From positions 434,001 through 498,000 of the forward strand of contig OY282456.1 in the NCBI GenBank assembly GCA_958296225.1: a stretch of 64,000 nt of DNA. The letters are read 5' to 3'. Below, piece by piece: positions 1-64,000 of the stretch. The DNA is from an uncultured Dehalococcoidia bacterium (GTDB taxonomy: Bacteria; Chloroflexota; Dehalococcoidia; Lucifugimonadales; UBA3495). A program made the position numbers and the translations under genes. Numbering within the stretch: position 1 is the first letter of the stretch; every line of letters starts with the position of its first letter. The notes under the pieces are model-generated. The model was not told where the DNA came from. It did no database searches and saw nothing but the letters and a program-made list of their open reading frames with translations.

Positions 1-818
1 CCCGGTTCCGCGCCCAGGTACAGCGGATGGCTCTTGGGGAAATTGGAGTAGGTGGCCGCGCTTTCCACCACCGGAATCGCGAAAAGCTCGGCCAGCGCCA
101 CCAGATTCTTGAATCCTTGCGGCTCGCGGCCGGCGCAGTCGGTGATGATTAGCGGAGATTTGCTCACGGCAACCAGCCCGGCCAGCTCCTCAATGTCGTC
201 CCCCATGGGCCGGGTTTTGGGCGCCGGCGGGGCCACCCGCAGCTTGTCCGGGGTCGTCCAGGGGTGAATCATGGTTTCGATGGGGATGTCCAGAAAAGTC
301 GGCCCCTGGGGAACCCGCTGCGCCAACTCGCCGGCCCGCAGCAACTGCTCGTAAAGGGTGTAAGGGCTGGTGGCCCGTCCGCTCCATTTCGTAAAAACGT
401 TGGCGAATCGGTTAGGGCCGCCCACCACGCTCAGGCTGCGATACCACTGGGCTTGCGGGTCCAGGTCGGGATTTTCGCCGTAGCTGGTGGCCTCGCCGGA
501 GCAGACCAGCATCGGCACCTCGCCCAGGCTGGCGCCGTGGACGCCCATGCTGCCTTGCAGCAGCCCGACGCCGGCGTGCAGCAGCACCGCCTGCATCTTG
601 CCGGTAACGCGGGTATAGCCGATTGCCATTTCCACCGCCAGCGTTTCGTGCCAGCAGTTGATGTAGCGCGGCCCCGGCGTCTCCTTGATTTGCTGGCGGG
701 CCAGGGCTTCCCACACCGGCGCCCACTCCGAGCCTGGCGATGAGATGATGTAATCCACGCCCAGGTTGCGGAACGCCTGCAGGATGGCCTCGCCGCCGTC
801 TGCTGTGGTAGTGGTCAT
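1..818 (-). CDS. Thiamine-pyrophosphate enzyme (acetolactate synthase-like), C-terminus beyond window
   Basis: The reading frame begins at ATG 818 and runs off the left edge, giving 272 residues of an expected ~550. A purine-rich ribosome site (GGAGAAA) precedes the start. The visible part is the N-terminal Pyr-binding domain followed by the start of the central domain. The cofactor-activating glutamate typical of TPP enzymes is in the stretch CWHETLAVEMAIGYTR (E58), and HAGVGLLQG and GEVPMLVCSGEA match the acetolactate synthase/benzoylformate decarboxylase fold. Around residue 200 the sequence enters the nucleotide-binding-like central domain. The substrate cannot be told from this half. It is likely cytosolic and FAD-independent or ALS-like. 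Confidence 0.85.
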   Translation of the reverse strand, partial: MTTTTADGGEAILQAFRNLGVDYIISSPGSEWAPVWEALARQQIKETPGPRYINCWHETLAVEMAIGYTRVTGKMQAVLLHAGVGLLQGSMGVHGASLGEVPMLVCSGEATSYGENPDLDPQAQWYRSLSVVGGPNRFANVFTKWSGRATSPYTLYEQLLRAGELAQRVPQGPTFLDIPIETMIHPWTTPDKLRVAPPAPKTRPMGDDIEELAGLVAVSKSPLIITDCAGREPQGFKNLVALAELFAIPVVESAATYSNFPKSHPLYLGAEP

Positions 819-870
819 AGCGGTTTCTCCTTATCAGGCGGCGGGGCCGGAGCCGGGTTGTGTTGACGTT

Positions 871-1518
871 TCAAGAGGAAAGCCTCGGCGAGATGATTGC
901 CACTACACCCAGAAGGTCAGCCAGCTCCTCTTGCGATGGTGATATGCTGCCGCCGACCACTGCCGCTATCGCCGGCGTCGCGGTAATGACAGCGAGGGTT
1001 TGCGCCCGCTCCCGGGCGCGCGTAATGTCATCGTTGCCAATGGCGCGGGAAATTTCTATCGCGACGTGAACATCTTCCCGGTTGCTCTTGCGGCGGGCCG
1101 CGATGATGATGTCGGTTTGTTCCAGGTGGCTGCCCTGCGCTTCGGTAATCAGCCCTTGTTCCTCGGCATCGTCAATGTCGTCCTGCAATTGCGGCTGCCG
1201 GGCCACTATTTGGCTCTGCAGTATGCGGGCGCGGTTCAGGCCGAGATGACGGCTGGCGATATTGATTATGTCCCCGTGCACCCGGCGTTCCAGCTCGGCG
1301 CCAATCAGGTTGCCGACCTGACCTTCCAGCCGGTCAAGTCGCTCGTACACCGCGCTAAAGTTTGCGTTAGTCAGCTGGACGAATTCGGCGAACTGACGGG
1401 GCAAATCCAGCAGCTCCTGCCCCAGCAAGATGCCCCGAACGGTCTCGGCCCATTCCGGCTGTTCCTTGATAATCCGGACGAAGTCGACGATGTCGTTGAT
1501 TGTAGTCATACCCTCCAT
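871..1518 (-). CDS. Hypothetical coiled-coil protein with possible PD-(D/E)XK-like C-terminus
   Basis: A 215-aa soluble protein. Residues ~25-80 are rich in heptad-like leucines (FAEFVQLTNANF, VYERLDRLEGQVGNLIG) and look like a coiled coil. The C-terminal half has an alternating core, DVHVAIEIS followed by DITRARERAQTL, that recalls a degenerate PD-(D/E)XK nuclease fold with the E-x-K lysine replaced. I do not recognise a named family with certainty. The start is uncertain: ATG 1518 overlaps a TATAAT hexamer (1517-1522), so transcription would begin near ATG 1509, which could be used leaderlessly. It lies 20 bp downstream of the MFS gene on the same strand. Confidence 0.6.
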   Translation of the reverse strand: MEGMTTINDIVDFVRIIKEQPEWAETVRGILLGQELLDLPRQFAEFVQLTNANFSAVYERLDRLEGQVGNLIGAELERRVHGDIINIASRHLGLNRARILQSQIVARQPQLQDDIDDAEEQGLITEAQGSHLEQTDIIIAARRKSNREDVHVAIEISRAIGNDDITRARERAQTLAVITATPAIAAVVGGSISPSQEELADLLGVVAIISPRLSS

Positions 1519-1538
1519 TATACCCTTTTCCTGGCCGG

Positions 1539-3020
1539 TCAGGTTTCGGATTGCAGGGCGGCAAATTCGGGCCGTCCCGCCCGGTGCGTTGGCAGTGCCG
1601 ACATAAACATTGCCACCAGCAGAGTGCCCGCCATCGTGATGTAGGCATATTTCAGCCCAATAGTAAAGGCTGCCCCGACGCCGCTGCCGGTTCCCTGCCG
1701 CACCGCGTCCAGGCTGGGTTCAAACCCCATCGACCCCATGGTAGCCGTTACGATAGCGGTAGAGACGGCCACGCTGACCACATTGCCGGCGTTGCGAATC
1801 AGATTCAGCAGGGCCGAGATGACGCCGTGCCGCTCCCGCTCCACCGCGCTTAATATTGAACTGGAGTTGGGCGAATAAAACGTCCCCATACCGCTGCTCA
1901 ACAGCATCAGGGCCGGAATCACCTGGAACAGGGACGAATCATCGCTGAGACGCGACAGTATCAAAATCCCGGTAGTGGACATCAGCAATCCTGCAACCGT
2001 GAACTTTCGCCATCCGAAACGGTCGGACAAACGGCCGCTCAACGGCCCCAGAATCGCCATGCACATCGCGCCGGGCACCACCGCCAGACCTGCCACCGAG
2101 GGTCGGTAGCCCAGCACGTTTTGCAGGTAGAACGGCGTCATAAACAGCACCGCCGAGCTGCCCAGGAACATGAGATAGGCCGCCGCAACTCCCTGGGAGA
2201 AGTTCTTGCGCCGGAACAGCCGCAACTCCAGCATCGGGCTGCCGTAGCGCAGCTCCCACCGGACGAAGCCGCCCAGCATCACCGCGAACGCCACGGCGGC
2301 GCCCACTATCGGCGGGGAAGTCCAGCCGGAGCGGTGGGCGTTGGTGATGCCCAACAGCAGCGACAGCAGCGCCCCGGAAGACAGGAACGCTCCCAACCAG
2401 TCGAACCGATTTTGCCGGGAACGGTTGGCCCCTGGTGTTTCCTCCCGGCCGGTCAGCACTGCCAGGCTCGTTGCCACGCTGACCAGCACCAGGGGAATGG
2501 TGGCGAAGAACACCGCCCGCCATCCGAAAGCATCCACCAGAAAACCGCCCAGCGCCGGGCCGGCCACGGCCCCGGTGCCCACCATCGTCATAATCAGGCC
2601 AATGGCCTTGCCCCGTTCCGTGGGCGGAAAAGCGCCGATGATAATGGCCATGCCGGTGCCTTGCGTCATCGCCGCCCCCGCGCCCTGCACGATGCGGGAC
2701 AGAATCAGAACTGCCAGGTCGGTTGACGCGCCGGAAGATATTGAACCGGCAATAACCACCAGCGAACCTATGATATACACCCGCTTTGCGCCAATCAGGT
2801 CGGCCAGGCGGCCCATGGGCAGCAGCAGGGCAATGACGGTCATGGCAAACCCGATGACCAGCCACTGCACGCTGGGAATGTCGGTGCGAAAGTAAGTGGC
2901 GATGGTGGGCAGCGCCACGCCTACGCTGCCGTGGTCAACCACCGACGCGAAGGTGCCCACCGCCATGGCGGCGAAGACGTACCATTTATAGTGGGGACTG
3001 CGCGCCAGCGATGCAATCAC
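1539..3020 (-). CDS. MFS drug-efflux-type transporter, 14-TM DHA2 (EmrB/QacA) family
   Basis: A 493-aa integral membrane protein, the usual length for 14-TM proton antiporters. TM1 carries the DHA2 motif VVDHGSVGVALPTI (residues 27-40). MFS motif A is GRLADLIGAKRVY (70-82), and motif C-like glycine/proline pattern TGAVAGPALGGFLVD lies around 149-163, which marks drug:H+ antiporters. The substrate is unknown. The start is GTG 3020 with no strong ribosome site, so it is tentative. The gene is transcribed toward the small hypothetical gene and may be co-transcribed with it. Confidence 0.88.
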   Translation of the reverse strand: MIASLARSPHYKWYVFAAMAVGTFASVVDHGSVGVALPTIATYFRTDIPSVQWLVIGFAMTVIALLLPMGRLADLIGAKRVYIIGSLVVIAGSISSGASTDLAVLILSRIVQGAGAAMTQGTGMAIIIGAFPPTERGKAIGLIMTMVGTGAVAGPALGGFLVDAFGWRAVFFATIPLVLVSVATSLAVLTGREETPGANRSRQNRFDWLGAFLSSGALLSLLLGITNAHRSGWTSPPIVGAAVAFAVMLGGFVRWELRYGSPMLELRLFRRKNFSQGVAAAYLMFLGSSAVLFMTPFYLQNVLGYRPSVAGLAVVPGAMCMAILGPLSGRLSDRFGWRKFTVAGLLMSTTGILILSRLSDDSSLFQVIPALMLLSSGMGTFYSPNSSSILSAVERERHGVISALLNLIRNAGNVVSVAVSTAIVTATMGSMGFEPSLDAVRQGTGSGVGAAFTIGLKYAYITMAGTLLVAMFMSALPTHRAGRPEFAALQSET

Positions 3021-3023
3021 ATC

Positions 3024-3079
3024 AAAAAATCCCGTTCATCCTGTCCCCGTTCATCCCGTCCATCAATCAATGTCAAAAG
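3024..3079. repeat. Dispersed 'ATCCTGTCCATCC' type intergenic repeat, degenerate copy
   Basis: A C/T-rich run in the gap between the MFS and phosphotriesterase genes reads as successive variants of ATCC(C/T)GTCCATC. The same phrase occurs at 23341-23410, 24321-24390 and 37431-37480, with worn traces near 57146 and 61671. It has no coding potential. Confidence 0.55.
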
Positions 3080-3082
3080 TTC

Positions 3083-4036
3083 CTACTCGCCGGCGAAAAA
3101 CCGCCTGGGATTCTCCACGGTAATCTGGTGGACATCCGCATCCGACGCGCCCAGCTCTTTCAGCCGGGGCAGTACGTAGCGGGGGATGAAGTTGTAGCCG
3201 TCGGGATTGGCCCGCCGCCGCTGCTCCTGCACTTCCGCGCCGTGGCGAGCCTTGGGCACCGAATAGTCGTGGGAAAGGAAAATGCGGTCGGTGAAGCCGG
3301 CGTCCATAAGCGCCTTGGCGACTTCCGTGCGCTGCTCCCAGTCGGGAGTGCCGGGCGTCGTGCCGCCGGGATAGCGGTCCAGGCCCAGCCACACGCCCTT
3401 GTTGAGCAGGCCCAGCAGGTATTCCAAATCGGTGTCATCGTTGCTGTGGCCAATGTACACCCGGTTAAGGTCAACTCCCTCTGCTTCCAAAATCCGCACC
3501 TGTTGTTCGCCCACCCGGTCGGGCGACCAGGTATGCGTCGAAATGGGTATGCCGGTGGCCTTTTGCGTCCGGGCCGCCGCCCGCAGCACCACTTCCTGCG
3601 GGGGCGTGATACCGCCCCGGTCGCTGGCTACTTTGATGATGCCGGCTTTGATGCCGCTGCCCTCAATCCCTTCCTCGATTTCCCTCACGTACAGCTCGGC
3701 AATCACATCGGGCGAAACGTCGCCGAAGGGGCGGGGCACCGCCAGGTGGTTGCCCGTGCACGCAATAATCTGCATCCCGCTGCCCAGCGACACCTCCCGC
3801 ATCAGCTGCACGTCCCGGCCCAGGTCGAAGGTGCTCACGTCAACGATAGTGCGCACGCCATCGGCAGATACCGCTCTCATGGCGGCGATGGACTGCTCAC
3901 GGATGCCGTCCCGGTCGATAAACTCCGGGTAGGTGTGGCGCAGGCCGGCGGCGTTGGTGCCGACGTGCTCATGGCTCAAAGTAAAGCCCAAATCGTCCGT
4001 ATCCACCGGGCCCGTCACCGTATTCACGCTTGCCAT
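3083..4036 (-). CDS. Phosphotriesterase-family metal-dependent hydrolase (lactonase-like)
   Basis: A 317-aa amidohydrolase-superfamily TIM barrel with all expected binuclear metal ligands. These are HxH at the end of strand 1 (H22, H24), the bridging lysine K135 in GIIKVAS (normally carboxylated), H168 in ISTHTW, H197 in IGHSND and D257 in LSHDYS. The N-terminus ETVTGPV/DDLGFTLSHEH-like pattern is diagnostic of the family. Most relatives are lactonases; organophosphate activity is usually promiscuous. The following conserved region RYPGG...RTEVAKALMDAGF is typical of the family. It diverges from the Uma2 gene across a 147-bp gap. Confidence 0.92.
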   Translation of the reverse strand: MASVNTVTGPVDTDDLGFTLSHEHVGTNAAGLRHTYPEFIDRDGIREQSIAAMRAVSADGVRTIVDVSTFDLGRDVQLMREVSLGSGMQIIACTGNHLAVPRPFGDVSPDVIAELYVREIEEGIEGSGIKAGIIKVASDRGGITPPQEVVLRAAARTQKATGIPISTHTWSPDRVGEQQVRILEAEGVDLNRVYIGHSNDDTDLEYLLGLLNKGVWLGLDRYPGGTTPGTPDWEQRTEVAKALMDAGFTDRIFLSHDYSVPKARHGAEVQEQRRRANPDGYNFIPRYVLPRLKELGASDADVHQITVENPRRFFAGE

Positions 4037-4110
4037 TGCCTAGCCTCCTCTCCGCGCTAAGTGGGCGTATTCTATTCCGATTTGAGTCGGATTGATACGG
4101 CGGAGCTCTT

Positions 4111-4139
4111 TTGGATTGCCCGCTGGCCCGACGTATAAT
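4111..4139 (+). promoter_or_regulatory. Sigma-70-like promoter for the Uma2 gene
   Basis: TTGGAT (4111-4116) and a perfect TATAAT (4134-4139) are separated by 17 bp, 44 bp upstream of the ATG at 4184. This is one of the clearest canonical promoters in the window. Confidence 0.6.
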
Positions 4140-4183
4140 GACATCACCATAGCCATCGCTATTCCCACTCATCGAGGCCCGCT

Positions 4184-4891
4184 ATGACCACCAAACCGAT
4201 TGTGCCGCCGGACGCCGCGCCACTGGAGCAATTCCCGGACTTTCCGCCCAGGGATGATATGCAGAACCCAATCTATCTCTACGACCCGGCCCACCCGTCG
4301 GCTCTGCGCCGCCACCTTGGTTCCTCAGACACCACCATCGTCCTCGGCGAAACTCCCGTAGCCTGGCGGCCCAGCCAGATATTGGGCGCGCTGAAACCGG
4401 ACTTGCTCGTCGCTTTCAACGTGGACCGCGCCCGCATCATCGCCCAGAACGGGTACTCCATCAACGAGGTGGGCAAGCCGCCGGACTTTGTGCTGGAAGT
4501 GGCGTCCAAGAACACCGGACGCCGCGACGATACCCGCAAGCGGGCTGGCTATGCCAACTATGGCGTGCCGGAGTACTGGCGCTTTGACCCCACCGGCGGG
4601 CGATACCACCGTACCCGGCTGGCCGGCGACCGGCTGGTGGACGACGAGTACCAGCCCATCATCATCCACCGGGTGGATGACCACCGCTATTGGGGACACA
4701 GTGCTATTCTGAATCTGGACATCTGCTGGGAATACAGCCAGCTGCGTTGGTATGACCCGGCAGCCCAGCGCTACCTGCCCACCTTTGACGAGGAGGCTGA
4801 CGCTCGTATTGCCGCCGAAGCTGCCCGCATTGCCGCCGAAACCCGCGTGCGGGAACTGGAAGCGGAAATCAGACGCTTGCAAAGCCCGTAG
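4184..4891 (+). CDS. Uma2-family (DUF820) putative endonuclease
   Basis: A 235-aa PD-(D/E)XK-fold protein. The signature is KPDLLVAF (D73), then PPDFVLEVASKNT (D101, E105, K109), KRAGYANYGVPEYWRFDP (K119) and a C-terminal helical tail of repeated IAAEA/EAEIRRLQ. Uma2 proteins are abundant in Cyanobacteria and Chloroflexota. They are predicted nucleases, often linked to transposition or genome plasticity, but their biological role is not established. A second, longer paralogue is at 9612-10448. Confidence 0.85.
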   Translation: MTTKPIVPPDAAPLEQFPDFPPRDDMQNPIYLYDPAHPSALRRHLGSSDTTIVLGETPVAWRPSQILGALKPDLLVAFNVDRARIIAQNGYSINEVGKPPDFVLEVASKNTGRRDDTRKRAGYANYGVPEYWRFDPTGGRYHRTRLAGDRLVDDEYQPIIIHRVDDHRYWGHSAILNLDICWEYSQLRWYDPAAQRYLPTFDEEADARIAAEAARIAAETRVRELEAEIRRLQSP

Positions 4892-4983
4892 CCGCCCACC
4901 GGATTGCTTCGCTCCGCCGGCGTCGCTTGTCACCGTTGGGGCGGGGAGTCTATGATTCAGCCAAAACCTTTGGGAGGCATACC

Positions 4984-5538
4984 ATGGCACGAACACCCAC
5001 CCTGACGCGCGACCAGGTTCCTGAGGAACTGCGGGCCGCTTTTGATGCGGAGACGGCCGACTCCGGCGGCGTGGTTGCCAGCGGCCCCGGCTCGGCGATG
5101 ATTAACAGCCCGGAGATGCGCCGGCGCTCCAATCACCTGGTCAACTACCTGCGCGACGAATCTTCCCTCAACAAGAAGATTCAGGAGCTGGCCATGATTC
5201 TCACCGCTCGCAATATGGACTGCCAGTACATCTGGCACGCCCACGCCGCCCGCGCCCGCGAGCAGGGCATCAGCGACGAATTCGTGGACAACCTGCGCGA
5301 CGGCAAGCCTCTGCCTCAACTGCCGGCGGACGAGCAAACCGTCGTCAACTACGCCACCGAGCTGTTCCGCAACCACCGGGTCAGCGAAGCCACCTTCCAG
5401 GCGGCCATCGACCAGTTCGGAGCGCTGGGCCTGACGGAGCTGACCACCTTGATGGGCTACTATTCGCTGCTGGCCTTTAACGCCAACTCCTTTGAGATTG
5501 ACGTTCCCGACGGCGCTGAGCCGAAACTGCCGATTTAG
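4984..5538 (+). CDS. Carboxymuconolactone decarboxylase (CMD/AhpD-like) family protein
   Basis: A 184-aa all-helical protein. ATG 4984 is chosen over upstream starts because GGGAGG lies a few bases before it. The core ELAMILTARNMDCQYIWHAHAARA (C80, H87) aligns with the alpha-helix that carries CxxC in AhpD. Only the first cysteine is present here, so classical alkylhydroperoxidase chemistry is unlikely. This subfamily is common among SAR202-like catabolic clusters and its substrate is unknown. A 9-bp-stem palindrome (5557-5578) follows the stop and separates it from the convergent PLD gene. Confidence 0.83.
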   Translation: MARTPTLTRDQVPEELRAAFDAETADSGGVVASGPGSAMINSPEMRRRSNHLVNYLRDESSLNKKIQELAMILTARNMDCQYIWHAHAARAREQGISDEFVDNLRDGKPLPQLPADEQTVVNYATELFRNHRVSEATFQAAIDQFGALGLTELTTLMGYYSLLAFNANSFEIDVPDGAEPKLPI

Positions 5539-5556
5539 CGCTTCGTGCGAGTTGCG

Positions 5557-5578
5557 GGGGCGAATGATTATTCGCCCC
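5557..5578. repeat. Palindromic intergenic element GGGGCGAAT-GATT-ATTCGCCCC
   Basis: A perfect 9-bp stem with a 4-base loop lies between convergent genes. Two more copies with the same stem occur at 24271-24292 and 56237-56264, so this is a dispersed REP-like family. It could also act as a bidirectional terminator here, although no T-run follows. Confidence 0.75.
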
Positions 5579-5609
5579 TGGGCCCGTGTAGATGGCCGCC
5601 GGGTTCCCA

Positions 5610-6695
5610 TCACCGCGACAACCGGCTCAGCAGGCTCACGTACCCTTTGGCCAGAGCCATCGCCACGCCGCCGCGGTGGTAAATCCGGGCCGGAGCGGAA
5701 AGGGCCGGAGCGCTGGATGCTAAAACCGGCTCGAGTACCCGGTCACGAAACTCTCCGATAATGCCGGGTTCTTTGCTGGACAGCACCACTTCCTGCTGCA
5801 CCTCGTAGCCCACAAAATCGAAGTTATTGCTTCCCAAAAAGAGCCGCGAGTCATCAATCAGAATGGCCTTTAAGTGCGACATTCCCGGCCCGTAAAGCCG
5901 GATTTCCATGTTGGTTCCCGCAGCCGTTTGGAACAGCGCCTGCTGCAGGATCCGTTTGTTGTTCTGAGCGGGATTGATGACCCGCACCCGCACTGACGGA
6001 CTCAGGCGCGCCATTCGTTCCAGCAATGGCGCGGATACGTAGGGCGAAATAATGTCAATAGATTTTTTGGCCGTAGCAATCTCGGCGAATATTGCTTCGT
6101 ACTCGTACCGGCTGCGGCGTCCGTCCAGAAAATAAAGGTTCCCGATGGGCAACTTCTTTATGGCCGACTGATTGCCCCCCGCTACCGTCCGGCGAATATC
6201 CTCTGCCAGGGCAGCCACCAGCGGAGGGCAATCGGTTCGCAGCATCAAGTCTCGCCAGGCAAAGTTGTGCTCGCTGAAGTTGATGCCGCCCAGAAACGCC
6301 TCGTCGTCCACTACCATCATCTTTTTGTGGTTGCGCAACGGGTACTTCCACCATAAAGCCCCCATCGGGTTGGTAACGACAATCCGCACGCCATCCCGCT
6401 CTCTGCAGCTCAGCAGCCTCCGGGTATCCCGCACTTCCCGGCGAAAGGCGGCGTCCGTCAGATACCGCCTGCCGAACACCAAATCGTCGCTGACTTTGGC
6501 CGTGGAGAACGCATCCACGCACAGGATTTTCTCCCTGGCGTCCGACCGGGCCAGAACCTCCCAAAAGCGCTGCCCCGCGCTGTCCATCTCGAAGGTCATC
6601 ACCTGGATGAACACCCGGCGACGGGCCTGCAGGACCGCCGGCTCAATGGCGGCGCAAAACTCCCGGGAGTCAATCAGCAGCGCGGATTTATGCAA
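5610..6695 (-). CDS. Phospholipase D-like (cardiolipin synthase family) protein
   Basis: A 361-aa protein with two complete HKD motifs: RNHKKMMVVDD (H123, K125, D130) followed by GGINF, and MSHLKAILIDD (H274, K276, D281) followed by GSNNF. Paired HxKxxxxD half-sites with GGxN/GSxN are diagnostic of the PLD superfamily. The length and the absence of an obvious N-terminal membrane anchor fit a ClsB-like phosphatidyltransferase, but a phosphodiesterase is possible. It starts 15 bp after the agmatinase gene ends on the same strand, so the two are probably one operon. Confidence 0.87.
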   Translation of the reverse strand: MHKSALLIDSREFCAAIEPAVLQARRRVFIQVMTFEMDSAGQRFWEVLARSDAREKILCVDAFSTAKVSDDLVFGRRYLTDAAFRREVRDTRRLLSCRERDGVRIVVTNPMGALWWKYPLRNHKKMMVVDDEAFLGGINFSEHNFAWRDLMLRTDCPPLVAALAEDIRRTVAGGNQSAIKKLPIGNLYFLDGRRSRYEYEAIFAEIATAKKSIDIISPYVSAPLLERMARLSPSVRVRVINPAQNNKRILQQALFQTAAGTNMEIRLYGPGMSHLKAILIDDSRLFLGSNNFDFVGYEVQQEVVLSSKEPGIIGEFRDRVLEPVLASSAPALSAPARIYHRGGVAMALAKGYVSLLSRLSR

Positions 6696-6710
6696 AGGAC
6701 GGCGACCGCG

Positions 6711-7703
6711 TCAGCGGGATGGGAAACGGGCCGCCAGGACATCCGTAACCAGCCGGGCCGCCACCTGCGCCGTCAGGTCGGCCACGTCGTAGGGCGGCGC
6801 AACCTCCACGACGTCAAAGGCCACCAGATTCGCCCGGCCCACCAAAGCGGTCAGACAACGCCGGCACTCTTCATAAAACAGCCCGCCTACCTCCGGCGTC
6901 CCCGTCCCCGGCGCTTGTGTCGGGTCCAGCACGTCCACGTCAAAGGTGATGTACAGATTGGAACCCACCGGGACGCTCTCGGCCACCGCCTCCGGGCCGC
7001 GCTCTCGAAACTGGCGCGTAGTGATGATGGCGTTGCCGTGGCCCATCGCCTCTTCATACGGCGCGCGCCGCACGCTGCGGATGCCGATGGACGTGATGCT
7101 GCCCACATGCTCCAGCTCGTGGCAGCGGCGGATTGGGCTGCCGTGAGTCAGCATTGCCCCGTGGTAGTGGTGGGTGTAATCCAGGTGAGCGTCAAAATGC
7201 ACGATGTCCAGCGGGGCGAAACGCCCCAGGCCGGCCACCGCCGGAAAGGTGATTGCGTGGTCGCCGCCCAGGATGACCGGCATCGCGCCCCGGCGGGCAA
7301 CTCGCTCCACCACCCCGGCCAGCCGCTCGAAATTGTGCACCACGTCCGACGGCGTAACCGACACGTTGCCGCAGTCCGCCATCGTAATGCCCCGCAGCAA
7401 CTCGTCGCCCGCATCGGCGTCGAAAAATCCTCCCGCATCCGCGCCGGCGCCGTAGGGGTCGGCGTAGGAGTAAGCCCGCGGCGCATCCCGCAGCGCGTCG
7501 GGGCCGTAGCGCGCGCCGGGCCGGCCCAGCGTTCCCTGGTCAAAGGGCATCCCGATGAAGGCAACGTCGGCGTCAAGTTCGTCGATATTGGTACAGTGAG
7601 GCGCGCGGAACATGGTGCGCGGGCGGATGTCCAGCGGGGCTATGTCCCCGGCGGCTGCGCCCGGCAGGTATTGAGGCTCGATGTTGAAACTGGAGGCGGT
7701 CAT
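6711..7703 (-). CDS. Agmatinase/ureohydrolase family enzyme
   Basis: A 330-aa arginase-superfamily protein. Binuclear manganese ligands are visible: H149 in GGDHAIT, D171/H173/D175 in FDAHLDYT and D255/D257 in FDVDVLDP. The sequence YGPDALR and GMPFDQGTLGRPGARYGP near the N-terminus are typical of agmatinases and guanidinobutyrases. The extra N-terminal ~40 residues are normal for this branch. It would release urea from a guanidino compound in the cytosol. It sits between the small aspartic protease gene (19 bp upstream) and the PLD gene. Confidence 0.88.
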   Translation of the reverse strand: MTASSFNIEPQYLPGAAAGDIAPLDIRPRTMFRAPHCTNIDELDADVAFIGMPFDQGTLGRPGARYGPDALRDAPRAYSYADPYGAGADAGGFFDADAGDELLRGITMADCGNVSVTPSDVVHNFERLAGVVERVARRGAMPVILGGDHAITFPAVAGLGRFAPLDIVHFDAHLDYTHHYHGAMLTHGSPIRRCHELEHVGSITSIGIRSVRRAPYEEAMGHGNAIITTRQFRERGPEAVAESVPVGSNLYITFDVDVLDPTQAPGTGTPEVGGLFYEECRRCLTALVGRANLVAFDVVEVAPPYDVADLTAQVAARLVTDVLAARFPSR

Positions 7704-7722
7704 AATGACAACTCACGGAGGT

Positions 7723-8103
7723 TTAGAGTGACGGCAAGCGGGTAATGGTAACTGCACCGCCAGGAACCATTACCGCGGTGAGGTAACTGCCGGCCAGCAA
7801 GAGGGCGCCCGCCAGGCATTCGGTTTCCGACACCAGCACCGGAATGCCCTTGACTTCGCCGTCCCAAAGTATGGCTGCAAAACAGTGGTCGAATTCATGC
7901 GGTTGTCCACTACCCAATACCAACTCTTTGGTGCCGATTATGGTCAGCCCTAGTTGCTGAACGGCTACCCGAGGCAGCATGAGATAGTGGTCAAGCCCGG
8001 TGTCGATGACGGCTGAAAGATGGTGCAGTTCCCGGGTTGCTATGTCCGGTAGCACAATCGGGATGACCGCCTCGTAATGCTCGTTAACGCGTCCGGTAAT
8101 CAT
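7723..8103 (-). CDS. Small clan AA (retropepsin-like) aspartic protease
   Basis: A 126-aa single-domain protein. The active-site loop AVIDTGLDHYLMLP (D34-T35-G36) and the C-terminal strand LLLAGSYLTAVMVPGGAVTI match bacterial clan AA proteases, which work as homodimers of one DTG lobe each. Its start codon overlaps the stop of the preceding small gene (ATGA at 8100-8103), implying translational coupling. A fragment of a paralogue survives at 9253-9332. The substrate is unknown. Confidence 0.75.
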   Translation of the reverse strand: MITGRVNEHYEAVIPIVLPDIATRELHHLSAVIDTGLDHYLMLPRVAVQQLGLTIIGTKELVLGSGQPHEFDHCFAAILWDGEVKGIPVLVSETECLAGALLLAGSYLTAVMVPGGAVTITRLPSL

Positions 8104-8375
8104 TTTTTGCGGGCCATCCGCATACCATGGAGGACAGACCGGTTGCGGTTAGTATGTCCGACTTGGAATACGAAAAACTCTCCATCGGGCTGCCGGTCAT
8201 ACAGGTGAACGTAGGCAAACAGCATATCGGAGTCCACTTCGTAATCGCGGGATACAGCGTCAATGATGATGAACTTGCCGTTCTCCGCGGGTTCCAGCTT
8301 GGCGCGGAGTTCGGCGTTGTAGAAAGCTTCGGCTTGCCGCGACGCTGCGCTGCGGCTGCCGTCGGTTGTGGTCAT
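8100..8375 (-). CDS. Small hypothetical protein coupled to the aspartic protease
   Basis: A 91-aa soluble protein. ATG 8375 is preferred because GGAGG lies 7 bases upstream; an upstream TTG would contain the ribosome site itself. The N-terminal third is helical and charged. The middle GKFIIIDAVSRDYEVDSD resembles small domains commonly encoded beside clan AA proteases in Chloroflexota and Cyanobacteria, a guess based on pattern only. The ATGA overlap and 1:1 pairing suggest that the two products act together, for example as substrate or regulator and protease. Confidence 0.65.
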   Translation of the reverse strand: MTTTDGSRSAASRQAEAFYNAELRAKLEPAENGKFIIIDAVSRDYEVDSDMLFAYVHLYDRQPDGEFFVFQVGHTNRNRSVLHGMRMARKK

Positions 8376-8472
8376 AATTTCCTCCAATTCTGCCGGACGG
8401 GGGCAGACGGCGATTGTAGCAGGATATTTTGATTATACTTGACGCCAACGACGCTATGGTAAGGAGAATAAC

Positions 8473-9243
8473 ATGGCACGCCTTGAGGACTACCAGAACC
8501 GATTCCAGCACGTTAAGTTCGAGCGGGAGGACGGCATCCTGCAGATGACCCTGCACAGCGACGGCGACACTCTGCAATGGGGTTCCGGCCCGCACACCGA
8601 GCTGCCCGAAGTTTTTTACACCGTCGGCGCCGACCCGGAGAACCACGTGATTATAATGACCGGGGCCGGCGACGGGTTCACCGGCCCCGCCGGCAGCAGC
8701 GACACCGTGCCCCGCCGCACGCCGGCGCAGTGGGACGCCACCTATTGGGAGGGCAAGCACTTGCTGGGCAACCTGCTCAACATCGAGGTGCCCATCATCG
8801 CCGCCATCAACGGGCCGGCCCTGCGCCACTCCGAGCTGCCTTTACTCAGCGACATCGTGCTGGCCGCGCCGCACACTACTTTTCAGGACTCCGGCCATTT
8901 TATGAGCGGCCTCACCCCCGGCGACGGTATGCACATCATCTACCCGGTGCTGCTGGGCATCAACCGCGGGCGCTATTTCCTGCTCACCGGCCAGACGCTC
9001 GACGCCGCCAAAGCCCAGGAATTGGGACTGGTCGCCGAGGTGCTGCCGGCTGATGAGCTATTGCCCCGCGCCTGGGAACTGGCCCGGCAACTGGCCCAAC
9101 AACCCCGGCTGGTACTGCGCTACTCCCGCGTGCTGCTTACCCATCACCTGAAGGGTGTACTGCACGACCTGCTGGGCTACGGCCTGGCGTTGGAGGGCCT
9201 GGGTTCCGGGCAGGATTACCTGGACCGCGGGCCGGGACGGTAG
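8473..9243 (+). CDS. Crotonase-superfamily beta-diketone hydrolase, 6-oxocamphor hydrolase-like
   Basis: A 256-aa enoyl-CoA hydratase fold protein with AAGGAG before ATG 8473. It lacks the second catalytic glutamate of hydratases. Instead it keeps the residues of 6-oxocamphor hydrolase: a histidine after the first strand (H41), H119 in GPALRHSELPL and D139 in TTFQDSGHF, followed by GLTPGDGMH and NRGRYFLLTGQ. That enzyme does retro-Claisen C-C cleavage of cyclic beta-diketones without CoA. I infer similar chemistry on an unknown diketone. E121 occupies the usual crotonase oxyanion-side position. Confidence 0.8.
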   Translation: MARLEDYQNRFQHVKFEREDGILQMTLHSDGDTLQWGSGPHTELPEVFYTVGADPENHVIIMTGAGDGFTGPAGSSDTVPRRTPAQWDATYWEGKHLLGNLLNIEVPIIAAINGPALRHSELPLLSDIVLAAPHTTFQDSGHFMSGLTPGDGMHIIYPVLLGINRGRYFLLTGQTLDAAKAQELGLVAEVLPADELLPRAWELARQLAQQPRLVLRYSRVLLTHHLKGVLHDLLGYGLALEGLGSGQDYLDRGPGR

Positions 9244-9252
9244 CCGGCGCTT

Positions 9253-9332
9253 TCAGGGCGCCGGAAGTTCATCAATCGTAACGATTCCGTCGGGAATCAT
9301 GTCAATCACGATATGATTCCCGACCAGTAAGT
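9253..9332 (-). pseudogene. C-terminal fragment of a clan AA aspartic protease, cut by IS remnant
   Basis: The last 25 codons read LLVGNHIVIDMIPDGIVTI and end ELPAP-stop. They align position by position with the C-terminus of the intact protease at 7723-8103 (LLLAGSYLTAVMVPGGAVTI...). Upstream of these codons the sequence switches abruptly to an IS5 end at 9333, so the DTG half is gone. I infer an insertion or deletion event that used the IS end as breakpoint. Confidence 0.6.
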
Positions 9333-9447
9333 TAGGGCGTGTCGTCAAATTGTTTTGGCCCACAGCGCCAGTGCCCGGATCTGGTAAATTGCCAAATACG
9401 ATGCCGCGTTGTTGGCATACCGCGTCGCCACACCCCGCCATTCCTTC
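9333..9447 (-). mobile_element. IS5-family remnant: terminal repeat plus last transposase codons
   Basis: TAGGGCGTGTCGTCA at 9333-9347 is followed, on the minus strand, by a coding trace ATRYANNAASYLAIYQIRAL ending LWAKTI-stop, the C-terminus of an IS5-type DDE transposase. The longer decayed copy at 49631-50388 has the same end and the same residues. Only about 115 bp remains here. Confidence 0.75.
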
Positions 9448-9554
9448 CCGTAGAGAATTCGCCGCCGCCGGGGAGTGCGCTCCTTCGTCATCATTTTTAT
9501 GACGGCATCCGCAGGGTCAAACCCGCCCGAGGCGGGGCGCCCCTGCCCCGTCGG

Positions 9555-9611
9555 TTAGACAGCCTGCCGGCAGCGTTTGCCCTGCGGCCACACGACTTTG
9601 CCGCCAGCCGG
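9555..9611 (-). pseudogene. Possible C-terminal remnant of a second MBL-fold hydrolase
   Basis: Seventeen codons, AGGKVVWPQGKRCRQAV-stop, parallel the end of the intact MBL protein at 10600 (GFGKIVRLQGRRYWQAI-stop). They lie directly after the stop of the Uma2 gene, with no upstream extension in frame. The match is short, so this may be chance, but the adjacent IS remnant and protease fragment make a deletion scar plausible. The rest of 9448-9554 shows no coding signal. Confidence 0.35.
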
Positions 9612-10448
9612 CTACTGACCGGATTGCAAACGGCGCAGTTCCTCGCGCAGGCGCTGGTTTTCGGCCTCGGTCGTCCGTTGCGCTGCCTCGGCTTCCCGTT
9701 GCGCGGCCTCAGCCGTCCGTTGTGCTACCTCGGCTTCCCGTTGCGCCGCCTCAGCAACACGCCGCGCCGCCGCCTCTTCCCAGGGCATCCGCAGCCATTC
9801 CTCGCTTACCGGGTCATACAGTCGCAACGCCAGCTCCTCCTGCACATAGCTGTCGGCATCCCGGAATGCGGTTCCCTCCAGCACACAGATGTCCAGCCCC
9901 AGCGTCGGGCTGTGTCCCCGCAGCATCCCGGCATCTTCCGCAAGCACCGGCATCGGCTCATAGACTCCGTTCACCAGCCGCTCTCCCGCCAACCCCGGCG
10001 TAAAGCACTCCCCCGTCGGGTCAAACCGCCAGTATTCCGTTACTCCCAGCCCGGCGTAAATCTCCCGTTTCGCGCCCACATCCTGCTGCCAGGTGCCTTC
10101 CGAAGCAATCTCCAGCACGAAATCCGGCGCTTTCCCTTCGGCCCACACCCGCCACGAATCCCGGGGATGGTTGCCCGTGGCGCCAAACACCACGAACACG
10201 TCCGGCGCCACGCGCACCCCGTTGTCGCCCCGGCGATAGTACACCAGCAGATCGCAGCCCACATAGACCTCGGGGCGGTGGCGATACCAGTCCCGCAGGG
10301 CGTGGAAGGCCGCAATCATCGGCACCAGTTGCGATTCGGATTCGGCCATCGGTTCACCGTCCGAGGATGGATAGGCAACGCCGCCATCGTCGGCGACATC
10401 CGCGTCGGGCCAGGGGGCCGGGTCGGCGTGGGCCGGCTTGCTAACCAT
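9612..10448 (-). CDS. Uma2-family putative endonuclease with long coiled-coil tail
   Basis: A 278-aa paralogue of the protein at 4184. ATG 10448 is chosen because GGAGG lies 8 bases upstream. PD-(D/E)XK residues are APDVFVVF (D83), APDFVLEIASEGT (D109, E113) and K127, followed by VTEYWRFDPTGE. From about residue 225 the chain becomes a heptad repeat built from AEAAQRE/AEVAQRT units, ending LREELRRLQ, which should form a coiled coil for oligomerisation. Its DNA is a 21-bp tandem repeat (9666-9770). Confidence 0.85.
   Translation of the reverse strand: MVSKPAHADPAPWPDADVADDGGVAYPSSDGEPMAESESQLVPMIAAFHALRDWYRHRPEVYVGCDLLVYYRRGDNGVRVAPDVFVVFGATGNHPRDSWRVWAEGKAPDFVLEIASEGTWQQDVGAKREIYAGLGVTEYWRFDPTGECFTPGLAGERLVNGVYEPMPVLAEDAGMLRGHSPTLGLDICVLEGTAFRDADSYVQEELALRLYDPVSEEWLRMPWEEAAARRVAEAAQREAEVAQRTAEAAQREAEAAQRTTEAENQRLREELRRLQSGQ
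9666..9770. repeat. 21-bp tandem repeat encoding the Uma2 coiled-coil heptads
   Basis: Five consecutive 21-bp units begin at 9666, 9687, 9708, 9729 and 9750, each a variant of CTCGGCTTCCCGTTGCGCNGC on the plus strand. Each encodes one heptad. Such arrays can change length by slippage without a frameshift. Confidence 0.8.
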
Positions 10449-10599
10449 AAGCGCCATCCTCCGGGGCAGTGCGTCAGTGGGGTCGATTATAGCAAACGCG
10501 CCGCGGCGTATCACGGTATCACAGCATTACGGGGCAACCGCAATGGCTGCCCCGTGCCGCTCAGCAAGCGCCGGCATTAAACTGCCGGCGGGGCGGGCC

Positions 10600-11436
10600 T
10601 TAAATAGCCTGCCAGTAGCGCCGGCCCTGCAGCCGCACAATCTTGCCGAACCCGGGCGCCGGCAGATGCACCGCCGCCACCGGAATGCCCTCGCTCTCCA
10701 GCGTGTCCAGGACCGACTGCCGGGTGGAAATAGCCTGCTCCGGGATGATGTCCGCCCGCGACGCCCACCCGGTTTGCTGAACCTGCGCGGTGTTGTGCAG
10801 TACGTCGCCCAGAATCAGCCCGCGCTCGCCGCCGGAGTTAATCATGATGCTCATGTGACCCGGCGTATGGCCGGGCGTCGGCAGCGTGGTCAGCTCGCCC
10901 GTGATGCTGAACTCGCCTTCCATCCACTCTACCAGCCCCATTTCGGCGATGGGCCACACGCAGTCGGGAGCGTTGGGAAAACGGTCGGGTTGCAGCGCCG
11001 GGTCATGGCTCGCATCGTAATCGACCCTGCTAAAATAGTAGCGCGCGTTGGGGAAGGTAGGCTGCAGTGTCCCGCCGTCGTCGCGCACCGTGTTCCACCC
11101 CACGTGGTCGCGGTGCAGGTGCGTCATCACCACGGCGTCAATGTCGTTGGCCGAAACGCCGTTGCGCGCCATATCGTCCATCAGCTCGCCCCAGGGCGTC
11201 TCCGGCGTCTCTTTGGCGCCCAATCCGGTATCAATGACAATCGTCCGGCCCTCCGAACGCACCAGAAAACAGGCCAGGTTGAAACTCACCTTCCGCTCCG
11301 GGGTCAGGTGGTCGTGAAATGGCTCCCACTCCGCAGCGGGAATGTCGGGGAAGAAATTGCAGATGTCAAACTCCAGTATGCCGTCGGACAGTGAAGCAAT
11401 TTCCACGTTGCCTATGGTAATCTTGCTGGCGGTCAT
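10600..11436 (-). CDS. MBL-fold metallo-hydrolase
   Basis: A 278-aa metallo-beta-lactamase-fold hydrolase. GGAGGG lies immediately before ATG 11436, so the upstream in-frame starts are rejected. Zinc ligands are complete: THLHRDH (H106, H108, D110, H111), H190 in PTPGHTPGH, D211 in LILGDVLH and H257. Residues VIDTGLG and the C-terminal FGKIVRLQGRRYWQ place it with AttM/AHL lactonase-like or general MBL hydrolases. The substrate is unknown. It is divergent from the membrane protein gene at 11499. Confidence 0.88.
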   Translation of the reverse strand: MTASKITIGNVEIASLSDGILEFDICNFFPDIPAAEWEPFHDHLTPERKVSFNLACFLVRSEGRTIVIDTGLGAKETPETPWGELMDDMARNGVSANDIDAVVMTHLHRDHVGWNTVRDDGGTLQPTFPNARYYFSRVDYDASHDPALQPDRFPNAPDCVWPIAEMGLVEWMEGEFSITGELTTLPTPGHTPGHMSIMINSGGERGLILGDVLHNTAQVQQTGWASRADIIPEQAISTRQSVLDTLESEGIPVAAVHLPAPGFGKIVRLQGRRYWQAI

Positions 11437-11498
11437 AATCCCTCCTGATGCCGTCAATTGCCGTATTCTACCACTAACCGCCTGGAATCCAACGCACA

Positions 11499-11987
11499 AT
11501 GGCCGCCTATACCAGCGCCCAACTATCCATCCGCCTCATCGCCCTGGCCCTGGGGCTGCTCGGCGGGCTGTGCCAAACCGTCTGGTCTCAGGTGGTCGGC
11601 ATGAACTGCGGGTCGGTTCGGGTTGGCGAGTACGTGTTCCATACCGAATGCCTCGCCTGGACGGAACTGTTCCTGCGGTTCCCCCAGGCGGCCGGGTCCG
11701 AAATGGTGAGCGTAGTGCTGGCCGGAGCCATCGTCGGTTTCATCGCCGGCGTCGGCGGTATGTGGCGGGCGCGTTGGGCCGCGCTGCTCTTTTTCCTGCT
11801 GGCCGTCGCCAACCTGGGCCTGGTGGTGGGCGCCGCCGCAACCGAGGAACAGCGGGGCATCGCCCTGGCTTTGGGCGCAGTGGCGGTGACAGTTCCGCTA
11901 ATCTGCGGCGCGCTCCTGTGGTGGCGGGGCGAATATCGCGCCCCCAGAGCGACATCCGCCCCCTCCGCAACTGACCGCAGCCCATAG
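11499..11987 (+). CDS. Small membrane protein, four predicted TM segments
   Basis: A 162-aa protein. Hydrophobic stretches lie near residues 10-30, 68-88, 92-112 and 122-142, separated by short charged loops. There is a conserved-looking cysteine pair in the first extracytoplasmic loop (C37, C51). The tail is short and basic to polar. No family is recognised. ATG 11499 has no evident ribosome site, and the gene begins 62 bp from the divergent MBL start. Confidence 0.6.
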   Translation: MAAYTSAQLSIRLIALALGLLGGLCQTVWSQVVGMNCGSVRVGEYVFHTECLAWTELFLRFPQAAGSEMVSVVLAGAIVGFIAGVGGMWRARWAALLFFLLAVANLGLVVGAAATEEQRGIALALGAVAVTVPLICGALLWWRGEYRAPRATSAPSATDRSP

Positions 11988-12038
11988 ACAACTTGCGGGC
12001 GACAATGGTACACCTGACCCGTCCCCAGGTGTCCGCCA

Positions 12039-13292
12039 GTGCCATCCTCAAACCCGATAGCCCCCATCACCGAAAAGCAGTTGGCCCGCCTCTGGCAGCG
12101 CCGCGCTGCCCGCAGCCAGGCCCTGCGCACCGAAAGCGGGCGGCGGGTGTCCGTGCTGTATCCCGGCCGGCCCGGCGTTACCGCCGGCCCCGACTTTCGC
12201 GACGCGCTGCTGCTGGTGGAGGGGCAGGGGTTGGTGCAGGGCGACGTTGAGATTCACCTCCGGCAGCGGGATTGGCAGGCCCACGGCCACCACCGCGACC
12301 CTAATTACAACGGCGTTGCCCTGCACGTTGCGCTGCAGCCGGATGTTGAGCCGTCCCGCACCGACGGCGGGGCCGCGCCGCCGGTGGTTAACCTGCGCGC
12401 CTTGCTGGATGATTCCCCGTCGTCCCCGTCGCAGGACGACTCGGCCGACCAAACCCGCAGCCGGCTCTGGTTAATGCTCGCCCGCCACGGCTACCGCCGG
12501 CCCGACAGCCGGGAACGGATGGCGCGGCTGCTCAACCGGGCCGGCGACGAACGGTTTTTGTCCCATAGCCGGCGGCTGCAAATGCTGCTGTCGGCCCAAT
12601 CCGCCGCGCAAACCTTGTGGGAGGCCATTTGCGAGGCGCTGGGCTACCGCCATAACCGGCATCCCTTTTTGCGGCTGGCGACGGTTGCGCCCATCGCCGC
12701 GCTGGTGGACGCGGCCCAACAACTGCCGGATGCGGAGCGAGAGGCGGCGCTGACCGTATGGCTGCTGCGGCTGGCCGGGTTTGGAGACGGTGGCCCACCG
12801 GCGCCGGGCCTGGGGCCGGCGCTGGATAACCGGGAATGGCGCTTGTTCCGGGTACGCCCATCCAACCATCCCCGGCGGCGGGTGTTGGGCGCGGCCCGGC
12901 TGGCCGCCCGTTTCGCGGATGGCGGGTTAGTCGCGGGGTTAGAACGCGCCACCACCACGGGCAAGCCGGCTCTGCTCACCGCTGCCCTGACGGTGAAAGC
13001 GGACGGCGCCGGGAAATTGGCCCCCATCGGCGCCGGGCGGGCGCGGGATATTGCGGTGAACGCCGTCTTGCCCCTGCTGCACGGATGGCGTGGGCTGCTT
13101 GGCGATGCGGCCGGGGCGGCGGCAATGCTGGCGCTGTATCGGATTTATGGGCCGCTGTCCGAAAACGAAATCACGCGCGAGTTGGCCGCAGCCTTGCAGG
13201 AACCGGCGTGGGGGCGAATCGCCGACAACGCCCGGCGGCAACAGGGCCTGATTCACCTGCAACGTCTGCTGGCGGGAGCGTCGCAAAAGTAA
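12039..13292 (+). CDS. DUF2851 family protein
   Basis: A 417-aa protein matching DUF2851. It has GRPGVTAGPDFRDALLLVEG, GDVEIHLRQRDWQAHGHHRD and NYNGVALHVALQ in the first 100 residues, and the later block LRLAGFG...NHPRRRVLGAARL typical of the family. The function is unknown; the N-terminal domain has a nuclease-like look (D-x-E-I-H pattern). GTG 12039 is used, with AGGTG 7 bases upstream. It converges on the first cupin gene, with a hairpin between them. Confidence 0.8.
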   Translation: MPSSNPIAPITEKQLARLWQRRAARSQALRTESGRRVSVLYPGRPGVTAGPDFRDALLLVEGQGLVQGDVEIHLRQRDWQAHGHHRDPNYNGVALHVALQPDVEPSRTDGGAAPPVVNLRALLDDSPSSPSQDDSADQTRSRLWLMLARHGYRRPDSRERMARLLNRAGDERFLSHSRRLQMLLSAQSAAQTLWEAICEALGYRHNRHPFLRLATVAPIAALVDAAQQLPDAEREAALTVWLLRLAGFGDGGPPAPGLGPALDNREWRLFRVRPSNHPRRRVLGAARLAARFADGGLVAGLERATTTGKPALLTAALTVKADGAGKLAPIGAGRARDIAVNAVLPLLHGWRGLLGDAAGAAAMLALYRIYGPLSENEITRELAAALQEPAWGRIADNARRQQGLIHLQRLLAGASQK

Positions 13293-13317
13293 CCCCTCTC
13301 CCGCCGGGAAAGGGGTT
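13291..13317. repeat. Palindromic element AACCCC...GGGGTT between convergent genes
   Basis: AACCCC (13291-13296) pairs with GGGGTT (13312-13317), with an inner TCCC-GCC-GGGA hairpin. It resembles the element at 13684-13706 (CCCTCTCCC...). It lies exactly between convergent stops, so it may terminate both genes. Confidence 0.6.
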
Positions 13318-13328
13318 GGAGTGCCGGG

Positions 13329-13661
13329 CTACGGCAGCGGCACCGCCAGCGAGATGCGGGCCTCTTCGCCCGTGTTGCGGATGATATGCCCGTGGCCGGT
13401 CAAGTCCTCCGCAACCAGCACGTCGCCGGGGCCAAATTGGCGTTTGGCGCCGCTGGCAACTTCTATTTCGGCGCCGCCGGACATAAACACCACGTACTGG
13501 TGCCGGGGCGCGGTGTGGTAATCCTGCCACCAGCCGGCGGCGCGCTGCCCCACGGTAATGTCGCCGGGGCCGACGTTGTTGGCGATGGCGGCGAATTCGT
13601 CCGGGGTCAACTCCTGGAAATGGGATTCGCCGTCATCGCCGGCGTAAATGCGGACAATCAT
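13329..13661 (-). CDS. Cupin-domain protein 1 of a tandem triplet
   Basis: A 110-aa single cupin barrel. The N-terminus MIVRIYAGDDGESHFQEL is almost the same as in the two neighbours. Cupin motif 1 is reduced (DYHTAPRHQYVVFMSGGAEIE) and motif 2 is FGPGDVLVAEDLTGHGHIIR, with a histidine pair that could bind a metal. The close relatives at 13730 and 14121 show it arose by tandem duplication. The function is unknown, possibly a small-molecule isomerase or sensor. The ribosome site (AGGACGTGG) is near ATG 13661. Confidence 0.8.
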   Translation of the reverse strand: MIVRIYAGDDGESHFQELTPDEFAAIANNVGPGDITVGQRAAGWWQDYHTAPRHQYVVFMSGGAEIEVASGAKRQFGPGDVLVAEDLTGHGHIIRNTGEEARISLAVPLP

Positions 13662-13683
13662 AATGCCACGTCCTTAAATCAAT

Positions 13684-13706
13684 CCCTCTCCCTTGACGGG
13701 AGAGGG
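13684..13706. repeat. Palindromic element CCCTCTCCC-TTGAC-GGGAGAGGG
   Basis: A perfect 9-bp stem with a 5-base loop lies between cupin 1 and cupin 2, followed by CCGGGGTGCGGG. It belongs to the same general style of element as 13291-13317. It may attenuate transcription between the duplicated genes. Confidence 0.7.
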
Positions 13707-13729
13707 CCGGGGTGCGGGTGATTTGCCGC

Positions 13730-14071
13730 TCAGTCGGCCAGGGGCACGGCCAGCGAAACGCGGAACTCGTCGCCGATGCTGCGGGCAATGTGGCCGTGTC
13801 CGGTCAAGTCCTCGGCCACCAGCACGTCGCCGGGGAACATACGGACGGTGGTGCCGTCGGCGACCTCAAACTCGGCGATGCCGCCCATGTTCACCACGTA
13901 CTGGCGGCGCGGGGCGTTGTGGTAGTCGGAAAAGCTGGGGGATTCGCGCCGGTTCACGTTGATGTCGCCGGGGCCCACGTTGTTGGCGATGTCGGCGAAC
14001 TGGTCGGGGGTAAGGTTCTCAAAGTGGCTTTCGCCGTCGCTGCCGGTATAAACGCGCACTATCTGACCCAT
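13730..14071 (-). CDS. Cupin-domain protein 2 of a tandem triplet
   Basis: A 113-aa cupin starting at ATG 14071 after GGAGG. It shares ANNVGPGDI, DYHNAPRRQYVVNMGG, MFPGDVLVAEDLTGHGHIAR and SLAVPL with cupin 1, and less with cupin 3. The barrel spans residues 40-105. The arginine in APRRQY takes the place of the usual first cupin histidine, so metal binding may differ from classical cupins. Confidence 0.8.
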   Translation of the reverse strand: MGQIVRVYTGSDGESHFENLTPDQFADIANNVGPGDINVNRRESPSFSDYHNAPRRQYVVNMGGIAEFEVADGTTVRMFPGDVLVAEDLTGHGHIARSIGDEFRVSLAVPLAD

Positions 14072-14120
14072 GGGGTGGCCTCCTGTGTGGTAAAGCGTGA
14101 TAGCGTGATGGGGATGGTAG

Positions 14121-14459
14121 TTAGTCGGCCAGCGGGATGACCGCGGTGAGGCTGGGCGTGTCGCCCACGACCCGGGTGGTGTGTCCCTGGCCGGAAGTGT
14201 CCTCCACCAGCCGGGCGTCGCCGGGGCCGTAGCTGACCGTCGTGCCGTCGCCCAGGCCGATTTCAATTTCGCCTTGCAGCGAGATGATGTACTGCCGCCG
14301 GGGGGCCGGGTGCCAGTCGATAAAATGGCCCGGCGGCCACTCCCGGAACATAATGGATTGGGCGGCCTGCGCCTCGCCCAGCTCCGGATGGGCGGCCAGG
14401 CTGGTTTCCTCAATATGAGACTGGCCGTCGTCGCCGGCATAAAGTCGGTAAATTGCCAT
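14121..14459 (-). CDS. Cupin-domain protein 3 of a tandem triplet
   Basis: A 112-aa protein beginning at ATG 14459 (AGGTG 6 bases upstream). MAIYRLYAGDDGQSHIEE and APRRQYIISLQGEIEIGLGDG match its neighbours. It has diverged most: it has an insertion around residues 20-40 (AAHPELGEAQAAQS) and motif 2 reads YGPGDARLVEDTSGQGHTTR. The order suggests that cupin 3 is the oldest duplicate, but this is inferred. Confidence 0.8.
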   Translation of the reverse strand: MAIYRLYAGDDGQSHIEETSLAAHPELGEAQAAQSIMFREWPPGHFIDWHPAPRRQYIISLQGEIEIGLGDGTTVSYGPGDARLVEDTSGQGHTTRVVGDTPSLTAVIPLAD

Positions 14460-14541
14460 TTGGTTCACCTGCGCTAACGGGCGTGCTTACGCCCGGATGG
14501 GTGGCATATTAGCGGGTACGGGCAACGGGGGCAACCTTGCA

Positions 14542-15411
14542 TCAGTTCCCGACCTCAATCACTATCCGGCAATGGTCGCTGGAACCCCACTCGTTAACTC
14601 CGTTCCGGGCGCGCGTCCGCACGCTGTGGTGAAAGCCGCGCGAGGCGAACACGTGGTCAAGTTGCAGGCGCGCGTTTGCCGGCGAACTGCCTACCGAATA
14701 GTAAGTAGCAACGTTTTTGGTATCCTCCGGCAAGTGCTCCGGTCTGGGGTCCGCTTGCCGCCCATTAGGATGCTGCGGTCCCACATACTCCAGCCCCAAG
14801 GCGCTCATCCGGCCGAAAATGGTGTTTGCGCGCCGGGAAAACGCATCCGTCCCGCGCCCAAAGTCATCATAGTCAACATTGAGGTCGCCGGCCGCCAGTA
14901 TCCGGTGCGGCGGTTCGTCAGCGTCATAATAGGGAACAAACGCAGTGAGGTCGGAGATGATGCGATGCGCCGCGGCATCGGAGTGTATCCAGCCGCCTCC
15001 GGTTACCGGATGCGGCCTATGCCAGCGGGCGTACATCGACACGACGATGAAAGGCTCCCTGCCATCCAGCGGGATAACCCGGGCGGCGGCGATGGCGCCA
15101 ATATCGCTAACCGACATTTCGTCCTCCGCCAGCGCCCAAGTTGGGGCGACTTGCTTGAACCACTCCACCTCTACCCGGTCGGACAGTTTCACTATCACCG
15201 GCCAGCGGTCATAGGAGCGTTCTCCGGTTGTCGGATGGTACTGGAACCAGGGTTCGTAGGGGCTGACCGCAACCGATTCCCTCGCCTCGTTTAGATACTC
15301 CCACATACCAGGGCGCACTTCTTGCAGCAATGCTATGTCCGCGTCCATCGCCAGCAATTCCTCCAAAGGAGCGTAGATTGCCGCCATATTCCAACTCACT
15401 GCCTTTATCAT
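14542..15411 (-). CDS. Endonuclease/exonuclease/phosphatase (EEP) family protein
   Basis: A 289-aa Mg-dependent phosphoesterase fold. Catalytic signatures are in order: SWN (W7, N8), LLQEV (E31), AAGDLNVD (D176, N178), LDHVF (D252, H253) and SSDH (D279, H280). There is no signal peptide and no DNA-binding extension, so it could be an exonuclease III-like nuclease or an inositol-phosphate/sphingomyelin-type phosphatase. The ATG 15411 has no strong ribosome site. It lies 43 bp after the REase-HEPN gene on the same strand. Confidence 0.85.
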   Translation of the reverse strand: MIKAVSWNMAAIYAPLEELLAMDADIALLQEVRPGMWEYLNEARESVAVSPYEPWFQYHPTTGERSYDRWPVIVKLSDRVEVEWFKQVAPTWALAEDEMSVSDIGAIAAARVIPLDGREPFIVVSMYARWHRPHPVTGGGWIHSDAAAHRIISDLTAFVPYYDADEPPHRILAAGDLNVDYDDFGRGTDAFSRRANTIFGRMSALGLEYVGPQHPNGRQADPRPEHLPEDTKNVATYYSVGSSPANARLQLDHVFASRGFHHSVRTRARNGVNEWGSSDHCRIVIEVGN

Positions 15412-15454
15412 TTGGTTATTCTCCGTGCGTCATCAAAGGCATTGCTCCGCTAAA

Positions 15455-16114
15455 CTATGCGGCAACTTTGTCTGCCAGGAGCATCCGCACCGCTGCAATC
15501 AGCTCCGGCGCCATCGCATCGTCAAAATCGTTGACGGCAAACCCGTGTGCGATTGCGTTGCGGTATCGCAGCATATTGGTCAGATGGTCATAGTCCTCCC
15601 GTGTGATGGCGCCGTGGACGACCGCCATATCGAGCAGGTAAGCCGGCGTGGTGGTGCGCTTAATCGCAACTCCTTCCGCGGCAACCAGCGTCCTGATGAT
15701 GGCATCGCCAGCCGACCAGGTCAGCAGAAAGGCAGCTTCGGCAAAGCCGGCCGTCAAAGCCTTTTCGGCCTCCGCAAGCCGCCGGCGGATGTCCGTCATT
15801 CCAAACGGCTGTGCCCCCGGCGGAGTGTCCAGCCGCTCCGGTTCGCCTACCAGCAGCAGATCGAAGCTCCATCCGGGCTTGGCGTTGACCACCCGCGCCA
15901 TTTCGCTCACTGCCGATGTTACCGACAGCGATGACCGGGTTTTTACCTCTATTACCCGCACTTCGTCGCCTTTGCGGACTATCAAATCCGGGATGACGCC
16001 GGGCAGCATTTCCAGCTCGGCATCACGCAACACTTCATAGCCTTTGCCGCGATATTCTTCCGCCTTAATGTCGGTAAATTGCTTTTCAATGAGCAAAATG
16101 TCTTCAGGTATCAT
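15455..16114 (-). CDS. PD-(D/E)XK nuclease fused to a HEPN-like domain
   Basis: A 219-aa two-domain protein. ATG 16114 follows AGGAAG and overlaps the stop of the upstream RusA gene (ATGA). Residues ~10-100 form a restriction-nuclease core: GVIPDLIVRKGDEVRVIEVKT, with D43, E56 and K58. Residues ~120-210 are helical, with AFLLTWSAGDAIIRTLV and the RNAIAHG motif (R185-x4-H190), which is the Rx4-6H catalytic signature of HEPN RNases. The architecture recalls REase_AHJR-like proteins. DNA and RNA cleavage activities are both predicted but unproven. Confidence 0.75.
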   Translation of the reverse strand: MIPEDILLIEKQFTDIKAEEYRGKGYEVLRDAELEMLPGVIPDLIVRKGDEVRVIEVKTRSSLSVTSAVSEMARVVNAKPGWSFDLLLVGEPERLDTPPGAQPFGMTDIRRRLAEAEKALTAGFAEAAFLLTWSAGDAIIRTLVAAEGVAIKRTTTPAYLLDMAVVHGAITREDYDHLTNMLRYRNAIAHGFAVNDFDDAMAPELIAAVRMLLADKVAA

Positions 16115-16512
16115 AAGTCTTCCTGATTGGGAGCATTGTCCACCACAATATGGAGAAATTCGTGGTGCCAGTCCAGAGCGTTGGTTAAAATTGCTGAAGT
16201 GTTTTGGAATTGGAAATTGTCGTTCCGATTCCGCTTGCGGCACAGTAAATCCGTTATCACGGCGTCATCGGCATAAACCAGCCTCTTTAATGCGTCCAGA
16301 ATTGGCTTCGGGATATTGTCAATGTCCAGCGAAATCCGGTCATAAAAGTAAGTAATAGCTACCATAATTGCGCCGGTAAAAGGAGCATCATCCCCCCAAT
16401 GCCGGTGCGCTGTGTCCCTCACGCTCTGCTGCCATTGCTGCCGTCGTTCGCTGCGGCGAGCTTGCTGGGACACTGGCGGGCCGGCGATAACGAATTCAAA
16501 TGGTAGTGGCAT
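16111..16512 (-). CDS. RusA-like Holliday-junction resolvase
   Basis: A 133-aa protein with the RusA core DIDNIPKPILDALKRLVYADD (acidic residues D63, D65, D82, D83; K69 and the LDAL helix). RusA normally resolves four-way junctions in phages and plasmids as a dimer. Here it is not in a prophage but overlaps the REase-HEPN gene, suggesting a dedicated two-gene unit. The C-terminal ~35 residues (TNALDWHHEFLHIVV) are not part of the classic domain. A TATAAT on the minus strand (16590-16595) lies about 80 bp upstream. Confidence 0.8.
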   Translation of the reverse strand: MPLPFEFVIAGPPVSQQARRSERRQQWQQSVRDTAHRHWGDDAPFTGAIMVAITYFYDRISLDIDNIPKPILDALKRLVYADDAVITDLLCRKRNRNDNFQFQNTSAILTNALDWHHEFLHIVVDNAPNQEDL

Positions 16513-16729
16513 TTCTATGCCTTACAATGACTCCGGCTGCTGTTCCTGGCTAATCTCTTCCGGCAAGCCCGGCGCCCAGCCGCAGCGACATTATAGCAGG
16601 CCGGATTTTGCAATGGCGCGGGCAATCGCCAACTTGCTATCACGTGCCCAGGGGACGGCGGAAACCCTTCGCTATTGGCGTAGCCCTCCCGTAGCGGCCC
16701 GCTTGCCTCCCGGTCTATACTCGCCATAG

Positions 16730-18907
<2,178 letters not shown>

Positions 18908-18914
18908 AGGCCGC

Positions 18915-19349
18915 CTACCGTATCAGCCCGTACACCCGCTGCGGCTGCAGCGTCACAATCACCGCGTCCTGCTCCACCATCGCCCGGTCGTATTCCTCCC
19001 AATCGGGGTGTTCGTGGTCGCCGCAGGCCATAAAGGCGGCGCGCAGCCGTTGGCGCATTAGCTCGGCGTCGGTGTTGTGGTAGTCGGTGAGGGTGGCCGC
19101 GCCTTCTACCACCGCGAACTGCCGCCAGTCCTCGGCCACGGCCATCACGTTGCAGCGGCCGTTCCGCCGCAGGTTGCGTACCTTGTAGGACGTGCCGCGC
19201 ACCGTCACGAATATCGGCCCCGCATCGCCCTCAAAAGGCGAGACGCCGCACACCACGATGCTGGTCTGCGCCGACCCGTCCGCGCGGAAGGTGTTGATGA
19301 CTCCCCGGTGGTTGCTGGCAAAAAACTGCCGTACATCGTTGAACTCCAT
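18915..19349 (-). CDS. PPOX-class FMN/F420-dependent oxidoreductase family protein
   Basis: A 144-aa split-barrel flavin-type protein with AGGAGG before ATG 19349. The pattern NHRGVINTFRADGSAQTSIV, PIFVTVRGTSYKVRNLRRNGRCNVMA and the later WRQFAVVEGAATL matches pyridoxamine-phosphate-oxidase-like proteins of the F420/FMN group. Many SAR202-type genomes hold expanded sets of these. The substrate and cofactor cannot be fixed from sequence alone. It is convergent with ligA (gap 7 bp). Confidence 0.85.
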   Translation of the reverse strand: MEFNDVRQFFASNHRGVINTFRADGSAQTSIVVCGVSPFEGDAGPIFVTVRGTSYKVRNLRRNGRCNVMAVAEDWRQFAVVEGAATLTDYHNTDAELMRQRLRAAFMACGDHEHPDWEEYDRAMVEQDAVIVTLQPQRVYGLIR

Positions 19350-19382
19350 GTTTGCCTCCTGATTTCCGGTGTGTTCCGTGTT

Positions 19383-21824
19383 TCAATTCCCGGTTACTTC
19401 GTAGATCGCAAAGTTCCCTGAGGAGAAAGCCGGCGCCAGCCAGCCTTGCTCAACCCATTGCTCCATCCGTTCGGCAATGCCGGCTCCGTGCGCCGCCCGC
19501 TCCCGCGGGCCGGCCACCAGCCAGCGCACGCCGTACCGTTGCAGCAGTCGCCGCGCTTCGTTCCCGTCCGCGCTCTCGTAGATGGCTGCCACGTCGTGCC
19601 GTCGCCCGGCAAATGCCTGGTCGTCGCCGCGCCATTGCCGTTGGTGACCTTCCCAGCCCAGCACGGTGGCCCGGCCCGTGGCCGCCGCAATCCGCCCGGA
19701 GTCGCCGTATTCATCGCCCACCGCTTCCAGTATGTTGCCTGGGCCGGCTTCCGTTTTGAGCCACACGATTGCATCGTACTCCTCCGGATTGCTCCGTCGC
19801 AAAAAGTCCAGCCCGGCCAGGGTGTTGTCCTCCCGGCTTTCCCCGGCCTGAGTCCAGCCGGTACGTTCGATCACGGCGCCGACGGGATAGTAGGCCGACG
19901 CCAGCGCCAGGGCCGCTGCCAGAACCAGCCACGCTACCCGTCCCACTCGCAGCAGGCCCGGCCGGTTTTCCGCCCACCGTTGCCGCACCGGCGCGGCCAC
20001 AATGTAATAGATGCCCACCCCGCCGGCAATCCCCAGCAGTATCCACGCCTGATAATAGACCTTGAAAACCGTATTCATCCGGCTGCCAAACAGGTCGGCG
20101 ATGTGAAACAGCTCGGCCCCGGCCAGCAGATAGAACCCCGCCGCCGCCAATATCAGCGCGAATACCAGCCACTGCATCGGCCGCCGTCCCGCAGCCAGCG
20201 CCAGCGCGCAATAAGCGGCCAGCCCGCCCAGCGCCAGCAGGGGCAGCGCCAGCGTCAGACGGCCCGGCACAATGCCGTCGGCCAGCGGCGTCGCCCCGGC
20301 GGAAAGCGACACTCTGACCCCCACGCCCACCAGCCAAATCAGCAGCGGCGCGACGCTGACCCCGGCCGCCCACCACGCTATCTTGCGCCACTCCGCCGCC
20401 GGCCAACCCACTTCCGGCATCGCCCGCGCCACCAGTCCCGCCGCCAGCAATGCCGGCGCTCCCATCACCACCAGGAACAGAAACGGCCGCGTCGCCGGCC
20501 CGACCACCGGCAAAATCCCCCCGGCCTGACTGTCAAAAGAGAGATAAAAGGGCAGGTACAGCGCTACGCCGGCCGCCGCCAGCGCCACGGCCAGCAGCCC
20601 GGCCCGTCCCAACGACCGGGCCAGTATTCTGCCCGGCGCCGCGCCGGGCCGGTTCGCGCTGGCGGGCAGCGCATTGCGCCACGAAAACCACCGCGCCGCC
20701 GCCGCCAGGGCCACGATTACGACGTACAGCGGAAAATCCCAGGCGTTCATAAAGGCCAGCGCCCCTAACGCCAGCGCCAGCGCGCCGGCTTCCCAGGGGC
20801 GGCGGCGCAGCCAGTCCAGCCCCGGCGTATCCGGTGACACGAGCAGAGCCAGCGCCAAAGCCAGCGCCAGCATCAAAAAGGGCAGCGCGGTAACGTGGGC
20901 GTGCAAGTCCCCCAGCAGGAAGCTGAAAAACGGCATCTCCGTGATGGTATAGTCCAGCGACGCCCCGCCTTCCGCCAGCGTGTCGATGACGCGGGTGCCG
21001 CGCCACCACCACCAGAACCCTTCGGGCAGCCAGCCGCTGCCCCCCGGCGGCGGCTCCAATCCTTTGATGCCAACCCACTGCCAGAAGCCTTCGCCGCCAA
21101 TCCCGCGCACGTAGGCCAGTTCCAGTACCCCGGACAAGTTGCCCAGCATCACTACGCCCACGGCGGCCAGTACGCCCGCCGCCAGGGCTGGCGCAACCCG
21201 CGCCCCGGCGAATCGCAGCAGGTTATACACTAGCCCCAGCAGCCCGGCGGCCAGCATCGCCGGCACGGTGGCCACGGCCAGGTTGTACGCCGTATCGGTA
21301 GCCGCGCCGGTAAACGTCGCCAGCATGGCCGCCACGTAGTGCCCGCCGTAGTAATAAGCGATGCTGTGGCCCGCCAGCCACTGGTCTTCCGGGGGAAACC
21401 CGTCCGCGGACGCGATGGCATTCAAGATGCCGAAATCCATGGGCTTCTCGGTGTGGTTGATGGCCGGAACCTCGCTGATAACCAGCGCCCAGAACGCGAA
21501 CATCGCCAGAAACGTCAGCTCGATAGCGGCAATCACCGCCCAGCGGCGACGCAGGAAATCGGCCAGCTCCACCCGCTGCCGGTAGGCCAGCCAGGCCGAG
21601 CCCGCTGCCAGCAGCGCCAGCGCCGCCAGAATACCGCCGGCCGAGTTGGGTATGACACCGACGCTGCCGCCCAGCCACGTTACCCAGGCCAGCGCCAGCA
21701 GGCCCAGCGCGCGCGATACTGCCCATCCCCGGTCGGCCAGCCGTCCCAAAAGCAGATGCGCCGCCGGAAACGCAACCACCGACCAAACCCCCAGGGTGAT
21801 GAGCCAGGCGATAATGTCCGGCAC
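19383..21824 (-). CDS. DUF2298 (YYY) multi-spanning membrane protein
   Basis: An 813-aa polytopic membrane protein with about 15 predicted TM segments. It has the DUF2298 signatures NHTEKPMDFGILNAI, HSIAYYYGGHYVAAM, NAWDFPLY and ELFHIADLFGSRMNTVFK. The last ~150 residues form a soluble domain (NILEAVGDEYGDSGRIAAAT, TVLGWEGHQRQWRG) ending in ...FAIYEVTGN. The family is widespread in Chloroflexota and Archaea, and its fold resembles GT-C glycosyltransferases; the activity is unproven. It lies between ftsY and the PPOX gene, all on the minus strand. Confidence 0.88.
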   Translation of the reverse strand: MPDIIAWLITLGVWSVVAFPAAHLLLGRLADRGWAVSRALGLLALAWVTWLGGSVGVIPNSAGGILAALALLAAGSAWLAYRQRVELADFLRRRWAVIAAIELTFLAMFAFWALVISEVPAINHTEKPMDFGILNAIASADGFPPEDQWLAGHSIAYYYGGHYVAAMLATFTGAATDTAYNLAVATVPAMLAAGLLGLVYNLLRFAGARVAPALAAGVLAAVGVVMLGNLSGVLELAYVRGIGGEGFWQWVGIKGLEPPPGGSGWLPEGFWWWWRGTRVIDTLAEGGASLDYTITEMPFFSFLLGDLHAHVTALPFLMLALALALALLVSPDTPGLDWLRRRPWEAGALALALGALAFMNAWDFPLYVVIVALAAAARWFSWRNALPASANRPGAAPGRILARSLGRAGLLAVALAAAGVALYLPFYLSFDSQAGGILPVVGPATRPFLFLVVMGAPALLAAGLVARAMPEVGWPAAEWRKIAWWAAGVSVAPLLIWLVGVGVRVSLSAGATPLADGIVPGRLTLALPLLALGGLAAYCALALAAGRRPMQWLVFALILAAAGFYLLAGAELFHIADLFGSRMNTVFKVYYQAWILLGIAGGVGIYYIVAAPVRQRWAENRPGLLRVGRVAWLVLAAALALASAYYPVGAVIERTGWTQAGESREDNTLAGLDFLRRSNPEEYDAIVWLKTEAGPGNILEAVGDEYGDSGRIAAATGRATVLGWEGHQRQWRGDDQAFAGRRHDVAAIYESADGNEARRLLQRYGVRWLVAGPRERAAHGAGIAERMEQWVEQGWLAPAFSSGNFAIYEVTGN

Positions 21825-21863
21825 GGTCTGCGACTGGCGACGGTCTGAGACTGGCGGAGGATG

Positions 21864-22823
21864 TCAGGACGCCGGTTCCAGCATGGCGTCCACGAACTCC
21901 CGGGCGTCAAAGGGCGCGATGTCGTCCAAACGCTCCCCGGTGCCGATGAACAGGATGGGCACCCCCAGCTGCCGGCGGATGGAGAGCACGATGCCGCCCC
22001 GCGCCGTGCCGTCGAGTTTGGCCAGAAAGATGCCGGTGCAGCCCACCGCGTCAGTGAATGCCTGGGCCTGCGTCAGCCCGTTGTTGCCGGTGGTAGCGTC
22101 CAGCGTCAGCAGCACCTGATGGGGCGCGGCCGCGTCCAGGCCGTTGATGACCCGCCGCACTTTGCGCAGTTCGTCCATCAGGTTGTTCCGGGTGTGCAGC
22201 CGGCCGGCGGTATCGACGATGAGGATGTCGGCGCCGCGGGCGCGGGCGGCCTGCCAGGCGTCGTAGGCTACGGCCCCCGGGTCGGCCCCGTGTTGATGGC
22301 TGATAACCGCCACTCCCGCCCGTGCGCCGAGAATCTCCAGCTGTTCCTCAGCGGCGGCGCGGAAGGTATCGGCGGCGCCCAGCACCACCTTCTTGCCTGC
22401 CCCGGTGAAGTGGTGCGCCAGCTTGGCGATGCTGGTGGTCTTGCCCACCCCGTTCACCCCGCACACCAGGATGACATAAGGCGCGGCGATGCTGTCGTCA
22501 TCCAGCCAAACGTCGGGGTCATCCCCGGCGGCCAGTTCCACTGCCAGCAGTTCCTTCAAGCGCGAGAACGCCCCTTCCCCATCTGCCACCCGCCCGGAAC
22601 GCACTTCGGCGCGCAAATCATCCAGCACGGCCATCGTGGTATCCACGCCCACGTCAGCGGAGATAAGGATTTCCTCAATCTCATCCCAAACCGTATCGTC
22701 CAGCTCGCGCGCGCTGAAAAGGTTACGGAGCCGCCCAAACCAGCTGTCCCGGCTCCGCTTCACGCCGGCGTCAGTTTGCTGGCGGTTCACCTCCGCCCGG
22801 TTCCGCTTGAAGATGGAAAACAT
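21864..22823 (-). CDS. ftsY: Signal recognition particle receptor FtsY
   Basis: A 319-aa SRP GTPase. The NG domain has the four-helix N region (~40-115), P-loop GVNGVGKTT (122-130), DTFRAAAEEQL, DTAGRLHTRNNLM and AKLDGTARGG. The long acidic A domain of enterobacteria is missing, leaving only a ~25-residue basic N-terminus, as in many Gram-positive-type lineages. The protein docks SRP-bound ribosomes at the membrane. It is the most upstream gene of its minus-strand run and may be transcribed with DUF2298. Confidence 0.96.
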   Translation of the reverse strand: MFSIFKRNRAEVNRQQTDAGVKRSRDSWFGRLRNLFSARELDDTVWDEIEEILISADVGVDTTMAVLDDLRAEVRSGRVADGEGAFSRLKELLAVELAAGDDPDVWLDDDSIAAPYVILVCGVNGVGKTTSIAKLAHHFTGAGKKVVLGAADTFRAAAEEQLEILGARAGVAVISHQHGADPGAVAYDAWQAARARGADILIVDTAGRLHTRNNLMDELRKVRRVINGLDAAAPHQVLLTLDATTGNNGLTQAQAFTDAVGCTGIFLAKLDGTARGGIVLSIRRQLGVPILFIGTGERLDDIAPFDAREFVDAMLEPAS

Positions 22824-23507
22824 GACAGGGCAAGGTTATCAGCGGAACCGGCGGCGCGCAAGCCGCCGGGTTCGTTGGGCAGCGTTCCGTTTCAGGTGGT
22901 TTGGTTGTTCCTCTGGGGTGGTGGGCTGGGTTCATTGGCAATGCTCCTTGCTGGTTCAGGTGGTTGGTGGGATGCGGTGCGCGGGCCAGAGGTTACCGGT
23001 CATTGTCAGCCCCACGGCCGGGGGATTTACGCAAAGTTTTGCTCCGATGGTTCGTGAACTGCGCTTTAAGGCGCAGCCACGCAGCGCGGTGGCAGTCGCT
23101 GTTGGCCGGTTAGACCGTTCTCGCGTAAGCATTGGACGAGGGGTCTCCACGACGCCGGTATGCGATTTTAGTGCTGACTGGCCGTTGACGACCGGTTGAC
23201 CTCTGGCTGGACTGAGATTCACGTGATAGATTGCAGTATAGTACCGATGTTCGCGGTTGTCAAAGGGGGGTTGTCAGTGGGCAGCGTTGCAATTCAGGTG
23301 GCCGTACCTTGCCGTCATTCCGACTTGCGCCGGAATCCGCCAAATCCCAATCGGAAAAATCCTGTCCATCCCTGTAAAAAACGGACTCAAACCACCTGAA
23401 TTGCAACGCCGCCACTAAGCATAGCGCCATCGCCCCGGCGGCCGGGCGTGTTACAATTTGCCAAGCATCCTCGGCGCAACCGGGCAACGACCGGAGGTTT
23501 GTTCCTG
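22824..23507. other. Long intergenic region without a credible gene
   Basis: About 680 bp between ftsY and the LRR gene, transcribed away on both sides. No ORF shows coding character. Worn repeat phrases of the form CAGCGTTNNNTTTCAGGTGG occur near 22878-22901 and 22945-22965. A short palindrome CTGCGC-TTTAAG-GCGCAG lies at 23059-23076. An element with perfect 18-bp inverted ends is at 23284-23409. Confidence 0.6.
23284..23409. repeat. 126-bp element with 18-bp perfect terminal inverted repeats
   Basis: GCGTTGCAATTCAGGTGG (23284-23301) is the exact reverse complement of 23392-23409. The interior holds the dispersed phrase AATCCTGTCCATCC...TGTAAAAAACGGACT (23355-23388). A relative at 24321-24390 has the same interior and right end but no left end. 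The structure is MITE- or REPIN-like and carries no gene. Confidence 0.75.
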
Positions 23508-24239
23508 ATGCGGCCAGCAATCACATCCGCTTTGCCGCGGCGGCGCTACCAGGTTATCGCCCTGGCGGCCCTGCTCTGCGCCCTTGCCGCCGCCACAGCC
23601 TGTAGTGCGCCCACCCCTCCGCCGCCGGGCAGCGACCACGCGGCCTTGATTGCGCTCTACCAGACCACCAACGGCGCAGATTGGCGCGACAGAGATAACT
23701 GGCTGAGTACAGACCCTATTGACGAGTGGTATGGAGTCACTACAGACGGCAACGGTCGCGTAACCAGTCTAAACCTCGGCGACAACCAGTTGACCGGCGC
23801 GATACCCGCAGAACTGGCCAACCTCTCCAACCTGCAGGAGCTGTGGCTCAACGACAACCAGTTGACGGGCGCGATACCCGCAGAACTGGGCAGCCTTTCC
23901 AACCTGCAACGGCTGGTCCTCAGCGACAACCGGTTGACGGGCGCGATACCCGCAACGCTGGGCAGCCTCTCCAACCTGCAGTGGCTGGTCCTCAGCGAAA
24001 ACCGGCTGACGGGCGCGATACCCCCAGCGCTGGGCAGCCTCTCCAACCTGGAGCAGCTGTGGCTCAACGACAACCAGCTGACGGGCGCGATACCCGCAGA
24101 ACTGGCCAACCTCTCCAACTTGCAGGTGCTGCACCTCGGCGGCAGCAACCGGCTGACCGGCTGCATACCGAACGGCTGGCGCTATGCCCTCGACATAAAC
24201 TCTGACCTGCGTTCTCTTGGCCTGCCGCTCTGCAGGTAA
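23508..24239 (+). CDS. Leucine-rich-repeat lipoprotein
   Basis: A 243-aa secreted protein. GGAGG lies ~10 bases before ATG 23508. A signal peptide (residues ~10-33) ends with a plausible lipobox before a cysteine (ALAAATAC). Residues ~40-75 are an LRR N-terminal cap (ALIALYQTTNGADW, NWLS...WYGV). Then come about five near-identical 24-residue plant-type LRRs of form LTGAIPAELGSLSNLQ-LxLSDN, encoded by 72-bp repeats, and a cap LTGCIPNGWR with a final cysteine. It probably binds protein or glycan ligands at the cell surface. Confidence 0.82.
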   Translation: MRPAITSALPRRRYQVIALAALLCALAAATACSAPTPPPPGSDHAALIALYQTTNGADWRDRDNWLSTDPIDEWYGVTTDGNGRVTSLNLGDNQLTGAIPAELANLSNLQELWLNDNQLTGAIPAELGSLSNLQRLVLSDNRLTGAIPATLGSLSNLQWLVLSENRLTGAIPPALGSLSNLEQLWLNDNQLTGAIPAELANLSNLQVLHLGGSNRLTGCIPNGWRYALDINSDLRSLGLPLCR

Positions 24240-24270
24240 CCCCCTCCGGCCATCAGAAACCACCCGCGCC

Positions 24271-24292
24271 GGGGTGAATCATCATTCGCCCC
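24271..24292. repeat. Palindromic intergenic element GGGGTGAAT-CATC-ATTCGCCCC
   Basis: This copy has one G-T wobble in a 9-bp stem. It lies 32 bp after the LRR stop codon and matches elements at 5557-5578 and 56237-56264. Confidence 0.7.
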
Positions 24293-24320
24293 GTCATTCA
24301 TTTCCCCCCGCCCCATCCCA

Positions 24321-24390
24321 TCCCCAATCTTGTCCATCCTGTCCATCGCTGTAAAAAACGGACTCCAACCACCTGCATTGCAACGCTGCC
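24321..24390. repeat. Dispersed intergenic repeat (ATCCTGTCCATCGCTGTAAA type)
   Basis: This copy reads CCCAATCTTGTCCATCCTGT, then CCATCGCTGTAAAAAACGGA, then CTCCAACCACCTGCATTGCA and ends ACGCTGCC. It matches 23355-23409 with few substitutions and shares the CTGTCCATCGCTGT core with 37431-37480. It lies in the 282-bp gap before the PEP mutase-family gene. Confidence 0.7.
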
Positions 24391-24521
24391 GGGTTCGTTT
24401 CCCGGCGGTCTGCCCGGCCGGTTTCTGCCCCGGGCTGTGATATGCTGTGCCACACGGCACTTGCAATAACCCGACCACGACAACCCGACCACGCCACCAA
24501 CTCTGCGGAGGTATTGCCAGG

Positions 24522-25448
24522 ATGAAAGCCACCACCAAGCTGCGCCGGATGCTGGCGTCCGACCGGATGATTGTCGCCCCCTTCGTGCTTAACGCCCTGC
24601 ACGCCCGCATCGCCGAGGACGTGGGCCACCAGGCGGTTTATATGACCGGCGCCGGCACCGCCGCCGAGCGCGGCTTTCCCGACGTTGGCCTGATTACCAT
24701 GACCGAGATGGTCGCCAACGCCAGGTACATCGCCGACGCCGTGAACATTCCCGTCATCTGCGACGCCGATACCGGCTACGGCAACCCGCTGAACGTGCGC
24801 CGCACCGTGCGCGAGTACGAGGCCGCCGGGGTGGCGGCCATCCATCTGGAAGACCAGGTTTTCCCCAAAAAGTGCGGCTTCTTTGCCGGCAAACAGGTGG
24901 TCCCCGTCGCGGAACACGTGCAGAAAATCCGCGCCGCCCTCGATGCCCGCAACGACCCCGACTTTGTCATCATCGCCCGCTGCGACGCCTACGCCGTTAC
25001 CGGGTGGGAGGATACCGTGCGGCGCTGCCGGGCCTACGCGGACGCCGGCGCCGACCTGGTGTTCGTCGATGGCATCAAGTCGCAGGATGACATCCGGCGC
25101 TACGCCGCCGACCTGCCCGACGTTGCCCGGATGTACAACGGCGACCTGGCAACGACGCAAACTATGAACGAACTCGGCTACAAGCTGATGATTTGCGGCA
25201 GCACCATCTGGCTGATTTACAAGCAGGTGCGCGCCGCCTACGAGGAGCTCATCAGCGACGGCATGGTGAACCCCGACCGCTACGGCACCCGCTGGGACGT
25301 GGCCTCAGTGCTGGGCCTGGATGCCATCTACGAGCTGGAAAAGCGGTACGGCGTGCAGGACGTAGGCGCCGACGTAGCCGCGCTGGCCGCCGCCCAGGCC
25401 GCCCAGATGGCCGCCGATGCCGCCGTACCCGCGCCGGCGGATGACTGA
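24522..25448 (+). CDS. Isocitrate lyase/PEP mutase family protein
   Basis: A 308-aa TIM barrel. The signature VICDADTGYGN (D81, D83) binds Mg, HLEDQVFPKKCGF (E110, D111, K117, C118) is the catalytic loop, and IIARCDAYAVTGWEDT follows. KKCG is shared by 2-methylisocitrate lyase (PrpB), carboxyPEP mutase and oxaloacetate decarboxylases of the family. Which of these it is cannot be decided. The last ~20 residues are an alanine-rich tail. ATG 24522 is preceded by GCGGAGG at 15 nt and an adjacent CAGG. Confidence 0.9.
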   Translation: MKATTKLRRMLASDRMIVAPFVLNALHARIAEDVGHQAVYMTGAGTAAERGFPDVGLITMTEMVANARYIADAVNIPVICDADTGYGNPLNVRRTVREYEAAGVAAIHLEDQVFPKKCGFFAGKQVVPVAEHVQKIRAALDARNDPDFVIIARCDAYAVTGWEDTVRRCRAYADAGADLVFVDGIKSQDDIRRYAADLPDVARMYNGDLATTQTMNELGYKLMICGSTIWLIYKQVRAAYEELISDGMVNPDRYGTRWDVASVLGLDAIYELEKRYGVQDVGADVAALAAAQAAQMAADAAVPAPADD

Positions 25449-25465
25449 CTGCGGATGACCGACTA

Positions 25466-25882
25466 ATGACACTGCCCGCGCAAAAAGGCCGGGAAGTAAG
25501 CGACCGCTACCGTCTGCTGTACGACGGCGCGTGTCCGGTGTGCCGCCGCGAAGTGCTGTGGCTGCATCGCCGCCGGCCCGACGCCATCGCCGCGGTGGAC
25601 ATCACAGCCGCGGATTTTGACGCCGCCGCCCTGGGTCTGGACTTTGAGCAGGTGAACGCCGCCCTGTACGGCATCCGGCCCGACGGCGGCGTTACGGTGG
25701 GGATGGACAGCCTGCGGGAAGGCTACCGGCGGGCCGGATTAGGCTGGCTAATCGGATGGACGGGCTGGTGGCCGGCCCGGCCGGCCTTTGATTATCTGTA
25801 CCGGCAGTTCGCCCGCAACCGGATGCGCATCGGCGGTTGGCTGGGCCGCGGGGCTGAGTGCGGGGAACGGTGCGGGTTCTGA
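25466..25882 (+). CDS. DCC-family (DUF393) thiol-disulfide oxidoreductase-like protein
   Basis: A 138-aa protein. YDGACPVCRREV (C23, C26) near the N-terminus is the CxxC of the DCC family, thioredoxin-fold proteins. A hydrophobic segment follows around 95-115 (AGLGWLIGWTGWWPARPAFDYLY). The C-terminal RNRMRIGG is usual for the family. It lies 17 bp after the PEP mutase-family gene and is probably co-transcribed. Confidence 0.8.
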   Translation: MTLPAQKGREVSDRYRLLYDGACPVCRREVLWLHRRRPDAIAAVDITAADFDAAALGLDFEQVNAALYGIRPDGGVTVGMDSLREGYRRAGLGWLIGWTGWWPARPAFDYLYRQFARNRMRIGGWLGRGAECGERCGF

Positions 25883-26066
25883 GGGCGCCCCTGGCGCGCG
25901 CTGACGTCAAAACCGGGGCGCGCTCAACTGGTCACTACGCCAGCCGCAGCCGCCCCGGTACGGCGTCCACCTATCACGCGCTCAACGCGTTCCTGGTCGC
26001 GCCGGTTCCTATACTACACCCCTGCAAGCCTTGCTGCAAATTAAACTAAAGCGGACAACTTGGGTC

Positions 26067-26807
26067 ATGCTCGCATTCATCGACGAAAGTGGTCTCCCCA
26101 CTGCGACCGGGGAACTCAGTCAACGGCCCGTCGTCGTAGCGGTTTGTTTTGATGAGGCGCACTCCCGCGAAATCACCGGGCAAATTTATGATCTGCAGAG
26201 GCGACTGCTGCGGCGCGAAGTTCATGAGCTTAAGGGCCAGCAATTGCTTTCGCGCAGCGAATTTCGCCGCCGGCCGGATTCACGAGAATTCGCCGCAAGT
26301 TTTTTCGATTGGTTGTCCCGCTCACGAATCATCGTTTTCGCGATAATCATGGCCGGGCCGTTTGAACAACGGTCTCCCAGAAATGGCCGATTGGAAACCA
26401 GGTTTCGGTTCCTGCTGGAACGCATTGATTTATTGGCTGCGGAGCGAGAGGCGTATGCCAACGTGATTTTCGACGGCGATAGCTGGCAATTGGGAGGTTT
26501 GAGCAAGAGATTTTCGGAGTATCTTTTTCAGTCCGAGGAAGGCAGAGCAATTGCTCACATCACGGACACCCCGGTATTTGCAGACTCGCTATCAAGCCTC
26601 GGCATCCAGATGGCTGATATGTGCGCCCATGTTATTCGCGTGTATGAAGAAAACCGCTTGTTTTCCCCGGAGAGTTCGCCGCTTGACGAATATTTGTCGG
26701 CAATTCGTCGTTGGCATTACAACATTGAGTGCAGAACACGGACAATGGTCAGCCGCGACGACCATCAGCGCCGTGGCATTTACCGGCTGCCCCGCGGTCG
26801 GGCCTAG
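26067..26807 (+). CDS. DUF3800 domain protein
   Basis: A 246-aa protein with DUF3800 hallmarks: MLAFIDESG (D6, E7), HELKG (K56), NVIFDGDSW (D136, D138) and GIQMADMCAHVIR (Q181, D184). The family has a predicted RNase-H-like fold with acidic active-site residues and often neighbours mobile or defence genes. Its base composition is slightly less GC-rich than its flanks, consistent with transfer. ATG 26067 gives the conserved N-terminus; an upstream TTG 26031 is less likely. No partner is adjacent. Confidence 0.8.
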   Translation: MLAFIDESGLPTATGELSQRPVVVAVCFDEAHSREITGQIYDLQRRLLRREVHELKGQQLLSRSEFRRRPDSREFAASFFDWLSRSRIIVFAIIMAGPFEQRSPRNGRLETRFRFLLERIDLLAAEREAYANVIFDGDSWQLGGLSKRFSEYLFQSEEGRAIAHITDTPVFADSLSSLGIQMADMCAHVIRVYEENRLFSPESSPLDEYLSAIRRWHYNIECRTRTMVSRDDHQRRGIYRLPRGRA

Positions 26808-26871
26808 CCGGTTTGCGATTCCATCTGCTCCGGTCCGTCATAACTCATTACGTGATTTGAGGCGGGCATAA

Positions 26872-27837
26872 ATGTGGGTTCTCCTCGCCCTGGGCAGTTC
26901 GCTGGCTTTTTGTTTCGTCAGCGTTTGCGACAAGCGGCTGCTGTCCTTTCACCTGAACGGCGTGCCGCCCCTGTGCTTGTGGTGCGGTATGTCCGGGCTG
27001 CTCTACGGCAGCGTTCTGCTGGCGGTGGTGGGGGTTCCGGCCGGTATGCCCTGGCCGGCTGCGCTGGCCCCGGTTGGCGCCGGGCTGTTGCTGGGCTGCT
27101 CGGTGGTGCTGCTGTTTCGCGGGATGCGCCAGATGGAGGCGTCCCGCGCCGTTGCCATTTCGCAGACCAACCCCATTTTCGTGGCCCTGCTGGCGCTGCT
27201 GTTTCTGGGGGAGCGCATAGCTCCGGCGCAGTGGGCCGCCATCGGCCTGGTCGTGGCCGGCGCGATGCTGATTTCCTTGCGCCTGTTTCCCGATTCCACC
27301 TACGAACGCATCCGGGCCCTGCAATCGGGGCCGGCCTCTGCGGCCGTTCCCCGCGGTATCCGGGCGCGGCTTGCCGCCGGCCAGGGGCCGTTGCTGCTGG
27401 TGCTGGCGGCCCTGTGCGCCGGCTCCAGTTTCGTCGTCGCCAAGGCCGCGCTCAATGCCGGTATGCCGGTGCTCACCGTGTACTCTATGCAGCAGGTTAC
27501 GGTGGGAACGGTGTTCTTTACGGTGGGGCTGACCGGCGGGCCGCGTTTGCTGGCGGCGGCGCGGCAGCCGCGGGTGCTGGCCATACTCTTCCTGGGCGAA
27601 TCGCTGATGCCGGCGGTGTCCATACTGCTGTCCATATATGCCTATAGCGTGGGGCCGGTATCCCTGGTGGCGGCGATGCTGGCGACGCGCCCGCTGTTCG
27701 TGTTCATCGCGTCAACCATCCTGTCGCGGGTGCGGTGGCAGCTGCTGGACGAATCGCTGACGCCACGGGCCCTATTGGTGAAAGGGGCGTCCATCATAAT
27801 GATAGTTGGCGGGGTGAGCGCAATCAGCATAGTCTGA
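26872..27837 (+). CDS. EamA/DMT-superfamily transporter
   Basis: A 321-aa membrane protein with ten predicted TM helices in two EamA repeats (~1-140 and ~165-315). The first repeat has SRAVAISQTNPIFVALLALLFLGERI-like content and a short charged linker RIRALQSGPASAAV between the halves. The family exports metabolites or takes up nucleotide-sugar-like solutes; the substrate is unknown. Confidence 0.85.
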   Translation: MWVLLALGSSLAFCFVSVCDKRLLSFHLNGVPPLCLWCGMSGLLYGSVLLAVVGVPAGMPWPAALAPVGAGLLLGCSVVLLFRGMRQMEASRAVAISQTNPIFVALLALLFLGERIAPAQWAAIGLVVAGAMLISLRLFPDSTYERIRALQSGPASAAVPRGIRARLAAGQGPLLLVLAALCAGSSFVVAKAALNAGMPVLTVYSMQQVTVGTVFFTVGLTGGPRLLAAARQPRVLAILFLGESLMPAVSILLSIYAYSVGPVSLVAAMLATRPLFVFIASTILSRVRWQLLDESLTPRALLVKGASIIMIVGGVSAISIV

Positions 27838-28078
27838 CGCCGGGGCAAAGATTGCCCGGCGCCGCCGGCGGACTGGCCCGTAGGGAGCATCTTACGCATA
27901 TCACGCGCTTATACCGGCGGATTGACGCTGAATCCGTCGCTGGCAAAACGAATAATGATTATTGACCGCCTTTTGATAGTTGACAATCGCCGCATTAACG
28001 AATATCATCCATTGAACATTATTTACGCCAGCGTACCTTATGGCACAGTGGCGGATTTCGCACGGAGCCAGCTAACCA

Positions 28079-28513
28079 ATGGACGAACTTGACCTGAAAA
28101 TAATCGGGATACTCCAGTCGGACGGACGCGCGTCTAACGCCAAGATTGCCCGGGCCGTGGGCGTCAGCGAAGGCACCGTGCGCCGGCGGCTGCGCCGCCT
28201 GATTAAGGATGACATCGTGCACGTGGTGGCAGTTCCCAACCTGGAGAAAATGGGCTACGGCACCACCGCCCTGATTGGCCTCGAAACCGGCCCCGGCAAG
28301 TCCGATTCCGTCGCCGAATCCATCGCCAACCTGGACGAAGCCCACTACGTGGTGGTCGCCACCGGCCCCTACGACGTGTTCGTCTGGACGGCTTTGGAAT
28401 CCGCCGAAAGCCTGGGCGATTTCCTGCGTACCCGCATCGGCGTCATCGACGGGGTACAGAGGACGCAAACCTTCGTTACCTTGTCCACCAAGAAGCGATT
28501 TACCCGGGCCTGA
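28079..28513 (+). CDS. Lrp/AsnC-family transcriptional regulator
   Basis: A 144-aa regulator. The HTH is at residues ~4-55 (DLKIIGILQSDGRASNAKIA, VSEGTVRRRLRRL) and the RAM ligand-binding domain is at ~65-140 (LIGLETGPGK, HYVVVATGPYDVFV). Such proteins form octamers that sense amino acids. It is preceded by 241 bp of AT-richer non-coding sequence that may hold its operators. It is likely autoregulated, but no site can be assigned. Confidence 0.88.
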   Translation: MDELDLKIIGILQSDGRASNAKIARAVGVSEGTVRRRLRRLIKDDIVHVVAVPNLEKMGYGTTALIGLETGPGKSDSVAESIANLDEAHYVVVATGPYDVFVWTALESAESLGDFLRTRIGVIDGVQRTQTFVTLSTKKRFTRA

Positions 28514-28538
28514 CCGCCGCCGCGGTTGCCCGGCCCGG

Positions 28539-28566
28539 TTGCATTGACTATCCGCCGTGCTATAAT
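28539..28566 (+). promoter_or_regulatory. Promoter candidate for the ferredoxin gene
   Basis: TTGCAT (28539-28544) and perfect TATAAT (28561-28566) are spaced 16 bp, 78 bp before ATG 28645. A nearer TTGACT (28544) would leave only 11 bp and is not compatible. Confidence 0.5.
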
Positions 28567-28644
28567 TTTCGCATCACTGAATGGCGGCCCCAAAGTTGGG
28601 TTCGCCGCCGCACCCACACCACCTGAGCCGAGGGGAAAGCCGCT

Positions 28645-28887
28645 ATGACCTACATCATTACCGAGCCGTGCGTCGGCGTCAAAGATGCCGCCTGTGTCGA
28701 TGTCTGCCCGGTAGATTGCATCTACACCACCGACGACGATGATATGTACTTCATCAGCCCCGATGAGTGCATCGACTGCGCCGCCTGCGAGCCCGTCTGC
28801 CCCGTAACGGCCATCTTCGCCGAGGAAGCCGTGCCGGCGATGTACGAGGAATACATCAAGATAAACTACGACTACTTCGAAAAGTAG
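28645..28887 (+). CDS. fdxA: Seven-iron type ferredoxin
   Basis: An 80-aa ferredoxin. Cysteine spacing C9-x7-C17-x3-C21-x3-C25 and C42-x2-C45-x2-C48-x3-C52-P fits the [3Fe-4S][4Fe-4S] FdxA pattern, with C25 being the extra cysteine. The C-terminal acidic helix (YEEYIKINYDYFEK) is also typical. It acts as a low-potential electron carrier in the cytosol. The ATG has GAGGGG 10 bases upstream. Confidence 0.9.
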   Translation: MTYIITEPCVGVKDAACVDVCPVDCIYTTDDDDMYFISPDECIDCAACEPVCPVTAIFAEEAVPAMYEEYIKINYDYFEK

Positions 28888-28977
28888 CCGCCGCGCCGCC
28901 CGGCGTCCACCCAACCCGTGCGCCCGGCCATCAAACGCCGGGCGCAGGTTTAACCGCTCACCGATTCCGTTTCCGTG

Positions 28978-29805
28978 ATGGCCTTGCCAGTTCCTCCGCT
29001 CGCCAACCGCCCCGAAGTCAACATCGTCGTCTGCGCCGACGAGTACGGCTGTGGACGCTGGTACTACCAGGGCCGCAACGCCGCCGACGTGCTCGGCGAA
29101 CTGCGCGCTGCCGTCGCCGCGCGGGATGACGGGCGGGTGCAGGTTACGACCGCCGGCTGCATCCTGGGCTGTACCTACGGCCCCCGGTTCGACGTGGCGC
29201 GCCGGTGGTCGGGCGAAAAGGCGCTCTACGGCTCCATCTCCGGCGCGGCCACCGTCACCCGGCGGGGCCGCGTGTCGTTCGCGCCCATCCCCGCCGACCT
29301 GGGCCAGGTCGTAACCGACCACCTGCCCGAAAGCGCCGCGCCTCTGGCCGAGCTGAACGCCGCCGCGTCTCCGGCGGATATTGACCTGCTGCGCCGGATT
29401 CTGCTGGATTGCAGCCGGGGCATCGGCGACGCCGGCGCCGGTCTCGGTGCCGCCGTGGTTATGGTGCATAACCCGGCGGCCACCGTTGCCATCCCGGCGA
29501 CGCTGGCCGACTTGCAATTGGTGGACGGCAGCGGCCAACCCGACGCGGGCGGCGATATTGCCGTCCTGGTTACGGACGGGGACGGACGCATCGCGTTGCA
29601 GCTGAGCCGGATTCGTCAGGTGGAGTTCATCTACCGCACCCTGGGCAGCGGGATACCCAGCTACGCCGTCTGGCTGCGGGACGACCGGTTGGAAACGGTA
29701 TATCGCATTTACCTGCGCCGGTCGGAGAACGCCGCCGCCAATCCCTTGCGCCACGAGCTTTTTATGGCCCTGATGGAAAAATACGGCGCCACGGTAGCTT
29801 TATGA
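28978..29805 (+). CDS. Two-domain protein with thioredoxin-like [2Fe-2S] N-terminus
   Basis: A 275-aa protein. The first ~75 residues resemble a [2Fe-2S] thioredoxin-fold ferredoxin: IVVCADEYGCGRW (C19, C25) and TTAGCILGCTYGP (C61, C65), a C-x5-C...C-x3-C spacing. The remaining 200 residues, including PSYAVWLRDDRLETVYRIYL, are not recognised; they may form a sensor or iron-binding domain. Being beside fdxA, it may take part in electron transfer. ATG 28978 is used; GTG 28975 is also in frame. Confidence 0.65.
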   Translation: MALPVPPLANRPEVNIVVCADEYGCGRWYYQGRNAADVLGELRAAVAARDDGRVQVTTAGCILGCTYGPRFDVARRWSGEKALYGSISGAATVTRRGRVSFAPIPADLGQVVTDHLPESAAPLAELNAAASPADIDLLRRILLDCSRGIGDAGAGLGAAVVMVHNPAATVAIPATLADLQLVDGSGQPDAGGDIAVLVTDGDGRIALQLSRIRQVEFIYRTLGSGIPSYAVWLRDDRLETVYRIYLRRSENAAANPLRHELFMALMEKYGATVAL

Positions 29806-29817
29806 CCGGCTGGCGCT

Positions 29818-32199
29818 GTGGATGGGCGCGGCGCGTGGTGGGTACGTGCAAGACTGACGCTGCTGATGCCGGTCTGGACAACACTGCTTGATGCGTTCCA
29901 GGGGATACGGGCCCGGCTGCCGGCAGTGGGCGGGAGCAGCGACGCTGCCGACGCGCTGCCGGTAATACACCGGCTGGCCATCATTTACCTTATGCTGCCG
30001 GTGGCAATTTGGCTGCTGGGGTGGTTTGAGTGGTGGTTTGGCATCCCGGCGGCCGCGCTGCTGGCGGCGGGGCTTTGGCGGGCGCTGTGCGGTTCGTGGC
30101 GGGCGCCGGTTACTCCCGCTGCTGTCGTTCTGCTCCTGTTTGCCCTGGGCTGTGTGATGGTGACCGCTTACGGCGGGCTCTTTGACGTCTCCGGAGGTGA
30201 CCAGCGCGCCCACCGGGCGGTGCTCCTTGATTTAGGCCGGGGCGGCTGGCCGACTTATCTGACCGACTACCTGCACGACGCGCCGCCGCTGCTGCGCTAC
30301 TACCTCGGCTGGTATCTGCCCCCGGCCTTGGCCGGCAAGTGGCTGGGCCCTGCCGCGTTGAACTGGGCGGTGCCGCTGTGGACCTGGGGCGGCCTGGCGC
30401 TAATCGTGCTGCTTTTCACGCGGGGCCTGCCCACACTGCGGGCAATGCTGCTGGCGGCCACGGTGCTCATCACTTTCAGCGGCATGGATGCGCTGGAATA
30501 CGCGCTGCACGAGGGACTGCCGGACGCAGCGCGGCTGCTGCGGGATAAGCTGGGCGAAGTCAGCCTTTCTTTCATCCAGTCCCCGACCAGCCCCATGTTT
30601 CTGGAGTACCAGTCCCACGCGCAAACCTTCAAGGTCACGCCCCAGCACTTCATTACCGGCGGACTGGCGACGCTGCTCATCATCCGGCTGCGTCGGCAGC
30701 CGCGCTTTCTGGCCGTCAGCGGCATCGTGCTGGCGGCTTGCCTGTTCTGGTCGTCGCTGCTGTCCCTCGGGCTGCTGCCGCTGGCGGCCGCGCTGCTGGT
30801 CAAGAACGGCATCCGGCCCTTTCTGAAATGGCAAAACGTTCTGGTGGCGCTGCCCCTGGCGGCCCTGCTGGCGCTCTACCTCACCAGCGGCAAGATAGAC
30901 TTTGCCACCGGTTGGCTATGGGAGGCATATCCGGGCCGGTTCCAGCTGGCGGCGGACCTGTTCATATTCTACGCGGGGGAGTTTGCAGTCCTGGCTTTGC
31001 TGTTGTGGCGGCTGCATCCGCGAGTTATCCGGGAACCGTTTTTCATCGCCAGCGTGGCGGTATTGCTGGTTGCGCCGTGGTTCTGGTATGGCGGCCCCAA
31101 CTTCAGCGAGTTGACCCTGCGGGTTGTCGTGCCGGCCCTGTTCGTGCTCAGCTATTACGCGGCGCACACCCTTGCCGGACGCCTGCCGGAACTGGCCGCG
31201 CCGCCGGCTCCCATTGCGGAAATCGGCGCGGCAAAAGTCGGGGGAGATTCCTCTCGCCCCGCTCTGGCGCTGCTGGTCATCGTATTGAGCGTGGGGGCGG
31301 TCTCCGCGATGTTCGAGTTTGCGATATTAATCAGCAATCCGGGCCCGTTGCCCTATGAGCGGACGGACAACTCCCTATTGATAGATAGCACATCGTGGGC
31401 TGCTCTGCAAAGAACCACACGCGACATCCCGGTCTCGCTCCAGACGCTGCTGCGAAAGCACGACGACAAAGGGGGGCCAAAAGGCGACCTTGTTATCAGT
31501 TCCAAATATGACGTGTATCTCAATGCCAGCCGGCTGATCTACGTTAACCGGAATTGCAGCCTGGATGACGAGGACAGTAGGTGGTTCTTTTTGCACGTTT
31601 ATCCGGTTGACCCGGACGACCTGCCCGAACACCGTAAGCGCTATCGTTACGACGAGTTGGATTTCCGTTTTTCCTCTTTTTATCACTACAAGTACGATGG
31701 CAACTGCGTCGCCGCGCAAAGGCTGCCCGACTATGACATCGCCCGCATCCACACCGGACAGTTCATCCCTGCCGCCGGCCGCGTCTGGGAAGCCGGTTTC
31801 AATCTGGAGACCGGCGAGCCGGTCAATCTTAGCGACGCCTACCGGTCGGAATACCGGGCAATTGTGTCCGGCGAGCCGTTAATCCGCTCCCACTTTGACG
31901 TGTATCTCGGCGCCGGCGTGTTGAACTTCGTCAAAGAGCCGTGCGGCCCCGGTGACACGGAGCCGACCTTCGTTGTACACGTCATGCCTGCCGACGCGAA
32001 TGACCTTCCCGACCATCGCAAGCAGTACGGATTTGACAACCTGGACTTTCACTTCAGCCCGGGCGGCGTGAGATTCGACGAGAAATGCCTGGCGCGGCAG
32101 GCGCTGCCCGATTATGACATCGTCCACATCAGAGTCGGCCAGTGGATTCCCGCTGCAAACCGCACGGTGTGGTCGGAGGAATATTCTTTGCGGGAATAG
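29818..32199 (+). CDS. Large membrane protein with a duplicated C-terminal extracytoplasmic domain
   Basis: A 793-aa protein. About a dozen TM helices span residues 45-510, with GT-C-like loops (DVSGGDQRAHRAVLLDLGRG, YLHDAPPLLRYYLGWY). After a last TM (LALLVIVLSVGAVSAMFEF) come two copies of a ~100-residue domain (≈561-660 and ≈690-788). Each has DVYL, a conserved Cys, (F/V)VHV-P-D-DLP-HRK, LDFxF, a second Cys and LPDYDIxxIxxGQxIPAA. The Cys pairs may form disulfides. It may be a glycosyltransferase or export protein; the function is unknown. Start is GTG 29818 or ATG 29866. Confidence 0.75.
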   Translation: MDGRGAWWVRARLTLLMPVWTTLLDAFQGIRARLPAVGGSSDAADALPVIHRLAIIYLMLPVAIWLLGWFEWWFGIPAAALLAAGLWRALCGSWRAPVTPAAVVLLLFALGCVMVTAYGGLFDVSGGDQRAHRAVLLDLGRGGWPTYLTDYLHDAPPLLRYYLGWYLPPALAGKWLGPAALNWAVPLWTWGGLALIVLLFTRGLPTLRAMLLAATVLITFSGMDALEYALHEGLPDAARLLRDKLGEVSLSFIQSPTSPMFLEYQSHAQTFKVTPQHFITGGLATLLIIRLRRQPRFLAVSGIVLAACLFWSSLLSLGLLPLAAALLVKNGIRPFLKWQNVLVALPLAALLALYLTSGKIDFATGWLWEAYPGRFQLAADLFIFYAGEFAVLALLLWRLHPRVIREPFFIASVAVLLVAPWFWYGGPNFSELTLRVVVPALFVLSYYAAHTLAGRLPELAAPPAPIAEIGAAKVGGDSSRPALALLVIVLSVGAVSAMFEFAILISNPGPLPYERTDNSLLIDSTSWAALQRTTRDIPVSLQTLLRKHDDKGGPKGDLVISSKYDVYLNASRLIYVNRNCSLDDEDSRWFFLHVYPVDPDDLPEHRKRYRYDELDFRFSSFYHYKYDGNCVAAQRLPDYDIARIHTGQFIPAAGRVWEAGFNLETGEPVNLSDAYRSEYRAIVSGEPLIRSHFDVYLGAGVLNFVKEPCGPGDTEPTFVVHVMPADANDLPDHRKQYGFDNLDFHFSPGGVRFDEKCLARQALPDYDIVHIRVGQWIPAANRTVWSEEYSLRE

Positions 32200-32383
32200 A
32201 CGCAATGGACGCCCCTAACCATTCGTCCACGGCGCGGAGAGGGGGTTTTGCCATTTTCAATGCCACCTGATACGGGCCACCTGATACGGAACGCTGACCG
32301 GCGCGGCCGGCCTGTGGCATTCCGCCCCCGATGCCGCTAGAATTATTAACCGTTTCAGCAAACTCGAGGAGGAGTGAAATACA

Positions 32384-34666
32384 ATGAGCAACATTGATTC
32401 CACGCCGGAACTGGTGCGGGAAACTTACCGCAAGATGGATGAAAAGCTGGCCCAGGCCCGCGCCCGGCTCAACCGCCCGCTGACCCTGGCCGAAAAGCTG
32501 CTGCTGTCCCATCTGGACGACGTGGCCGACGCCGACCTGCGCCCCGGCGACAGCTACATCAACCTGCGGCCCGACCGGGTGGCCCACCAGGACGTTACCG
32601 GCCAGATGGCCATTCTCCAGTTTATGCAGTCCGGGCGCAGCCGCGTCGCCGTGCCCACCACCGTGCACTGCGACCACCTGGTGCAGGCCCGCGTCGGCGC
32701 GTCCTCCGACTTGCAGGACGCGCTCAACGAGAGCAACGAGGTGTACCAGTTCCTGGAATCGGCGTGCCGGCGCTACGGCATGGGCTTCTGGCGGCCCGGT
32801 TCCGGCATCATCCACCAGGTGGTTTTGGAAAAGTACGCCTTCCCAGGCGCGCTGATTATCGGCACCGACTCCCACACCGTGAACGGCGGCGGCCTGTGTT
32901 CCCTGGCCATCGGCGTCGGCGGCGCCGACGCGGCCGACGTGATGGCCGGCCTGCCCTGGGAAGTGCGCTACCCCCAAATCATCGGCGTCAAGCTCACCGG
33001 CGCGATGAACGGCTGGACGGCCTCCAAAGACGTCATCATCAAACTGGCCTACGAACTCACCGTATCCGGCGGCACCAACGCCATCATCGAGTATTTCGGC
33101 CCCGGCGCGGCGTCCATCTCGGCCACCGGCAAGGGCACCATCTGCAACATGGGCGCCGAGCTGGGCGCCACCGGCGACGTGTTCCCCTACGACGAGCGGA
33201 TGGCAACCTACCTGCGCGCCACCGGACGGGGCGAACTGGCCGACATCGCCGCCGAACACGCCCACCTGCTCACCTCCGACCCCGAAGTGGCGGAGAACCC
33301 GGCGCAATACTACGACCGGGTGGTAGAGATTGACCTCTCCACGCTGGAACCCCACGTCACCGGCCCCCACTCCCCCGACCGGGCGCGGCCCATCTCCGCG
33401 CTGGCCGCCGAGGCGGCGGCCGAGGGTTTCCCGGACACCGTGGCCGTGGCCCTGGTAGGTAGCTGCACCAACTCGTCCTATGAGGATATGGAACGCTGCG
33501 CCGACGTGGCCCGGCAGGCCGCCGCCCGTGGCGTTACCGCCGCCTCCGGCCTGCTGGTCACCCCCGGCTCCGAGCAGGTGCGCGCCACCATCGAGCGCGA
33601 CGGCCAGCAGGCCGCCCTGGAAGCCGTGGGCGCAACCGTGCTCGCCAACGCTTGCGGCCCCTGCATCGGCCAGTGGAACCGCCCCGAAGCCCGCGGCACC
33701 GACAACAGCATCGTCACCTCCTACAACCGCAACTTCCCCAGCCGCAACGACGGCAATCCGGGCACCATGAACTTCATCGCCAGCCCGGAGGTCGCCGTAG
33801 CCATGGGCCTCGGCGGCCGCCTGTCCTTCAACCCGCTGACCGACCCGCTGGTGGACGCCGACGGCAACGAGTTTATGCTGCAGCCGCCGGTGGAAGCCCC
33901 CGAAGTGCCGCCCAACGGGTTCGACCCCGGCGCGGATATGTACATTGAACCGCCGGCCGACGGCAGCGACGTGGATGTGCGCGTTGACCCCGCCAGCAAC
34001 CGCCTGCAAGTGCTGGAACCCTGGGAACCCTGGAACGGCAACGACTTTGAGGACATCCCCGTACTGGTCAAGACCCAGGGCAAAACCACCACCGACTCCA
34101 TCTCCCCGGCCGGCCCCTGGCTGCGCTTCCGCGGCCATCTCAACAACCTCAGCGACAATATGTTCCTGGGCGCCAACAATGCCTTTACCGACGACACCGG
34201 CACCGGCAAGAACCAGCTTTCCGGCGAGGAGATTATGCCCATCCCGGAAATCGCCCGCGCCTACAGTGCCCAGGGCATCCGCTGGGTAGCCGTCGGCGAT
34301 GAAAACTACGGCGAAGGTTCCAGCCGGGAACACGCCGCCCTCTCCCCCCGGATGCTGGGCGCCGCCGCCATCATCACCCGCAGCTTCGCCCGCATCCACG
34401 AATCCAACCTCAAGAAGCAAGGCTTGCTGGCCCTCACCTTTGAGGACCCGGCCGACTGGGAGCGCGTGCAGGACGACGACCGGATGAGCCTGGTAGGACT
34501 GAGCGACCTGGCCCCCGACCGGCCGGTGCAGGCCGTCCTCAAGCACGCCGACGGCAGCGAAGAAACCCTGAACCTCCGCCACACCCTCAACAACGCCCAG
34601 ATTGAATGGTTCAAGGCCGGCAGCGCAATGAACCACATGAAGAACCTGGAAGAGGCGGCGGGATAG
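32384..34666 (+). CDS. acn: Aconitate hydratase (mitochondrial-type)
   Basis: A 760-aa aconitase preceded by GAGGAGGAG, 9 bases before ATG 32384. Cluster cysteines are C361 (VGSCTNSSYED), C424 and C427 (NACGPCIGQWNR). Other signatures are IGTDSHTVNGGG and, in the swivel domain, GDENYGEGSSREHAALSPR. The length and the absence of a long linker match the mitochondrial-type/AcnA branch rather than AcnB. It interconverts citrate and isocitrate in the TCA cycle. A weak promoter (GTGGCA-18-TAGAAT) lies at 32314-32343. Confidence 0.96.
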   Translation: MSNIDSTPELVRETYRKMDEKLAQARARLNRPLTLAEKLLLSHLDDVADADLRPGDSYINLRPDRVAHQDVTGQMAILQFMQSGRSRVAVPTTVHCDHLVQARVGASSDLQDALNESNEVYQFLESACRRYGMGFWRPGSGIIHQVVLEKYAFPGALIIGTDSHTVNGGGLCSLAIGVGGADAADVMAGLPWEVRYPQIIGVKLTGAMNGWTASKDVIIKLAYELTVSGGTNAIIEYFGPGAASISATGKGTICNMGAELGATGDVFPYDERMATYLRATGRGELADIAAEHAHLLTSDPEVAENPAQYYDRVVEIDLSTLEPHVTGPHSPDRARPISALAAEAAAEGFPDTVAVALVGSCTNSSYEDMERCADVARQAAARGVTAASGLLVTPGSEQVRATIERDGQQAALEAVGATVLANACGPCIGQWNRPEARGTDNSIVTSYNRNFPSRNDGNPGTMNFIASPEVAVAMGLGGRLSFNPLTDPLVDADGNEFMLQPPVEAPEVPPNGFDPGADMYIEPPADGSDVDVRVDPASNRLQVLEPWEPWNGNDFEDIPVLVKTQGKTTTDSISPAGPWLRFRGHLNNLSDNMFLGANNAFTDDTGTGKNQLSGEEIMPIPEIARAYSAQGIRWVAVGDENYGEGSSREHAALSPRMLGAAAIITRSFARIHESNLKKQGLLALTFEDPADWERVQDDDRMSLVGLSDLAPDRPVQAVLKHADGSEETLNLRHTLNNAQIEWFKAGSAMNHMKNLEEAAG

Positions 34667-34690
34667 CCTCAATACGGGCGCTAAGCAATT

Positions 34691-34721
34691 ACCCGGGGCG
34701 GGTTTCCAACCTGCCCCGGGT
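34691..34721. terminator. acn: Very strong hairpin downstream of aconitase
   Basis: A 14-bp stem, ACCCGGGGCGGGTT paired with AACCTGCCCCGGGT around a TCC loop, starts 25 bp after the aconitase stop. There is no T-run afterwards, so Rho-independent termination is likely but not canonical. Confidence 0.65.
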
Positions 34722-34763
34722 CTGTTAGAGCCTGTGTTGCCGTTGCTGCCCGCCGGCGCCGCT

Positions 34764-36005
34764 ATGCCTCAATCCGCGCCACCACTTACCCCCCCGGCCC
34801 CAGCCATTGGCGACGGCGGAATCTCGCTGTACGTCCACGTCCCTTTCTGCCTCAGCAAGTGCCCCTACTGTGACTTCAACACCTACCAGGGCATCGAGTC
34901 CCAGTTCGGCGATTTCCGCACCGCCGTAATCAACGAGCTGACCGCCTGGTCCCGCGCCCTGGGCCGGCCGGTTGTCAACACCGTCTTTCTCGGCGGCGGC
35001 ACCCCGTCCTACCTGCCCGACGGCGACGTAGCCCGCATCCTCGACGCCATCGCTGGCGCTTATCAAGTCCGCAGCGACGCCGAGATAACTGCCGAGTGCA
35101 ACCCCAACGACCTTACCCCCGCCAAATGCGCCGGCCTGCGCGCCGCCGGCATCAACCGCATCAGCATCGGAGTGCAAAGCCTGGACAACGGCCTGCTGGC
35201 CCTGCTGGGCCGCCGTCACGATGCCGGCGAAGCCGCTACCGCTGTGGCAATCTGCCGGAGCGTCGGCTTCAACAACGTGAACCTGGACTTGATGTATGGC
35301 CTGCCGCAGCAGTCTTTGGAACAGTGGCGGGACACCGTGGCACGTACCGCCGCGCTGGCGCCGGAGCACCTTTCCCTGTATGCCCTGACTCTGGAAGCGG
35401 GAACGCCGCTGCATCGCTGGGTGGAGCAGGGTCGCCTGCCGGAGCCGGACCCGGATTTGGCGGCGGATATGTACGATTTCGCCCGTGTCGCCTTGCGTGA
35501 TGCCGGCTATCACCACTACGAAATCAGCAACTGGTCGCGTCCCGGCCTGGAGTCGGAGCACAATCTGGCCTACTGGCGCAACCTGCAATGGCTGGGCGCA
35601 GGGCCGGGCGCCCATTCATCCTTTGCCGGCTGCCGGTTCTGGACGGTGCGCTCGCCCCGCGAGTATGCCCGGCGGGCCCAGGAATGGGCCGCCGCGGCCG
35701 GCCCGTGGCCGTCGCTGTCGGCTGAGGCTATCCGGGCGGTGCCGACGGTTGACGACCTGGAGGCTATCGACGATGCCACCACGGCGGCGGAGACGATGTT
35801 CCTGGGGCTGCGGCTGCTGGATGGCATGGACGTGGCCGCAGCATCGGCCCGCGCCGGCATCGACCTGGCGGCGCGCTACGAGCGGGAACTGGCCGCGCTC
35901 ACGGCGGAGGGCCTGCTGGCGTGGACGGCGGATGAACGATTGCGGCTGACCGAAAGGGCGTACCTGGTGGCAAACCAGGTGTTCACGCGGTTTCTGGCAG
36001 ATTAG
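34764..36005 (+). CDS. hemW: HemW-like radical SAM protein
   Basis: A 413-aa radical SAM enzyme. The cluster motif HVPFCLSKCPYCDFNTY (C29, C33, C36, then D) and TVFLGGGTPSYL, INRISIGVQSLD, GFNNVNLDLMYGLP are typical of HemW, not HemN, which has CxxxCxxCxC. HemW binds heme and acts as a heme chaperone; the older label coproporphyrinogen III oxidase is likely wrong. ATG 34764 is favoured over TTG 34734. The C-terminal HTH-like region (ARYERELAALTAEGLL) is present. Confidence 0.9.
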   Translation: MPQSAPPLTPPAPAIGDGGISLYVHVPFCLSKCPYCDFNTYQGIESQFGDFRTAVINELTAWSRALGRPVVNTVFLGGGTPSYLPDGDVARILDAIAGAYQVRSDAEITAECNPNDLTPAKCAGLRAAGINRISIGVQSLDNGLLALLGRRHDAGEAATAVAICRSVGFNNVNLDLMYGLPQQSLEQWRDTVARTAALAPEHLSLYALTLEAGTPLHRWVEQGRLPEPDPDLAADMYDFARVALRDAGYHHYEISNWSRPGLESEHNLAYWRNLQWLGAGPGAHSSFAGCRFWTVRSPREYARRAQEWAAAAGPWPSLSAEAIRAVPTVDDLEAIDDATTAAETMFLGLRLLDGMDVAAASARAGIDLAARYERELAALTAEGLLAWTADERLRLTERAYLVANQVFTRFLAD

Positions 36006-36045
36006 CCCGTTATGTGGGCGGCGGCGTCAAACCTGACCGGCCAAT

Positions 36046-37329
36046 TCATCCGCAGCGTTGGTACGCCTCCACCGGACGCCGCACCAACGGGGTCAGCAGT
36101 ATCACCGGCAGCATCAGCAGCAGGCCCACGCCGGCGTTAACCCCGATGGCCAGGGAGATGCTGAAGGCTTGGGCGATGGCTCCAATCTCCACTCCGCCAA
36201 TCAGGTGCCCCAGCCCGTTCACCAGCCCTTGCGACCCCATAATCCGCCCGCGCATTTCCGCCGGAGAGGACAGCAGCAGGATGGTGCTCTGCATAGTGCT
36301 GAATCCCGATTGCCCCACGCCGGCGCTCAAGAGCAGCAGAAAGGAAATCAGGAACCAGGGCGACCAGGCGACTGCTGACACCCCCACCGCCACAATCAAT
36401 GCTCCAATCACGAAGTAACGCCCGTGAAAGGTGTAGTTCCGGCGCACTGCGATAATTATCGCTCCGCAAAACGTCCCGATGCCTTCGGCCGAGCCCAGCA
36501 ATCCCCCCAGGGTTGGCCCCACCTTTAGAACTTCGGTTGCGAGCACCGGTATGAAGTATTGCAGGGGCAGCACCATGCCGTTCATCACCAGGGCTATGGA
36601 AAGCACCCCCAGGACGAATTTGTTGGAAAAGGAATGCCCAATCCCGGACTTGATGCCCTGCCAGAACGCAGTGTCCCGCACCAGCGCGCCGGAACCGGCC
36701 GGCAGCCGCAATTTGAACATCAGCAGCGCCGCCGCCAGGTCCAGCGCCACCAGCGCGATGAACGCGCCGGTGAACCCGTAGAACTCCACCAGCAGCCCGC
36801 CGGCTAACGGCCCCAGAATCTTGCCGCCGTTGTTGGTCAGGGTCTCCAGCGACATGGCGTGGGCGATGCGTTCCTGCCCCGCCAGGTCAAACAGGGCCGC
36901 CCGCCGGGTGGGGTCGTCCAGCACTTTGGCCGTTCCTTGCAGGAGGATGGCCAGAAAAACGTGCCAGGGCTGAACCAGCTCCAGCAACAGGAGTGTCAAA
37001 AGGCTGGCCGCAATCAGCAGGTAAAAAGCGTGGATTCCCGCCAGAATCCGCCGGCGGTCCAGCCGGTCGGCCAGCATCCCGGCGGCCAATGACAACGGCG
37101 GTCGGGGCCCGTTGAGGAAAACCGAAATTAGCCCCACTTGAAAGGCCGAGTCGGTGAGTTCGTAAATCAGGTAGCCCAGCGCAATCAGCTCCATGCGCCG
37201 GGAAATCTCGTGTATCCACCGGGCCGCCCACAGCAGCCGGAAGTCCCGACTTTGCAGGACTACCAGTACCGGAGCGCTGGGGATTCGAACCAATGGGCTG
37301 TTCCCCCGTCGGATGCAATCGTGCGGCAA
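36046..37329 (-). CDS. MFS transporter (MFS_3 type)
   Basis: A 427-aa 12-TM protein. DFRLLWAARWIHEIS near the N-terminus, motif A-like MLADRLDRRRILAG and GILGPLAGGLLVEFYGF belong to the enterobactin-exporter/macrolide-efflux branch. A relative is at 48239-49516. The TTG 37329 start follows an in-frame TAA, so the true start may be nearer residue 20. It converges with hemW (gap 40 bp). Confidence 0.82.
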   Translation of the reverse strand: MPHDCIRRGNSPLVRIPSAPVLVVLQSRDFRLLWAARWIHEISRRMELIALGYLIYELTDSAFQVGLISVFLNGPRPPLSLAAGMLADRLDRRRILAGIHAFYLLIAASLLTLLLLELVQPWHVFLAILLQGTAKVLDDPTRRAALFDLAGQERIAHAMSLETLTNNGGKILGPLAGGLLVEFYGFTGAFIALVALDLAAALLMFKLRLPAGSGALVRDTAFWQGIKSGIGHSFSNKFVLGVLSIALVMNGMVLPLQYFIPVLATEVLKVGPTLGGLLGSAEGIGTFCGAIIIAVRRNYTFHGRYFVIGALIVAVGVSAVAWSPWFLISFLLLLSAGVGQSGFSTMQSTILLLSSPAEMRGRIMGSQGLVNGLGHLIGGVEIGAIAQAFSISLAIGVNAGVGLLLMLPVILLTPLVRRPVEAYQRCG

Positions 37330-37430
37330 ACGGCCCTGCCGTTACAGCCAGCCTACCCCTCTCACCAACCCCGCCTGAAAGCCTACCATACGCCGGTTAA
37401 GGACGGCAGGTCAACCGGCGGGCAGCCGCC

Positions 37431-37480
37431 AAAGCCCAATCGGAAAAATCCTGTCTATCCTGTCCATCGCTGTCAAACTG
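37431..37480. repeat. Dispersed intergenic repeat (AATCCTGTCTATCCTGTCCA type)
   Basis: CCCAATCGGAAAAATCCTGT then CTATCCTGTCCATCGCTGTC matches 23347-23380 (CCCAATCGGAAAAATCCTGT). It lies in the 510-bp gap before the DUF2306 gene. Confidence 0.7.
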
Positions 37481-37520
37481 CGCCTTGCATCAGACCGAAC
37501 GCCCGTGCTATTATAGCCAC

Positions 37521-37771
37521 GTCAGGCGAAAAAGCAAAACCCCGACCGGGTTTCAGGTAATCACGGCCACTTTCAGCATCCAAGTCGCTACCGGCGCGTT
37601 GAGACTGTCGCCGATCTCATTAACCGGCGTAGTCGCTGCGGCCACGGCGTCAGCCACAGCGCCCCATGCTTCGGGCATGGAAAATACCGGGCTAAAAACC
37701 CCAGCGCAAAACCTCCGGCCGTAGGGCTGATAATCCCTGAAACCCGGTCAACCGCAAACCCTTCGCCTGAC
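37521..37771. mobile_element. MITE-like 251-bp element with compound inverted ends
   Basis: The outer ends GTCAGGCGAA (37521-37530) and TTCGCCTGAC (37762-37771) are perfect inverses. So are the inner GACCGGGTTTCAGG (37544-37557) and CCTGAAACCCGGTC (37736-37749), with a 12-13 bp unmatched bit between. The interior has a short hairpin CCATGCTTCGGGCATGG and no credible ORF. No clear target duplication is seen. The right flank repeats CGCCTGACCAA just outside. It may be a non-autonomous transposon or a structured non-coding element. Confidence 0.6.
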
Positions 37772-37839
37772 CAATCATCGCCTGACCAAATCCCAAAGGC
37801 GCCAGAGCCAAAGGAGCAGCCTATGCCAACCTAGCCTAA

Positions 37840-38481
37840 TCACCCACGGCGGCGAGTCCGTCGCCTGATACGGATATTCCACCACACGATGAGCGGGGTG
37901 ATAACTATGGTGGGCAGTATCCATACCACCCACTGGGGCTCCAGGTCCACGTTCACCACCGTTACCGCCGTCACGGTAGCGATGGCGCCGGCCATCATGT
38001 TGGTCAGGTGCCGCGCTACCCGACGGACGCCGCCCGGCTGTTTCCGGTGGAATTGGCCGTCCACGATGCTGAGCGCCACTGCGATGCCGCCGAATACCAG
38101 CAGCGTTACCCATTGGCTGTCGCCATTGAGTCCGATGACGACGGCATAGCCCCACATCCCCAGGCCGGTCACCCCCAGGATGCCGACGGCGGCCCAGTCC
38201 ACCGGATGCGCCTGGCGGCGCCGGTTGCGGGCAAACCGCCAGCCGGCAAACACCAGATAGAAACTGAACACGGCGATCAGCAGCAGAAAAATGCTGGCGC
38301 CCAATATCGCCAGCGGAACCGCCGTCAGAAAAATGACCGTCATCGCAACGGCATAAACCCGCCCGGCCAGGATATGGTAACGCTGCCCCTTCGCCGCCAC
38401 CAAAGCGAGGGCTGCCGTAATCAGAGCAATTGAGCCGGCCCCAATGTGTATGACCAGCAGTATCAGGTTAACCGCGCCCAT
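37840..38481 (-). CDS. DUF2306-like membrane protein
   Basis: A 213-aa membrane protein with about six TM helices. The first half carries HIGAGSIALITAALALVAAKGQRYHILAGRVY-like content (H12, HxxxGR), the DUF2306 pattern, where histidines may bind heme. The C-terminus has basic residues RIRRRTRRR. It lies 12 bp after the CaiB gene ends its minus-strand neighbour, but is transcribed away from it after 38494; the function is unknown. Confidence 0.65.
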   Translation of the reverse strand: MGAVNLILLVIHIGAGSIALITAALALVAAKGQRYHILAGRVYAVAMTVIFLTAVPLAILGASIFLLLIAVFSFYLVFAGWRFARNRRRQAHPVDWAAVGILGVTGLGMWGYAVVIGLNGDSQWVTLLVFGGIAVALSIVDGQFHRKQPGGVRRVARHLTNMMAGAIATVTAVTVVNVDLEPQWVVWILPTIVITPLIVWWNIRIRRRTRRRG

Positions 38482-38493
38482 CTGTCGTAGAGG

Positions 38494-39729
38494 CTATTCT
38501 AACACGCCGTCGTCGGCCAGGCCGCGATACTCCGCCGCGCTCAGCCCCACAATCTCCCGCAGCGCCCGTTCCGTATCCTGCCCCAGCAGCGGCGCCGGCC
38601 GGTCCAGCCGGCCCGGTGTGGCCGACAGCCGGAACTCGGTGTAGTCGGTGGCGTAAGGCCCCATCTCCGGGTGCTCCAGCCAGGTGAAGTGGCTGCGATG
38701 CTGCAACTGGGCGTCCTCAAACAAATCCCGCGTGTCGTTGACCACGCCGGCCGGCACGCCCACCCCTTGCAGCCGGCGCATCAAGTCGTGGCGGTCGTGG
38801 CTGGCCGTCCAGGATGCGATGATGCCGTCCAGCTTGTCCTCATGGGCTTTGCGGACGCGGAAGGTGCGGAACTCCCCGGCGCTGATGTCGGAGTAGCCAT
38901 CGGCGGCGATTTCGTCGCGCAGGGCGGCCCATTGCCGGTCGGTGAAGGCGGCAATGGCAATCCAGCGGTCGGTTTCGCCGCTGGCGTCGGGCGCGCAGGG
39001 ATAAGCGCCGTGGGGCGATGCGGCGGAATGGCGATTGCCCACCAGTTCCGGCTCCCGCCCGTTCACGGCGGCGTCCAGCAGCATCGGGCCGCCGAAATGC
39101 AGGCTGCACTCCAGCTGCGACATATCCAGATGCGTTCCCCGCCCGGTAGCGCGCTGGCGATCCACGGCGGCCAGGATGGCGGCCACGGCGAACTTGGGGC
39201 AGACAAAATCGGTGTACGCGCCATAGGGATTCACCGGCCCCCGGTCCGGCCAGCCGGTGATGTTGGTGTAGCCGGCCAGCGACGACAGCACCGCGCCAAA
39301 CCCCGGCTGCGTCTGCATCGGCCCGCCGCGCCCCAGCATGGACGCGCTGAACAGCACGAGGCGCGGGTTCACCGCGCGCAACCGTTCATAACCCAGCCCC
39401 CAGCGTTCCAGCGTCCCCGGCGTAAAGTTCTCCGTAACCACGTCGGCCCATTCCGCAATCCGCAGTATCAGCTCCGGCGCGCGCGGGTGGCCCATATCAA
39501 TGGCAAGGCCGTGCTTGTTGGCGTTGTAGTTGGCAAAGTAGCCGGAGCGGTTGATGCCCGACACGCCGCCGGCAAAAGGCCCGGCCCGCCGCAGCGTCTC
39601 CGGCCGCCGGGCCGACTCCACCCGCAGCACCGTCGCCCCGTATTCCGCCAGGTACTTGGTCGTCATCGGCCCCACGGCAACCCAGCAGAAATCGAGGACT
39701 TTGAGGCCGGCCAGCGGCAAAGTTGTCAT
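38494..39729 (-). CDS. CaiB/BaiF family III CoA-transferase, paralogue A
   Basis: A 411-aa protein. GGAGGGAGAG precedes ATG 39729; the longer upstream frame is rejected. Family marks: LAGLKVLDF, RVESARRPET, NKHGLAIDMGHPRA, DVVTENFTPGTLERWGLGYE and RLVLFSASMLG. At the place of the catalytic aspartate the sequence reads QPGFGAVLSSLAGYTN, without a clear Asp, as in a subgroup of CaiB-like proteins. The acyl acceptor is unknown. Its first codon overlaps the last of the upstream unknown gene (ATGA 39726-39729). Confidence 0.86.
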   Translation of the reverse strand: MTTLPLAGLKVLDFCWVAVGPMTTKYLAEYGATVLRVESARRPETLRRAGPFAGGVSGINRSGYFANYNANKHGLAIDMGHPRAPELILRIAEWADVVTENFTPGTLERWGLGYERLRAVNPRLVLFSASMLGRGGPMQTQPGFGAVLSSLAGYTNITGWPDRGPVNPYGAYTDFVCPKFAVAAILAAVDRQRATGRGTHLDMSQLECSLHFGGPMLLDAAVNGREPELVGNRHSAASPHGAYPCAPDASGETDRWIAIAAFTDRQWAALRDEIAADGYSDISAGEFRTFRVRKAHEDKLDGIIASWTASHDRHDLMRRLQGVGVPAGVVNDTRDLFEDAQLQHRSHFTWLEHPEMGPYATDYTEFRLSATPGRLDRPAPLLGQDTERALREIVGLSAAEYRGLADDGVLE

Positions 39730-40871
39730 TGCTCTCCCTCCTCCGGGTCGTCCCCGCCGGATATAATCTCCACGATGCGCGGGCGGTGCAGATGCCACCG
39801 CTGCCCGATTCGCTCCAAATCCCCCGCGACGATAACCGGCGCGCGTTCCTCGTGGGCCCGGATGGCGCGGTGATAATCCGACTGCGTCAGCACGGCCCGC
39901 ACGGAGCGGACGGCGCCGTTGACGGATGCCCGTATGATGACCCTGCCATCGCTATCGCTTTCGCCCCGCCGCAGTACCTGTACCGAGCCGAACAGCTGCG
40001 CATCCAGTTGCGGCTCCCGGCTGCGGAAGGACTCCGCCGCAGCGCGCAGGATGGGCGCGTCGTCGTTGGTGAAGCGTATGGTCTGGCGTGCCGTTGACAT
40101 CGGGCGCGTCCGGGCCCAGGTCACGCTGATGTCCAGCCTCCCCAGAGGTTCAATCACATCTACCAATGCCTCGCACAGATTGGCGCTGACGCCGAGAGGC
40201 ACTGCTTCGGAAAAGGCGTCGGCATCGTCGCCGGTTGCCGCTTCCACCGCCCGGCGGGTTGCGGTCAATGCTTCTCCCAGCCGGCGCGTTACCCGTCTGG
40301 CCAATGGAGCGGCGTCAGCTGCCGGGTCTGCAAACAAGGGCTGCTGTACCGGCGGCGGGATAGGTGGAGTCAGCAGAGTAACGACAAAACTGCCGTGTTC
40401 CGTCTGCCCCAAACGCATCCGGCGCAAAAAATCGTTGGCTTCCCGGTTGACGTCGGGTCGATAAAGTGGCTTGGGGTCGTTCAGAGAGCAGGCCATAGCC
40501 AGCGCTATATCCCGCATCCCGGTGACCAGCTTGACGCCGCTTTCAATGTCAACGCTGCCGTCCGCAGCCCCGTCGGCTGCCCGCGCCCTGACCGCATCCC
40601 GGTCGGCTATGACCAAATCGTTGTACAGGGTTGTTTCCGATACTTCCGCCGCCCGTGCGAAAATGCCGATGAGCCGCGCTGCCACCGCAGCATAATCGCC
40701 CAACTGGCGAGTGCGCGGGACGATAATCTCCGGCCGGGATGGGCCGGCGTACACATCGGAATGGTCGCCATAGGTGTCAGTTTTGGCCCAGCCGGAAGTG
40801 CGGGCATAGGCTGACAGTGCCATAGGCGAAACCGCAAGCCGGGCGTTCCGGTCATTGATGCTGGCGTTCAT
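39726..40871 (-). CDS. Hypothetical protein of 381 aa, coupled to CoA-transferase A
   Basis: A soluble protein with no signal peptide. The N-terminal half is helical (QLGDYAAVAARLIGIFARAA, SGVKLVTGMRDIALAMACSL) and the C-terminal half is beta-rich (SFVVTLLTPPIPPP, RVIIRASVNGAVRSVRAVLT). It begins ATGAACGCC at 40871 and ends in an ATGA overlap with the CaiB gene. I do not recognise the family. The segment SLNDPKPLYRPDVNREANDF, RRMRLGQTEHGSFVVTLL looks conserved enough to be useful as a search probe. Confidence 0.6.
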   Translation of the reverse strand: MNASINDRNARLAVSPMALSAYARTSGWAKTDTYGDHSDVYAGPSRPEIIVPRTRQLGDYAAVAARLIGIFARAAEVSETTLYNDLVIADRDAVRARAADGAADGSVDIESGVKLVTGMRDIALAMACSLNDPKPLYRPDVNREANDFLRRMRLGQTEHGSFVVTLLTPPIPPPVQQPLFADPAADAAPLARRVTRRLGEALTATRRAVEAATGDDADAFSEAVPLGVSANLCEALVDVIEPLGRLDISVTWARTRPMSTARQTIRFTNDDAPILRAAAESFRSREPQLDAQLFGSVQVLRRGESDSDGRVIIRASVNGAVRSVRAVLTQSDYHRAIRAHEERAPVIVAGDLERIGQRWHLHRPRIVEIISGGDDPEEGEQ

Positions 40872-40893
40872 TGCGCCGTCTCCTGATACCGGG

Positions 40894-43071
40894 CTACTGC
40901 CTTTGCGCCGCCACGTCCAGGCCGCCGTATTTCAGGACGGGATACTGGCGGGAGCTGCCAAAGTCCCACGGGTCGTCGCTGCTGCCGTCGCCGTTCAGGT
41001 CCAGGTTCCAGCCTGCATAAATCCCGGCATAGCCCGCCGGCGATTGCAGTTCGGCGGTAGTCTTGCCTATGCCGCCGTAGCTGCCGGCCTGCCCGGAGGT
41101 TTGCGTATCCCAATAGCTGGCAGTGATGGAGCCGTCCTCGTCATAGCCAACCAGGCCGCCGATGTAGAATGTATCGCCCGATGCAGATACCCGCCCCACG
41201 GCATAGCTGGTGGTGATGGAGCCGCTTTTGTTCCGGCCCACCAGGCCGCCAATATCATCGCCATTGCCGGACACGTTGCCCGTGGCGTAACTGGCGCTGA
41301 TTGCGCCGCCGTCGCTATATCCCATCAAGCCGCCAATATCATCGCCACTGCCGGACACGCTGCCCGTAGCGTAACTTCCGCTGATTGTGACCCTGCGACC
41401 ATCCCCGAACAGGCCGCCAACAGAGTCGCCGCCGGACACGCTGCCCGTAGCGTAACTGCCGCTGATTGTGACCCTGCTGCCATACCCGGCCAGGCCGCCA
41501 ACAGAGTCGCCGCCGGACACGCTGCCCGTAGTGTAACTGCCGCTGATTGTGACGCTGCGACCATCCCCGACCAGGCCGCCAACAGAGTCGTCGCCGGACA
41601 CGCTGCCCGTAGCGTAACTGCCGCTGATTGTGACGCTGCTGCCATACCCGGCCAGGCCGCCAACAGAGTCGTCGCCGGACACGCTGCCCGTAGCGTAACT
41701 GCCGCTGATTGTGACCCTGCGGCCATCCCCGACCAGGCCGCCAACAGAGTCGTCGCCGGACACGCTGCCCGTAGCGTAACTGTCGGTGATTGTGCCGTAT
41801 CTACTACTACCCCCCACCAAACCGCCAACATTCTCGTCGCCGGACACGCTACCCATGGCGTAGCTGTCGGTGATTGTGCCGTACCTACTACTACCCCCCA
41901 CCAAACCGCCAACATTCTCGTCACCGGACACGCTACCCGTGGCATAACTACCGCTGATTGTGCCGCCGCCATACCCCACCAAACCGCCGACATTCTCGTC
42001 GCCGGACACGCTGCCCGTAGCGTAGCTGCCACTGATTGCGCCGTTGTAGTTCCTCCCGACCAGGCCGCCAACAATGTAGCCGCCAGATATATCAACTGAT
42101 ACCAGACCAACCTGTTTTATATTGCTGCCCGAAGCGTACCCGAACAAACCAGCATATTGGTCGTCGCTCCGGTTGATGTACAGGTTGGCGATGGTGTGAT
42201 TGTTGCCGCCGAAGTCAGCGGTGAACTTGTAACCGCTGTCTCCAATCGGAATCCACCCTTCGCCATCGTTCCAGTAGGCATCGCCGGCATCTGCTTGACC
42301 GTTGCCGTTGGTGTCAAAGTCCAGGTCGGCCGCCAGTTCGTAGCCGGTGCAACCGTCGGGGCAGCCCATCCCCGGCATTGCGTTGGGGAAAGCGGCGGCG
42401 TAGGCCGGAGCGGGGGTTACGCCGTCCCCGTTCAGGTCGGCGCGGATGGCGGCCAGCTGCGCCAGGTTGGACACCTCAATCAGCCCGTCCTTGTCCGCGT
42501 CATAATCGCCCGTGCCGGCAGGGGCAGGCCGGGGCGTGGGCGTTGGCGTCATAGTGGGAGTAGGAGTCGGCGTCGGTGTGGGGGCAACCGTCGGCGCTGG
42601 TGTTACCGTCCCCGCAGCCGCGGGGCAGGAATCAGTGGCGGCCCCCGGCGTCAAAAACACCCATTGCGACCAGCTGGCCTCCCCAAAGCGGCGGCTGAGG
42701 CTGGCGGTGATAAAAGCGTATTGGATACACGGCGTCAGCCCTGTGACGGTGCGCGCAGTCTGCCCCCGGTTGGCGACATCCGAAAAGGCAAAGGCGTCCT
42801 GCCAGTCCCGGCCCTCCGCCTGCGCCGCCGTAATATCATCAATAGCCACCCAGCCGATGCGGTAGAACGGCGCGCCATCCACCGCATCCCACGACACCAC
42901 CGCCGCGCCGGGGCTGGCGCCGTCAACAGCGCGTACCCCAGTCGGGGCCGGCAGTTCGTCAGCCGTCTGCGCCAGCGCGGGCCCCGGCGTCGCCCCCGGC
43001 GCCACGATGACGCCGGCAATAACGGACAGTGCGGCGGCCAGTGCCAGGGCGCTAATCAGAGATTTCGTCAT
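40894..43071 (-). CDS. Secreted GLUG-repeat surface protein with Fn3 domain
   Basis: A 725-aa exported protein. The signal peptide (1-34, cleavage after PALA) precedes an Fn3-like domain (~39-145, PTGVRAVDGAS...VVSWDAVDGAPFYRIGW), a Pro/Thr linker (TVTPAPTVAPTPTPTPTPTM) and a calcium-loop region (DYDADKDGLIEV, DLNGDG, DTNGNGQADAGD). Then about twelve units of 27 residues, GLVGxxxxxTISGSYATGSVSGDDSVG, fit GLUG. A C-terminal tail lacks a sorting motif. It probably forms a beta-solenoid adhesin-like surface protein. Confidence 0.85.
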   Translation of the reverse strand: MTKSLISALALAAALSVIAGVIVAPGATPGPALAQTADELPAPTGVRAVDGASPGAAVVSWDAVDGAPFYRIGWVAIDDITAAQAEGRDWQDAFAFSDVANRGQTARTVTGLTPCIQYAFITASLSRRFGEASWSQWVFLTPGAATDSCPAAAGTVTPAPTVAPTPTPTPTPTMTPTPTPRPAPAGTGDYDADKDGLIEVSNLAQLAAIRADLNGDGVTPAPAYAAAFPNAMPGMGCPDGCTGYELAADLDFDTNGNGQADAGDAYWNDGEGWIPIGDSGYKFTADFGGNNHTIANLYINRSDDQYAGLFGYASGSNIKQVGLVSVDISGGYIVGGLVGRNYNGAISGSYATGSVSGDENVGGLVGYGGGTISGSYATGSVSGDENVGGLVGGSSRYGTITDSYAMGSVSGDENVGGLVGGSSRYGTITDSYATGSVSGDDSVGGLVGDGRRVTISGSYATGSVSGDDSVGGLAGYGSSVTISGSYATGSVSGDDSVGGLVGDGRSVTISGSYTTGSVSGGDSVGGLAGYGSRVTISGSYATGSVSGGDSVGGLFGDGRRVTISGSYATGSVSGSGDDIGGLMGYSDGGAISASYATGNVSGNGDDIGGLVGRNKSGSITTSYAVGRVSASGDTFYIGGLVGYDEDGSITASYWDTQTSGQAGSYGGIGKTTAELQSPAGYAGIYAGWNLDLNGDGSSDDPWDFGSSRQYPVLKYGGLDVAAQRQ
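41410..41814. repeat. 81-bp tandem repeats in the GLUG gene
   Basis: The phrase CAGGCCGCCAACAGAGTCG recurs at 41410, 41491, 41572, 41653 and 41734, an 81-bp period that keeps frame (27 codons). Units are nearly identical at the DNA level, so expansion is recent; the flanking units are more diverged. Confidence 0.85.
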
Positions 43072-43140
43072 AACCTATGCTGCACAGCGACGACCCGGCG
43101 GACGGCAATCACACGCCGGAACGCCGGCATTATACGCCCA

Positions 43141-44424
43141 TCACACCACGCCCAACTCGGTCAGCCGCGCCAAATCGCGGTCGTTCAGCCCCAATTCACC
43201 GCCCAGAATCTCCCGGTTGTGTTCGCCCACCAGCGGCGCGCGGCGGCGGATGCCCACCCGCCCGGCGTCCTGCAAGTCTTTCACAAAGTGGCCGGGGTAG
43301 GGAACGGTTATGCCGGTATCCGTATGCTCAATATGGTCGTAATACTCCCGCGCCGCCAGCTGGCGATGCGCCAGAATATCGCCGGGCGTGGCCACGGGAA
43401 AGAGCAGGATGCGCCGTTCCAATGCGCCCTCGGCCAGCTCATTGCGGGTGTGGGTCATAAAGAAAGGCGCGACGGCGGCCACGGTCTGCTCCATAATTTC
43501 GGCCCGCGCCGTGCCGTAGCCCAGCTCCTCCCAATTCACGGCGTCCAGTTCGGCGCTGCCCATGCCCTCCTCGGTCATCCAGGCCAGCAGGGCGCGGACG
43601 CTGCGGGCGGAGCCGGCAGTGCCGCCGCCGGGCTGAAAGTTCACGTAGCCATCCTTGCAGGGCCAGTTGATGCGGGTGAAAGTGCCGCCGGCCGATTCCC
43701 GGTAGGCCCCCATCCGCCGCAGGATGGTCTGCTCCAAATCCCAATACTGCGGGGCATGGGCCAGGGTGCGGGCCACGGCCTGCTGGCAGGAAACGTCCAC
43801 GTGCTGGCCCTGGCCGGTGAGCTGGCGATGGGTATGGGCAATCATGGCGGCGGCGGCCCCGGCGGCGCTGCCGTGCTGGTAAAACTGCGGCATACTGACC
43901 CGCAGCGGGGGCCGGTCGCCGTCGCCGGTCAGGTGCATAAAGCCGCCCAGGGCCATGCCAATGATGTCAGAGGCAGCGTAGTCGGCGTAGGGGCCATCCT
44001 GCCCAAAGGCGGTGACCGATACCATAACCAGGCGCGGGTTGACGGCTTGCAGGTCGGCGTAGGACAGCCCCAGCGCGGCCATCCGTCCCGGGTCGTTGGA
44101 TTCGATGAGGAAATCGGCATTGGCGACGAGGCGGCGGAGCAGGGTCGCGCCGTCAACCGTGGCAATGTCCAGCGTGATGCCGCGCTTGTTGGCGCAGTAG
44201 GCCCACCAGAACAGGCCGCGTTCAGCGCCGGGCGCATCCTGATAAAAGGGGCCAATATTCCGCGCCGGACTGCCGCCGGGCGGTTCCACCTGCACCACGT
44301 CGGCGCCCAGGTCGGCCAGCATCTTGCCGCACAGCAGGCCGCGGGCGTCGGTGAGGTCAAGGACGCGGTAGGGCGCGAGGAGGCCGGGGCCGTAGTCGTC
44401 GGATGGTGGGTTCGCAGCGGTCAT
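43141..44424 (-). CDS. CaiB/BaiF family III CoA-transferase, paralogue B
   Basis: A 427-aa family III CoA-transferase. The aspartate expected to form the mixed anhydride is present: D153 in YAASDIIGMALGGFM. Other marks are YRVLDLTDARG, ADVVQVEPPGGSPARNIGPF, NKRGITLDIATVDG, DFLIESNDPGRM and HLTGDGDRPPLRVSMPQ. The acyl-CoA pair is unknown. ATG 44424 overlaps the stop of the small TM protein (ATGA). SAR202-like genomes carry many such genes for catabolism of carboxylates. Confidence 0.9.
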   Translation of the reverse strand: MTAANPPSDDYGPGLLAPYRVLDLTDARGLLCGKMLADLGADVVQVEPPGGSPARNIGPFYQDAPGAERGLFWWAYCANKRGITLDIATVDGATLLRRLVANADFLIESNDPGRMAALGLSYADLQAVNPRLVMVSVTAFGQDGPYADYAASDIIGMALGGFMHLTGDGDRPPLRVSMPQFYQHGSAAGAAAAMIAHTHRQLTGQGQHVDVSCQQAVARTLAHAPQYWDLEQTILRRMGAYRESAGGTFTRINWPCKDGYVNFQPGGGTAGSARSVRALLAWMTEEGMGSAELDAVNWEELGYGTARAEIMEQTVAAVAPFFMTHTRNELAEGALERRILLFPVATPGDILAHRQLAAREYYDHIEHTDTGITVPYPGHFVKDLQDAGRVGIRRRAPLVGEHNREILGGELGLNDRDLARLTELGVV

Positions 44425-44753
44425 TGCTGACGGTTTTCGCCGGTGGGTTCGGAGCCGGGCGGGATGGTGAAAAGGGCGTTGCCATTTTCATCGTGCGTGT
44501 GGTTAGCCAGGGAATGGAGCAATATCCGGTTGCCGCGGCGAATTTCCTCAGCTACCAGGATTCGAATTTCCTCAGCTACCAGGATTCGGACTTCATCGCG
44601 GGTTGCGAGTTGCTCTACCTCAGCAGAGAGATGGTCAACCCGGCTGTTGAGTTCGCTAATCTGGTAAATCCCGCTCCCGACGGCGGCCAGCAGAGTGACC
44701 GCCACGGCTATTACCGTCCCCATCGCTGCAATGTTGGTGGCGTTTATGCGCAT
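44421..44753 (-). CDS. Small single-TM coiled-coil protein
   Basis: A 110-aa protein. One TM helix (residues ~10-32, MGTVIAVAVTLLAAVGSGIY) precedes a short coiled coil (ELNSRVDHLSAEVEQLATRD) and a repeat EEIRILVAEEIRILVA from a 24-bp tandem duplication (44548-44595). The tail has NHTHDENGNA. It would be a membrane-anchored cytoplasmic or periplasmic stalk. It is coupled to CoA-transferase B by an ATGA overlap. Confidence 0.65.
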   Translation of the reverse strand: MRINATNIAAMGTVIAVAVTLLAAVGSGIYQISELNSRVDHLSAEVEQLATRDEVRILVAEEIRILVAEEIRRGNRILLHSLANHTHDENGNALFTIPPGSEPTGENRQQ

Positions 44754-44792
44754 TTATGCCTCGCATTTTTGACGGCATTGCGGTGGCCGGCT

Positions 44793-44912
44793 TTACCGGA
44801 CAGAGTGATAGCCCCACTGGTAGATGCCGTAGTAAATCGCCAGCAAGGCAGTCGTTTCGACAACCGTAACGAAGACAAAAAGGGCAATGTATTTAGCTTT
44901 ACGCTTCATCAT
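44793..44912 (-). CDS. Very small single-TM protein (39 aa)
   Basis: A 39-codon gene: a basic N-terminus MMKRKAKY is followed by a hydrophobic helix IALFVFVTVVETTALLAIYY and a short tail GIYQWGYHSVR. GGGGGT sits 3-8 bases before the double ATG (44912/44909). It lies 39 bp upstream of the coiled-coil TM protein gene on the same strand. The positive-inside basic residues make N-in topology likely. The role is unknown. Confidence 0.5.
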   Translation of the reverse strand: MMKRKAKYIALFVFVTVVETTALLAIYYGIYQWGYHSVR

Positions 44913-45007
44913 ACCCCCTTGCGTCGCGGCCGGCGCCGGCGCGCGCTGCAAGTCGCAGTCTAATCTTACCAGATTGACGCGGCAGATGCGGCGGTGTCCA
45001 TCCGTGC

Positions 45008-45580
45008 CTATAGCGGGTCGTCGGGCGGCGCCAGCAGGGACGGCGGCGCGGCGTCCAGGATGTCGGCAATCAAGCGGGCAACCTCAGCGGGCGCCAGCAC
45101 CGCGCCGCGCATTGGGGATGGGTCATACTCCCAAAGCGTAATGGGCAGGCTGGACAGCATATACAGGTTCCACCGGTCATCGCCCGGCAGTCCCGCCAGA
45201 ATATCTCTGGCATCCTCCTCATCGCGGGCCGGGTAAGGCGGTGCGGAGCGGGCCGACTGAGCGACCATCAGGACGATGCGGCGGATACGGTCCGGCAGTT
45301 CGGCCGGGTCAAACGCGCCGCTCTCATCCCCCAGTCCGTAGCAGCCGAGCATAATCTCGTCCTCAATGTCCATCACATCCAACACTTCCTCCCTGACGGC
45401 GGCGCTGGAGGGCCAGTAAGCAAAGGCGATGGCGTAGCCCACCTCCCAGGGGTTGGGGCATTCTTGGGTGCGCCCGCCGGAGTGCGGCACGAGGTTCCAG
45501 TCTGGGCGGCGCAGTTGTTCCGCCCAGACGCGCCGGTTGGCGGCAGGGTCGTCAGTTAGCAGGGGTGCTGGCGCTGGCAT
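45008..45580 (-). CDS. Hypothetical soluble protein
   Basis: A 190-aa acidic protein, started at ATG 45580; a longer frame would overlap the cyclase gene more. Features are a proline-rich N-terminus (MPAPAPLLTDDPAANRR), a tryptophan-bearing core (WEVGYAIAFAYWPSSAAV) and a C-terminal AEVARLIADILDAAPPSLLA. No family is recognised. It lies 32 bp after the cyclase gene on the same strand, and could be co-transcribed. Confidence 0.5.
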   Translation of the reverse strand: MPAPAPLLTDDPAANRRVWAEQLRRPDWNLVPHSGGRTQECPNPWEVGYAIAFAYWPSSAAVREEVLDVMDIEDEIMLGCYGLGDESGAFDPAELPDRIRRIVLMVAQSARSAPPYPARDEEDARDILAGLPGDDRWNLYMLSSLPITLWEYDPSPMRGAVLAPAEVARLIADILDAAPPSLLAPPDDPL

Positions 45581-45612
45581 GGGCTGGACTCCCAACGGCT
45601 CGGCGGGCTGCT

Positions 45613-46536
45613 TCAGAACGTCGCCAGCGGGTTCACCGGGGAGCCGGTGGCGTTGTGCCAGCGCAGCGGGGCGACGGTGAACATAAAGTCCCAACGGTTG
45701 AGTCGGCGGCAGACGGGGGCAACTTCGTCAAAGTTGGCGGCGTCAATCAGCCACAGGCCCATGCCGACAATGCCCACCTTGTGGATGGGCAGGCCCACGT
45801 AGGGGTACTCACTGGGGGCAACGTCCCAGGCGGCGATGGACACGCCGCGCTCGCGGAGCCAGGGCAGCGTCTCGGCGTGCAGGCCCGGGCGTCCCTCGGC
45901 GGCGCTGGGCGGGCCAACCTCCTGCCGGCGCCGGTACCAGCCCAGCCGTATCAGCAGGGCGTCGCCTTCGGTTACGCGCACGCCCTGGGCGGCCTCGGCG
46001 GCTTCCAGGTCGGCGGCGAAAACCGGCTCGCCGGCCTCCAGCCAGTCCTTGCCCTTGAGGGCGGCGATGTCCAGCAGGACGCCGCGAGTGACCACGCCGT
46101 TGCGCGCGTTGTCAACGGCGCCGGCGCCGGCTTTCTGGGCATTGTTGACCAGATTGGCGGCCTTGCCGTTGTACATCTTGCCGTTCCAGAACTGGTGGCA
46201 CAGGCTGTCCAGGTGGGTAACGGTCAACCCGTGGTAGGAGACGCCCAGGAAGTCGCTGGCGCCGCCGCCGCCCTCGTCGGGCGCCGATTCGCCGGTGGAT
46301 ACCATATAGTGCAGGGGCGGGATGCTCGTAACGTCGGCCGCCATCTCCGGCGCCAGCAGACGCGAGCAGGTAACGGTAATGCCCTCGCTGACCAGGCCGG
46401 CGGCCTGCTGCCGTTTGGCCTCGGTGATGAGGTTCAGGGTGCCCAGCTCGTCGTCATCGCCCCAGCGCCCCCAGTTGCTGAGGGTGTCAAACCATTCGAG
46501 GACTTCCGCTTCGGTGGGGATGGTCGGTGTGGTCAT
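45613..46536 (-). CDS. Cyclase-family (kynurenine formamidase-like) hydrolase
   Basis: A 307-aa protein with GGAG 8 bases before ATG 46536. The metal-binding motif YHGLTVTHLDSLCHQFW (H102, H108, D110, H114) is the HxGTHxDxPxH signature in degenerate form. WGDDDELGTLNLIT near the N-terminus is common in the cyclase family (PF04199). Members hydrolyse formamides, isatin or cyclic amides; the substrate is unclear here. Confidence 0.88.
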   Translation of the reverse strand: MTTPTIPTEAEVLEWFDTLSNWGRWGDDDELGTLNLITEAKRQQAAGLVSEGITVTCSRLLAPEMAADVTSIPPLHYMVSTGESAPDEGGGGASDFLGVSYHGLTVTHLDSLCHQFWNGKMYNGKAANLVNNAQKAGAGAVDNARNGVVTRGVLLDIAALKGKDWLEAGEPVFAADLEAAEAAQGVRVTEGDALLIRLGWYRRRQEVGPPSAAEGRPGLHAETLPWLRERGVSIAAWDVAPSEYPYVGLPIHKVGIVGMGLWLIDAANFDEVAPVCRRLNRWDFMFTVAPLRWHNATGSPVNPLATF

Positions 46537-46582
46537 AATAAACGCTCCTGGCCGCAGGAATGTGATCGACTAGGGCGGCCGG

Positions 46583-47059
46583 CTAGGGGTTGGGTTGTGG
46601 CAAGCCGAGGCACTGGCTTTCGATAAAATCAATGACCTCAACAGCTTTGTCCAGGTAGCGTTTTACTTCGCCTGTGGACATAACCGATTGGCCGCCGTGG
46701 GCAATGGAGTTGCGATTTTGCATTATGGCGTCAATGGCCTCTCGTCGGCCGTCGCGTTTGAGAAAATCGCGCAAGTCGCTTCGCCAAGTTTCACTGAAAT
46801 CCCTTGCGACTTGGGCAAATCTTCCGGCATCCGGGTTAGTAATGCGGCTAATTTGCCTGCTGGAGTACCGCACCAAATTGGCATTGTTTGCTCTGCTTGC
46901 ATAGTCTTTATAGACTTCTTGCAGTGCATTTTCCAGAAAGCCGGCCGCCATAATGCACATATAACGCCCCCAATGCGCTTGAATGCTGCTGTCATTAGGG
47001 ACTATGGACAGGAGACGGCTGACTTCGTTCAGCTGTATCCGCAGGCTTTGGTTTTGCAT
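46583..47059 (-). CDS. HEPN-domain protein (MAE_28990/MAE_18760-like)
   Basis: A 158-aa all-helical protein. ATG 47059 follows GGAG by 9 bases and starts one base after the DUF262 stop. The N-terminal helix ends SIQAHWGRYMCIMAAGFLENALQ, typical of the RiboL-PSP/MAE-type HEPN. The catalytic-like motif is QNRNSIAHG (R116-x4-H121). The family comprises predicted RNases found in toxin-antitoxin and defence modules. With DUF262 upstream it forms a tight two-gene operon. Confidence 0.8.
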   Translation of the reverse strand: MQNQSLRIQLNEVSRLLSIVPNDSSIQAHWGRYMCIMAAGFLENALQEVYKDYASRANNANLVRYSSRQISRITNPDAGRFAQVARDFSETWRSDLRDFLKRDGRREAIDAIMQNRNSIAHGGQSVMSTGEVKRYLDKAVEVIDFIESQCLGLPQPNP

Positions 47060-47060
47060 T

Positions 47061-48194
47061 CTACAATTCTCCAAACGCAGCAGCTGCTTTGCTCATCCGG
47101 GTTTGAACCTGGGCAGCTTGGGCGGTGCCGCCGGCAACACTGCTGATGTAGTCTGCATCTTTGAGGAGGGTATCGTGTATTTTCCGCACTACATCATCGT
47201 CTGGCGGGGTACCGTGTTTCCGGTTGATATAGCGTGCCAATTCTACTGCCATCGAGTCAAAGACCGCGGCGTTCAGCTGCGAGCTCCCTTCGGTGCGGAA
47301 AGCCCGGCGGCCTACCGCAACATTGAATGCTCTCATCGTTGCCGTGAAAAGCGAACGGCCTTCGTAAAGAAACTCAATGCTGGGATTGCGGTTCTGCTCA
47401 ACGAAATTGTTCAGAAACCCCTGCATCGGCGCTGCATACTCATGTGCCCGCACATACATCGCCCAAAAGCGCAGTATCAGCTCCTGGTCTTTCTGACGCC
47501 GGCTCTTGGGGCCAAACATAGCGCGCCAATCATCGTTATCATTGAGTTCGCAGACGCTGTCTATCAGCCACCCGCGGTAAAGGGCCTGTCTGATTTCGTG
47601 CGGAGTCAATCGCTCCCCGCCAGTGTTCAAGCGGTGAAAGATATGGAAAATGCTGCTCATTCCATCGTCCGGCGAGTTTTGCCGGACGATGGTGGCATGG
47701 AGGAGCGAATTGTCAAGCCGCTCCTGTTCCCGCTCTTTCAAATCAGCGTACTTCATCCTTTCAAATTCCTGGTTCACGCCGCGCAGGGCAAACGGACGCG
47801 GCTTGGGGCCGTCAGGTGCAACATCTCCGAACACGCCGGAGTAGAAAAACTGCAGGGTTCTGAGGCGCTGCTGACCGTCGATGACCATCAACTTTTCGGT
47901 CTCCGGGTCTTGCGCCAGAAAGATGCCCGGCACCGGCAGCCCCAGCAACAACGATTCGACAAACCGGGACGATTGCTGTAGCGACCATACGAAGCCCCGT
48001 TGAAATCCGGGCACGAATATACTACCGCGCATCACGCGGCGCACCAAGCCTTCCACATCAAAATCAGCGCCGTAGCTGGTAATGTTGTACTGCACCGTCT
48101 CAGCGATGTCGTCCGTCTCAGTGTCGTCATGAACATTTTCGTCCGCGACCATCGCATCTCGAATTTCCGGTCCCAACTCGTTAGTGGTGGTCAT
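47061..48194 (-). CDS. DUF262 (ParB-like nuclease-fold) protein
   Basis: A 377-aa protein. ATG 48194 has GAGGAA ~8 bases upstream; the much longer in-frame extension toward 48848 runs through the neighbouring gene and is rejected. The core is IFVPGFQRGFVWS (Q65, R66), LLLGLPVPGIFLAQ and MVIDGQQRLRTLQFF (D106-G-Q-Q-R110), the ParB/DndE-like motif in DUF262 and GmrS proteins. The helical C-terminal half lacks DUF1524. It may sense modified DNA or nucleotides and switch the HEPN partner, but this is inferred. Confidence 0.85.
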   Translation of the reverse strand: MTTTNELGPEIRDAMVADENVHDDTETDDIAETVQYNITSYGADFDVEGLVRRVMRGSIFVPGFQRGFVWSLQQSSRFVESLLLGLPVPGIFLAQDPETEKLMVIDGQQRLRTLQFFYSGVFGDVAPDGPKPRPFALRGVNQEFERMKYADLKEREQERLDNSLLHATIVRQNSPDDGMSSIFHIFHRLNTGGERLTPHEIRQALYRGWLIDSVCELNDNDDWRAMFGPKSRRQKDQELILRFWAMYVRAHEYAAPMQGFLNNFVEQNRNPSIEFLYEGRSLFTATMRAFNVAVGRRAFRTEGSSQLNAAVFDSMAVELARYINRKHGTPPDDDVVRKIHDTLLKDADYISSVAGGTAQAAQVQTRMSKAAAAFGEL

Positions 48195-48238
48195 TTTGCC
48201 GTTCCTCGCCACCGTATGCTCGCTAGTATAGCACGCTG

Positions 48239-49516
48239 TTACGCCTCCCGCAGCCGGCGCGAGAGCAGGCAGAGGAATACGGCGACCGAGCCGCCTATGC
48301 CCAGGTAGAGGGCCGTCAGGGGCGCGCCGATTTGGGTTACCATCCAGCCGTTCAGCGCGCTGGCCGGGAAGTGGGCCTGGATGGCCAGCACGCGCATTCC
48401 ACCCATCCGTCCCCGATACTCCGGGTCCGAGTTGCCCATTAGCAAGGTCATTACCAGGACCAGTGACACGGAACGACCGATGCCGGTCAGCGCCTTGACG
48501 GCCAGGAGAATGAGCAGAACGGCGATAAAAGGCAGCAGTCCGGGCAGGGTCAGCGTTGCGATGGCGAATAGAATCATCGAGGCGTGCCAGCCGCCGTTGA
48601 CCGCCCACACCAGCCACCGGCCCTGGCGATGCGACCCTGGCCCAATCGCGCTGCCGAAGCCGGCGACCGCCAGCGCGCCGATAACGGCTCCCGCGCCCAT
48701 CGCGCCGTTGAGCAAGCCCAGCACTTCGGGGCCGGCGTGGAGCACGTCCTTGGTGAAAATGGGCATCAACGCCGTGGAGAAGGGGAAGCCGGTTACGTTG
48801 TACATAGCGGCGATGAGCAGCGACATAAACAACTCTTTGCGCTGCCATACGTGGCGCAGGCCGGCGGCGACGCCGATGATGATTTGCCGGGGCGTGGTGT
48901 TGCCGATGGTGGTGTTGCGGGTTCGCACCATCAGGGCCAGGACGCCGCCGACTGCGTAGAGGGCGCCGATGAGGCCGAACAGCCCGCCGGGCGTCAGAGG
49001 CGTGAACAGCAGCCCGCCAAGTACCGGGCCGATGAACTGGGTCAGGTTCTGGCCGAAGCTCAGCATGGCCACGGCGTTAGTGAGGCGGTCGCGCGCAACG
49101 GTGTCGATAAGCAGGGCGTTGGTTACGGGCAGCTCAAAGGTGCGGAAGGCGCCGCCGCCAATAATGATGACGAATATCATCCACACCTGGAGCGCGTCCA
49201 GCAGCATCAGCAGCATCAGCAGGAATCCCAGCGCCGCCGCAATGAACTGCATGACCGCCAGCAGCCGGCGACGGGGCAGCCGGTCCACCACCGCGCCGGC
49301 GAATACGGACAGGAAGGCCAGGCTGAGCGGAGCCGCGCCAGCCAGTCCGACGAGCACGGCGTTGCCGGTGAGCTCCAGTACCAGCCAGAGGATGGCTATG
49401 ACTTCCATCTGCCGGCCGACCATGGCAATGTTGGCGGAAACCCAGACCAGCGAAAAGTCGCGCTGCCGGAAGGAGCCGAAGGTTTGGCTCGCCCGCGCGC
49501 CGAGAAGTGTGGTCAA
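48239..49516 (-). CDS. MFS transporter (MFS_3 type)
   Basis: A 425-aa 12-TM transporter. FRQRDFSLVWVSANIA and GAVVDRLPRRRLLAVMQF (motif A region) resemble the transporter at 36046. TTG 49516 has no strong ribosome site. It is 44 bp upstream of the DUF262 gene on the same strand, but no functional link is evident. Confidence 0.82.
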   Translation of the reverse strand: MTTLLGARASQTFGSFRQRDFSLVWVSANIAMVGRQMEVIAILWLVLELTGNAVLVGLAGAAPLSLAFLSVFAGAVVDRLPRRRLLAVMQFIAAALGFLLMLLMLLDALQVWMIFVIIIGGGAFRTFELPVTNALLIDTVARDRLTNAVAMLSFGQNLTQFIGPVLGGLLFTPLTPGGLFGLIGALYAVGGVLALMVRTRNTTIGNTTPRQIIIGVAAGLRHVWQRKELFMSLLIAAMYNVTGFPFSTALMPIFTKDVLHAGPEVLGLLNGAMGAGAVIGALAVAGFGSAIGPGSHRQGRWLVWAVNGGWHASMILFAIATLTLPGLLPFIAVLLILLAVKALTGIGRSVSLVLVMTLLMGNSDPEYRGRMGGMRVLAIQAHFPASALNGWMVTQIGAPLTALYLGIGGSVAVFLCLLSRRLREA

Positions 49517-49630
49517 CTACTATTATCCCTACCTTATCCGTAATGGCGCGACCGGGGCAAACCGACGGTGATTATAGCATCGCCATCCTGGTTGGGAGCG
49601 CCGGCGGCAGCGCAAGCTAGCGTTCCTTTT

Positions 49631-50388
49631 TAGGGCGTGTCGTCATATTATTTTGGCCCACAGCGCCAAGCCCGTATCCGGCAAATTGCCAGGTATGACG
49701 CCGCATTTTTGGCATACCGTGTCGCCACCTCCCCGCCATTCCTGGAACTTGCCAAACCCGTTCGCCACCAAATGACGCGCCTGGTACAAATCCGCGTCAT
49801 AGTCCTGAGGCTCACGCCGACTCCGCTGCGGCGGTAGCACGGCGTCATGCCATCCGCACGCGCCGCCGCCAGCATCTGATTAGTGCCATATCCCTTGTCA
49901 GCCAGCAGCGCCGCCGCCGGGGTATCATCCGCTATCGTCCCCGACGTTATCACCATCCGCACCGGCATCCCGTGCGCGTCCACCACCGGATGCAGCGTCG
50001 TATTCAGCCCCCTTTAGTGCGACCGACGGCCTGATTCCCGCCCCGGGCGCTCGTGCCGTGCTGGTGTACTTTGATCTAACTGGCGTCAATCAGCAGCCTC
50101 TCAAAATCGGGGTCGTCAACCAGGGCGTCCTGCAATTCGGCCCAGACGTTTTTATTGCGCCCGCGGATCAAGCGGCGGTGGGTGTTGCCCCCAGTCGCCG
50201 TAGTCCGGGGGCCAGTCGCGCCAGGGGGCGCCGGTGCGCAGCACCTAGAACACGGCGTTGATGAAGCGGCGGTTGTTCTGTGCGGGGCACTCCACTTTGC
50301 CCTTGCCGCCGGGGAGCCGGGGTTCCAGGATTTGCCAGGCGCGGTTGGAGATGTCATGACGGTGATAAGTAGCGCTAGCGGTGGACAC
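49631..50388 (-). pseudogene. Decayed IS5-family transposase with left IS end
   Basis: Starting near GTG 50388, the fragments read YHRHDISNRAWQILEPRLPG, GKVECPAQNNRRFINAVF, then a TAG (50245-50247). Later pieces in other frames give VDAHGMPVRMVITSGTIADD, ALLADKGYGTNQM, DYDADLYQARHLVANGF and KNAASYLAI. All are IS5-type transposase blocks, so at least three frameshifts and a nonsense mutation inactivated it. The terminal sequence TAGGGCGTGTCGTCA is at 49631-49645. No matching inverted end is found on the right, so the copy is truncated. Confidence 0.9.
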
Positions 50389-50543
50389 GGGACAGCCCTC
50401 CTGGTTGCAGATTGCGGCTAACAGCAGCGATACCCTGCCGGTATTCTGAAATTTGCCCGAGCCGTGCAATTCGGCAGCCGTCCTCACTGGCGCTGCTGCG
50501 GCCCGCTATAATTGAAGTAACCGACAGCAGTAGGAGGACTCTT

Positions 50544-51080
50544 TTGATTCGCAGCATTGATGGCAAGTCGCCGCAGATTCATCCCAGCGTGTTTGTCAGC
50601 GAAGCCGCCTATATCGTGGGCGACGTTATCATCGGCGAGGGCACCAGCATCTGGCCGGGCGCGGTGATTCGCGGCGATTACGGCCGCATCATCATCGGGA
50701 GGAACTGCTCAATCCAGGACAATTGCGTGCTGCACACCGACGACTATCTGGAGCTGGGCGACAATGTACTGATGACCCACGGCGCGGTGGTGCATGGCGG
50801 CCGCATCGGCAACAACGTGATGATTGGCGTGAACGCCGTGTGCCTGGAGGACTGCCAGGTGGGCGACTATGTGCTGATTGGGGCCGGAGCCATCGTAACC
50901 GGCACGCCCATCCCCAACGAGTCGCTGGTGATTGGCGTGCCGGGGCGGATTCGCGAGCTGCCGGCGGTGCACCGGCAACGGCTGGAAGACCCCACGGCGC
51001 GCTACCGGGAGAACGCCAAACGGTTCATCGCCGCCGGGTTGGGTTTGCAGATTCCGGCGATGGGTGCGCCCGTGTCCTAG
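50544..51080 (+). CDS. Gamma-carbonic anhydrase family protein
   Basis: A 178-aa left-handed beta-helix. TTG 50544 is chosen because AGGAGGA sits 6 bases upstream; longer frames have no ribosome site. Zinc ligands are H64 (CVLH), H79 and H84 (MTHGAVVHG). Repeated hexapeptides IGxxxx run from residue 25 to 140. Related proteins are Cam-like anhydrases or YrdA-type proteins; activity needs testing. A TATAAT at 50507-50512 could be its -10. The gene's end overlaps that of dnaE by four bases (convergent). Confidence 0.88.
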   Translation: MIRSIDGKSPQIHPSVFVSEAAYIVGDVIIGEGTSIWPGAVIRGDYGRIIIGRNCSIQDNCVLHTDDYLELGDNVLMTHGAVVHGGRIGNNVMIGVNAVCLEDCQVGDYVLIGAGAIVTGTPIPNESLVIGVPGRIRELPAVHRQRLEDPTARYRENAKRFIAAGLGLQIPAMGAPVS

Positions 51081-54000
51081 CGGCGGTATTCGGCGCAGCC
51101 TTCGCCCAGCAGTTCCTGGAGGCGCTGCCGCAATTCGTCGCAGCCGCCGGTGGAGACGGTGGGTATCTCCATCAGCACGCGCCGGCCCTCTTTGAGGTAC
51201 AGTTCCACGTACACTTTATCGTCGCCGGTGTATTCCAGCATTACGCGGATGGCCTGGCGCAGGCGATAGCGGTCTTCATCCGGGTCGTCGGTTTCGGCCA
51301 TTTTGATGAGCATCCCGGCGTCCCGGCTGCCGTTGGCAGAGGGCGCGGCGGGCGGCGCGGGGCTGGCCGCCGCTTTGGCGCCGTTCCCGCCGCTGTTGGC
51401 GCGTGATGGACGCGATGCGGGCGCCGGCGGCTCCGGCTCAATCGGTATGGTCGGTATTGGCTGGTCAGGGAGTTGGTATTCCTGGGCGTCGTAGCAAGAC
51501 AGGGAGAAGTCGTCGCCCCGGATTTGCAGACGGCCGGTTACCCGGGCCACGCTGCCGGGCTGCCAGACGTGGGCGGTTTTTTCCAGGGAGTCGGGCCACA
51601 CCATCGTTTCCACCTGGCCCCCCACCAAAGCCAGGTCCACCCGCAGAAACTTTCGGTTGTCTTTGGTGTAGCGTTCGGAGACTGCGGAGACGTGGCCCAG
51701 CAGCGTAACCGTGCTGCTAATCATATCCTCGTGCAGCTGCTCCACGGAGTTGTAGGCGTCGCCCGGATTAACGGCGGCCAGGGCGAGCAGCGGGTTGTAG
51801 GAAACGGCGAAGCCCAGGTATTCTTTTTCCCAGGTTGCTTTTTCCTGGGGGGAATAGTCGGGCTGGGCAGCGTCCAGCTCCAGTAGCGTGCCCCCGGCGC
51901 TGCTGTCCATTTCCTCGCCAAACATACCGAATTGCCCGGAGTTGCGGTTGCGCGTCTCCTGCTGCGCCACGGTCCAGATGCGGTCCAGGCTGCTGACGAC
52001 GGCGGAACGGGGGGCCAGCGAATCGAAAGCGCCGGCCTTGGCCAGAGCATCCAGCGTGCGCCGGTTCAGGTTTGACACGTCAACCCGGCGGCAAAAGTCG
52101 CTGACCGAAGCGTAGGGGCCCCGGGCCTCACGCTCGGCTACGATGGGTTTGACGGCGCCCTCGCCGACGGATTTCACGGCGGCCAGGCCGATGCGCAGGG
52201 AGTTGTCCGACTTGCCGGCGGATTTGTCGATGGTGTAGAGCACGCCGGAGCTGTTGACATCGGGCAGGCTGATGCCGATGCCCATGCGGGTGCATTCGTT
52301 GATTGAGGCGACGTAGCGGTCGCCGTGGTCCAGGCGGCAGTTGAGGACGGACGCCATGTATTCCAGGGAATGATGGGTCTTGAAGTAGGCCGTCCAGTAG
52401 GAAATCAGGCCGTAGCTGACGCTGTGGGCCTTGTTGAAAGCGTAGCCCGCAAAGGGTTCAATGAGGCTGAAAATCTCGGCGCCCATTTGCTCGGTATAGC
52501 CCTGCTGGATGGCCCCGGAGACGAAGCGGTTGCGCTCCTCAGCCATCAGCTCGGGTATCTTCTTGCCCATGGCCTTGCGCACGATGTCGGCCTCGCCCAG
52601 GCTGTAGCCGGCGAAGTTTTGCAGGATGTGGAGCACCTGGTCCTGATAGACGATGACGCCATAGGTTTCGTCCAGCAGTTCCTTCATGCTGGGATGGGGG
52701 TAGGACACCTGCTCGCGCCCGTGCTTGGAGCGGATGAAGCGGTCAATGTGCTCCATCGGGCCGGGGCGGTAGAGGGCAATCATGGCGGCGATGTCGCCCA
52801 GGTCAGAGGGCTTCAACTCTTTGATGTAGCGCTGCATCCCGGCGCTTTCCAGCTGGAACAGGTCGGCGGTGTTGCCTGTGCTCAGCAGGTCGTAGGTCTC
52901 TTCATCCTCCAGCGTCAGGCGGCTCAGGTCAATGCGGATGCCCCGTTCCTCGTCCAGCAACTTGATGGTTCGGTCCAATATGGTCAGGTTAGTCAGGCCC
53001 AGGAAGTCCATTTTGAGGAGTCCCAGCTTGGCTACCGGGTCCATGGAATACTGGGTCATCATCACCGGGCTGTTCTCGTCGCCACGGGCGGGGCGTTGCA
53101 AGGGCACGGTGTCGGCCAGCGGCTCGTCCGCGATGAGAACGCCGGCGGCGTGGGTGCTGACGTGATGAACGATGCCCTCCAGAGCCTGGGCGTTGTCCAC
53201 CAGCTGGCGGATGGGCTGGTCGGTTTGGTAGCTCTGTTCCAGCTCCGGGTTGGCCGTCATAGCGTCGGCGAGGGTGCGGGACTTGAAGGGAACCATGCGG
53301 GCGATGCGGTCAACGTCGCCATAGCTCATGCCCAGACCCCGGCCCACGTCGCGCAGGGCGGCCTTGGGCCCCATGGTGCCGAAGGTGATAATCTGCGCCA
53401 CCCGGTCGCTGCCGTAGCGGTCAATGACGTAGCGCAGCACTTCGTCCCGCCGGTCGTCCTGGAAGTCCATATCTATATCGGGCATTTCCTTGCGCTCGAA
53501 GTTCAGGAACCGCTCGAACACCAGACGATATTCCATCGGGTCAATGTCGGTGATGCCCAGGCAGTAGAGGACGACGCTGGCGGCGGCGCTGCCGCGAACG
53601 CCGAACAGGATTTGCTGCCGGCGCACGAAGGAAATGATGTCCCAAACCACCAGGAAATAGTTGGCGAAACTGGTCTGCCGCACTACCTCCAGTTCGTACT
53701 CCATACGGGCGCGGGCGGCATCGTTATTGTGGCCGTAACGCCTGTTGAATCCCTCCCAACAGAGGCCCTCCAGGTAGGCGTCGGCGTCCTCGTTGTTGGG
53801 GGTAGGATAGCGGGGCAGGTGCATTTGCCCGAATCCTAAAGACACGTCGCACTGCTGGGCGACTTCGCCGGTGATGTCCAGGGCCCGGGGATAATCGGAG
53901 AACAGGGCGGCCATCTCCGCCGGCGTCTTGATATAGTAAGAGGAATCCTCCATCCGCAGGCGTTTTTCATCAAGGACGTTGGTGCCGGTCTGGATGCAGA

Positions 54001-54655
54001 TGTACACGTCCTGAAACTCATAGTCGGCCTGCCGGACGTAATGGGCATCGTTGGTTACCAGGAGCGGGATGCGGGTTTCGTTGTGCAGACGAATCAGGCC
54101 GTCGTTAATCCGGGGCAGCTGGGGGATGTGCTCGTGGCGCTGCAATTCGAGGAAGTAGTTTTCGCCGAAAAGCTCGCGATACCAGCCCACCTGCTGCCTG
54201 GCGGCGTCATAGTTGCCGTCGGCCAACAAAATGGGCACCTCCGCCGATGGGCAGCCGGACAGGCAAATCAGCCCCTGCCGGTACTGCTCCAGCAGCTCTT
54301 TGTCAATCCGGGGGCGGTAGTGAAAACCTTCCAGATGCGAGCGAGTTACCAGCTGGAGCAGGTTGCGGTAGCCGGTGTTGTCTTTGGCGATGAGCACCAG
54401 GTGGTTGGCGGTGCGCTCGTTGGGCGTGCGGTCACGGCGGCTGCCGTGGGCGACGTACAACTCGCAGCCGATTATCGGCTTGATGCCGGCCTCTTTGCAT
54501 TCGGAGTAGAAATCAACCACCCCGTAGAGCGAACCGTGGTCGGTGATGCTCATGGCGTCCATGCCGAGCTCGCGAGTGTGGCTCACCAGGTCCGGGATGC
54601 GGCTGATGCCGTCGAGCATACTGTATTCGGTGTGGGTGTGCAGATGGGTGAACAC
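51077..54655 (-). CDS. dnaE: DNA polymerase III subunit alpha
   Basis: A 1192-aa replicative polymerase. GTG 54655 gives the correct N-terminus FTHLHTHTEYSMLDG of the PHP domain. Catalytic aspartates are D393 and D395 (MPDIDMDFQDD), and ETYGVIVYQDQVLHI, FNKAHSVSYG and an OB-fold with TLLGHVSAVSERYTKDNRKF follow. The proline/alanine-rich linker around residue 1090 precedes a ~90-residue C-terminal domain. The polymerase and PHP residues look intact. It is the only large replication gene in the window. Confidence 0.96.
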   Translation of the reverse strand: MFTHLHTHTEYSMLDGISRIPDLVSHTRELGMDAMSITDHGSLYGVVDFYSECKEAGIKPIIGCELYVAHGSRRDRTPNERTANHLVLIAKDNTGYRNLLQLVTRSHLEGFHYRPRIDKELLEQYRQGLICLSGCPSAEVPILLADGNYDAARQQVGWYRELFGENYFLELQRHEHIPQLPRINDGLIRLHNETRIPLLVTNDAHYVRQADYEFQDVYICIQTGTNVLDEKRLRMEDSSYYIKTPAEMAALFSDYPRALDITGEVAQQCDVSLGFGQMHLPRYPTPNNEDADAYLEGLCWEGFNRRYGHNNDAARARMEYELEVVRQTSFANYFLVVWDIISFVRRQQILFGVRGSAAASVVLYCLGITDIDPMEYRLVFERFLNFERKEMPDIDMDFQDDRRDEVLRYVIDRYGSDRVAQIITFGTMGPKAALRDVGRGLGMSYGDVDRIARMVPFKSRTLADAMTANPELEQSYQTDQPIRQLVDNAQALEGIVHHVSTHAAGVLIADEPLADTVPLQRPARGDENSPVMMTQYSMDPVAKLGLLKMDFLGLTNLTILDRTIKLLDEERGIRIDLSRLTLEDEETYDLLSTGNTADLFQLESAGMQRYIKELKPSDLGDIAAMIALYRPGPMEHIDRFIRSKHGREQVSYPHPSMKELLDETYGVIVYQDQVLHILQNFAGYSLGEADIVRKAMGKKIPELMAEERNRFVSGAIQQGYTEQMGAEIFSLIEPFAGYAFNKAHSVSYGLISYWTAYFKTHHSLEYMASVLNCRLDHGDRYVASINECTRMGIGISLPDVNSSGVLYTIDKSAGKSDNSLRIGLAAVKSVGEGAVKPIVAEREARGPYASVSDFCRRVDVSNLNRRTLDALAKAGAFDSLAPRSAVVSSLDRIWTVAQQETRNRNSGQFGMFGEEMDSSAGGTLLELDAAQPDYSPQEKATWEKEYLGFAVSYNPLLALAAVNPGDAYNSVEQLHEDMISSTVTLLGHVSAVSERYTKDNRKFLRVDLALVGGQVETMVWPDSLEKTAHVWQPGSVARVTGRLQIRGDDFSLSCYDAQEYQLPDQPIPTIPIEPEPPAPASRPSRANSGGNGAKAAASPAPPAAPSANGSRDAGMLIKMAETDDPDEDRYRLRQAIRVMLEYTGDDKVYVELYLKEGRRVLMEIPTVSTGGCDELRQRLQELLGEGCAEYRR

Positions 54656-54791
54656 GATAGCGCAACCTGACGGTGGGGCAGTATGGAGCCGGCTGGCGGC
54701 GACTCTATGATAGCAGTCAGCGCCGCCGGCGGTCAGCAATCTTATGTCATTGCCGCTATGCCGCTGCCGAATCGCTCTCTTTAAATACGCT

Positions 54792-54815
54792 CCCGCCGCA
54801 CAAAACGGCGGCGGG
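54792..54815. terminator. GC-rich hairpin upstream of dnaE
   Basis: CCCGCCG (54792-54798) pairs with CGGCGGG (54809-54815). It may end minus-strand transcription from the UGSC region before dnaE. No T-run is present, so the call is tentative. The rest of 54656-54892 shows no gene. Confidence 0.35.
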
Positions 54816-54892
54816 CCGGGCGATGAGATGCGGCCGGGCGACTGCCCCGGCGGGAATAACCCGGAGTCGGGCCTACCGGACAGCAGCGCGGG

Positions 54893-55057
54893 CTATGGTG
54901 GCAAGGGCGGAACTGCCTCCGTCGGGGGCGGCGTGCTGGCAACCCGGAGCAATTCCTCTCCTTCCGGCGTGCCGGGTTCGGCGTGCCTCAGACCGGATAC
55001 CCGCGCCAGCGTCGCCTCATATTCCGCTTCCGTGCGGACTGGCTTGATGCTGCACAT
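54893..55057 (-). pseudogene. Truncated HigA-like antitoxin N-terminus (54 aa)
   Basis: GGAGGTATCGGCG precedes ATG 55057, so translation is likely. The first 38 residues, MCSIKPVRTEAEYEATLARV then SGLRHAEPGTPEGEELL, match the N-terminus of HigA-family antitoxins (…PIRTEADYEAAL…AEPGTPEGDEL). The following 16 residues (STPPPTEAVPPLPP) are not homologous and the HTH domain is absent. No toxin lies beside it. It is a fragment of a former toxin-antitoxin module or a repurposed small protein. Confidence 0.5.
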
Positions 55058-55089
55058 CGCCGATACCTCCAAACGTCAAACCGGACAAG

Positions 55090-56163
55090 CTACCCCGGAA
55101 CCTCAATTTTCTGCGTCACCACACGGGTTACGCCCCAGCCGGCCAGCCAGGCCGAGTGACGTCCGTCGCCGCCGGCCACCACAATCACGATGTCGTCGGC
55201 CTGGGGCGCGATGGGCACCATAGTATCGGGCTTGCTGTCGTCAATCCAGGCCGGATAGTTGCGGTTGCCCCAATGGCCCAGGCCGGACAGTTCGGCGATG
55301 GACATTCGGGCGTTGGCGTAAATGTACTCGCGGACGTCTTTCTTGGTCAGGCCGTCGGCGGCGATTTCGGCGGCGTGCTCCGGGCTGATTACCAGCGTTA
55401 CCTGCGCCCCGGTGCCAATCTGGTAGTAGTTGGAAAAGCCGGTGGCCCGCGTTCCCTGCACCAGCGTGTTCAGCACGTCGATGCCCCGCGATACGGTGGT
55501 TTCCATAATGGGATAGAAAGCGCGGATGGCGTGGAGCGTAACCATACTGTCGCCGGGGTCGAGGCCCAGCTCCACGTGGCGCGGTTCCCAGGGGCTGCGC
55601 GCCTCGTTTTCGGCGAAGCAGAAGGAATAACGGCCCGGCATTGCCAGCGTCGCCTTGTCCATATCGCCGATGATGAGGCCGGCCACGTTGCGGACGAACA
55701 GGCGCAGGGCGCGGCCGATGGTGGCGTTGGCCCGGTAGCCGGGGCCGAAGCAGCCGGAGTCGGCGTTGATGCCCAACCGTTCCGCAATCGGGCCGTTGAC
55801 GATAATCACCGGAGCCGCGCCGCCCGTGGTCGCCTGGCAGCCGGCCAGGTTGAAGGCCGGCTGCAACGCCGCTTTCACGCCGGCTACCACTACCGGGAAA
55901 TACTCAGGACGGCAGCCGGCCATCACCGCGTTGATGGCGACCTTTTCGATGCTGACCTCGGCGTTGGAGGGCTGGGCCACCCCCAGGGATTGGGACGGGT
56001 CTTCACCCCACGGCCCCAGCATCCGGCGGACAGCATCCTCGGTGGCCGGCACGACGGGCATACCGTCGGTCCAGCCCTGCTCTTCGTAGTAATCCTGTAT
56101 CGCATCGTAAGAGTCGGGAACGTCGATACGCCGGGAAGTAAGGGCAGGGATGTTGCTGGTCAT
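55090..56163 (-). CDS. UGSC-locus partner protein, unknown function
   Basis: A 357-aa soluble protein with GGAG 9 bases before ATG 56163. It has several conserved-looking cysteines: MAGCRPEYFPVV, NLAGCQATTGGAAPVIIVNG and SGCFGPGYRANATIGRALRL. The segment NVAGLIIGDMDKATLAMPGR and the C-terminal VVAGGDGRHSAWLAGWGVTR suggest a metabolite-binding alpha/beta fold. I recall such proteins being encoded next to UGSC-motif (seleno)proteins, here 135 bp apart on the same strand. Together they may form one oxidoreductase or carbon-compound processing unit; this is inference. Confidence 0.7.
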   Translation of the reverse strand: MTSNIPALTSRRIDVPDSYDAIQDYYEEQGWTDGMPVVPATEDAVRRMLGPWGEDPSQSLGVAQPSNAEVSIEKVAINAVMAGCRPEYFPVVVAGVKAALQPAFNLAGCQATTGGAAPVIIVNGPIAERLGINADSGCFGPGYRANATIGRALRLFVRNVAGLIIGDMDKATLAMPGRYSFCFAENEARSPWEPRHVELGLDPGDSMVTLHAIRAFYPIMETTVSRGIDVLNTLVQGTRATGFSNYYQIGTGAQVTLVISPEHAAEIAADGLTKKDVREYIYANARMSIAELSGLGHWGNRNYPAWIDDSKPDTMVPIAPQADDIVIVVAGGDGRHSAWLAGWGVTRVVTQKIEVPG

Positions 56164-56236
56164 AGGGCAATGCTCCAAAAGCGGGGTAGGTTCAGAGTAC
56201 CCGGTATGACGGGACAGAACCGGGCGGAACTAGAAT

Positions 56237-56264
56237 ATAGGGGCGAATCCGCATTCGCCCCTAT
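56237..56264. repeat. Palindromic intergenic element ATAGGGGCGAAT-CCGC-ATTCGCCCCTAT
   Basis: The longest copy of this family: a perfect 12-bp stem with a CCGC loop, in the gap between the selenoprotein gene and its partner. Sisters are at 5557 and 24271. It may modulate partner expression. Confidence 0.75.
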
Positions 56265-56298
56265 GGGTTCGGGAACTAGGGCAGAAAGCCGGCAGGAT

Positions 56299-57111
56299 CT
56301 AGCCGGCATGGGATGCAACATTGCCACTTCGCTGGATAACCTCTAATACGACGTGGTCGTGCACCTTTAGGGTGGGGTTGTTCCGGGCGGCCTCCACTAG
56401 CGGTAGCGGAAGCGATGCTGCATCCATCGTACCCGCCTTGACATTGTTGAGCCAAGCGTTGACCTTCATGTCATGCCCTTGTTTGAATCGCGATTTAGGA
56501 TTCTTGTCCTCGCCACAGCCGCACAAACATTGAGGGTAGAGGGTTTCCTTGGTTGCCTGCGGATTAGGTTGCTCATCCTCGTTGGTCAGCATATTGGCAA
56601 TCCGGCTGGCGTAGTGGCGGGCCAGCTGGCGAACCTCCGGGATGGAGCGCGGCGCCAGCGGGCTGGGCAGGGCCAGAATCGGCACGGTGGGCATTCCCAG
56701 GGACGACGCGCGGGCGTGAGCGGCCCGGGTGAAACTCTCGGTGATGACGCTGACCGACGGGATGCCGCGGCTTTCGGTAACTACTGTGTCGTGGAGACCC
56801 CACGCCGTGCAGCTCCCTCAATCCGCGATGCCATGCACCACCGCATCGCATTGGGCCACCAGTTCGTCGATAGTCGCGTCGGAGCAGGGGGCGCTGAAGC
56901 TGAACTTCCGCAGGTACACCACCTTCGCGACGGCGTATTCCTCTTCCAGAATGACCTGCAACTCCTGTAGGAAGTTGTCGGAATGGTACTTCCGGTTTTC
57001 CAGCAGGCCGATGGTCTTGCCGGCCAGAGCGGGCAGGCGGTCGGCGGCGGCCCGTTCGGCGGTTTTCTGCTCCGGTCGCGGGTCCAGTATTTGAATCGTG
57101 GCAGTTGTCAT
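56299..57111 (-). CDS. UGSC-motif selenoprotein (in-frame TGA read as selenocysteine)
   Basis: A 270-aa protein including Sec at residue 98, encoded by TGA 56818-56820. AGGAG precedes ATG 57111 by 6 bases. Up to the TGA the reading is VAQCDAVVHGIAD; it continues in the same frame as GSCTAWGLHDTVVTESRGIP to TAG at 56299. The Sec-Gly-Ser-Cys motif is known from UGSC-family (seleno)proteins. Residues ~1-180 are this domain. Residues ~190-270 are an added tail, LYPQCLCGCG...SRFKQGHDMKV, with a CxCxC cluster. Redox catalysis is probable; the substrate is unknown. A SECIS hairpin follows the TGA. Confidence 0.9.
56790..56820 (-). promoter_or_regulatory. Bacterial SECIS element (UGA plus hairpin)
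   Basis: After the TGA (56818-56820) come 13 nt, then CGTGG-GGTCT-CCACG (56790-56804), a 5-bp stem with a GGTCT apical loop. In E. coli fdhF the SelB-bound loop is also GGUCU and begins 18 nt after the UGA, the same distance as here. This supports recoding rather than termination. Confidence 0.85.
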
Positions 57112-57145
57112 AATCGTCTCCTTGCAGCGATTAACCTTGCGGCTC

Positions 57146-57190
57146 GGTCAATCCCATCCCCGTCTATCCGGCGCATCGCCGTCAAACACG
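57146..57190. repeat. Worn trace of the dispersed ATCC-repeat
   Basis: CAATCCCATCCCCGTCTATC then CGGCGCATCGCCGTCAAACA resembles 37431-37480 in word order but has several substitutions. It lies in the 79-bp gap before guaB3's end. Confidence 0.35.
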
Positions 57191-58327
57191 TCAGCCCAGC
57201 ATCTGGAAGTGCTTGCCTTCGGTTTTGATGGCCGGGGCGATTATCATTTCGGTCTTGTGGAAGTCGCGCACGGTGTAGGCGCCGCACATACCCATGGCGA
57301 CGCGCAGCGCGCCCACCAGGTTCTGGGTGCCGTCGGTTACGCTGGTGGGGCCGTGCATCAGTTGTTTCAGGGTGCCCTTGGTGCCCACGCTGATGCGGGT
57401 GCCGCGGGGCAGTTCGGGGTGAGCGTTAGCCATGCCCCAGTTGTAGCCGCGGCCGGGGGCCTCGGCGGCCTGGGCAAAGGGCGTGCCCAGCATCACGCCG
57501 TCGGCGCCGCTGGCCATGGCCTTGCAGACGTCGCCGCCGGTGCGCAACCCGCCGTCGGTGATAACGCTGACGTAGCGTCCGGTGCGCTGGAAGTAATCTT
57601 CCCGCGCCGCCGCGCATTCCAGCGTCGCGGTAACCTGGGGGACGCCAACCCCGGTAACTTCGCGGGTGGTGCAGGCGGCGCCGGGGCCGACGCCGACCAG
57701 CACGGCGTCGATGCCGGTTTCCATCAACTCGCTGGCGACGCCGTAGGTGACGCAATTGCCTACCACTACGGGCACTTTCAGGGAGCTAGTCAGTTCCGAG
57801 AAAATCAGGCCCCGGTAACTGCGGGAAACATGGCGCGCGGTGGTTACGGTGGACTGCACAACGATGATGTCGGCCCCGGCTTCCACGGCCAGCGGGCTGA
57901 ACTGCTTGGTGGTCTGGGGAGTGAACGCCATGGCGGCGATGGAGCCGGACTGTTTGATTTCCCGCACGCGCTCGCCAATCAGGTTTTCCCGGATTGGCTC
58001 GCTGTAAACCTCCTGGAGGTATTCGGTAACCTCGTCCTGGTCCATGGAGATAATTTCTTCCAGCACCGAATAGGGGTCTTCATAGCGAGTGTACAGTCCC
58101 TCGCCGTTGAGCACGCCGAGGCCGCCCATCTCGTGCATCAACCTGGCGATACGGGGCGACACCGAGCCGTCCATGGCGGAGGCAATCACCGGCGCGTCGA
58201 AAGAGAACTGACCAATGCTCATTTGCGTGGCGGTCATTTCCGGGTTGATGGTCACTTCGCCGGGGACGATGGCAACTTCGTCAAACCCGTAGGAGCGGTC
58301 CAGTTCTTTGAGCAAACGCCTGGCCAT
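57191..58327 (-). CDS. guaB3: GuaB3-family IMP dehydrogenase-related protein
   Basis: A 378-aa TIM barrel without CBS domains. The catalytic cysteine loop [15 protein letters not shown] (C219) and [20 protein letters not shown] (phosphate loop) mark the IMPDH/GMPR family. The N-terminus [20 protein letters not shown] and the C-terminal [20 protein letters not shown] mark GuaB3. GuaB3 proteins from actinobacteria and cyanobacteria have been shown or proposed to act as IMP dehydrogenases. GGTGACACCATGG surrounds the start at 58327. Confidence 0.9.
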
Positions 58328-58458
58328 GGTGTCACCTCAATGCCTGCCGTGGCAGTTGGAGCAATTTAGCAAGAGACCCGGGGAGCCGTCAACCAGGGTA
58401 TTCCGCGCCCCGGACGTCCAGTATTGGTTTGGTAAGGGTTGCCTAGATTGTAGCAGTT

Positions 58459-58483
58459 GGGGGCGCCATTTTAGGACGCCCCC
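58459..58483. terminator. Hairpin between clpC end and guaB3 start
   Basis: GGGGGCG (58459-58465) pairs with CGCCCCC (58477-58483), extended by CC/GG in the loop. The T-rich tail (GTTTTGTT) is on the plus strand only, while both genes are on the minus strand. It probably terminates clpC, lacking a U-run. Confidence 0.5.
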
Positions 58484-58513
58484 GTTTTGTTGATTCCGTG
58501 CGATTTGCCGCGT

Positions 58514-60988
58514 TTATGCCGCCGGCAAGGCGGCCAGCTCCTTGCTGCGTACCTTGATGCAGACTTTGCCGTCCTCGTCAAGGTCAACGATAGCGGTATC
58601 GCCCTCGGCAAATTTGCCTCCCAGGAGTTCGTCGGACAACCGGTCTTCCACTTCGTTCTGGATGAGGCGGCGCAACGGGCGGGCGCCGAGCACCGGGTCA
58701 AAGCCGTTGTCGCCCAAGTATTCGCGAGCCGCTTCGGTCAGTTCAATGCTGACTTCCTTTTCCTTCAGCTCCTGGCGCACCATGTTCATCATCAGGTCCA
58801 CAATCTGGTGGATTTCCTCCCGGCTCAAGGCATGGAACACGATGGTAGCGTCAAGGCGGTTGAGGAACTCGGGGCGGAAGAAGCGCTTGACTTCATCCAT
58901 CACCTTGTCCCGCATCCGCTCGTAGGCTTGCTTATCGGTCTGGGCCTGGTCGGATTTGACGGCGAAGCCCAACGACGTGTCCCGCTTGATAAGGTCGGAA
59001 CCGAGGTTGCTGGTCATCACAATGATGGAGTTGCGGAAATCGACCCGGCGGCCGCGGGCGTCGGTCAGCTGGCCGGCATCAAAGATTTGCAGCAAGATGT
59101 TGAAAATCTCCGGGTGGGCCTTTTCGATTTCGTCCAGCAGGATGGCGCAGTAGTTCTTTTTGCGGACGCCCTCGGTGAGCTGGCCGCCCTCATCGTAACC
59201 AACGTAGCCCGGAGGCGCGCCGATGAGGCGGGCGGTGGTGTGCCGCTCCTGGAACTCGGACATATCCAGGCGAATCATGTTGTCTTCGTGGCCGAAGAGG
59301 AACTCAGCCATGGCGCGCACCAGCTCGGTTTTGCCGACTCCGGTGGGGCCAAGGAACAGGAACACGCCGATGGGATGGCGCGGGTCTTTCAGACCGGCGC
59401 GGGCGCGGCGAACGGCCTTGGCGATGCCGACGATGGCTTCGTCCTGGCCGATGATTCGCTTGTGCAGGTCTTCCTCCATATGGAGAAGGCGCTCCGTCTC
59501 TTCCTTGGCCAGGCGGGTAACGGGGATGCCGGTCCACATACTGACCACTTCGGCGATGTCTTCCTCGGTCACCCGGGTGCGTTCCTTGCTGCGGTCAGCC
59601 TTCCATTCGCGCTCCAGGTCGCCCACGTTCTCGGTGAGATGCAACTCGCGGTCGCGCAGCTCGGCGGCCACTTCGTACTGCTGGGAAGCGATGGCCTCGT
59701 CTTTCTCTTTGCGGACGCGCTCCAGGACTTCTATGGCGTCCTTGACTTGCTGGGGAGCGTGGCTGCCCCGCAGGCGGACGCGGGAGCCGGCCTCGTCCAA
59801 CAAGTCGATGGCCTTGTCCGGCAGGAAGCGGTCGGGGATGTAACGGGTAGAGAGCGTTGCGGCGGCCTGCACGGCGGCATCGGTAATATCCACGTTGTGG
59901 TGGTCCTCGTACTGGACTTTCACGCCCCGGAGGATGTCCACAGTCATATCAGCGTCGGGTTCCTCGACGCGCACCGGCTGCAAGCGGCGTTCCAGCGCCG
60001 GGTCGCGCTCTACGTACTTCCGGTAGTCATCAAGGGTGGTGGCCCCGATGCACTGGATTTCGCCGCGGGCCAGGGAGGGCTTGAGGATGTTGGAGGCATC
60101 GACCGCGCCCTCGGCGGCGCCGGCGCCGACCAGGGTATGAATCTCGTCAATAAAGAGGACGCAGTTGCCGGAGGTCTTGATTTCCTCAATGACCTTCTTG
60201 AGGCGCTCTTCAAACTCGCCCCGGTACTTGGTGCCGGCGACCAATGCGCCCATATCCAGCGTAACCAGGCGCTTGCCCTGCAGGGTGTCGGGCACGTCGC
60301 CGGAGGATATTTGCTGGGCCATGGCCTCGACGATGGCGGTCTTGCCGACGCCCGGCTCGCCCACCAGCACCGGGTTGTTCTTGGTGCGGCGGCTGAGAAT
60401 CTGGGTTACGCGCTCAATTTCGGTGTCGCGCCCGATAACCGGGTCCAGCTTGCCGCCCAGAGCCGCGTTGGTCAGGTCAATGCCCAGTTGGTCCAGGGTG
60501 GGCGTGCGGGTGCTGGAGCGGGAGCTGCTGGAACTGCTGCTCCCGGAGTTGCTGAGGATGCGGTGGGTCTCGGCGCGTACCTTTTCCAAGTTGACGCCCA
60601 GGCTCTCCAGGACGCCGGCGGCGACCCCTTCGCCCTCCCTCAGCAGCCCGATTAGCAGGTGCTCGGTGCCGATGTAGGTGTGGTTCATGCGGCGGGCTTC
60701 ATCCACGGCCAGCTCCACGACCTTCTTGGCGCGGGGAGTCAGGCCGATTTCGCCCTGAGCGGGACGCTCGCCGCGTCCGATGATGAACTCCACGGCCGAG
60801 CGCACCTTGGTGAGGTCAACGCTCAAGCCGGACAGCACTCGAGCGGCTACGCCCTCGGTCTCCCGTACCAGGCCAAGCAGGATGTGCTCGGTGCCGATGT
60901 AGTTGTGGTTGAACCGCTGCGCTTCTTCTTGGGCGAGGGATAGAACCCGACGCGCCCGTTCTGAGAATTTCTCGAATCTGCTGCCCAT
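58514..60988 (-). CDS. clpC: ATP-dependent Clp protease ATP-binding subunit ClpC
   Basis: An 824-aa Hsp100 unfoldase. Two Clp_N repeats (1-145: [30 protein letters not shown]) are followed by a serine-rich linker, AAA-1 with GEPGVGKT (210-217), a UVR motif in the M-domain ([13 protein letters not shown]) and AAA-2 with GPTGVGKT (547-554). The ClpP-docking loop TSLGFAVKS is present. It unfolds proteins for ClpP degradation. GGAGGG precedes ATG 60988. No ctsR/mcsAB genes are adjacent. It is the first gene of its run. Confidence 0.97.
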
Positions 60989-61201
60989 GGGTCCCTCCTG
61001 GGATTGGGATTAGGCCAATGACTGCACGCTGGCGTTGCTATTCTACCGCATTTGGGCAAAAATAAAAGCGGCTATGTCACCGAATTCACCGGTGCCGCCG
61101 CCGAGTGGTTTTTCAACCAGCGAATTGTGTCGGCCTGGGATTGTCGGCCGGCCCTTGGTGTGCCATCACGCCTGCCCCGGGTAATCTAATCGGATTTGAT
61201 A

Positions 61202-61323
61202 CTTTCCGGCGGTGACCTATTTTCCCACTCCGTCACCGGAGCAGTATCGTCGGCGCTGGGGCGTTTCACTTCCGTGTTCGGGAAGGGAACGGGTGGGGCC
61301 ACCCCGCTTGAACCACCAGAAAG
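61202..61323 (-). rRNA. rrf: 5S ribosomal RNA
   Basis: The minus strand reads CTTTCTGGTGGTTCAAGCGG at the 5' end, then CCGAACACGGAAGTGAAACG (the universal loop B/C block) and closes GGTCACCGCCGGAAAG. The first and last 11 bases pair in the terminal helix. Length is 122 nt. No 16S or 23S gene is in the window, so it stands apart from any rrn operon. Confidence 0.92.
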
Positions 61324-61333
61324 TAACGGCGTC

Positions 61334-61362
61334 ATTATGCACCATATCCTGCAGGTTGGCAA
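61334..61362 (-). promoter_or_regulatory. rrf: Promoter for the solitary 5S rRNA
   Basis: On the minus strand TTGCCA (61357-61362) is 17 bp from CATAAT (61334-61339), and 10 bp separate it from the 5S 5' end. It is correctly placed for independent transcription. Confidence 0.6.
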
Positions 61363-61461
61363 GGGCGCCGGCACTGCGAATTTGCGAATTGTGGATATTG
61401 CGGCGTGGCTGCGAAATCGCCTGTGCTATACTGGTTCACAGGGTCGGAATGCGGCCCCGGC

Positions 61462-61537
61462 GGGCCGTTAGCTCAGCTGGCAGAGCACCGGACTTTTAAT
61501 CCGGGTGTCGTGGGTTCGATCCCCACACGGCCCACCA
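61462..61537 (+). tRNA. tRNA-Lys(UUU) with encoded CCA
   Basis: A 76-nt cloverleaf. The acceptor GGGCCGT pairs with ACGGCCC. The D arm is GCTCAGCTGGCAGAGC, and the anticodon arm CCGGA-CTTTTAA-TCCGG has anticodon TTT. The T arm is GTGGG-TTCGATC-CCCAC, and the gene ends ACCA. An extended -10 (TGCTATACT, 61424-61432) lies 29 bp upstream. Confidence 0.96.
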
Positions 61538-61670
61538 GAATCGTCAGGCCAATAAAGCCGGGCCGGCCAGGTTCGGCCTTGCGCTCCGCTCCTCCCGGGC
61601 CGGGGCGCCTTGTTTTTCGCCGGGTTGGGGAGCGCGCGAGTGGGCGCGGTTTTTGCCTTCTTTTCTGAGC

Positions 61671-61705
61671 CGCTGCAAAATCCCGTCTAGCCCTGTAAAA
61701 GCCCC
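61671..61705. repeat. Worn trace of the dispersed ATCC-repeat
   Basis: GCTGCAAAATCCCGTCTAGC then CCTGTAAAAGCCCC parallels the phrase AATCCTGTC...CTGTAAAA of 23355-23380. It overlaps the end of the NuoF-like pseudogene. Confidence 0.4.
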
Positions 61706-63279
61706 TCGCCATAAAAATGCAGCCAACTGGTCACCGGATTCCCGGCCATCTGCCCCAACCCGCACAGCGCCGCCGCCCCCACAATCTCCGCCAAATCTCG
61801 CAAGCCCTGAATATCGGACATCCTCCCCTCGCCGCTCAGCGAAACCAGCCGCGTTCCCCTTGCGTCGTTCAATCCAATGGACGCAAACCAATAGACGCAA
61901 ACCGCCGCGCGCCGCCGGTCAGAATCGCCGGCACATTGCACAGCGTCCCGGCGTTATTGATAACCGTCGGCTCACCGTACCGCCTGGCGTCGGTGGGAAA
62001 GGGCGGGCGCAGCCGGGGTTCCCGCCGGCGCCCCTCAATAGTGTTCAGCAGGGTAGTCTCTTCACCGCACACGTAGCCGCGCCCAGCGCCCGCTGCGCCC
62101 GCTGCGCCCGATGCGCGTCTCTTCACCGCACACGTAGCCGCGCCCCGCGCCGCACGGTGACCGTGCCCTTGCTTATGATGCCGCCCTGCTCCGCCTCAGC
62201 AACCGCCGCTGCCATCCGTTCCGCCGACAAGTCCGCCTCGGCATTGATATAATTGATATAGATGACCACGTTGCCAGCGCCGGCGGCAATCACCACCCCT
62301 TCGATAGTGCGGTGCGGGTTGCCCTCCATCAGATGCCGGTCTTTGAACACGCCCGGCTCGCCCTCCGCGGCGTTCACCACCAGATGATGACGGACGGCAT
62401 CAACCCGCCGCGCTGCCTGCTACTTCGGGAGACGGACGCTCACTGCCGGCGTCGCCGGCACCGTTCACGGCAGTGCAATGCGGCTCAGGCCGGCGTCGCT
62501 GCTAACATGGTCAAAGAATCGTTCGCCGGCTGCGGATTCCACGATGACCTGCGTAGCGGCAAAGCAGGCTCCGTCGCAGCCGGCCGCTATTACCGACACG
62601 TCCGGCTGACCGGCCAGCAGCCCGGTCAGCCGGTAATACACCCCGTCGGCGCCCACGGCCTTGACTGCAATGCCCCCACTGAACCAAAACGCGGGTTTGG
62701 CCGTCGGATAATATCGTCCCGCATCCCCCGCAACGGCGGCCAGCAGCTTGCCAACACCCATACGACACGACCCAGCCAACGCCCGTTGACGCTGACCGCC
62801 GGCGCAACGCCGCAGATGAAAGCGCAGGCAGCAGTCCCGACACCGGCGCTGCCGTCATCGGCCAGTTGTTCCCGCGCCGCTGCCAGTAGCTCCTCGCCGC
62901 CGGCTATCCAGCAAGCCAAACCCGCGCACACGGTAATGTCCCTGCCGGGCGGCGGCGCCAGCCGCAACTCCGAGTAAGACGTAGCGGCCCCATACACTTC
63001 CGACGCCGGCGTTCGCAGATGCCAGCCCACCACTTGCAAAGCCCACTCCGGCAAATAGCTATGCTCCTGCCGGAGCAGGTGGAGCGCCGGCAGCAAGTTG
63101 TAGCGATTCCGGTCGGGAAGCCGTTGGCGCAAGATGCGGCGCAAATCGGACTGGCGTTCCCGGCGGACAACGCCAGCCGCCCCGTCCCCCGATGGGTCGG
63201 CATCATCGCGCCGACCCTGCCGTTGCCTCATGTCGCCGTCAGCAACCATACCGACAGTTATAGCAGGGCGTATGCGCAA
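61687..63279 (-). pseudogene. Decayed NuoE-NuoF-type flavo-iron-sulfur subunit
   Basis: Fragments in several minus-strand frames form one ancestral gene or fused pair. NuoE-like: RYNLLPALHLLRQEHSYLPE, VYGAATSYSELRLAPPPGRD, VCAGLACWIAGGEELL. A [2Fe-2S] piece follows: VIAAGCDGACFAATQVIVES. NuoF-like: NAAEGEPGVFKDRHLMEGNP, GYVCGEETTLLNTIEGRR, PTVINNAGTLCNVPAIL and the C-terminus DLAEIVGAAALCGLGQMAGN. The order matches NADH-binding subunits of complex I, formate dehydrogenases or hydrogenases. A frameshift near 62770, a deletion of much of the FMN domain and a 61-bp duplication inactivate it. Confidence 0.82.
62056..62144. repeat. 61-bp tandem duplication inside the NuoF-like pseudogene
   Basis: A 28-base phrase starting GTCTCTTCACCGCACACGTA occurs at 62056-62083 and again at 62117-62144. 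The period of 61 is not a multiple of three, so the duplication shifts the frame exactly at the GYVCGEET (NADH/FMN-site) codons. Confidence 0.85.
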
Positions 63280-63334
63280 CCCGGCATGGGCGGCCGGCTT
63301 TGGTACAGGGCCTGTGCAAGGTAGCGTTTCGTTT

Positions 63335-63349
63335 TAGGGCGTGTCGTCA
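63335..63349. mobile_element. Solitary IS5 end sequence
   Basis: TAGGGCGTGTCGTCA matches the IS ends at 9333 and 49631 exactly. No transposase codons follow. It lies between the two pseudogenes and marks the point where the dienelactone hydrolase gene lost its N-terminus. Confidence 0.65.
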
Positions 63350-63357
63350 AATTTAGG

Positions 63358-63952
63358 ATGGAGATGGCCCGCAAGTTCGCGCACAACGGCTACATTGCCA
63401 TCTCGCCCAACCTGCACTACCGCGAGGGCAGCGACGACCCGGTGGCCAACAGCAACAGCATCCGCGACAAAGGCGGTATGCCCGACGCCCGCACGCTGGG
63501 CGACGCCGATGGCGCCATCGGCTACCTGCGCCGCTTGAGCGTCCACAAGGCAAGGTTGGCATCATCGGCTTCTGCTCCGGCGGACGCCAGGTTTTCCTGG
63601 CCGCCTGTGAGCTGTCCGGCATCGCCGCCGCCGTGGATTGTCGGGGCGGCGGCGTAACCCCCGTGACAGCGAGCCGCCCACTGAGGCCATGCCCCACGCG
63701 CCCATTGAGTTCGTCGCCGACTTGAGCTGCGCGCTGATGGGCCTGTTCGGCGAGGACGACGCCCGTCCGTCCATCGCTGAAGTTGAGGCCACCGACGCCG
63801 CCATCAAAGCGGCGGGCAAGTCGTGGGAGTACCACACCTATCCCAACGCCGGCCACGGCTTCTTCGCCGTCGACCGCCCCAGCTACACCGTGGCAGCGGC
63901 CAACCCGGGCTGGGAGCGCGTGTTCGAGTTCTACGGCCGGCATCTGTCGTAG
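63358..63952 (+). pseudogene. Dienelactone hydrolase family gene, N-truncated and frameshifted
   Basis: Frame 1 gives ARKFAHNGYIAISPNLHYRE and ends GAIGYLRRLSV. A second frame gives KVGIIGFCSGGRQVFLAACE with the nucleophile Cys in GFCSGG. A third gives PPTEAMPHAPIEFVADLSCA, GLFGEDDARPS and YPNAGHGFFAVDRPSY, the Asp and His blocks. All catalytic segments are recognisable, but two frameshifts (near 63550 and 63658) and the missing ~60 N-terminal residues mean no active alpha/beta hydrolase is made. Confidence 0.88.
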
Positions 63953-63980
63953 GCAAATTGCCACGCAGACGTAACAACAG

Positions 63981-64000
63981 GGCGGGTTTAGCGACCCGCC
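63981..64000. terminator. Hairpin GGCGGGT-TTAGCG-ACCCGCC
   Basis: A perfect 7-bp stem with a 6-base loop begins 28 bp after the dienelactone hydrolase remnant. The window ends at the stem, so any T-run cannot be seen. Confidence 0.5.

What the first reader, a model, noticed from the sequence alone, without database searches (positions are those of the whole stretch)
56299..57111. Unannotated selenoprotein: in-frame TGA in a U-G-S-C motif with a SECIS hairpin
Seen: the minus-strand frame continues through TGA 56818-56820 for another 172 codons with clear coding character. The TGA falls in position 1 of xGSC, and 13 nt later CGTGG-GGTCT-CCACG forms a stem with the SelB-type GGUCU loop at the same distance as in E. 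coli fdhF. Known: UGSC-motif (seleno)proteins exist. Inferred: this gene makes a 270-aa selenoprotein, and the host must have selA/selB/selC/selD elsewhere.
Basis: partly seen in the sequence, partly recalled or inferred. Interest (0 to 1): 0.93.

Follow-up and report, generated by a model that had tools for sequence, protein, structure and literature searches.

The report
Selenoprotein and its unnamed partner gene
This bacterial gene, one of eight of its known family in the genome, has an in-frame UGA stop codon that is predicted to be read as selenocysteine, and it sits beside an unnamed gene whose protein likely joins it in an enzyme that would use selenium to break bonds in small molecules.

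Summary
Minus-strand frame 57111-56299 has one in-frame TGA (56820-56818), in UGSC at residue 98, followed by a 5-bp stem with GGUCU loop. The product passes NCBIfam NF041046 and Pfam PF24696, the known UGSC (seleno)protein family. The genome has tRNA-Sec, selA, selB and selD. The TGA is kept in 11 of 11 orthologues. The full stem forms in 46 of 47 Sec genes against 3.9 expected with synonymous codons resampled (52 of 54), and in 2 of 8 Cys relatives.

Six are adjacent or fused to an uncharacterised ~357-aa protein without Pfam or NCBIfam model (here 55090-56163). The UGSC domain aligns in register with the selenocysteine domain of GrdB/PrdB (glycine/proline reductases) and is modelled as flavodoxin-like. 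I propose a two-subunit, GrdB-like selenoenzyme; chemistry and substrate are inferred.

Residues 179-270 lie outside the family: a lower-GC tail related to stand-alone CxCGCG proteins, at a place where 9 of 11 orthologous loci carry an endonuclease/exonuclease/phosphatase-like ORF.

The parts
56578..57111 (-). UGSC family domain, residues 1-178, with Sec predicted at residue 98
   Evidence: PF24696 169 bits (cut-off 25), NF041046 125.9 bits (cut-off 125); 11 orthologues 86-91% identical over residues 1-175/178
56818..56820 (-). in-frame TGA, codon 98, predicted selenocysteine
   Evidence: TGA in 11 of 11 orthologues; Cys in the distant relatives aligned
56790..56804 (-). SECIS-type hairpin, 5-bp stem CGUGG/CCACG with loop GGUCU, 13 nt after the TGA
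   Evidence: conserved stem and compensating changes; not stable beyond shuffles on its own
57118..57123 (-). AAGGAG, likely ribosome-binding site
   Evidence: sequence
56299..56577 (-). in-frame tail, residues 179-270 and stop; CxCGCG...F..GHD motif, related to stand-alone small proteins
   Evidence: absent in 11 of 11 orthologues; matches in 4 of 60 genomes counting its own; GC 54.5%
55090..56163 (-). partner gene, 357 aa from ATG 56163 (ORF listing starts it at TTG 56178, 362 aa); uncharacterised family
   Evidence: no Pfam or NCBIfam family at E up to 1; 7984 of 7999 scored database proteins match; paralogue beside or fused to five other UGSC genes of this genome
57191..58327 (-). guaB3-type IMP dehydrogenase-related gene upstream, conserved neighbour, not claimed as part of the system
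   Evidence: TIGR01304 431 bits; upstream of the orthologue in 11 of 11 loci

Best explanation
The gene at 57111-56299 (minus strand) belongs to the known UGSC selenoprotein family, its UGA is predicted to be decoded as selenocysteine 98 with help of the hairpin just downstream, and its product likely works with the protein of the neighbouring gene (55090-56163) as a two-subunit selenoenzyme whose selenium domain is related to that of glycine and proline reductases. Shown by sequence: family membership, conserved TGA and stem, Sec machinery in the genome, linkage and fusion to the partner, profile similarity to GrdB/PrdB with the Sec columns in register. Predicted: decoding as Sec, and a flavodoxin-like fold with Sec98 at the start of the helix 99-114 that follows strand 90-96. 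Inferred: the selenolate attacks a carbon-heteroatom or similar bond of a small substrate held mainly by the partner, and Cys101 resolves the adduct. The 92-residue tail is likely a recent in-frame fusion to a small CxCGCG protein gene and not needed for catalysis. Rough confidence by step: Sec decoding 0.95, functional pair 0.8, GrdB-like bond cleavage 0.4.
For: Family. Sec machinery. TGA kept 11 of 11, third-position bias beyond it. Stem 46 of 47 full against 3.9 expected; further 6 of 7 Sec loci; covariation. Cys98/Gly99/Cys101 invariant in the 14 and the 17 aligned sequences. Partner: 6 of 8 UGSC genes of the genome (5 adjacent, 1 fused); 28 of 29 relative loci with flanks of at most 1.5 kb; 16 of 16 named loci, among them an archaeon with Cys and four sphingomonad loci where UGSC and partner are one protein. 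GrdB/PrdB: hhalign E 9.6e-6 and 5.2e-5, none of 300 column-shuffled profiles each reached it; still 1.4e-4 and 1.5e-4 with the four motif columns masked.
Against: No protein or enzyme data. The hairpin alone is not unusually stable, and two of eight Cys genes (haloarchaeal) also form the stem. Two of eight UGSC genes lack a partner within the stretch taken, and two of eight partner genes lack UGSC. The GRDB models themselves do not score: TIGR01917 11.9 bits against a cut-off of 602, no GRDB row in Pfam. The partner is not related to GrdE by profile (probability 0.05). hhalign probabilities are middling (83% and 67%). The best prd shuffle reached E 7.2e-4.
Confidence: 0.6

Rival explanations
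1. UGSC is a stand-alone thiol/selenol oxidoreductase (peroxidase or thioredoxin-like), as the 2008 description suggests; the partner is merely a frequent neighbour.
For: [quoted passage not shown] UxxC is a redox motif; two of eight UGSC genes of this genome have no partner nearby.
Against: Fusions and adjacency from archaea to sphingomonads; the model is a flavodoxin-like alpha/beta fold and the listed matches are flavodiiron, response-regulator and lumazine-synthase chains; no thioredoxin among the rows shown, which excludes nothing.
Confidence: 0.2
2. The partner is a hydro-lyase-like enzyme (distantly like class I fumarase) and UGSC is its redox activator or repair subunit rather than the catalyst.
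For: The best Foldseek row is the M. jannaschii two-subunit fumarate hydratase, E 1.2e-4; Cys89 and Cys187 of the partner are nearly invariant.
Confidence: 0.15
3. The TGA is a true stop: a 97-aa fragment and a dead remainder.
For: TGA is a stop by default; the gene-prediction databases give the Sec copies as fragments or not at all.
Against: Third-position bias beyond the TGA, TGA in 11 of 11 orthologues, conserved stem, all four Sec genes present.
Confidence: 0.03
4. The 92-residue tail is an assembly or contamination artefact rather than a real fusion.
For: Lower GC; no orthologue has it; the assembly is rated 7.75% contaminated.
Against: The genome is one contig; the tail has relatives in the same genus and in the same genome; the flanking genes keep the order found in relatives.
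Confidence: 0.1

Closest known systems
UGSC-containing selenoprotein family (NCBIfam NF041046, Pfam PF24696)
   Same: Passes both models; UGSC motif with Sec or Cys; bacterial-type hairpin after the UGA.
   Different: Eight copies in one genome, where a 2016 survey counted 33 proteins in 26 organisms (PMC5029168, passages); a private C-terminal tail; the linked partner is not part of either model.
GrdB/PrdB, substrate-cleaving selenoprotein subunits of glycine and proline reductases (Pfam PF07355, TIGR01917)
   Same: Sec in register at the same place before a helix; UxxC or UGxxT-type motif; similar helix-strand pattern after it; Sec copies of GRDB genes in the same class and one in the same genome.
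   Different: No score against the GRDB models, no GrdB N-terminal domain, partner unrelated to the GrdE-like neighbour.
UGSC fused to 'Unknown_1' in ocean metagenomes (PMC2398784)
   Same: A UGSC selenoprotein fused to a conserved uncharacterised domain (section 9).
   Different: Whether Unknown_1 is this partner could not be tested: the alignment is in a supplementary figure that is not held.
Class I (iron-sulphur) fumarate hydratase, two-subunit form
   Same: Best Foldseek row for the partner model (E 1.2e-4).
   Different: Poor superposition (TM 0.23); no sequence match.

Membership tests
UGSC selenoprotein family | score over the curated cut-offs of NF041046 and PF24696 | tested here: met
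   125.9 against 125 (narrow) and 169.2 against 25 bits
UGSC selenoprotein family | UGSC motif with Sec/Cys exchange at the same residue | tested here: met
UGSC selenoprotein family | thioredoxin-like fold, as written in PMC2398784 | tested here: inconclusive
   predicted model is flavodoxin-like; thioredoxin chains are not in the rows shown
bacterial selenoprotein gene | in-frame TGA followed by a SECIS hairpin with G in the first loop positions | tested here: met
   the loop rule is recalled
bacterial selenoprotein gene | tRNA-Sec, selA, selB, selD in the genome | tested here: met
bacterial selenoprotein gene | selenocysteine present in the protein | not testable with these tools
   needs mass spectrometry or 75Se labelling
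GrdB/PrdB (GRDB, PF07355) | score over the GRDB model cut-off | tested here: not met
   TIGR01917 11.9 bits against 602.2; no PF07355 row at E up to 1
GrdB/PrdB (GRDB, PF07355) | homologous selenocysteine domain with Sec in register | tested here: met
   profile comparison E 9.6e-6 and 5.2e-5, masked and shuffled controls; middling probability
GrdB/PrdB (GRDB, PF07355) | GrdE/PrdA-like pyruvoyl partner next to it | tested here: not met
   partner against six GrdE-like frames: probability 0.05
class I fumarate hydratase (partner) | same fold over the chain | tested here: inconclusive

The most novel reading that the evidence does not exclude
UGSC and its unnamed partner form a widespread, undescribed two-subunit enzyme class: a miniature GrdB-type selenium (or sulphur) domain mounted on a new protein family, which cleaves carbon-heteroatom bonds in catabolism, and which one family of Dehalococcoidia has expanded to as many as 13 selenium-dependent copies per genome.
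Probability: 0.35. Interest if true: 0.78.

Novelty: new member of a known kind. Interest (0 to 1): 0.5.

Why it matters
UGSC proteins are among the most abundant selenoproteins in marine metagenomes (PMC2398784, PMC9402790, passages), yet in the passages seen their function is listed as unknown. A linked partner protein, natural fusions, Cys versions in archaea and plasmid-borne copies, and kinship to GrdB/PrdB give a concrete, testable proposal for what they do. The lineage with eight or more copies per genome is a good place to test it. The partner family has thousands of members and no Pfam or NCBIfam model in the libraries searched.

Tried and rejected
Hairpin stability as evidence: folding energy of the window hairpin is ordinary and no Rfam family matches; I therefore rely on conservation. 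Rows dropped: my text filter missed L058, L091, L093-L095 and L097, and I left out L019 and L031-L037 as duplicates. One search recovered L058 (Sec, full stem) and L091 (Cys, full stem, which counts against) and added six Sec loci from the phylum (L135-L140: five full, one with four pairs); L093-L095, L097 and L141 gave no row. Totals: 52 of 54 Sec, 2 of 8 Cys. The Sec rows are related, so they are not independent.

Partner function by fold or family: no Pfam or NCBIfam row better than E 0.046 among 62 members, no sequence match in solved structures, no clear fold match. Partner as a GrdE relative: rejected. In that control one of 60 column-shuffled profiles gave a spurious E of 4.4e-18 over 33 columns, so a single shuffle can misfire; for UGSC against GrdB and PrdB none of 300 each came near the real E (best 0.0028 and 7.2e-4).

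GRDB loci: of the loci brought I used 22 with L069 (5 long, 17 short); L098 (frame choice failed), L104 and L105 (fragments) and L122-L126 were not used. Substrate from neighbours: the neighbours of five other paralogues are mixed, e.g. acyl-CoA synthetase, SDR, HpaB, RecA, Tgt, and of 24 plasmid records I opened 7; no substrate emerges. Thioredoxin fold: not seen in the listed rows, which does not exclude it.

Full report
What is there. On the minus strand a gene starts at ATG 57111 behind AAGGAG and runs to TAG 56301-56299, with one in-frame TGA at 56820-56818 (codon 98). The codons from 56820 read U-G-S-C. Thirteen bases after the TGA, CGUGG-GGUCU-CCACG can form a hairpin.

Known family. 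The read-through product passes NCBIfam NF041046, 'UGSC family (seleno)protein', by a narrow margin (125.9 against 125 bits) and Pfam PF24696 by a wide one (169 against 25). [quoted passage not shown] So the claim 'UGSC selenoprotein' is a new member of a known kind.

Is the TGA read as Sec? The window's genome (one contig, 3.97 Mb) has a tRNA-Sec of 66.4 bits with the CUUCAAA anticodon loop, selB, selA and selD, itself with an in-frame TGA, each over its curated cut-off. Eleven orthologues from records titled Dehalococcoidia, Chloroflexi/Chloroflexota or SAR202 keep the TGA in 11 of 11; over codons 99-177 the differences are 64, 47 and 257 at codon positions 1, 2 and 3. Distant relatives have Cys at residue 98. 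The stem of the hairpin is complete in 46 of 47 Sec genes, against a mean of 3.9 and a maximum of 11 in 2,000 synonymous resamplings; in seven Cys genes it is complete in one, 0.13 expected. A recheck added seven Sec loci (six full) and one Cys locus (full), making 52 of 54 and 2 of 8. Across the eight paralogues 97.5% of cells pair, and the third and fifth pairs change on both sides. The hairpin is not remarkable for stability alone. Decoding as Sec is therefore very likely, but unmeasured.

Eight copies. PF24696 matches eight places in this genome, each with one TGA. Of 60 relatives examined, its own genome counted, 47 have matches; all 36 of the same family carry 2 to 13 copies, and 11 of the 24 others of the order carry some. 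Every row that one search printed has one TGA, but its listing is cut. In 400 genomes of the phylum 42 have matches; of 96 rows, 91 have one TGA (at most eight candidates a genome were scored). A 2016 survey counted 33 UGSC selenoproteins in 26 organisms (PMC5029168, passage), so this is a marked expansion.

A partner. The next gene, 55090-56163 (357 aa from its ATG), has no Pfam or NCBIfam match at E up to 1, although 7984 of the 7999 database proteins scored match it. Relatives of it lie beside four other UGSC genes of this genome and are fused to a fifth, so six of eight UGSC genes are linked with a partner, the window's included. Partner genes in the genome also number eight, two without UGSC. 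It is found in 28 of 29 loci of relatives, with flanks of at most 1.5 kb, and in all 16 loci fetched by name: the 11 orthologues, an Archaeoglobi genome with Cys, and four sphingomonad genomes where both are one protein of 587-600 aa with Cys. Haloarchaeal plasmids annotate 'UGSC family (seleno)protein' beside 'hypothetical protein' in three of the seven records I opened. In one search, 29 of 96 rows have frames of 536 aa or more, the length expected of fusions; I did not check them one by one. The 2008 paper reports a fusion of UGSC to an 'Unknown_1' domain, which may or may not be this partner. The seven papers found for the family name do not name a partner or a link to glycine reductase in the passages that I saw.

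How it may work. GrdB and PrdB (recalled biochemistry) use a selenolate to cleave a carbon-nitrogen bond of a substrate held with help from a pyruvoyl subunit. By analogy the UGSC selenolate, resolved by Cys101, may cleave a bond in a substrate held by the partner. Plasmid neighbourhoods with CoA transferases, TRAP and tricarboxylate transporters and isocitrate-lyase-like enzymes fit catabolism of organic acids, but name no substrate.

The tail. In 11 of 11 orthologues the protein ends at residue 178-179. Nine of them then carry an ORF of 239-272 aa that begins like an endonuclease/exonuclease/phosphatase (one tested, PF03372, E 1.2e-10), one a shortened version and one none that my script recognised. 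The window has instead 92 more in-frame codons, GC 54.5%, related to stand-alone proteins in the same genus, another genus of the family and elsewhere in this genome. The gene order clpC-guaB3-UGSC-partner-dnaE is otherwise conserved where the contigs reach. The tail looks like a recent fusion.

Noticed in passing
L031:6924-7487 (G000:C1, about 2632923-2633486): Next to UGSC paralogue L016 and an FlK-type thioesterase lies an AhpD-like (PF02627) gene with an in-frame TGA in CHYU, a second selenoprotein in one cluster.
   Followed up: partly
G000:C1:631461-631877 and downstream (L069): A PrdB-like (GRDB family) gene whose frame runs into a TGA reading UPLC; likely another selenoprotein of this genome.
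   Followed up: partly
G000:C1:3437634-3438557 (L028): selD itself carries one in-frame TGA.
   Followed up: no
window 56299-56577; L087, L088, L089, L090: A small CxCGCG...F..GHD protein type occurs alone in a few genomes and as a fused tail in the window; no Pfam match over the tail.
   Followed up: partly
L031, upstream of the UGSC gene: The frame upstream of this paralogue resembles the IS-type transposase frame at window 50076-50357 by eye; orthologous loci have a partner gene there, so an insertion may have removed it.
   Followed up: no
G000:C1:2887789-2888793 and 551492-552463: Two partner-family genes without an adjacent UGSC match.
   Followed up: no
G000:C1:3386671-3387675 (L133): The partner paralogue match contains one in-frame TAG.
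   Followed up: no
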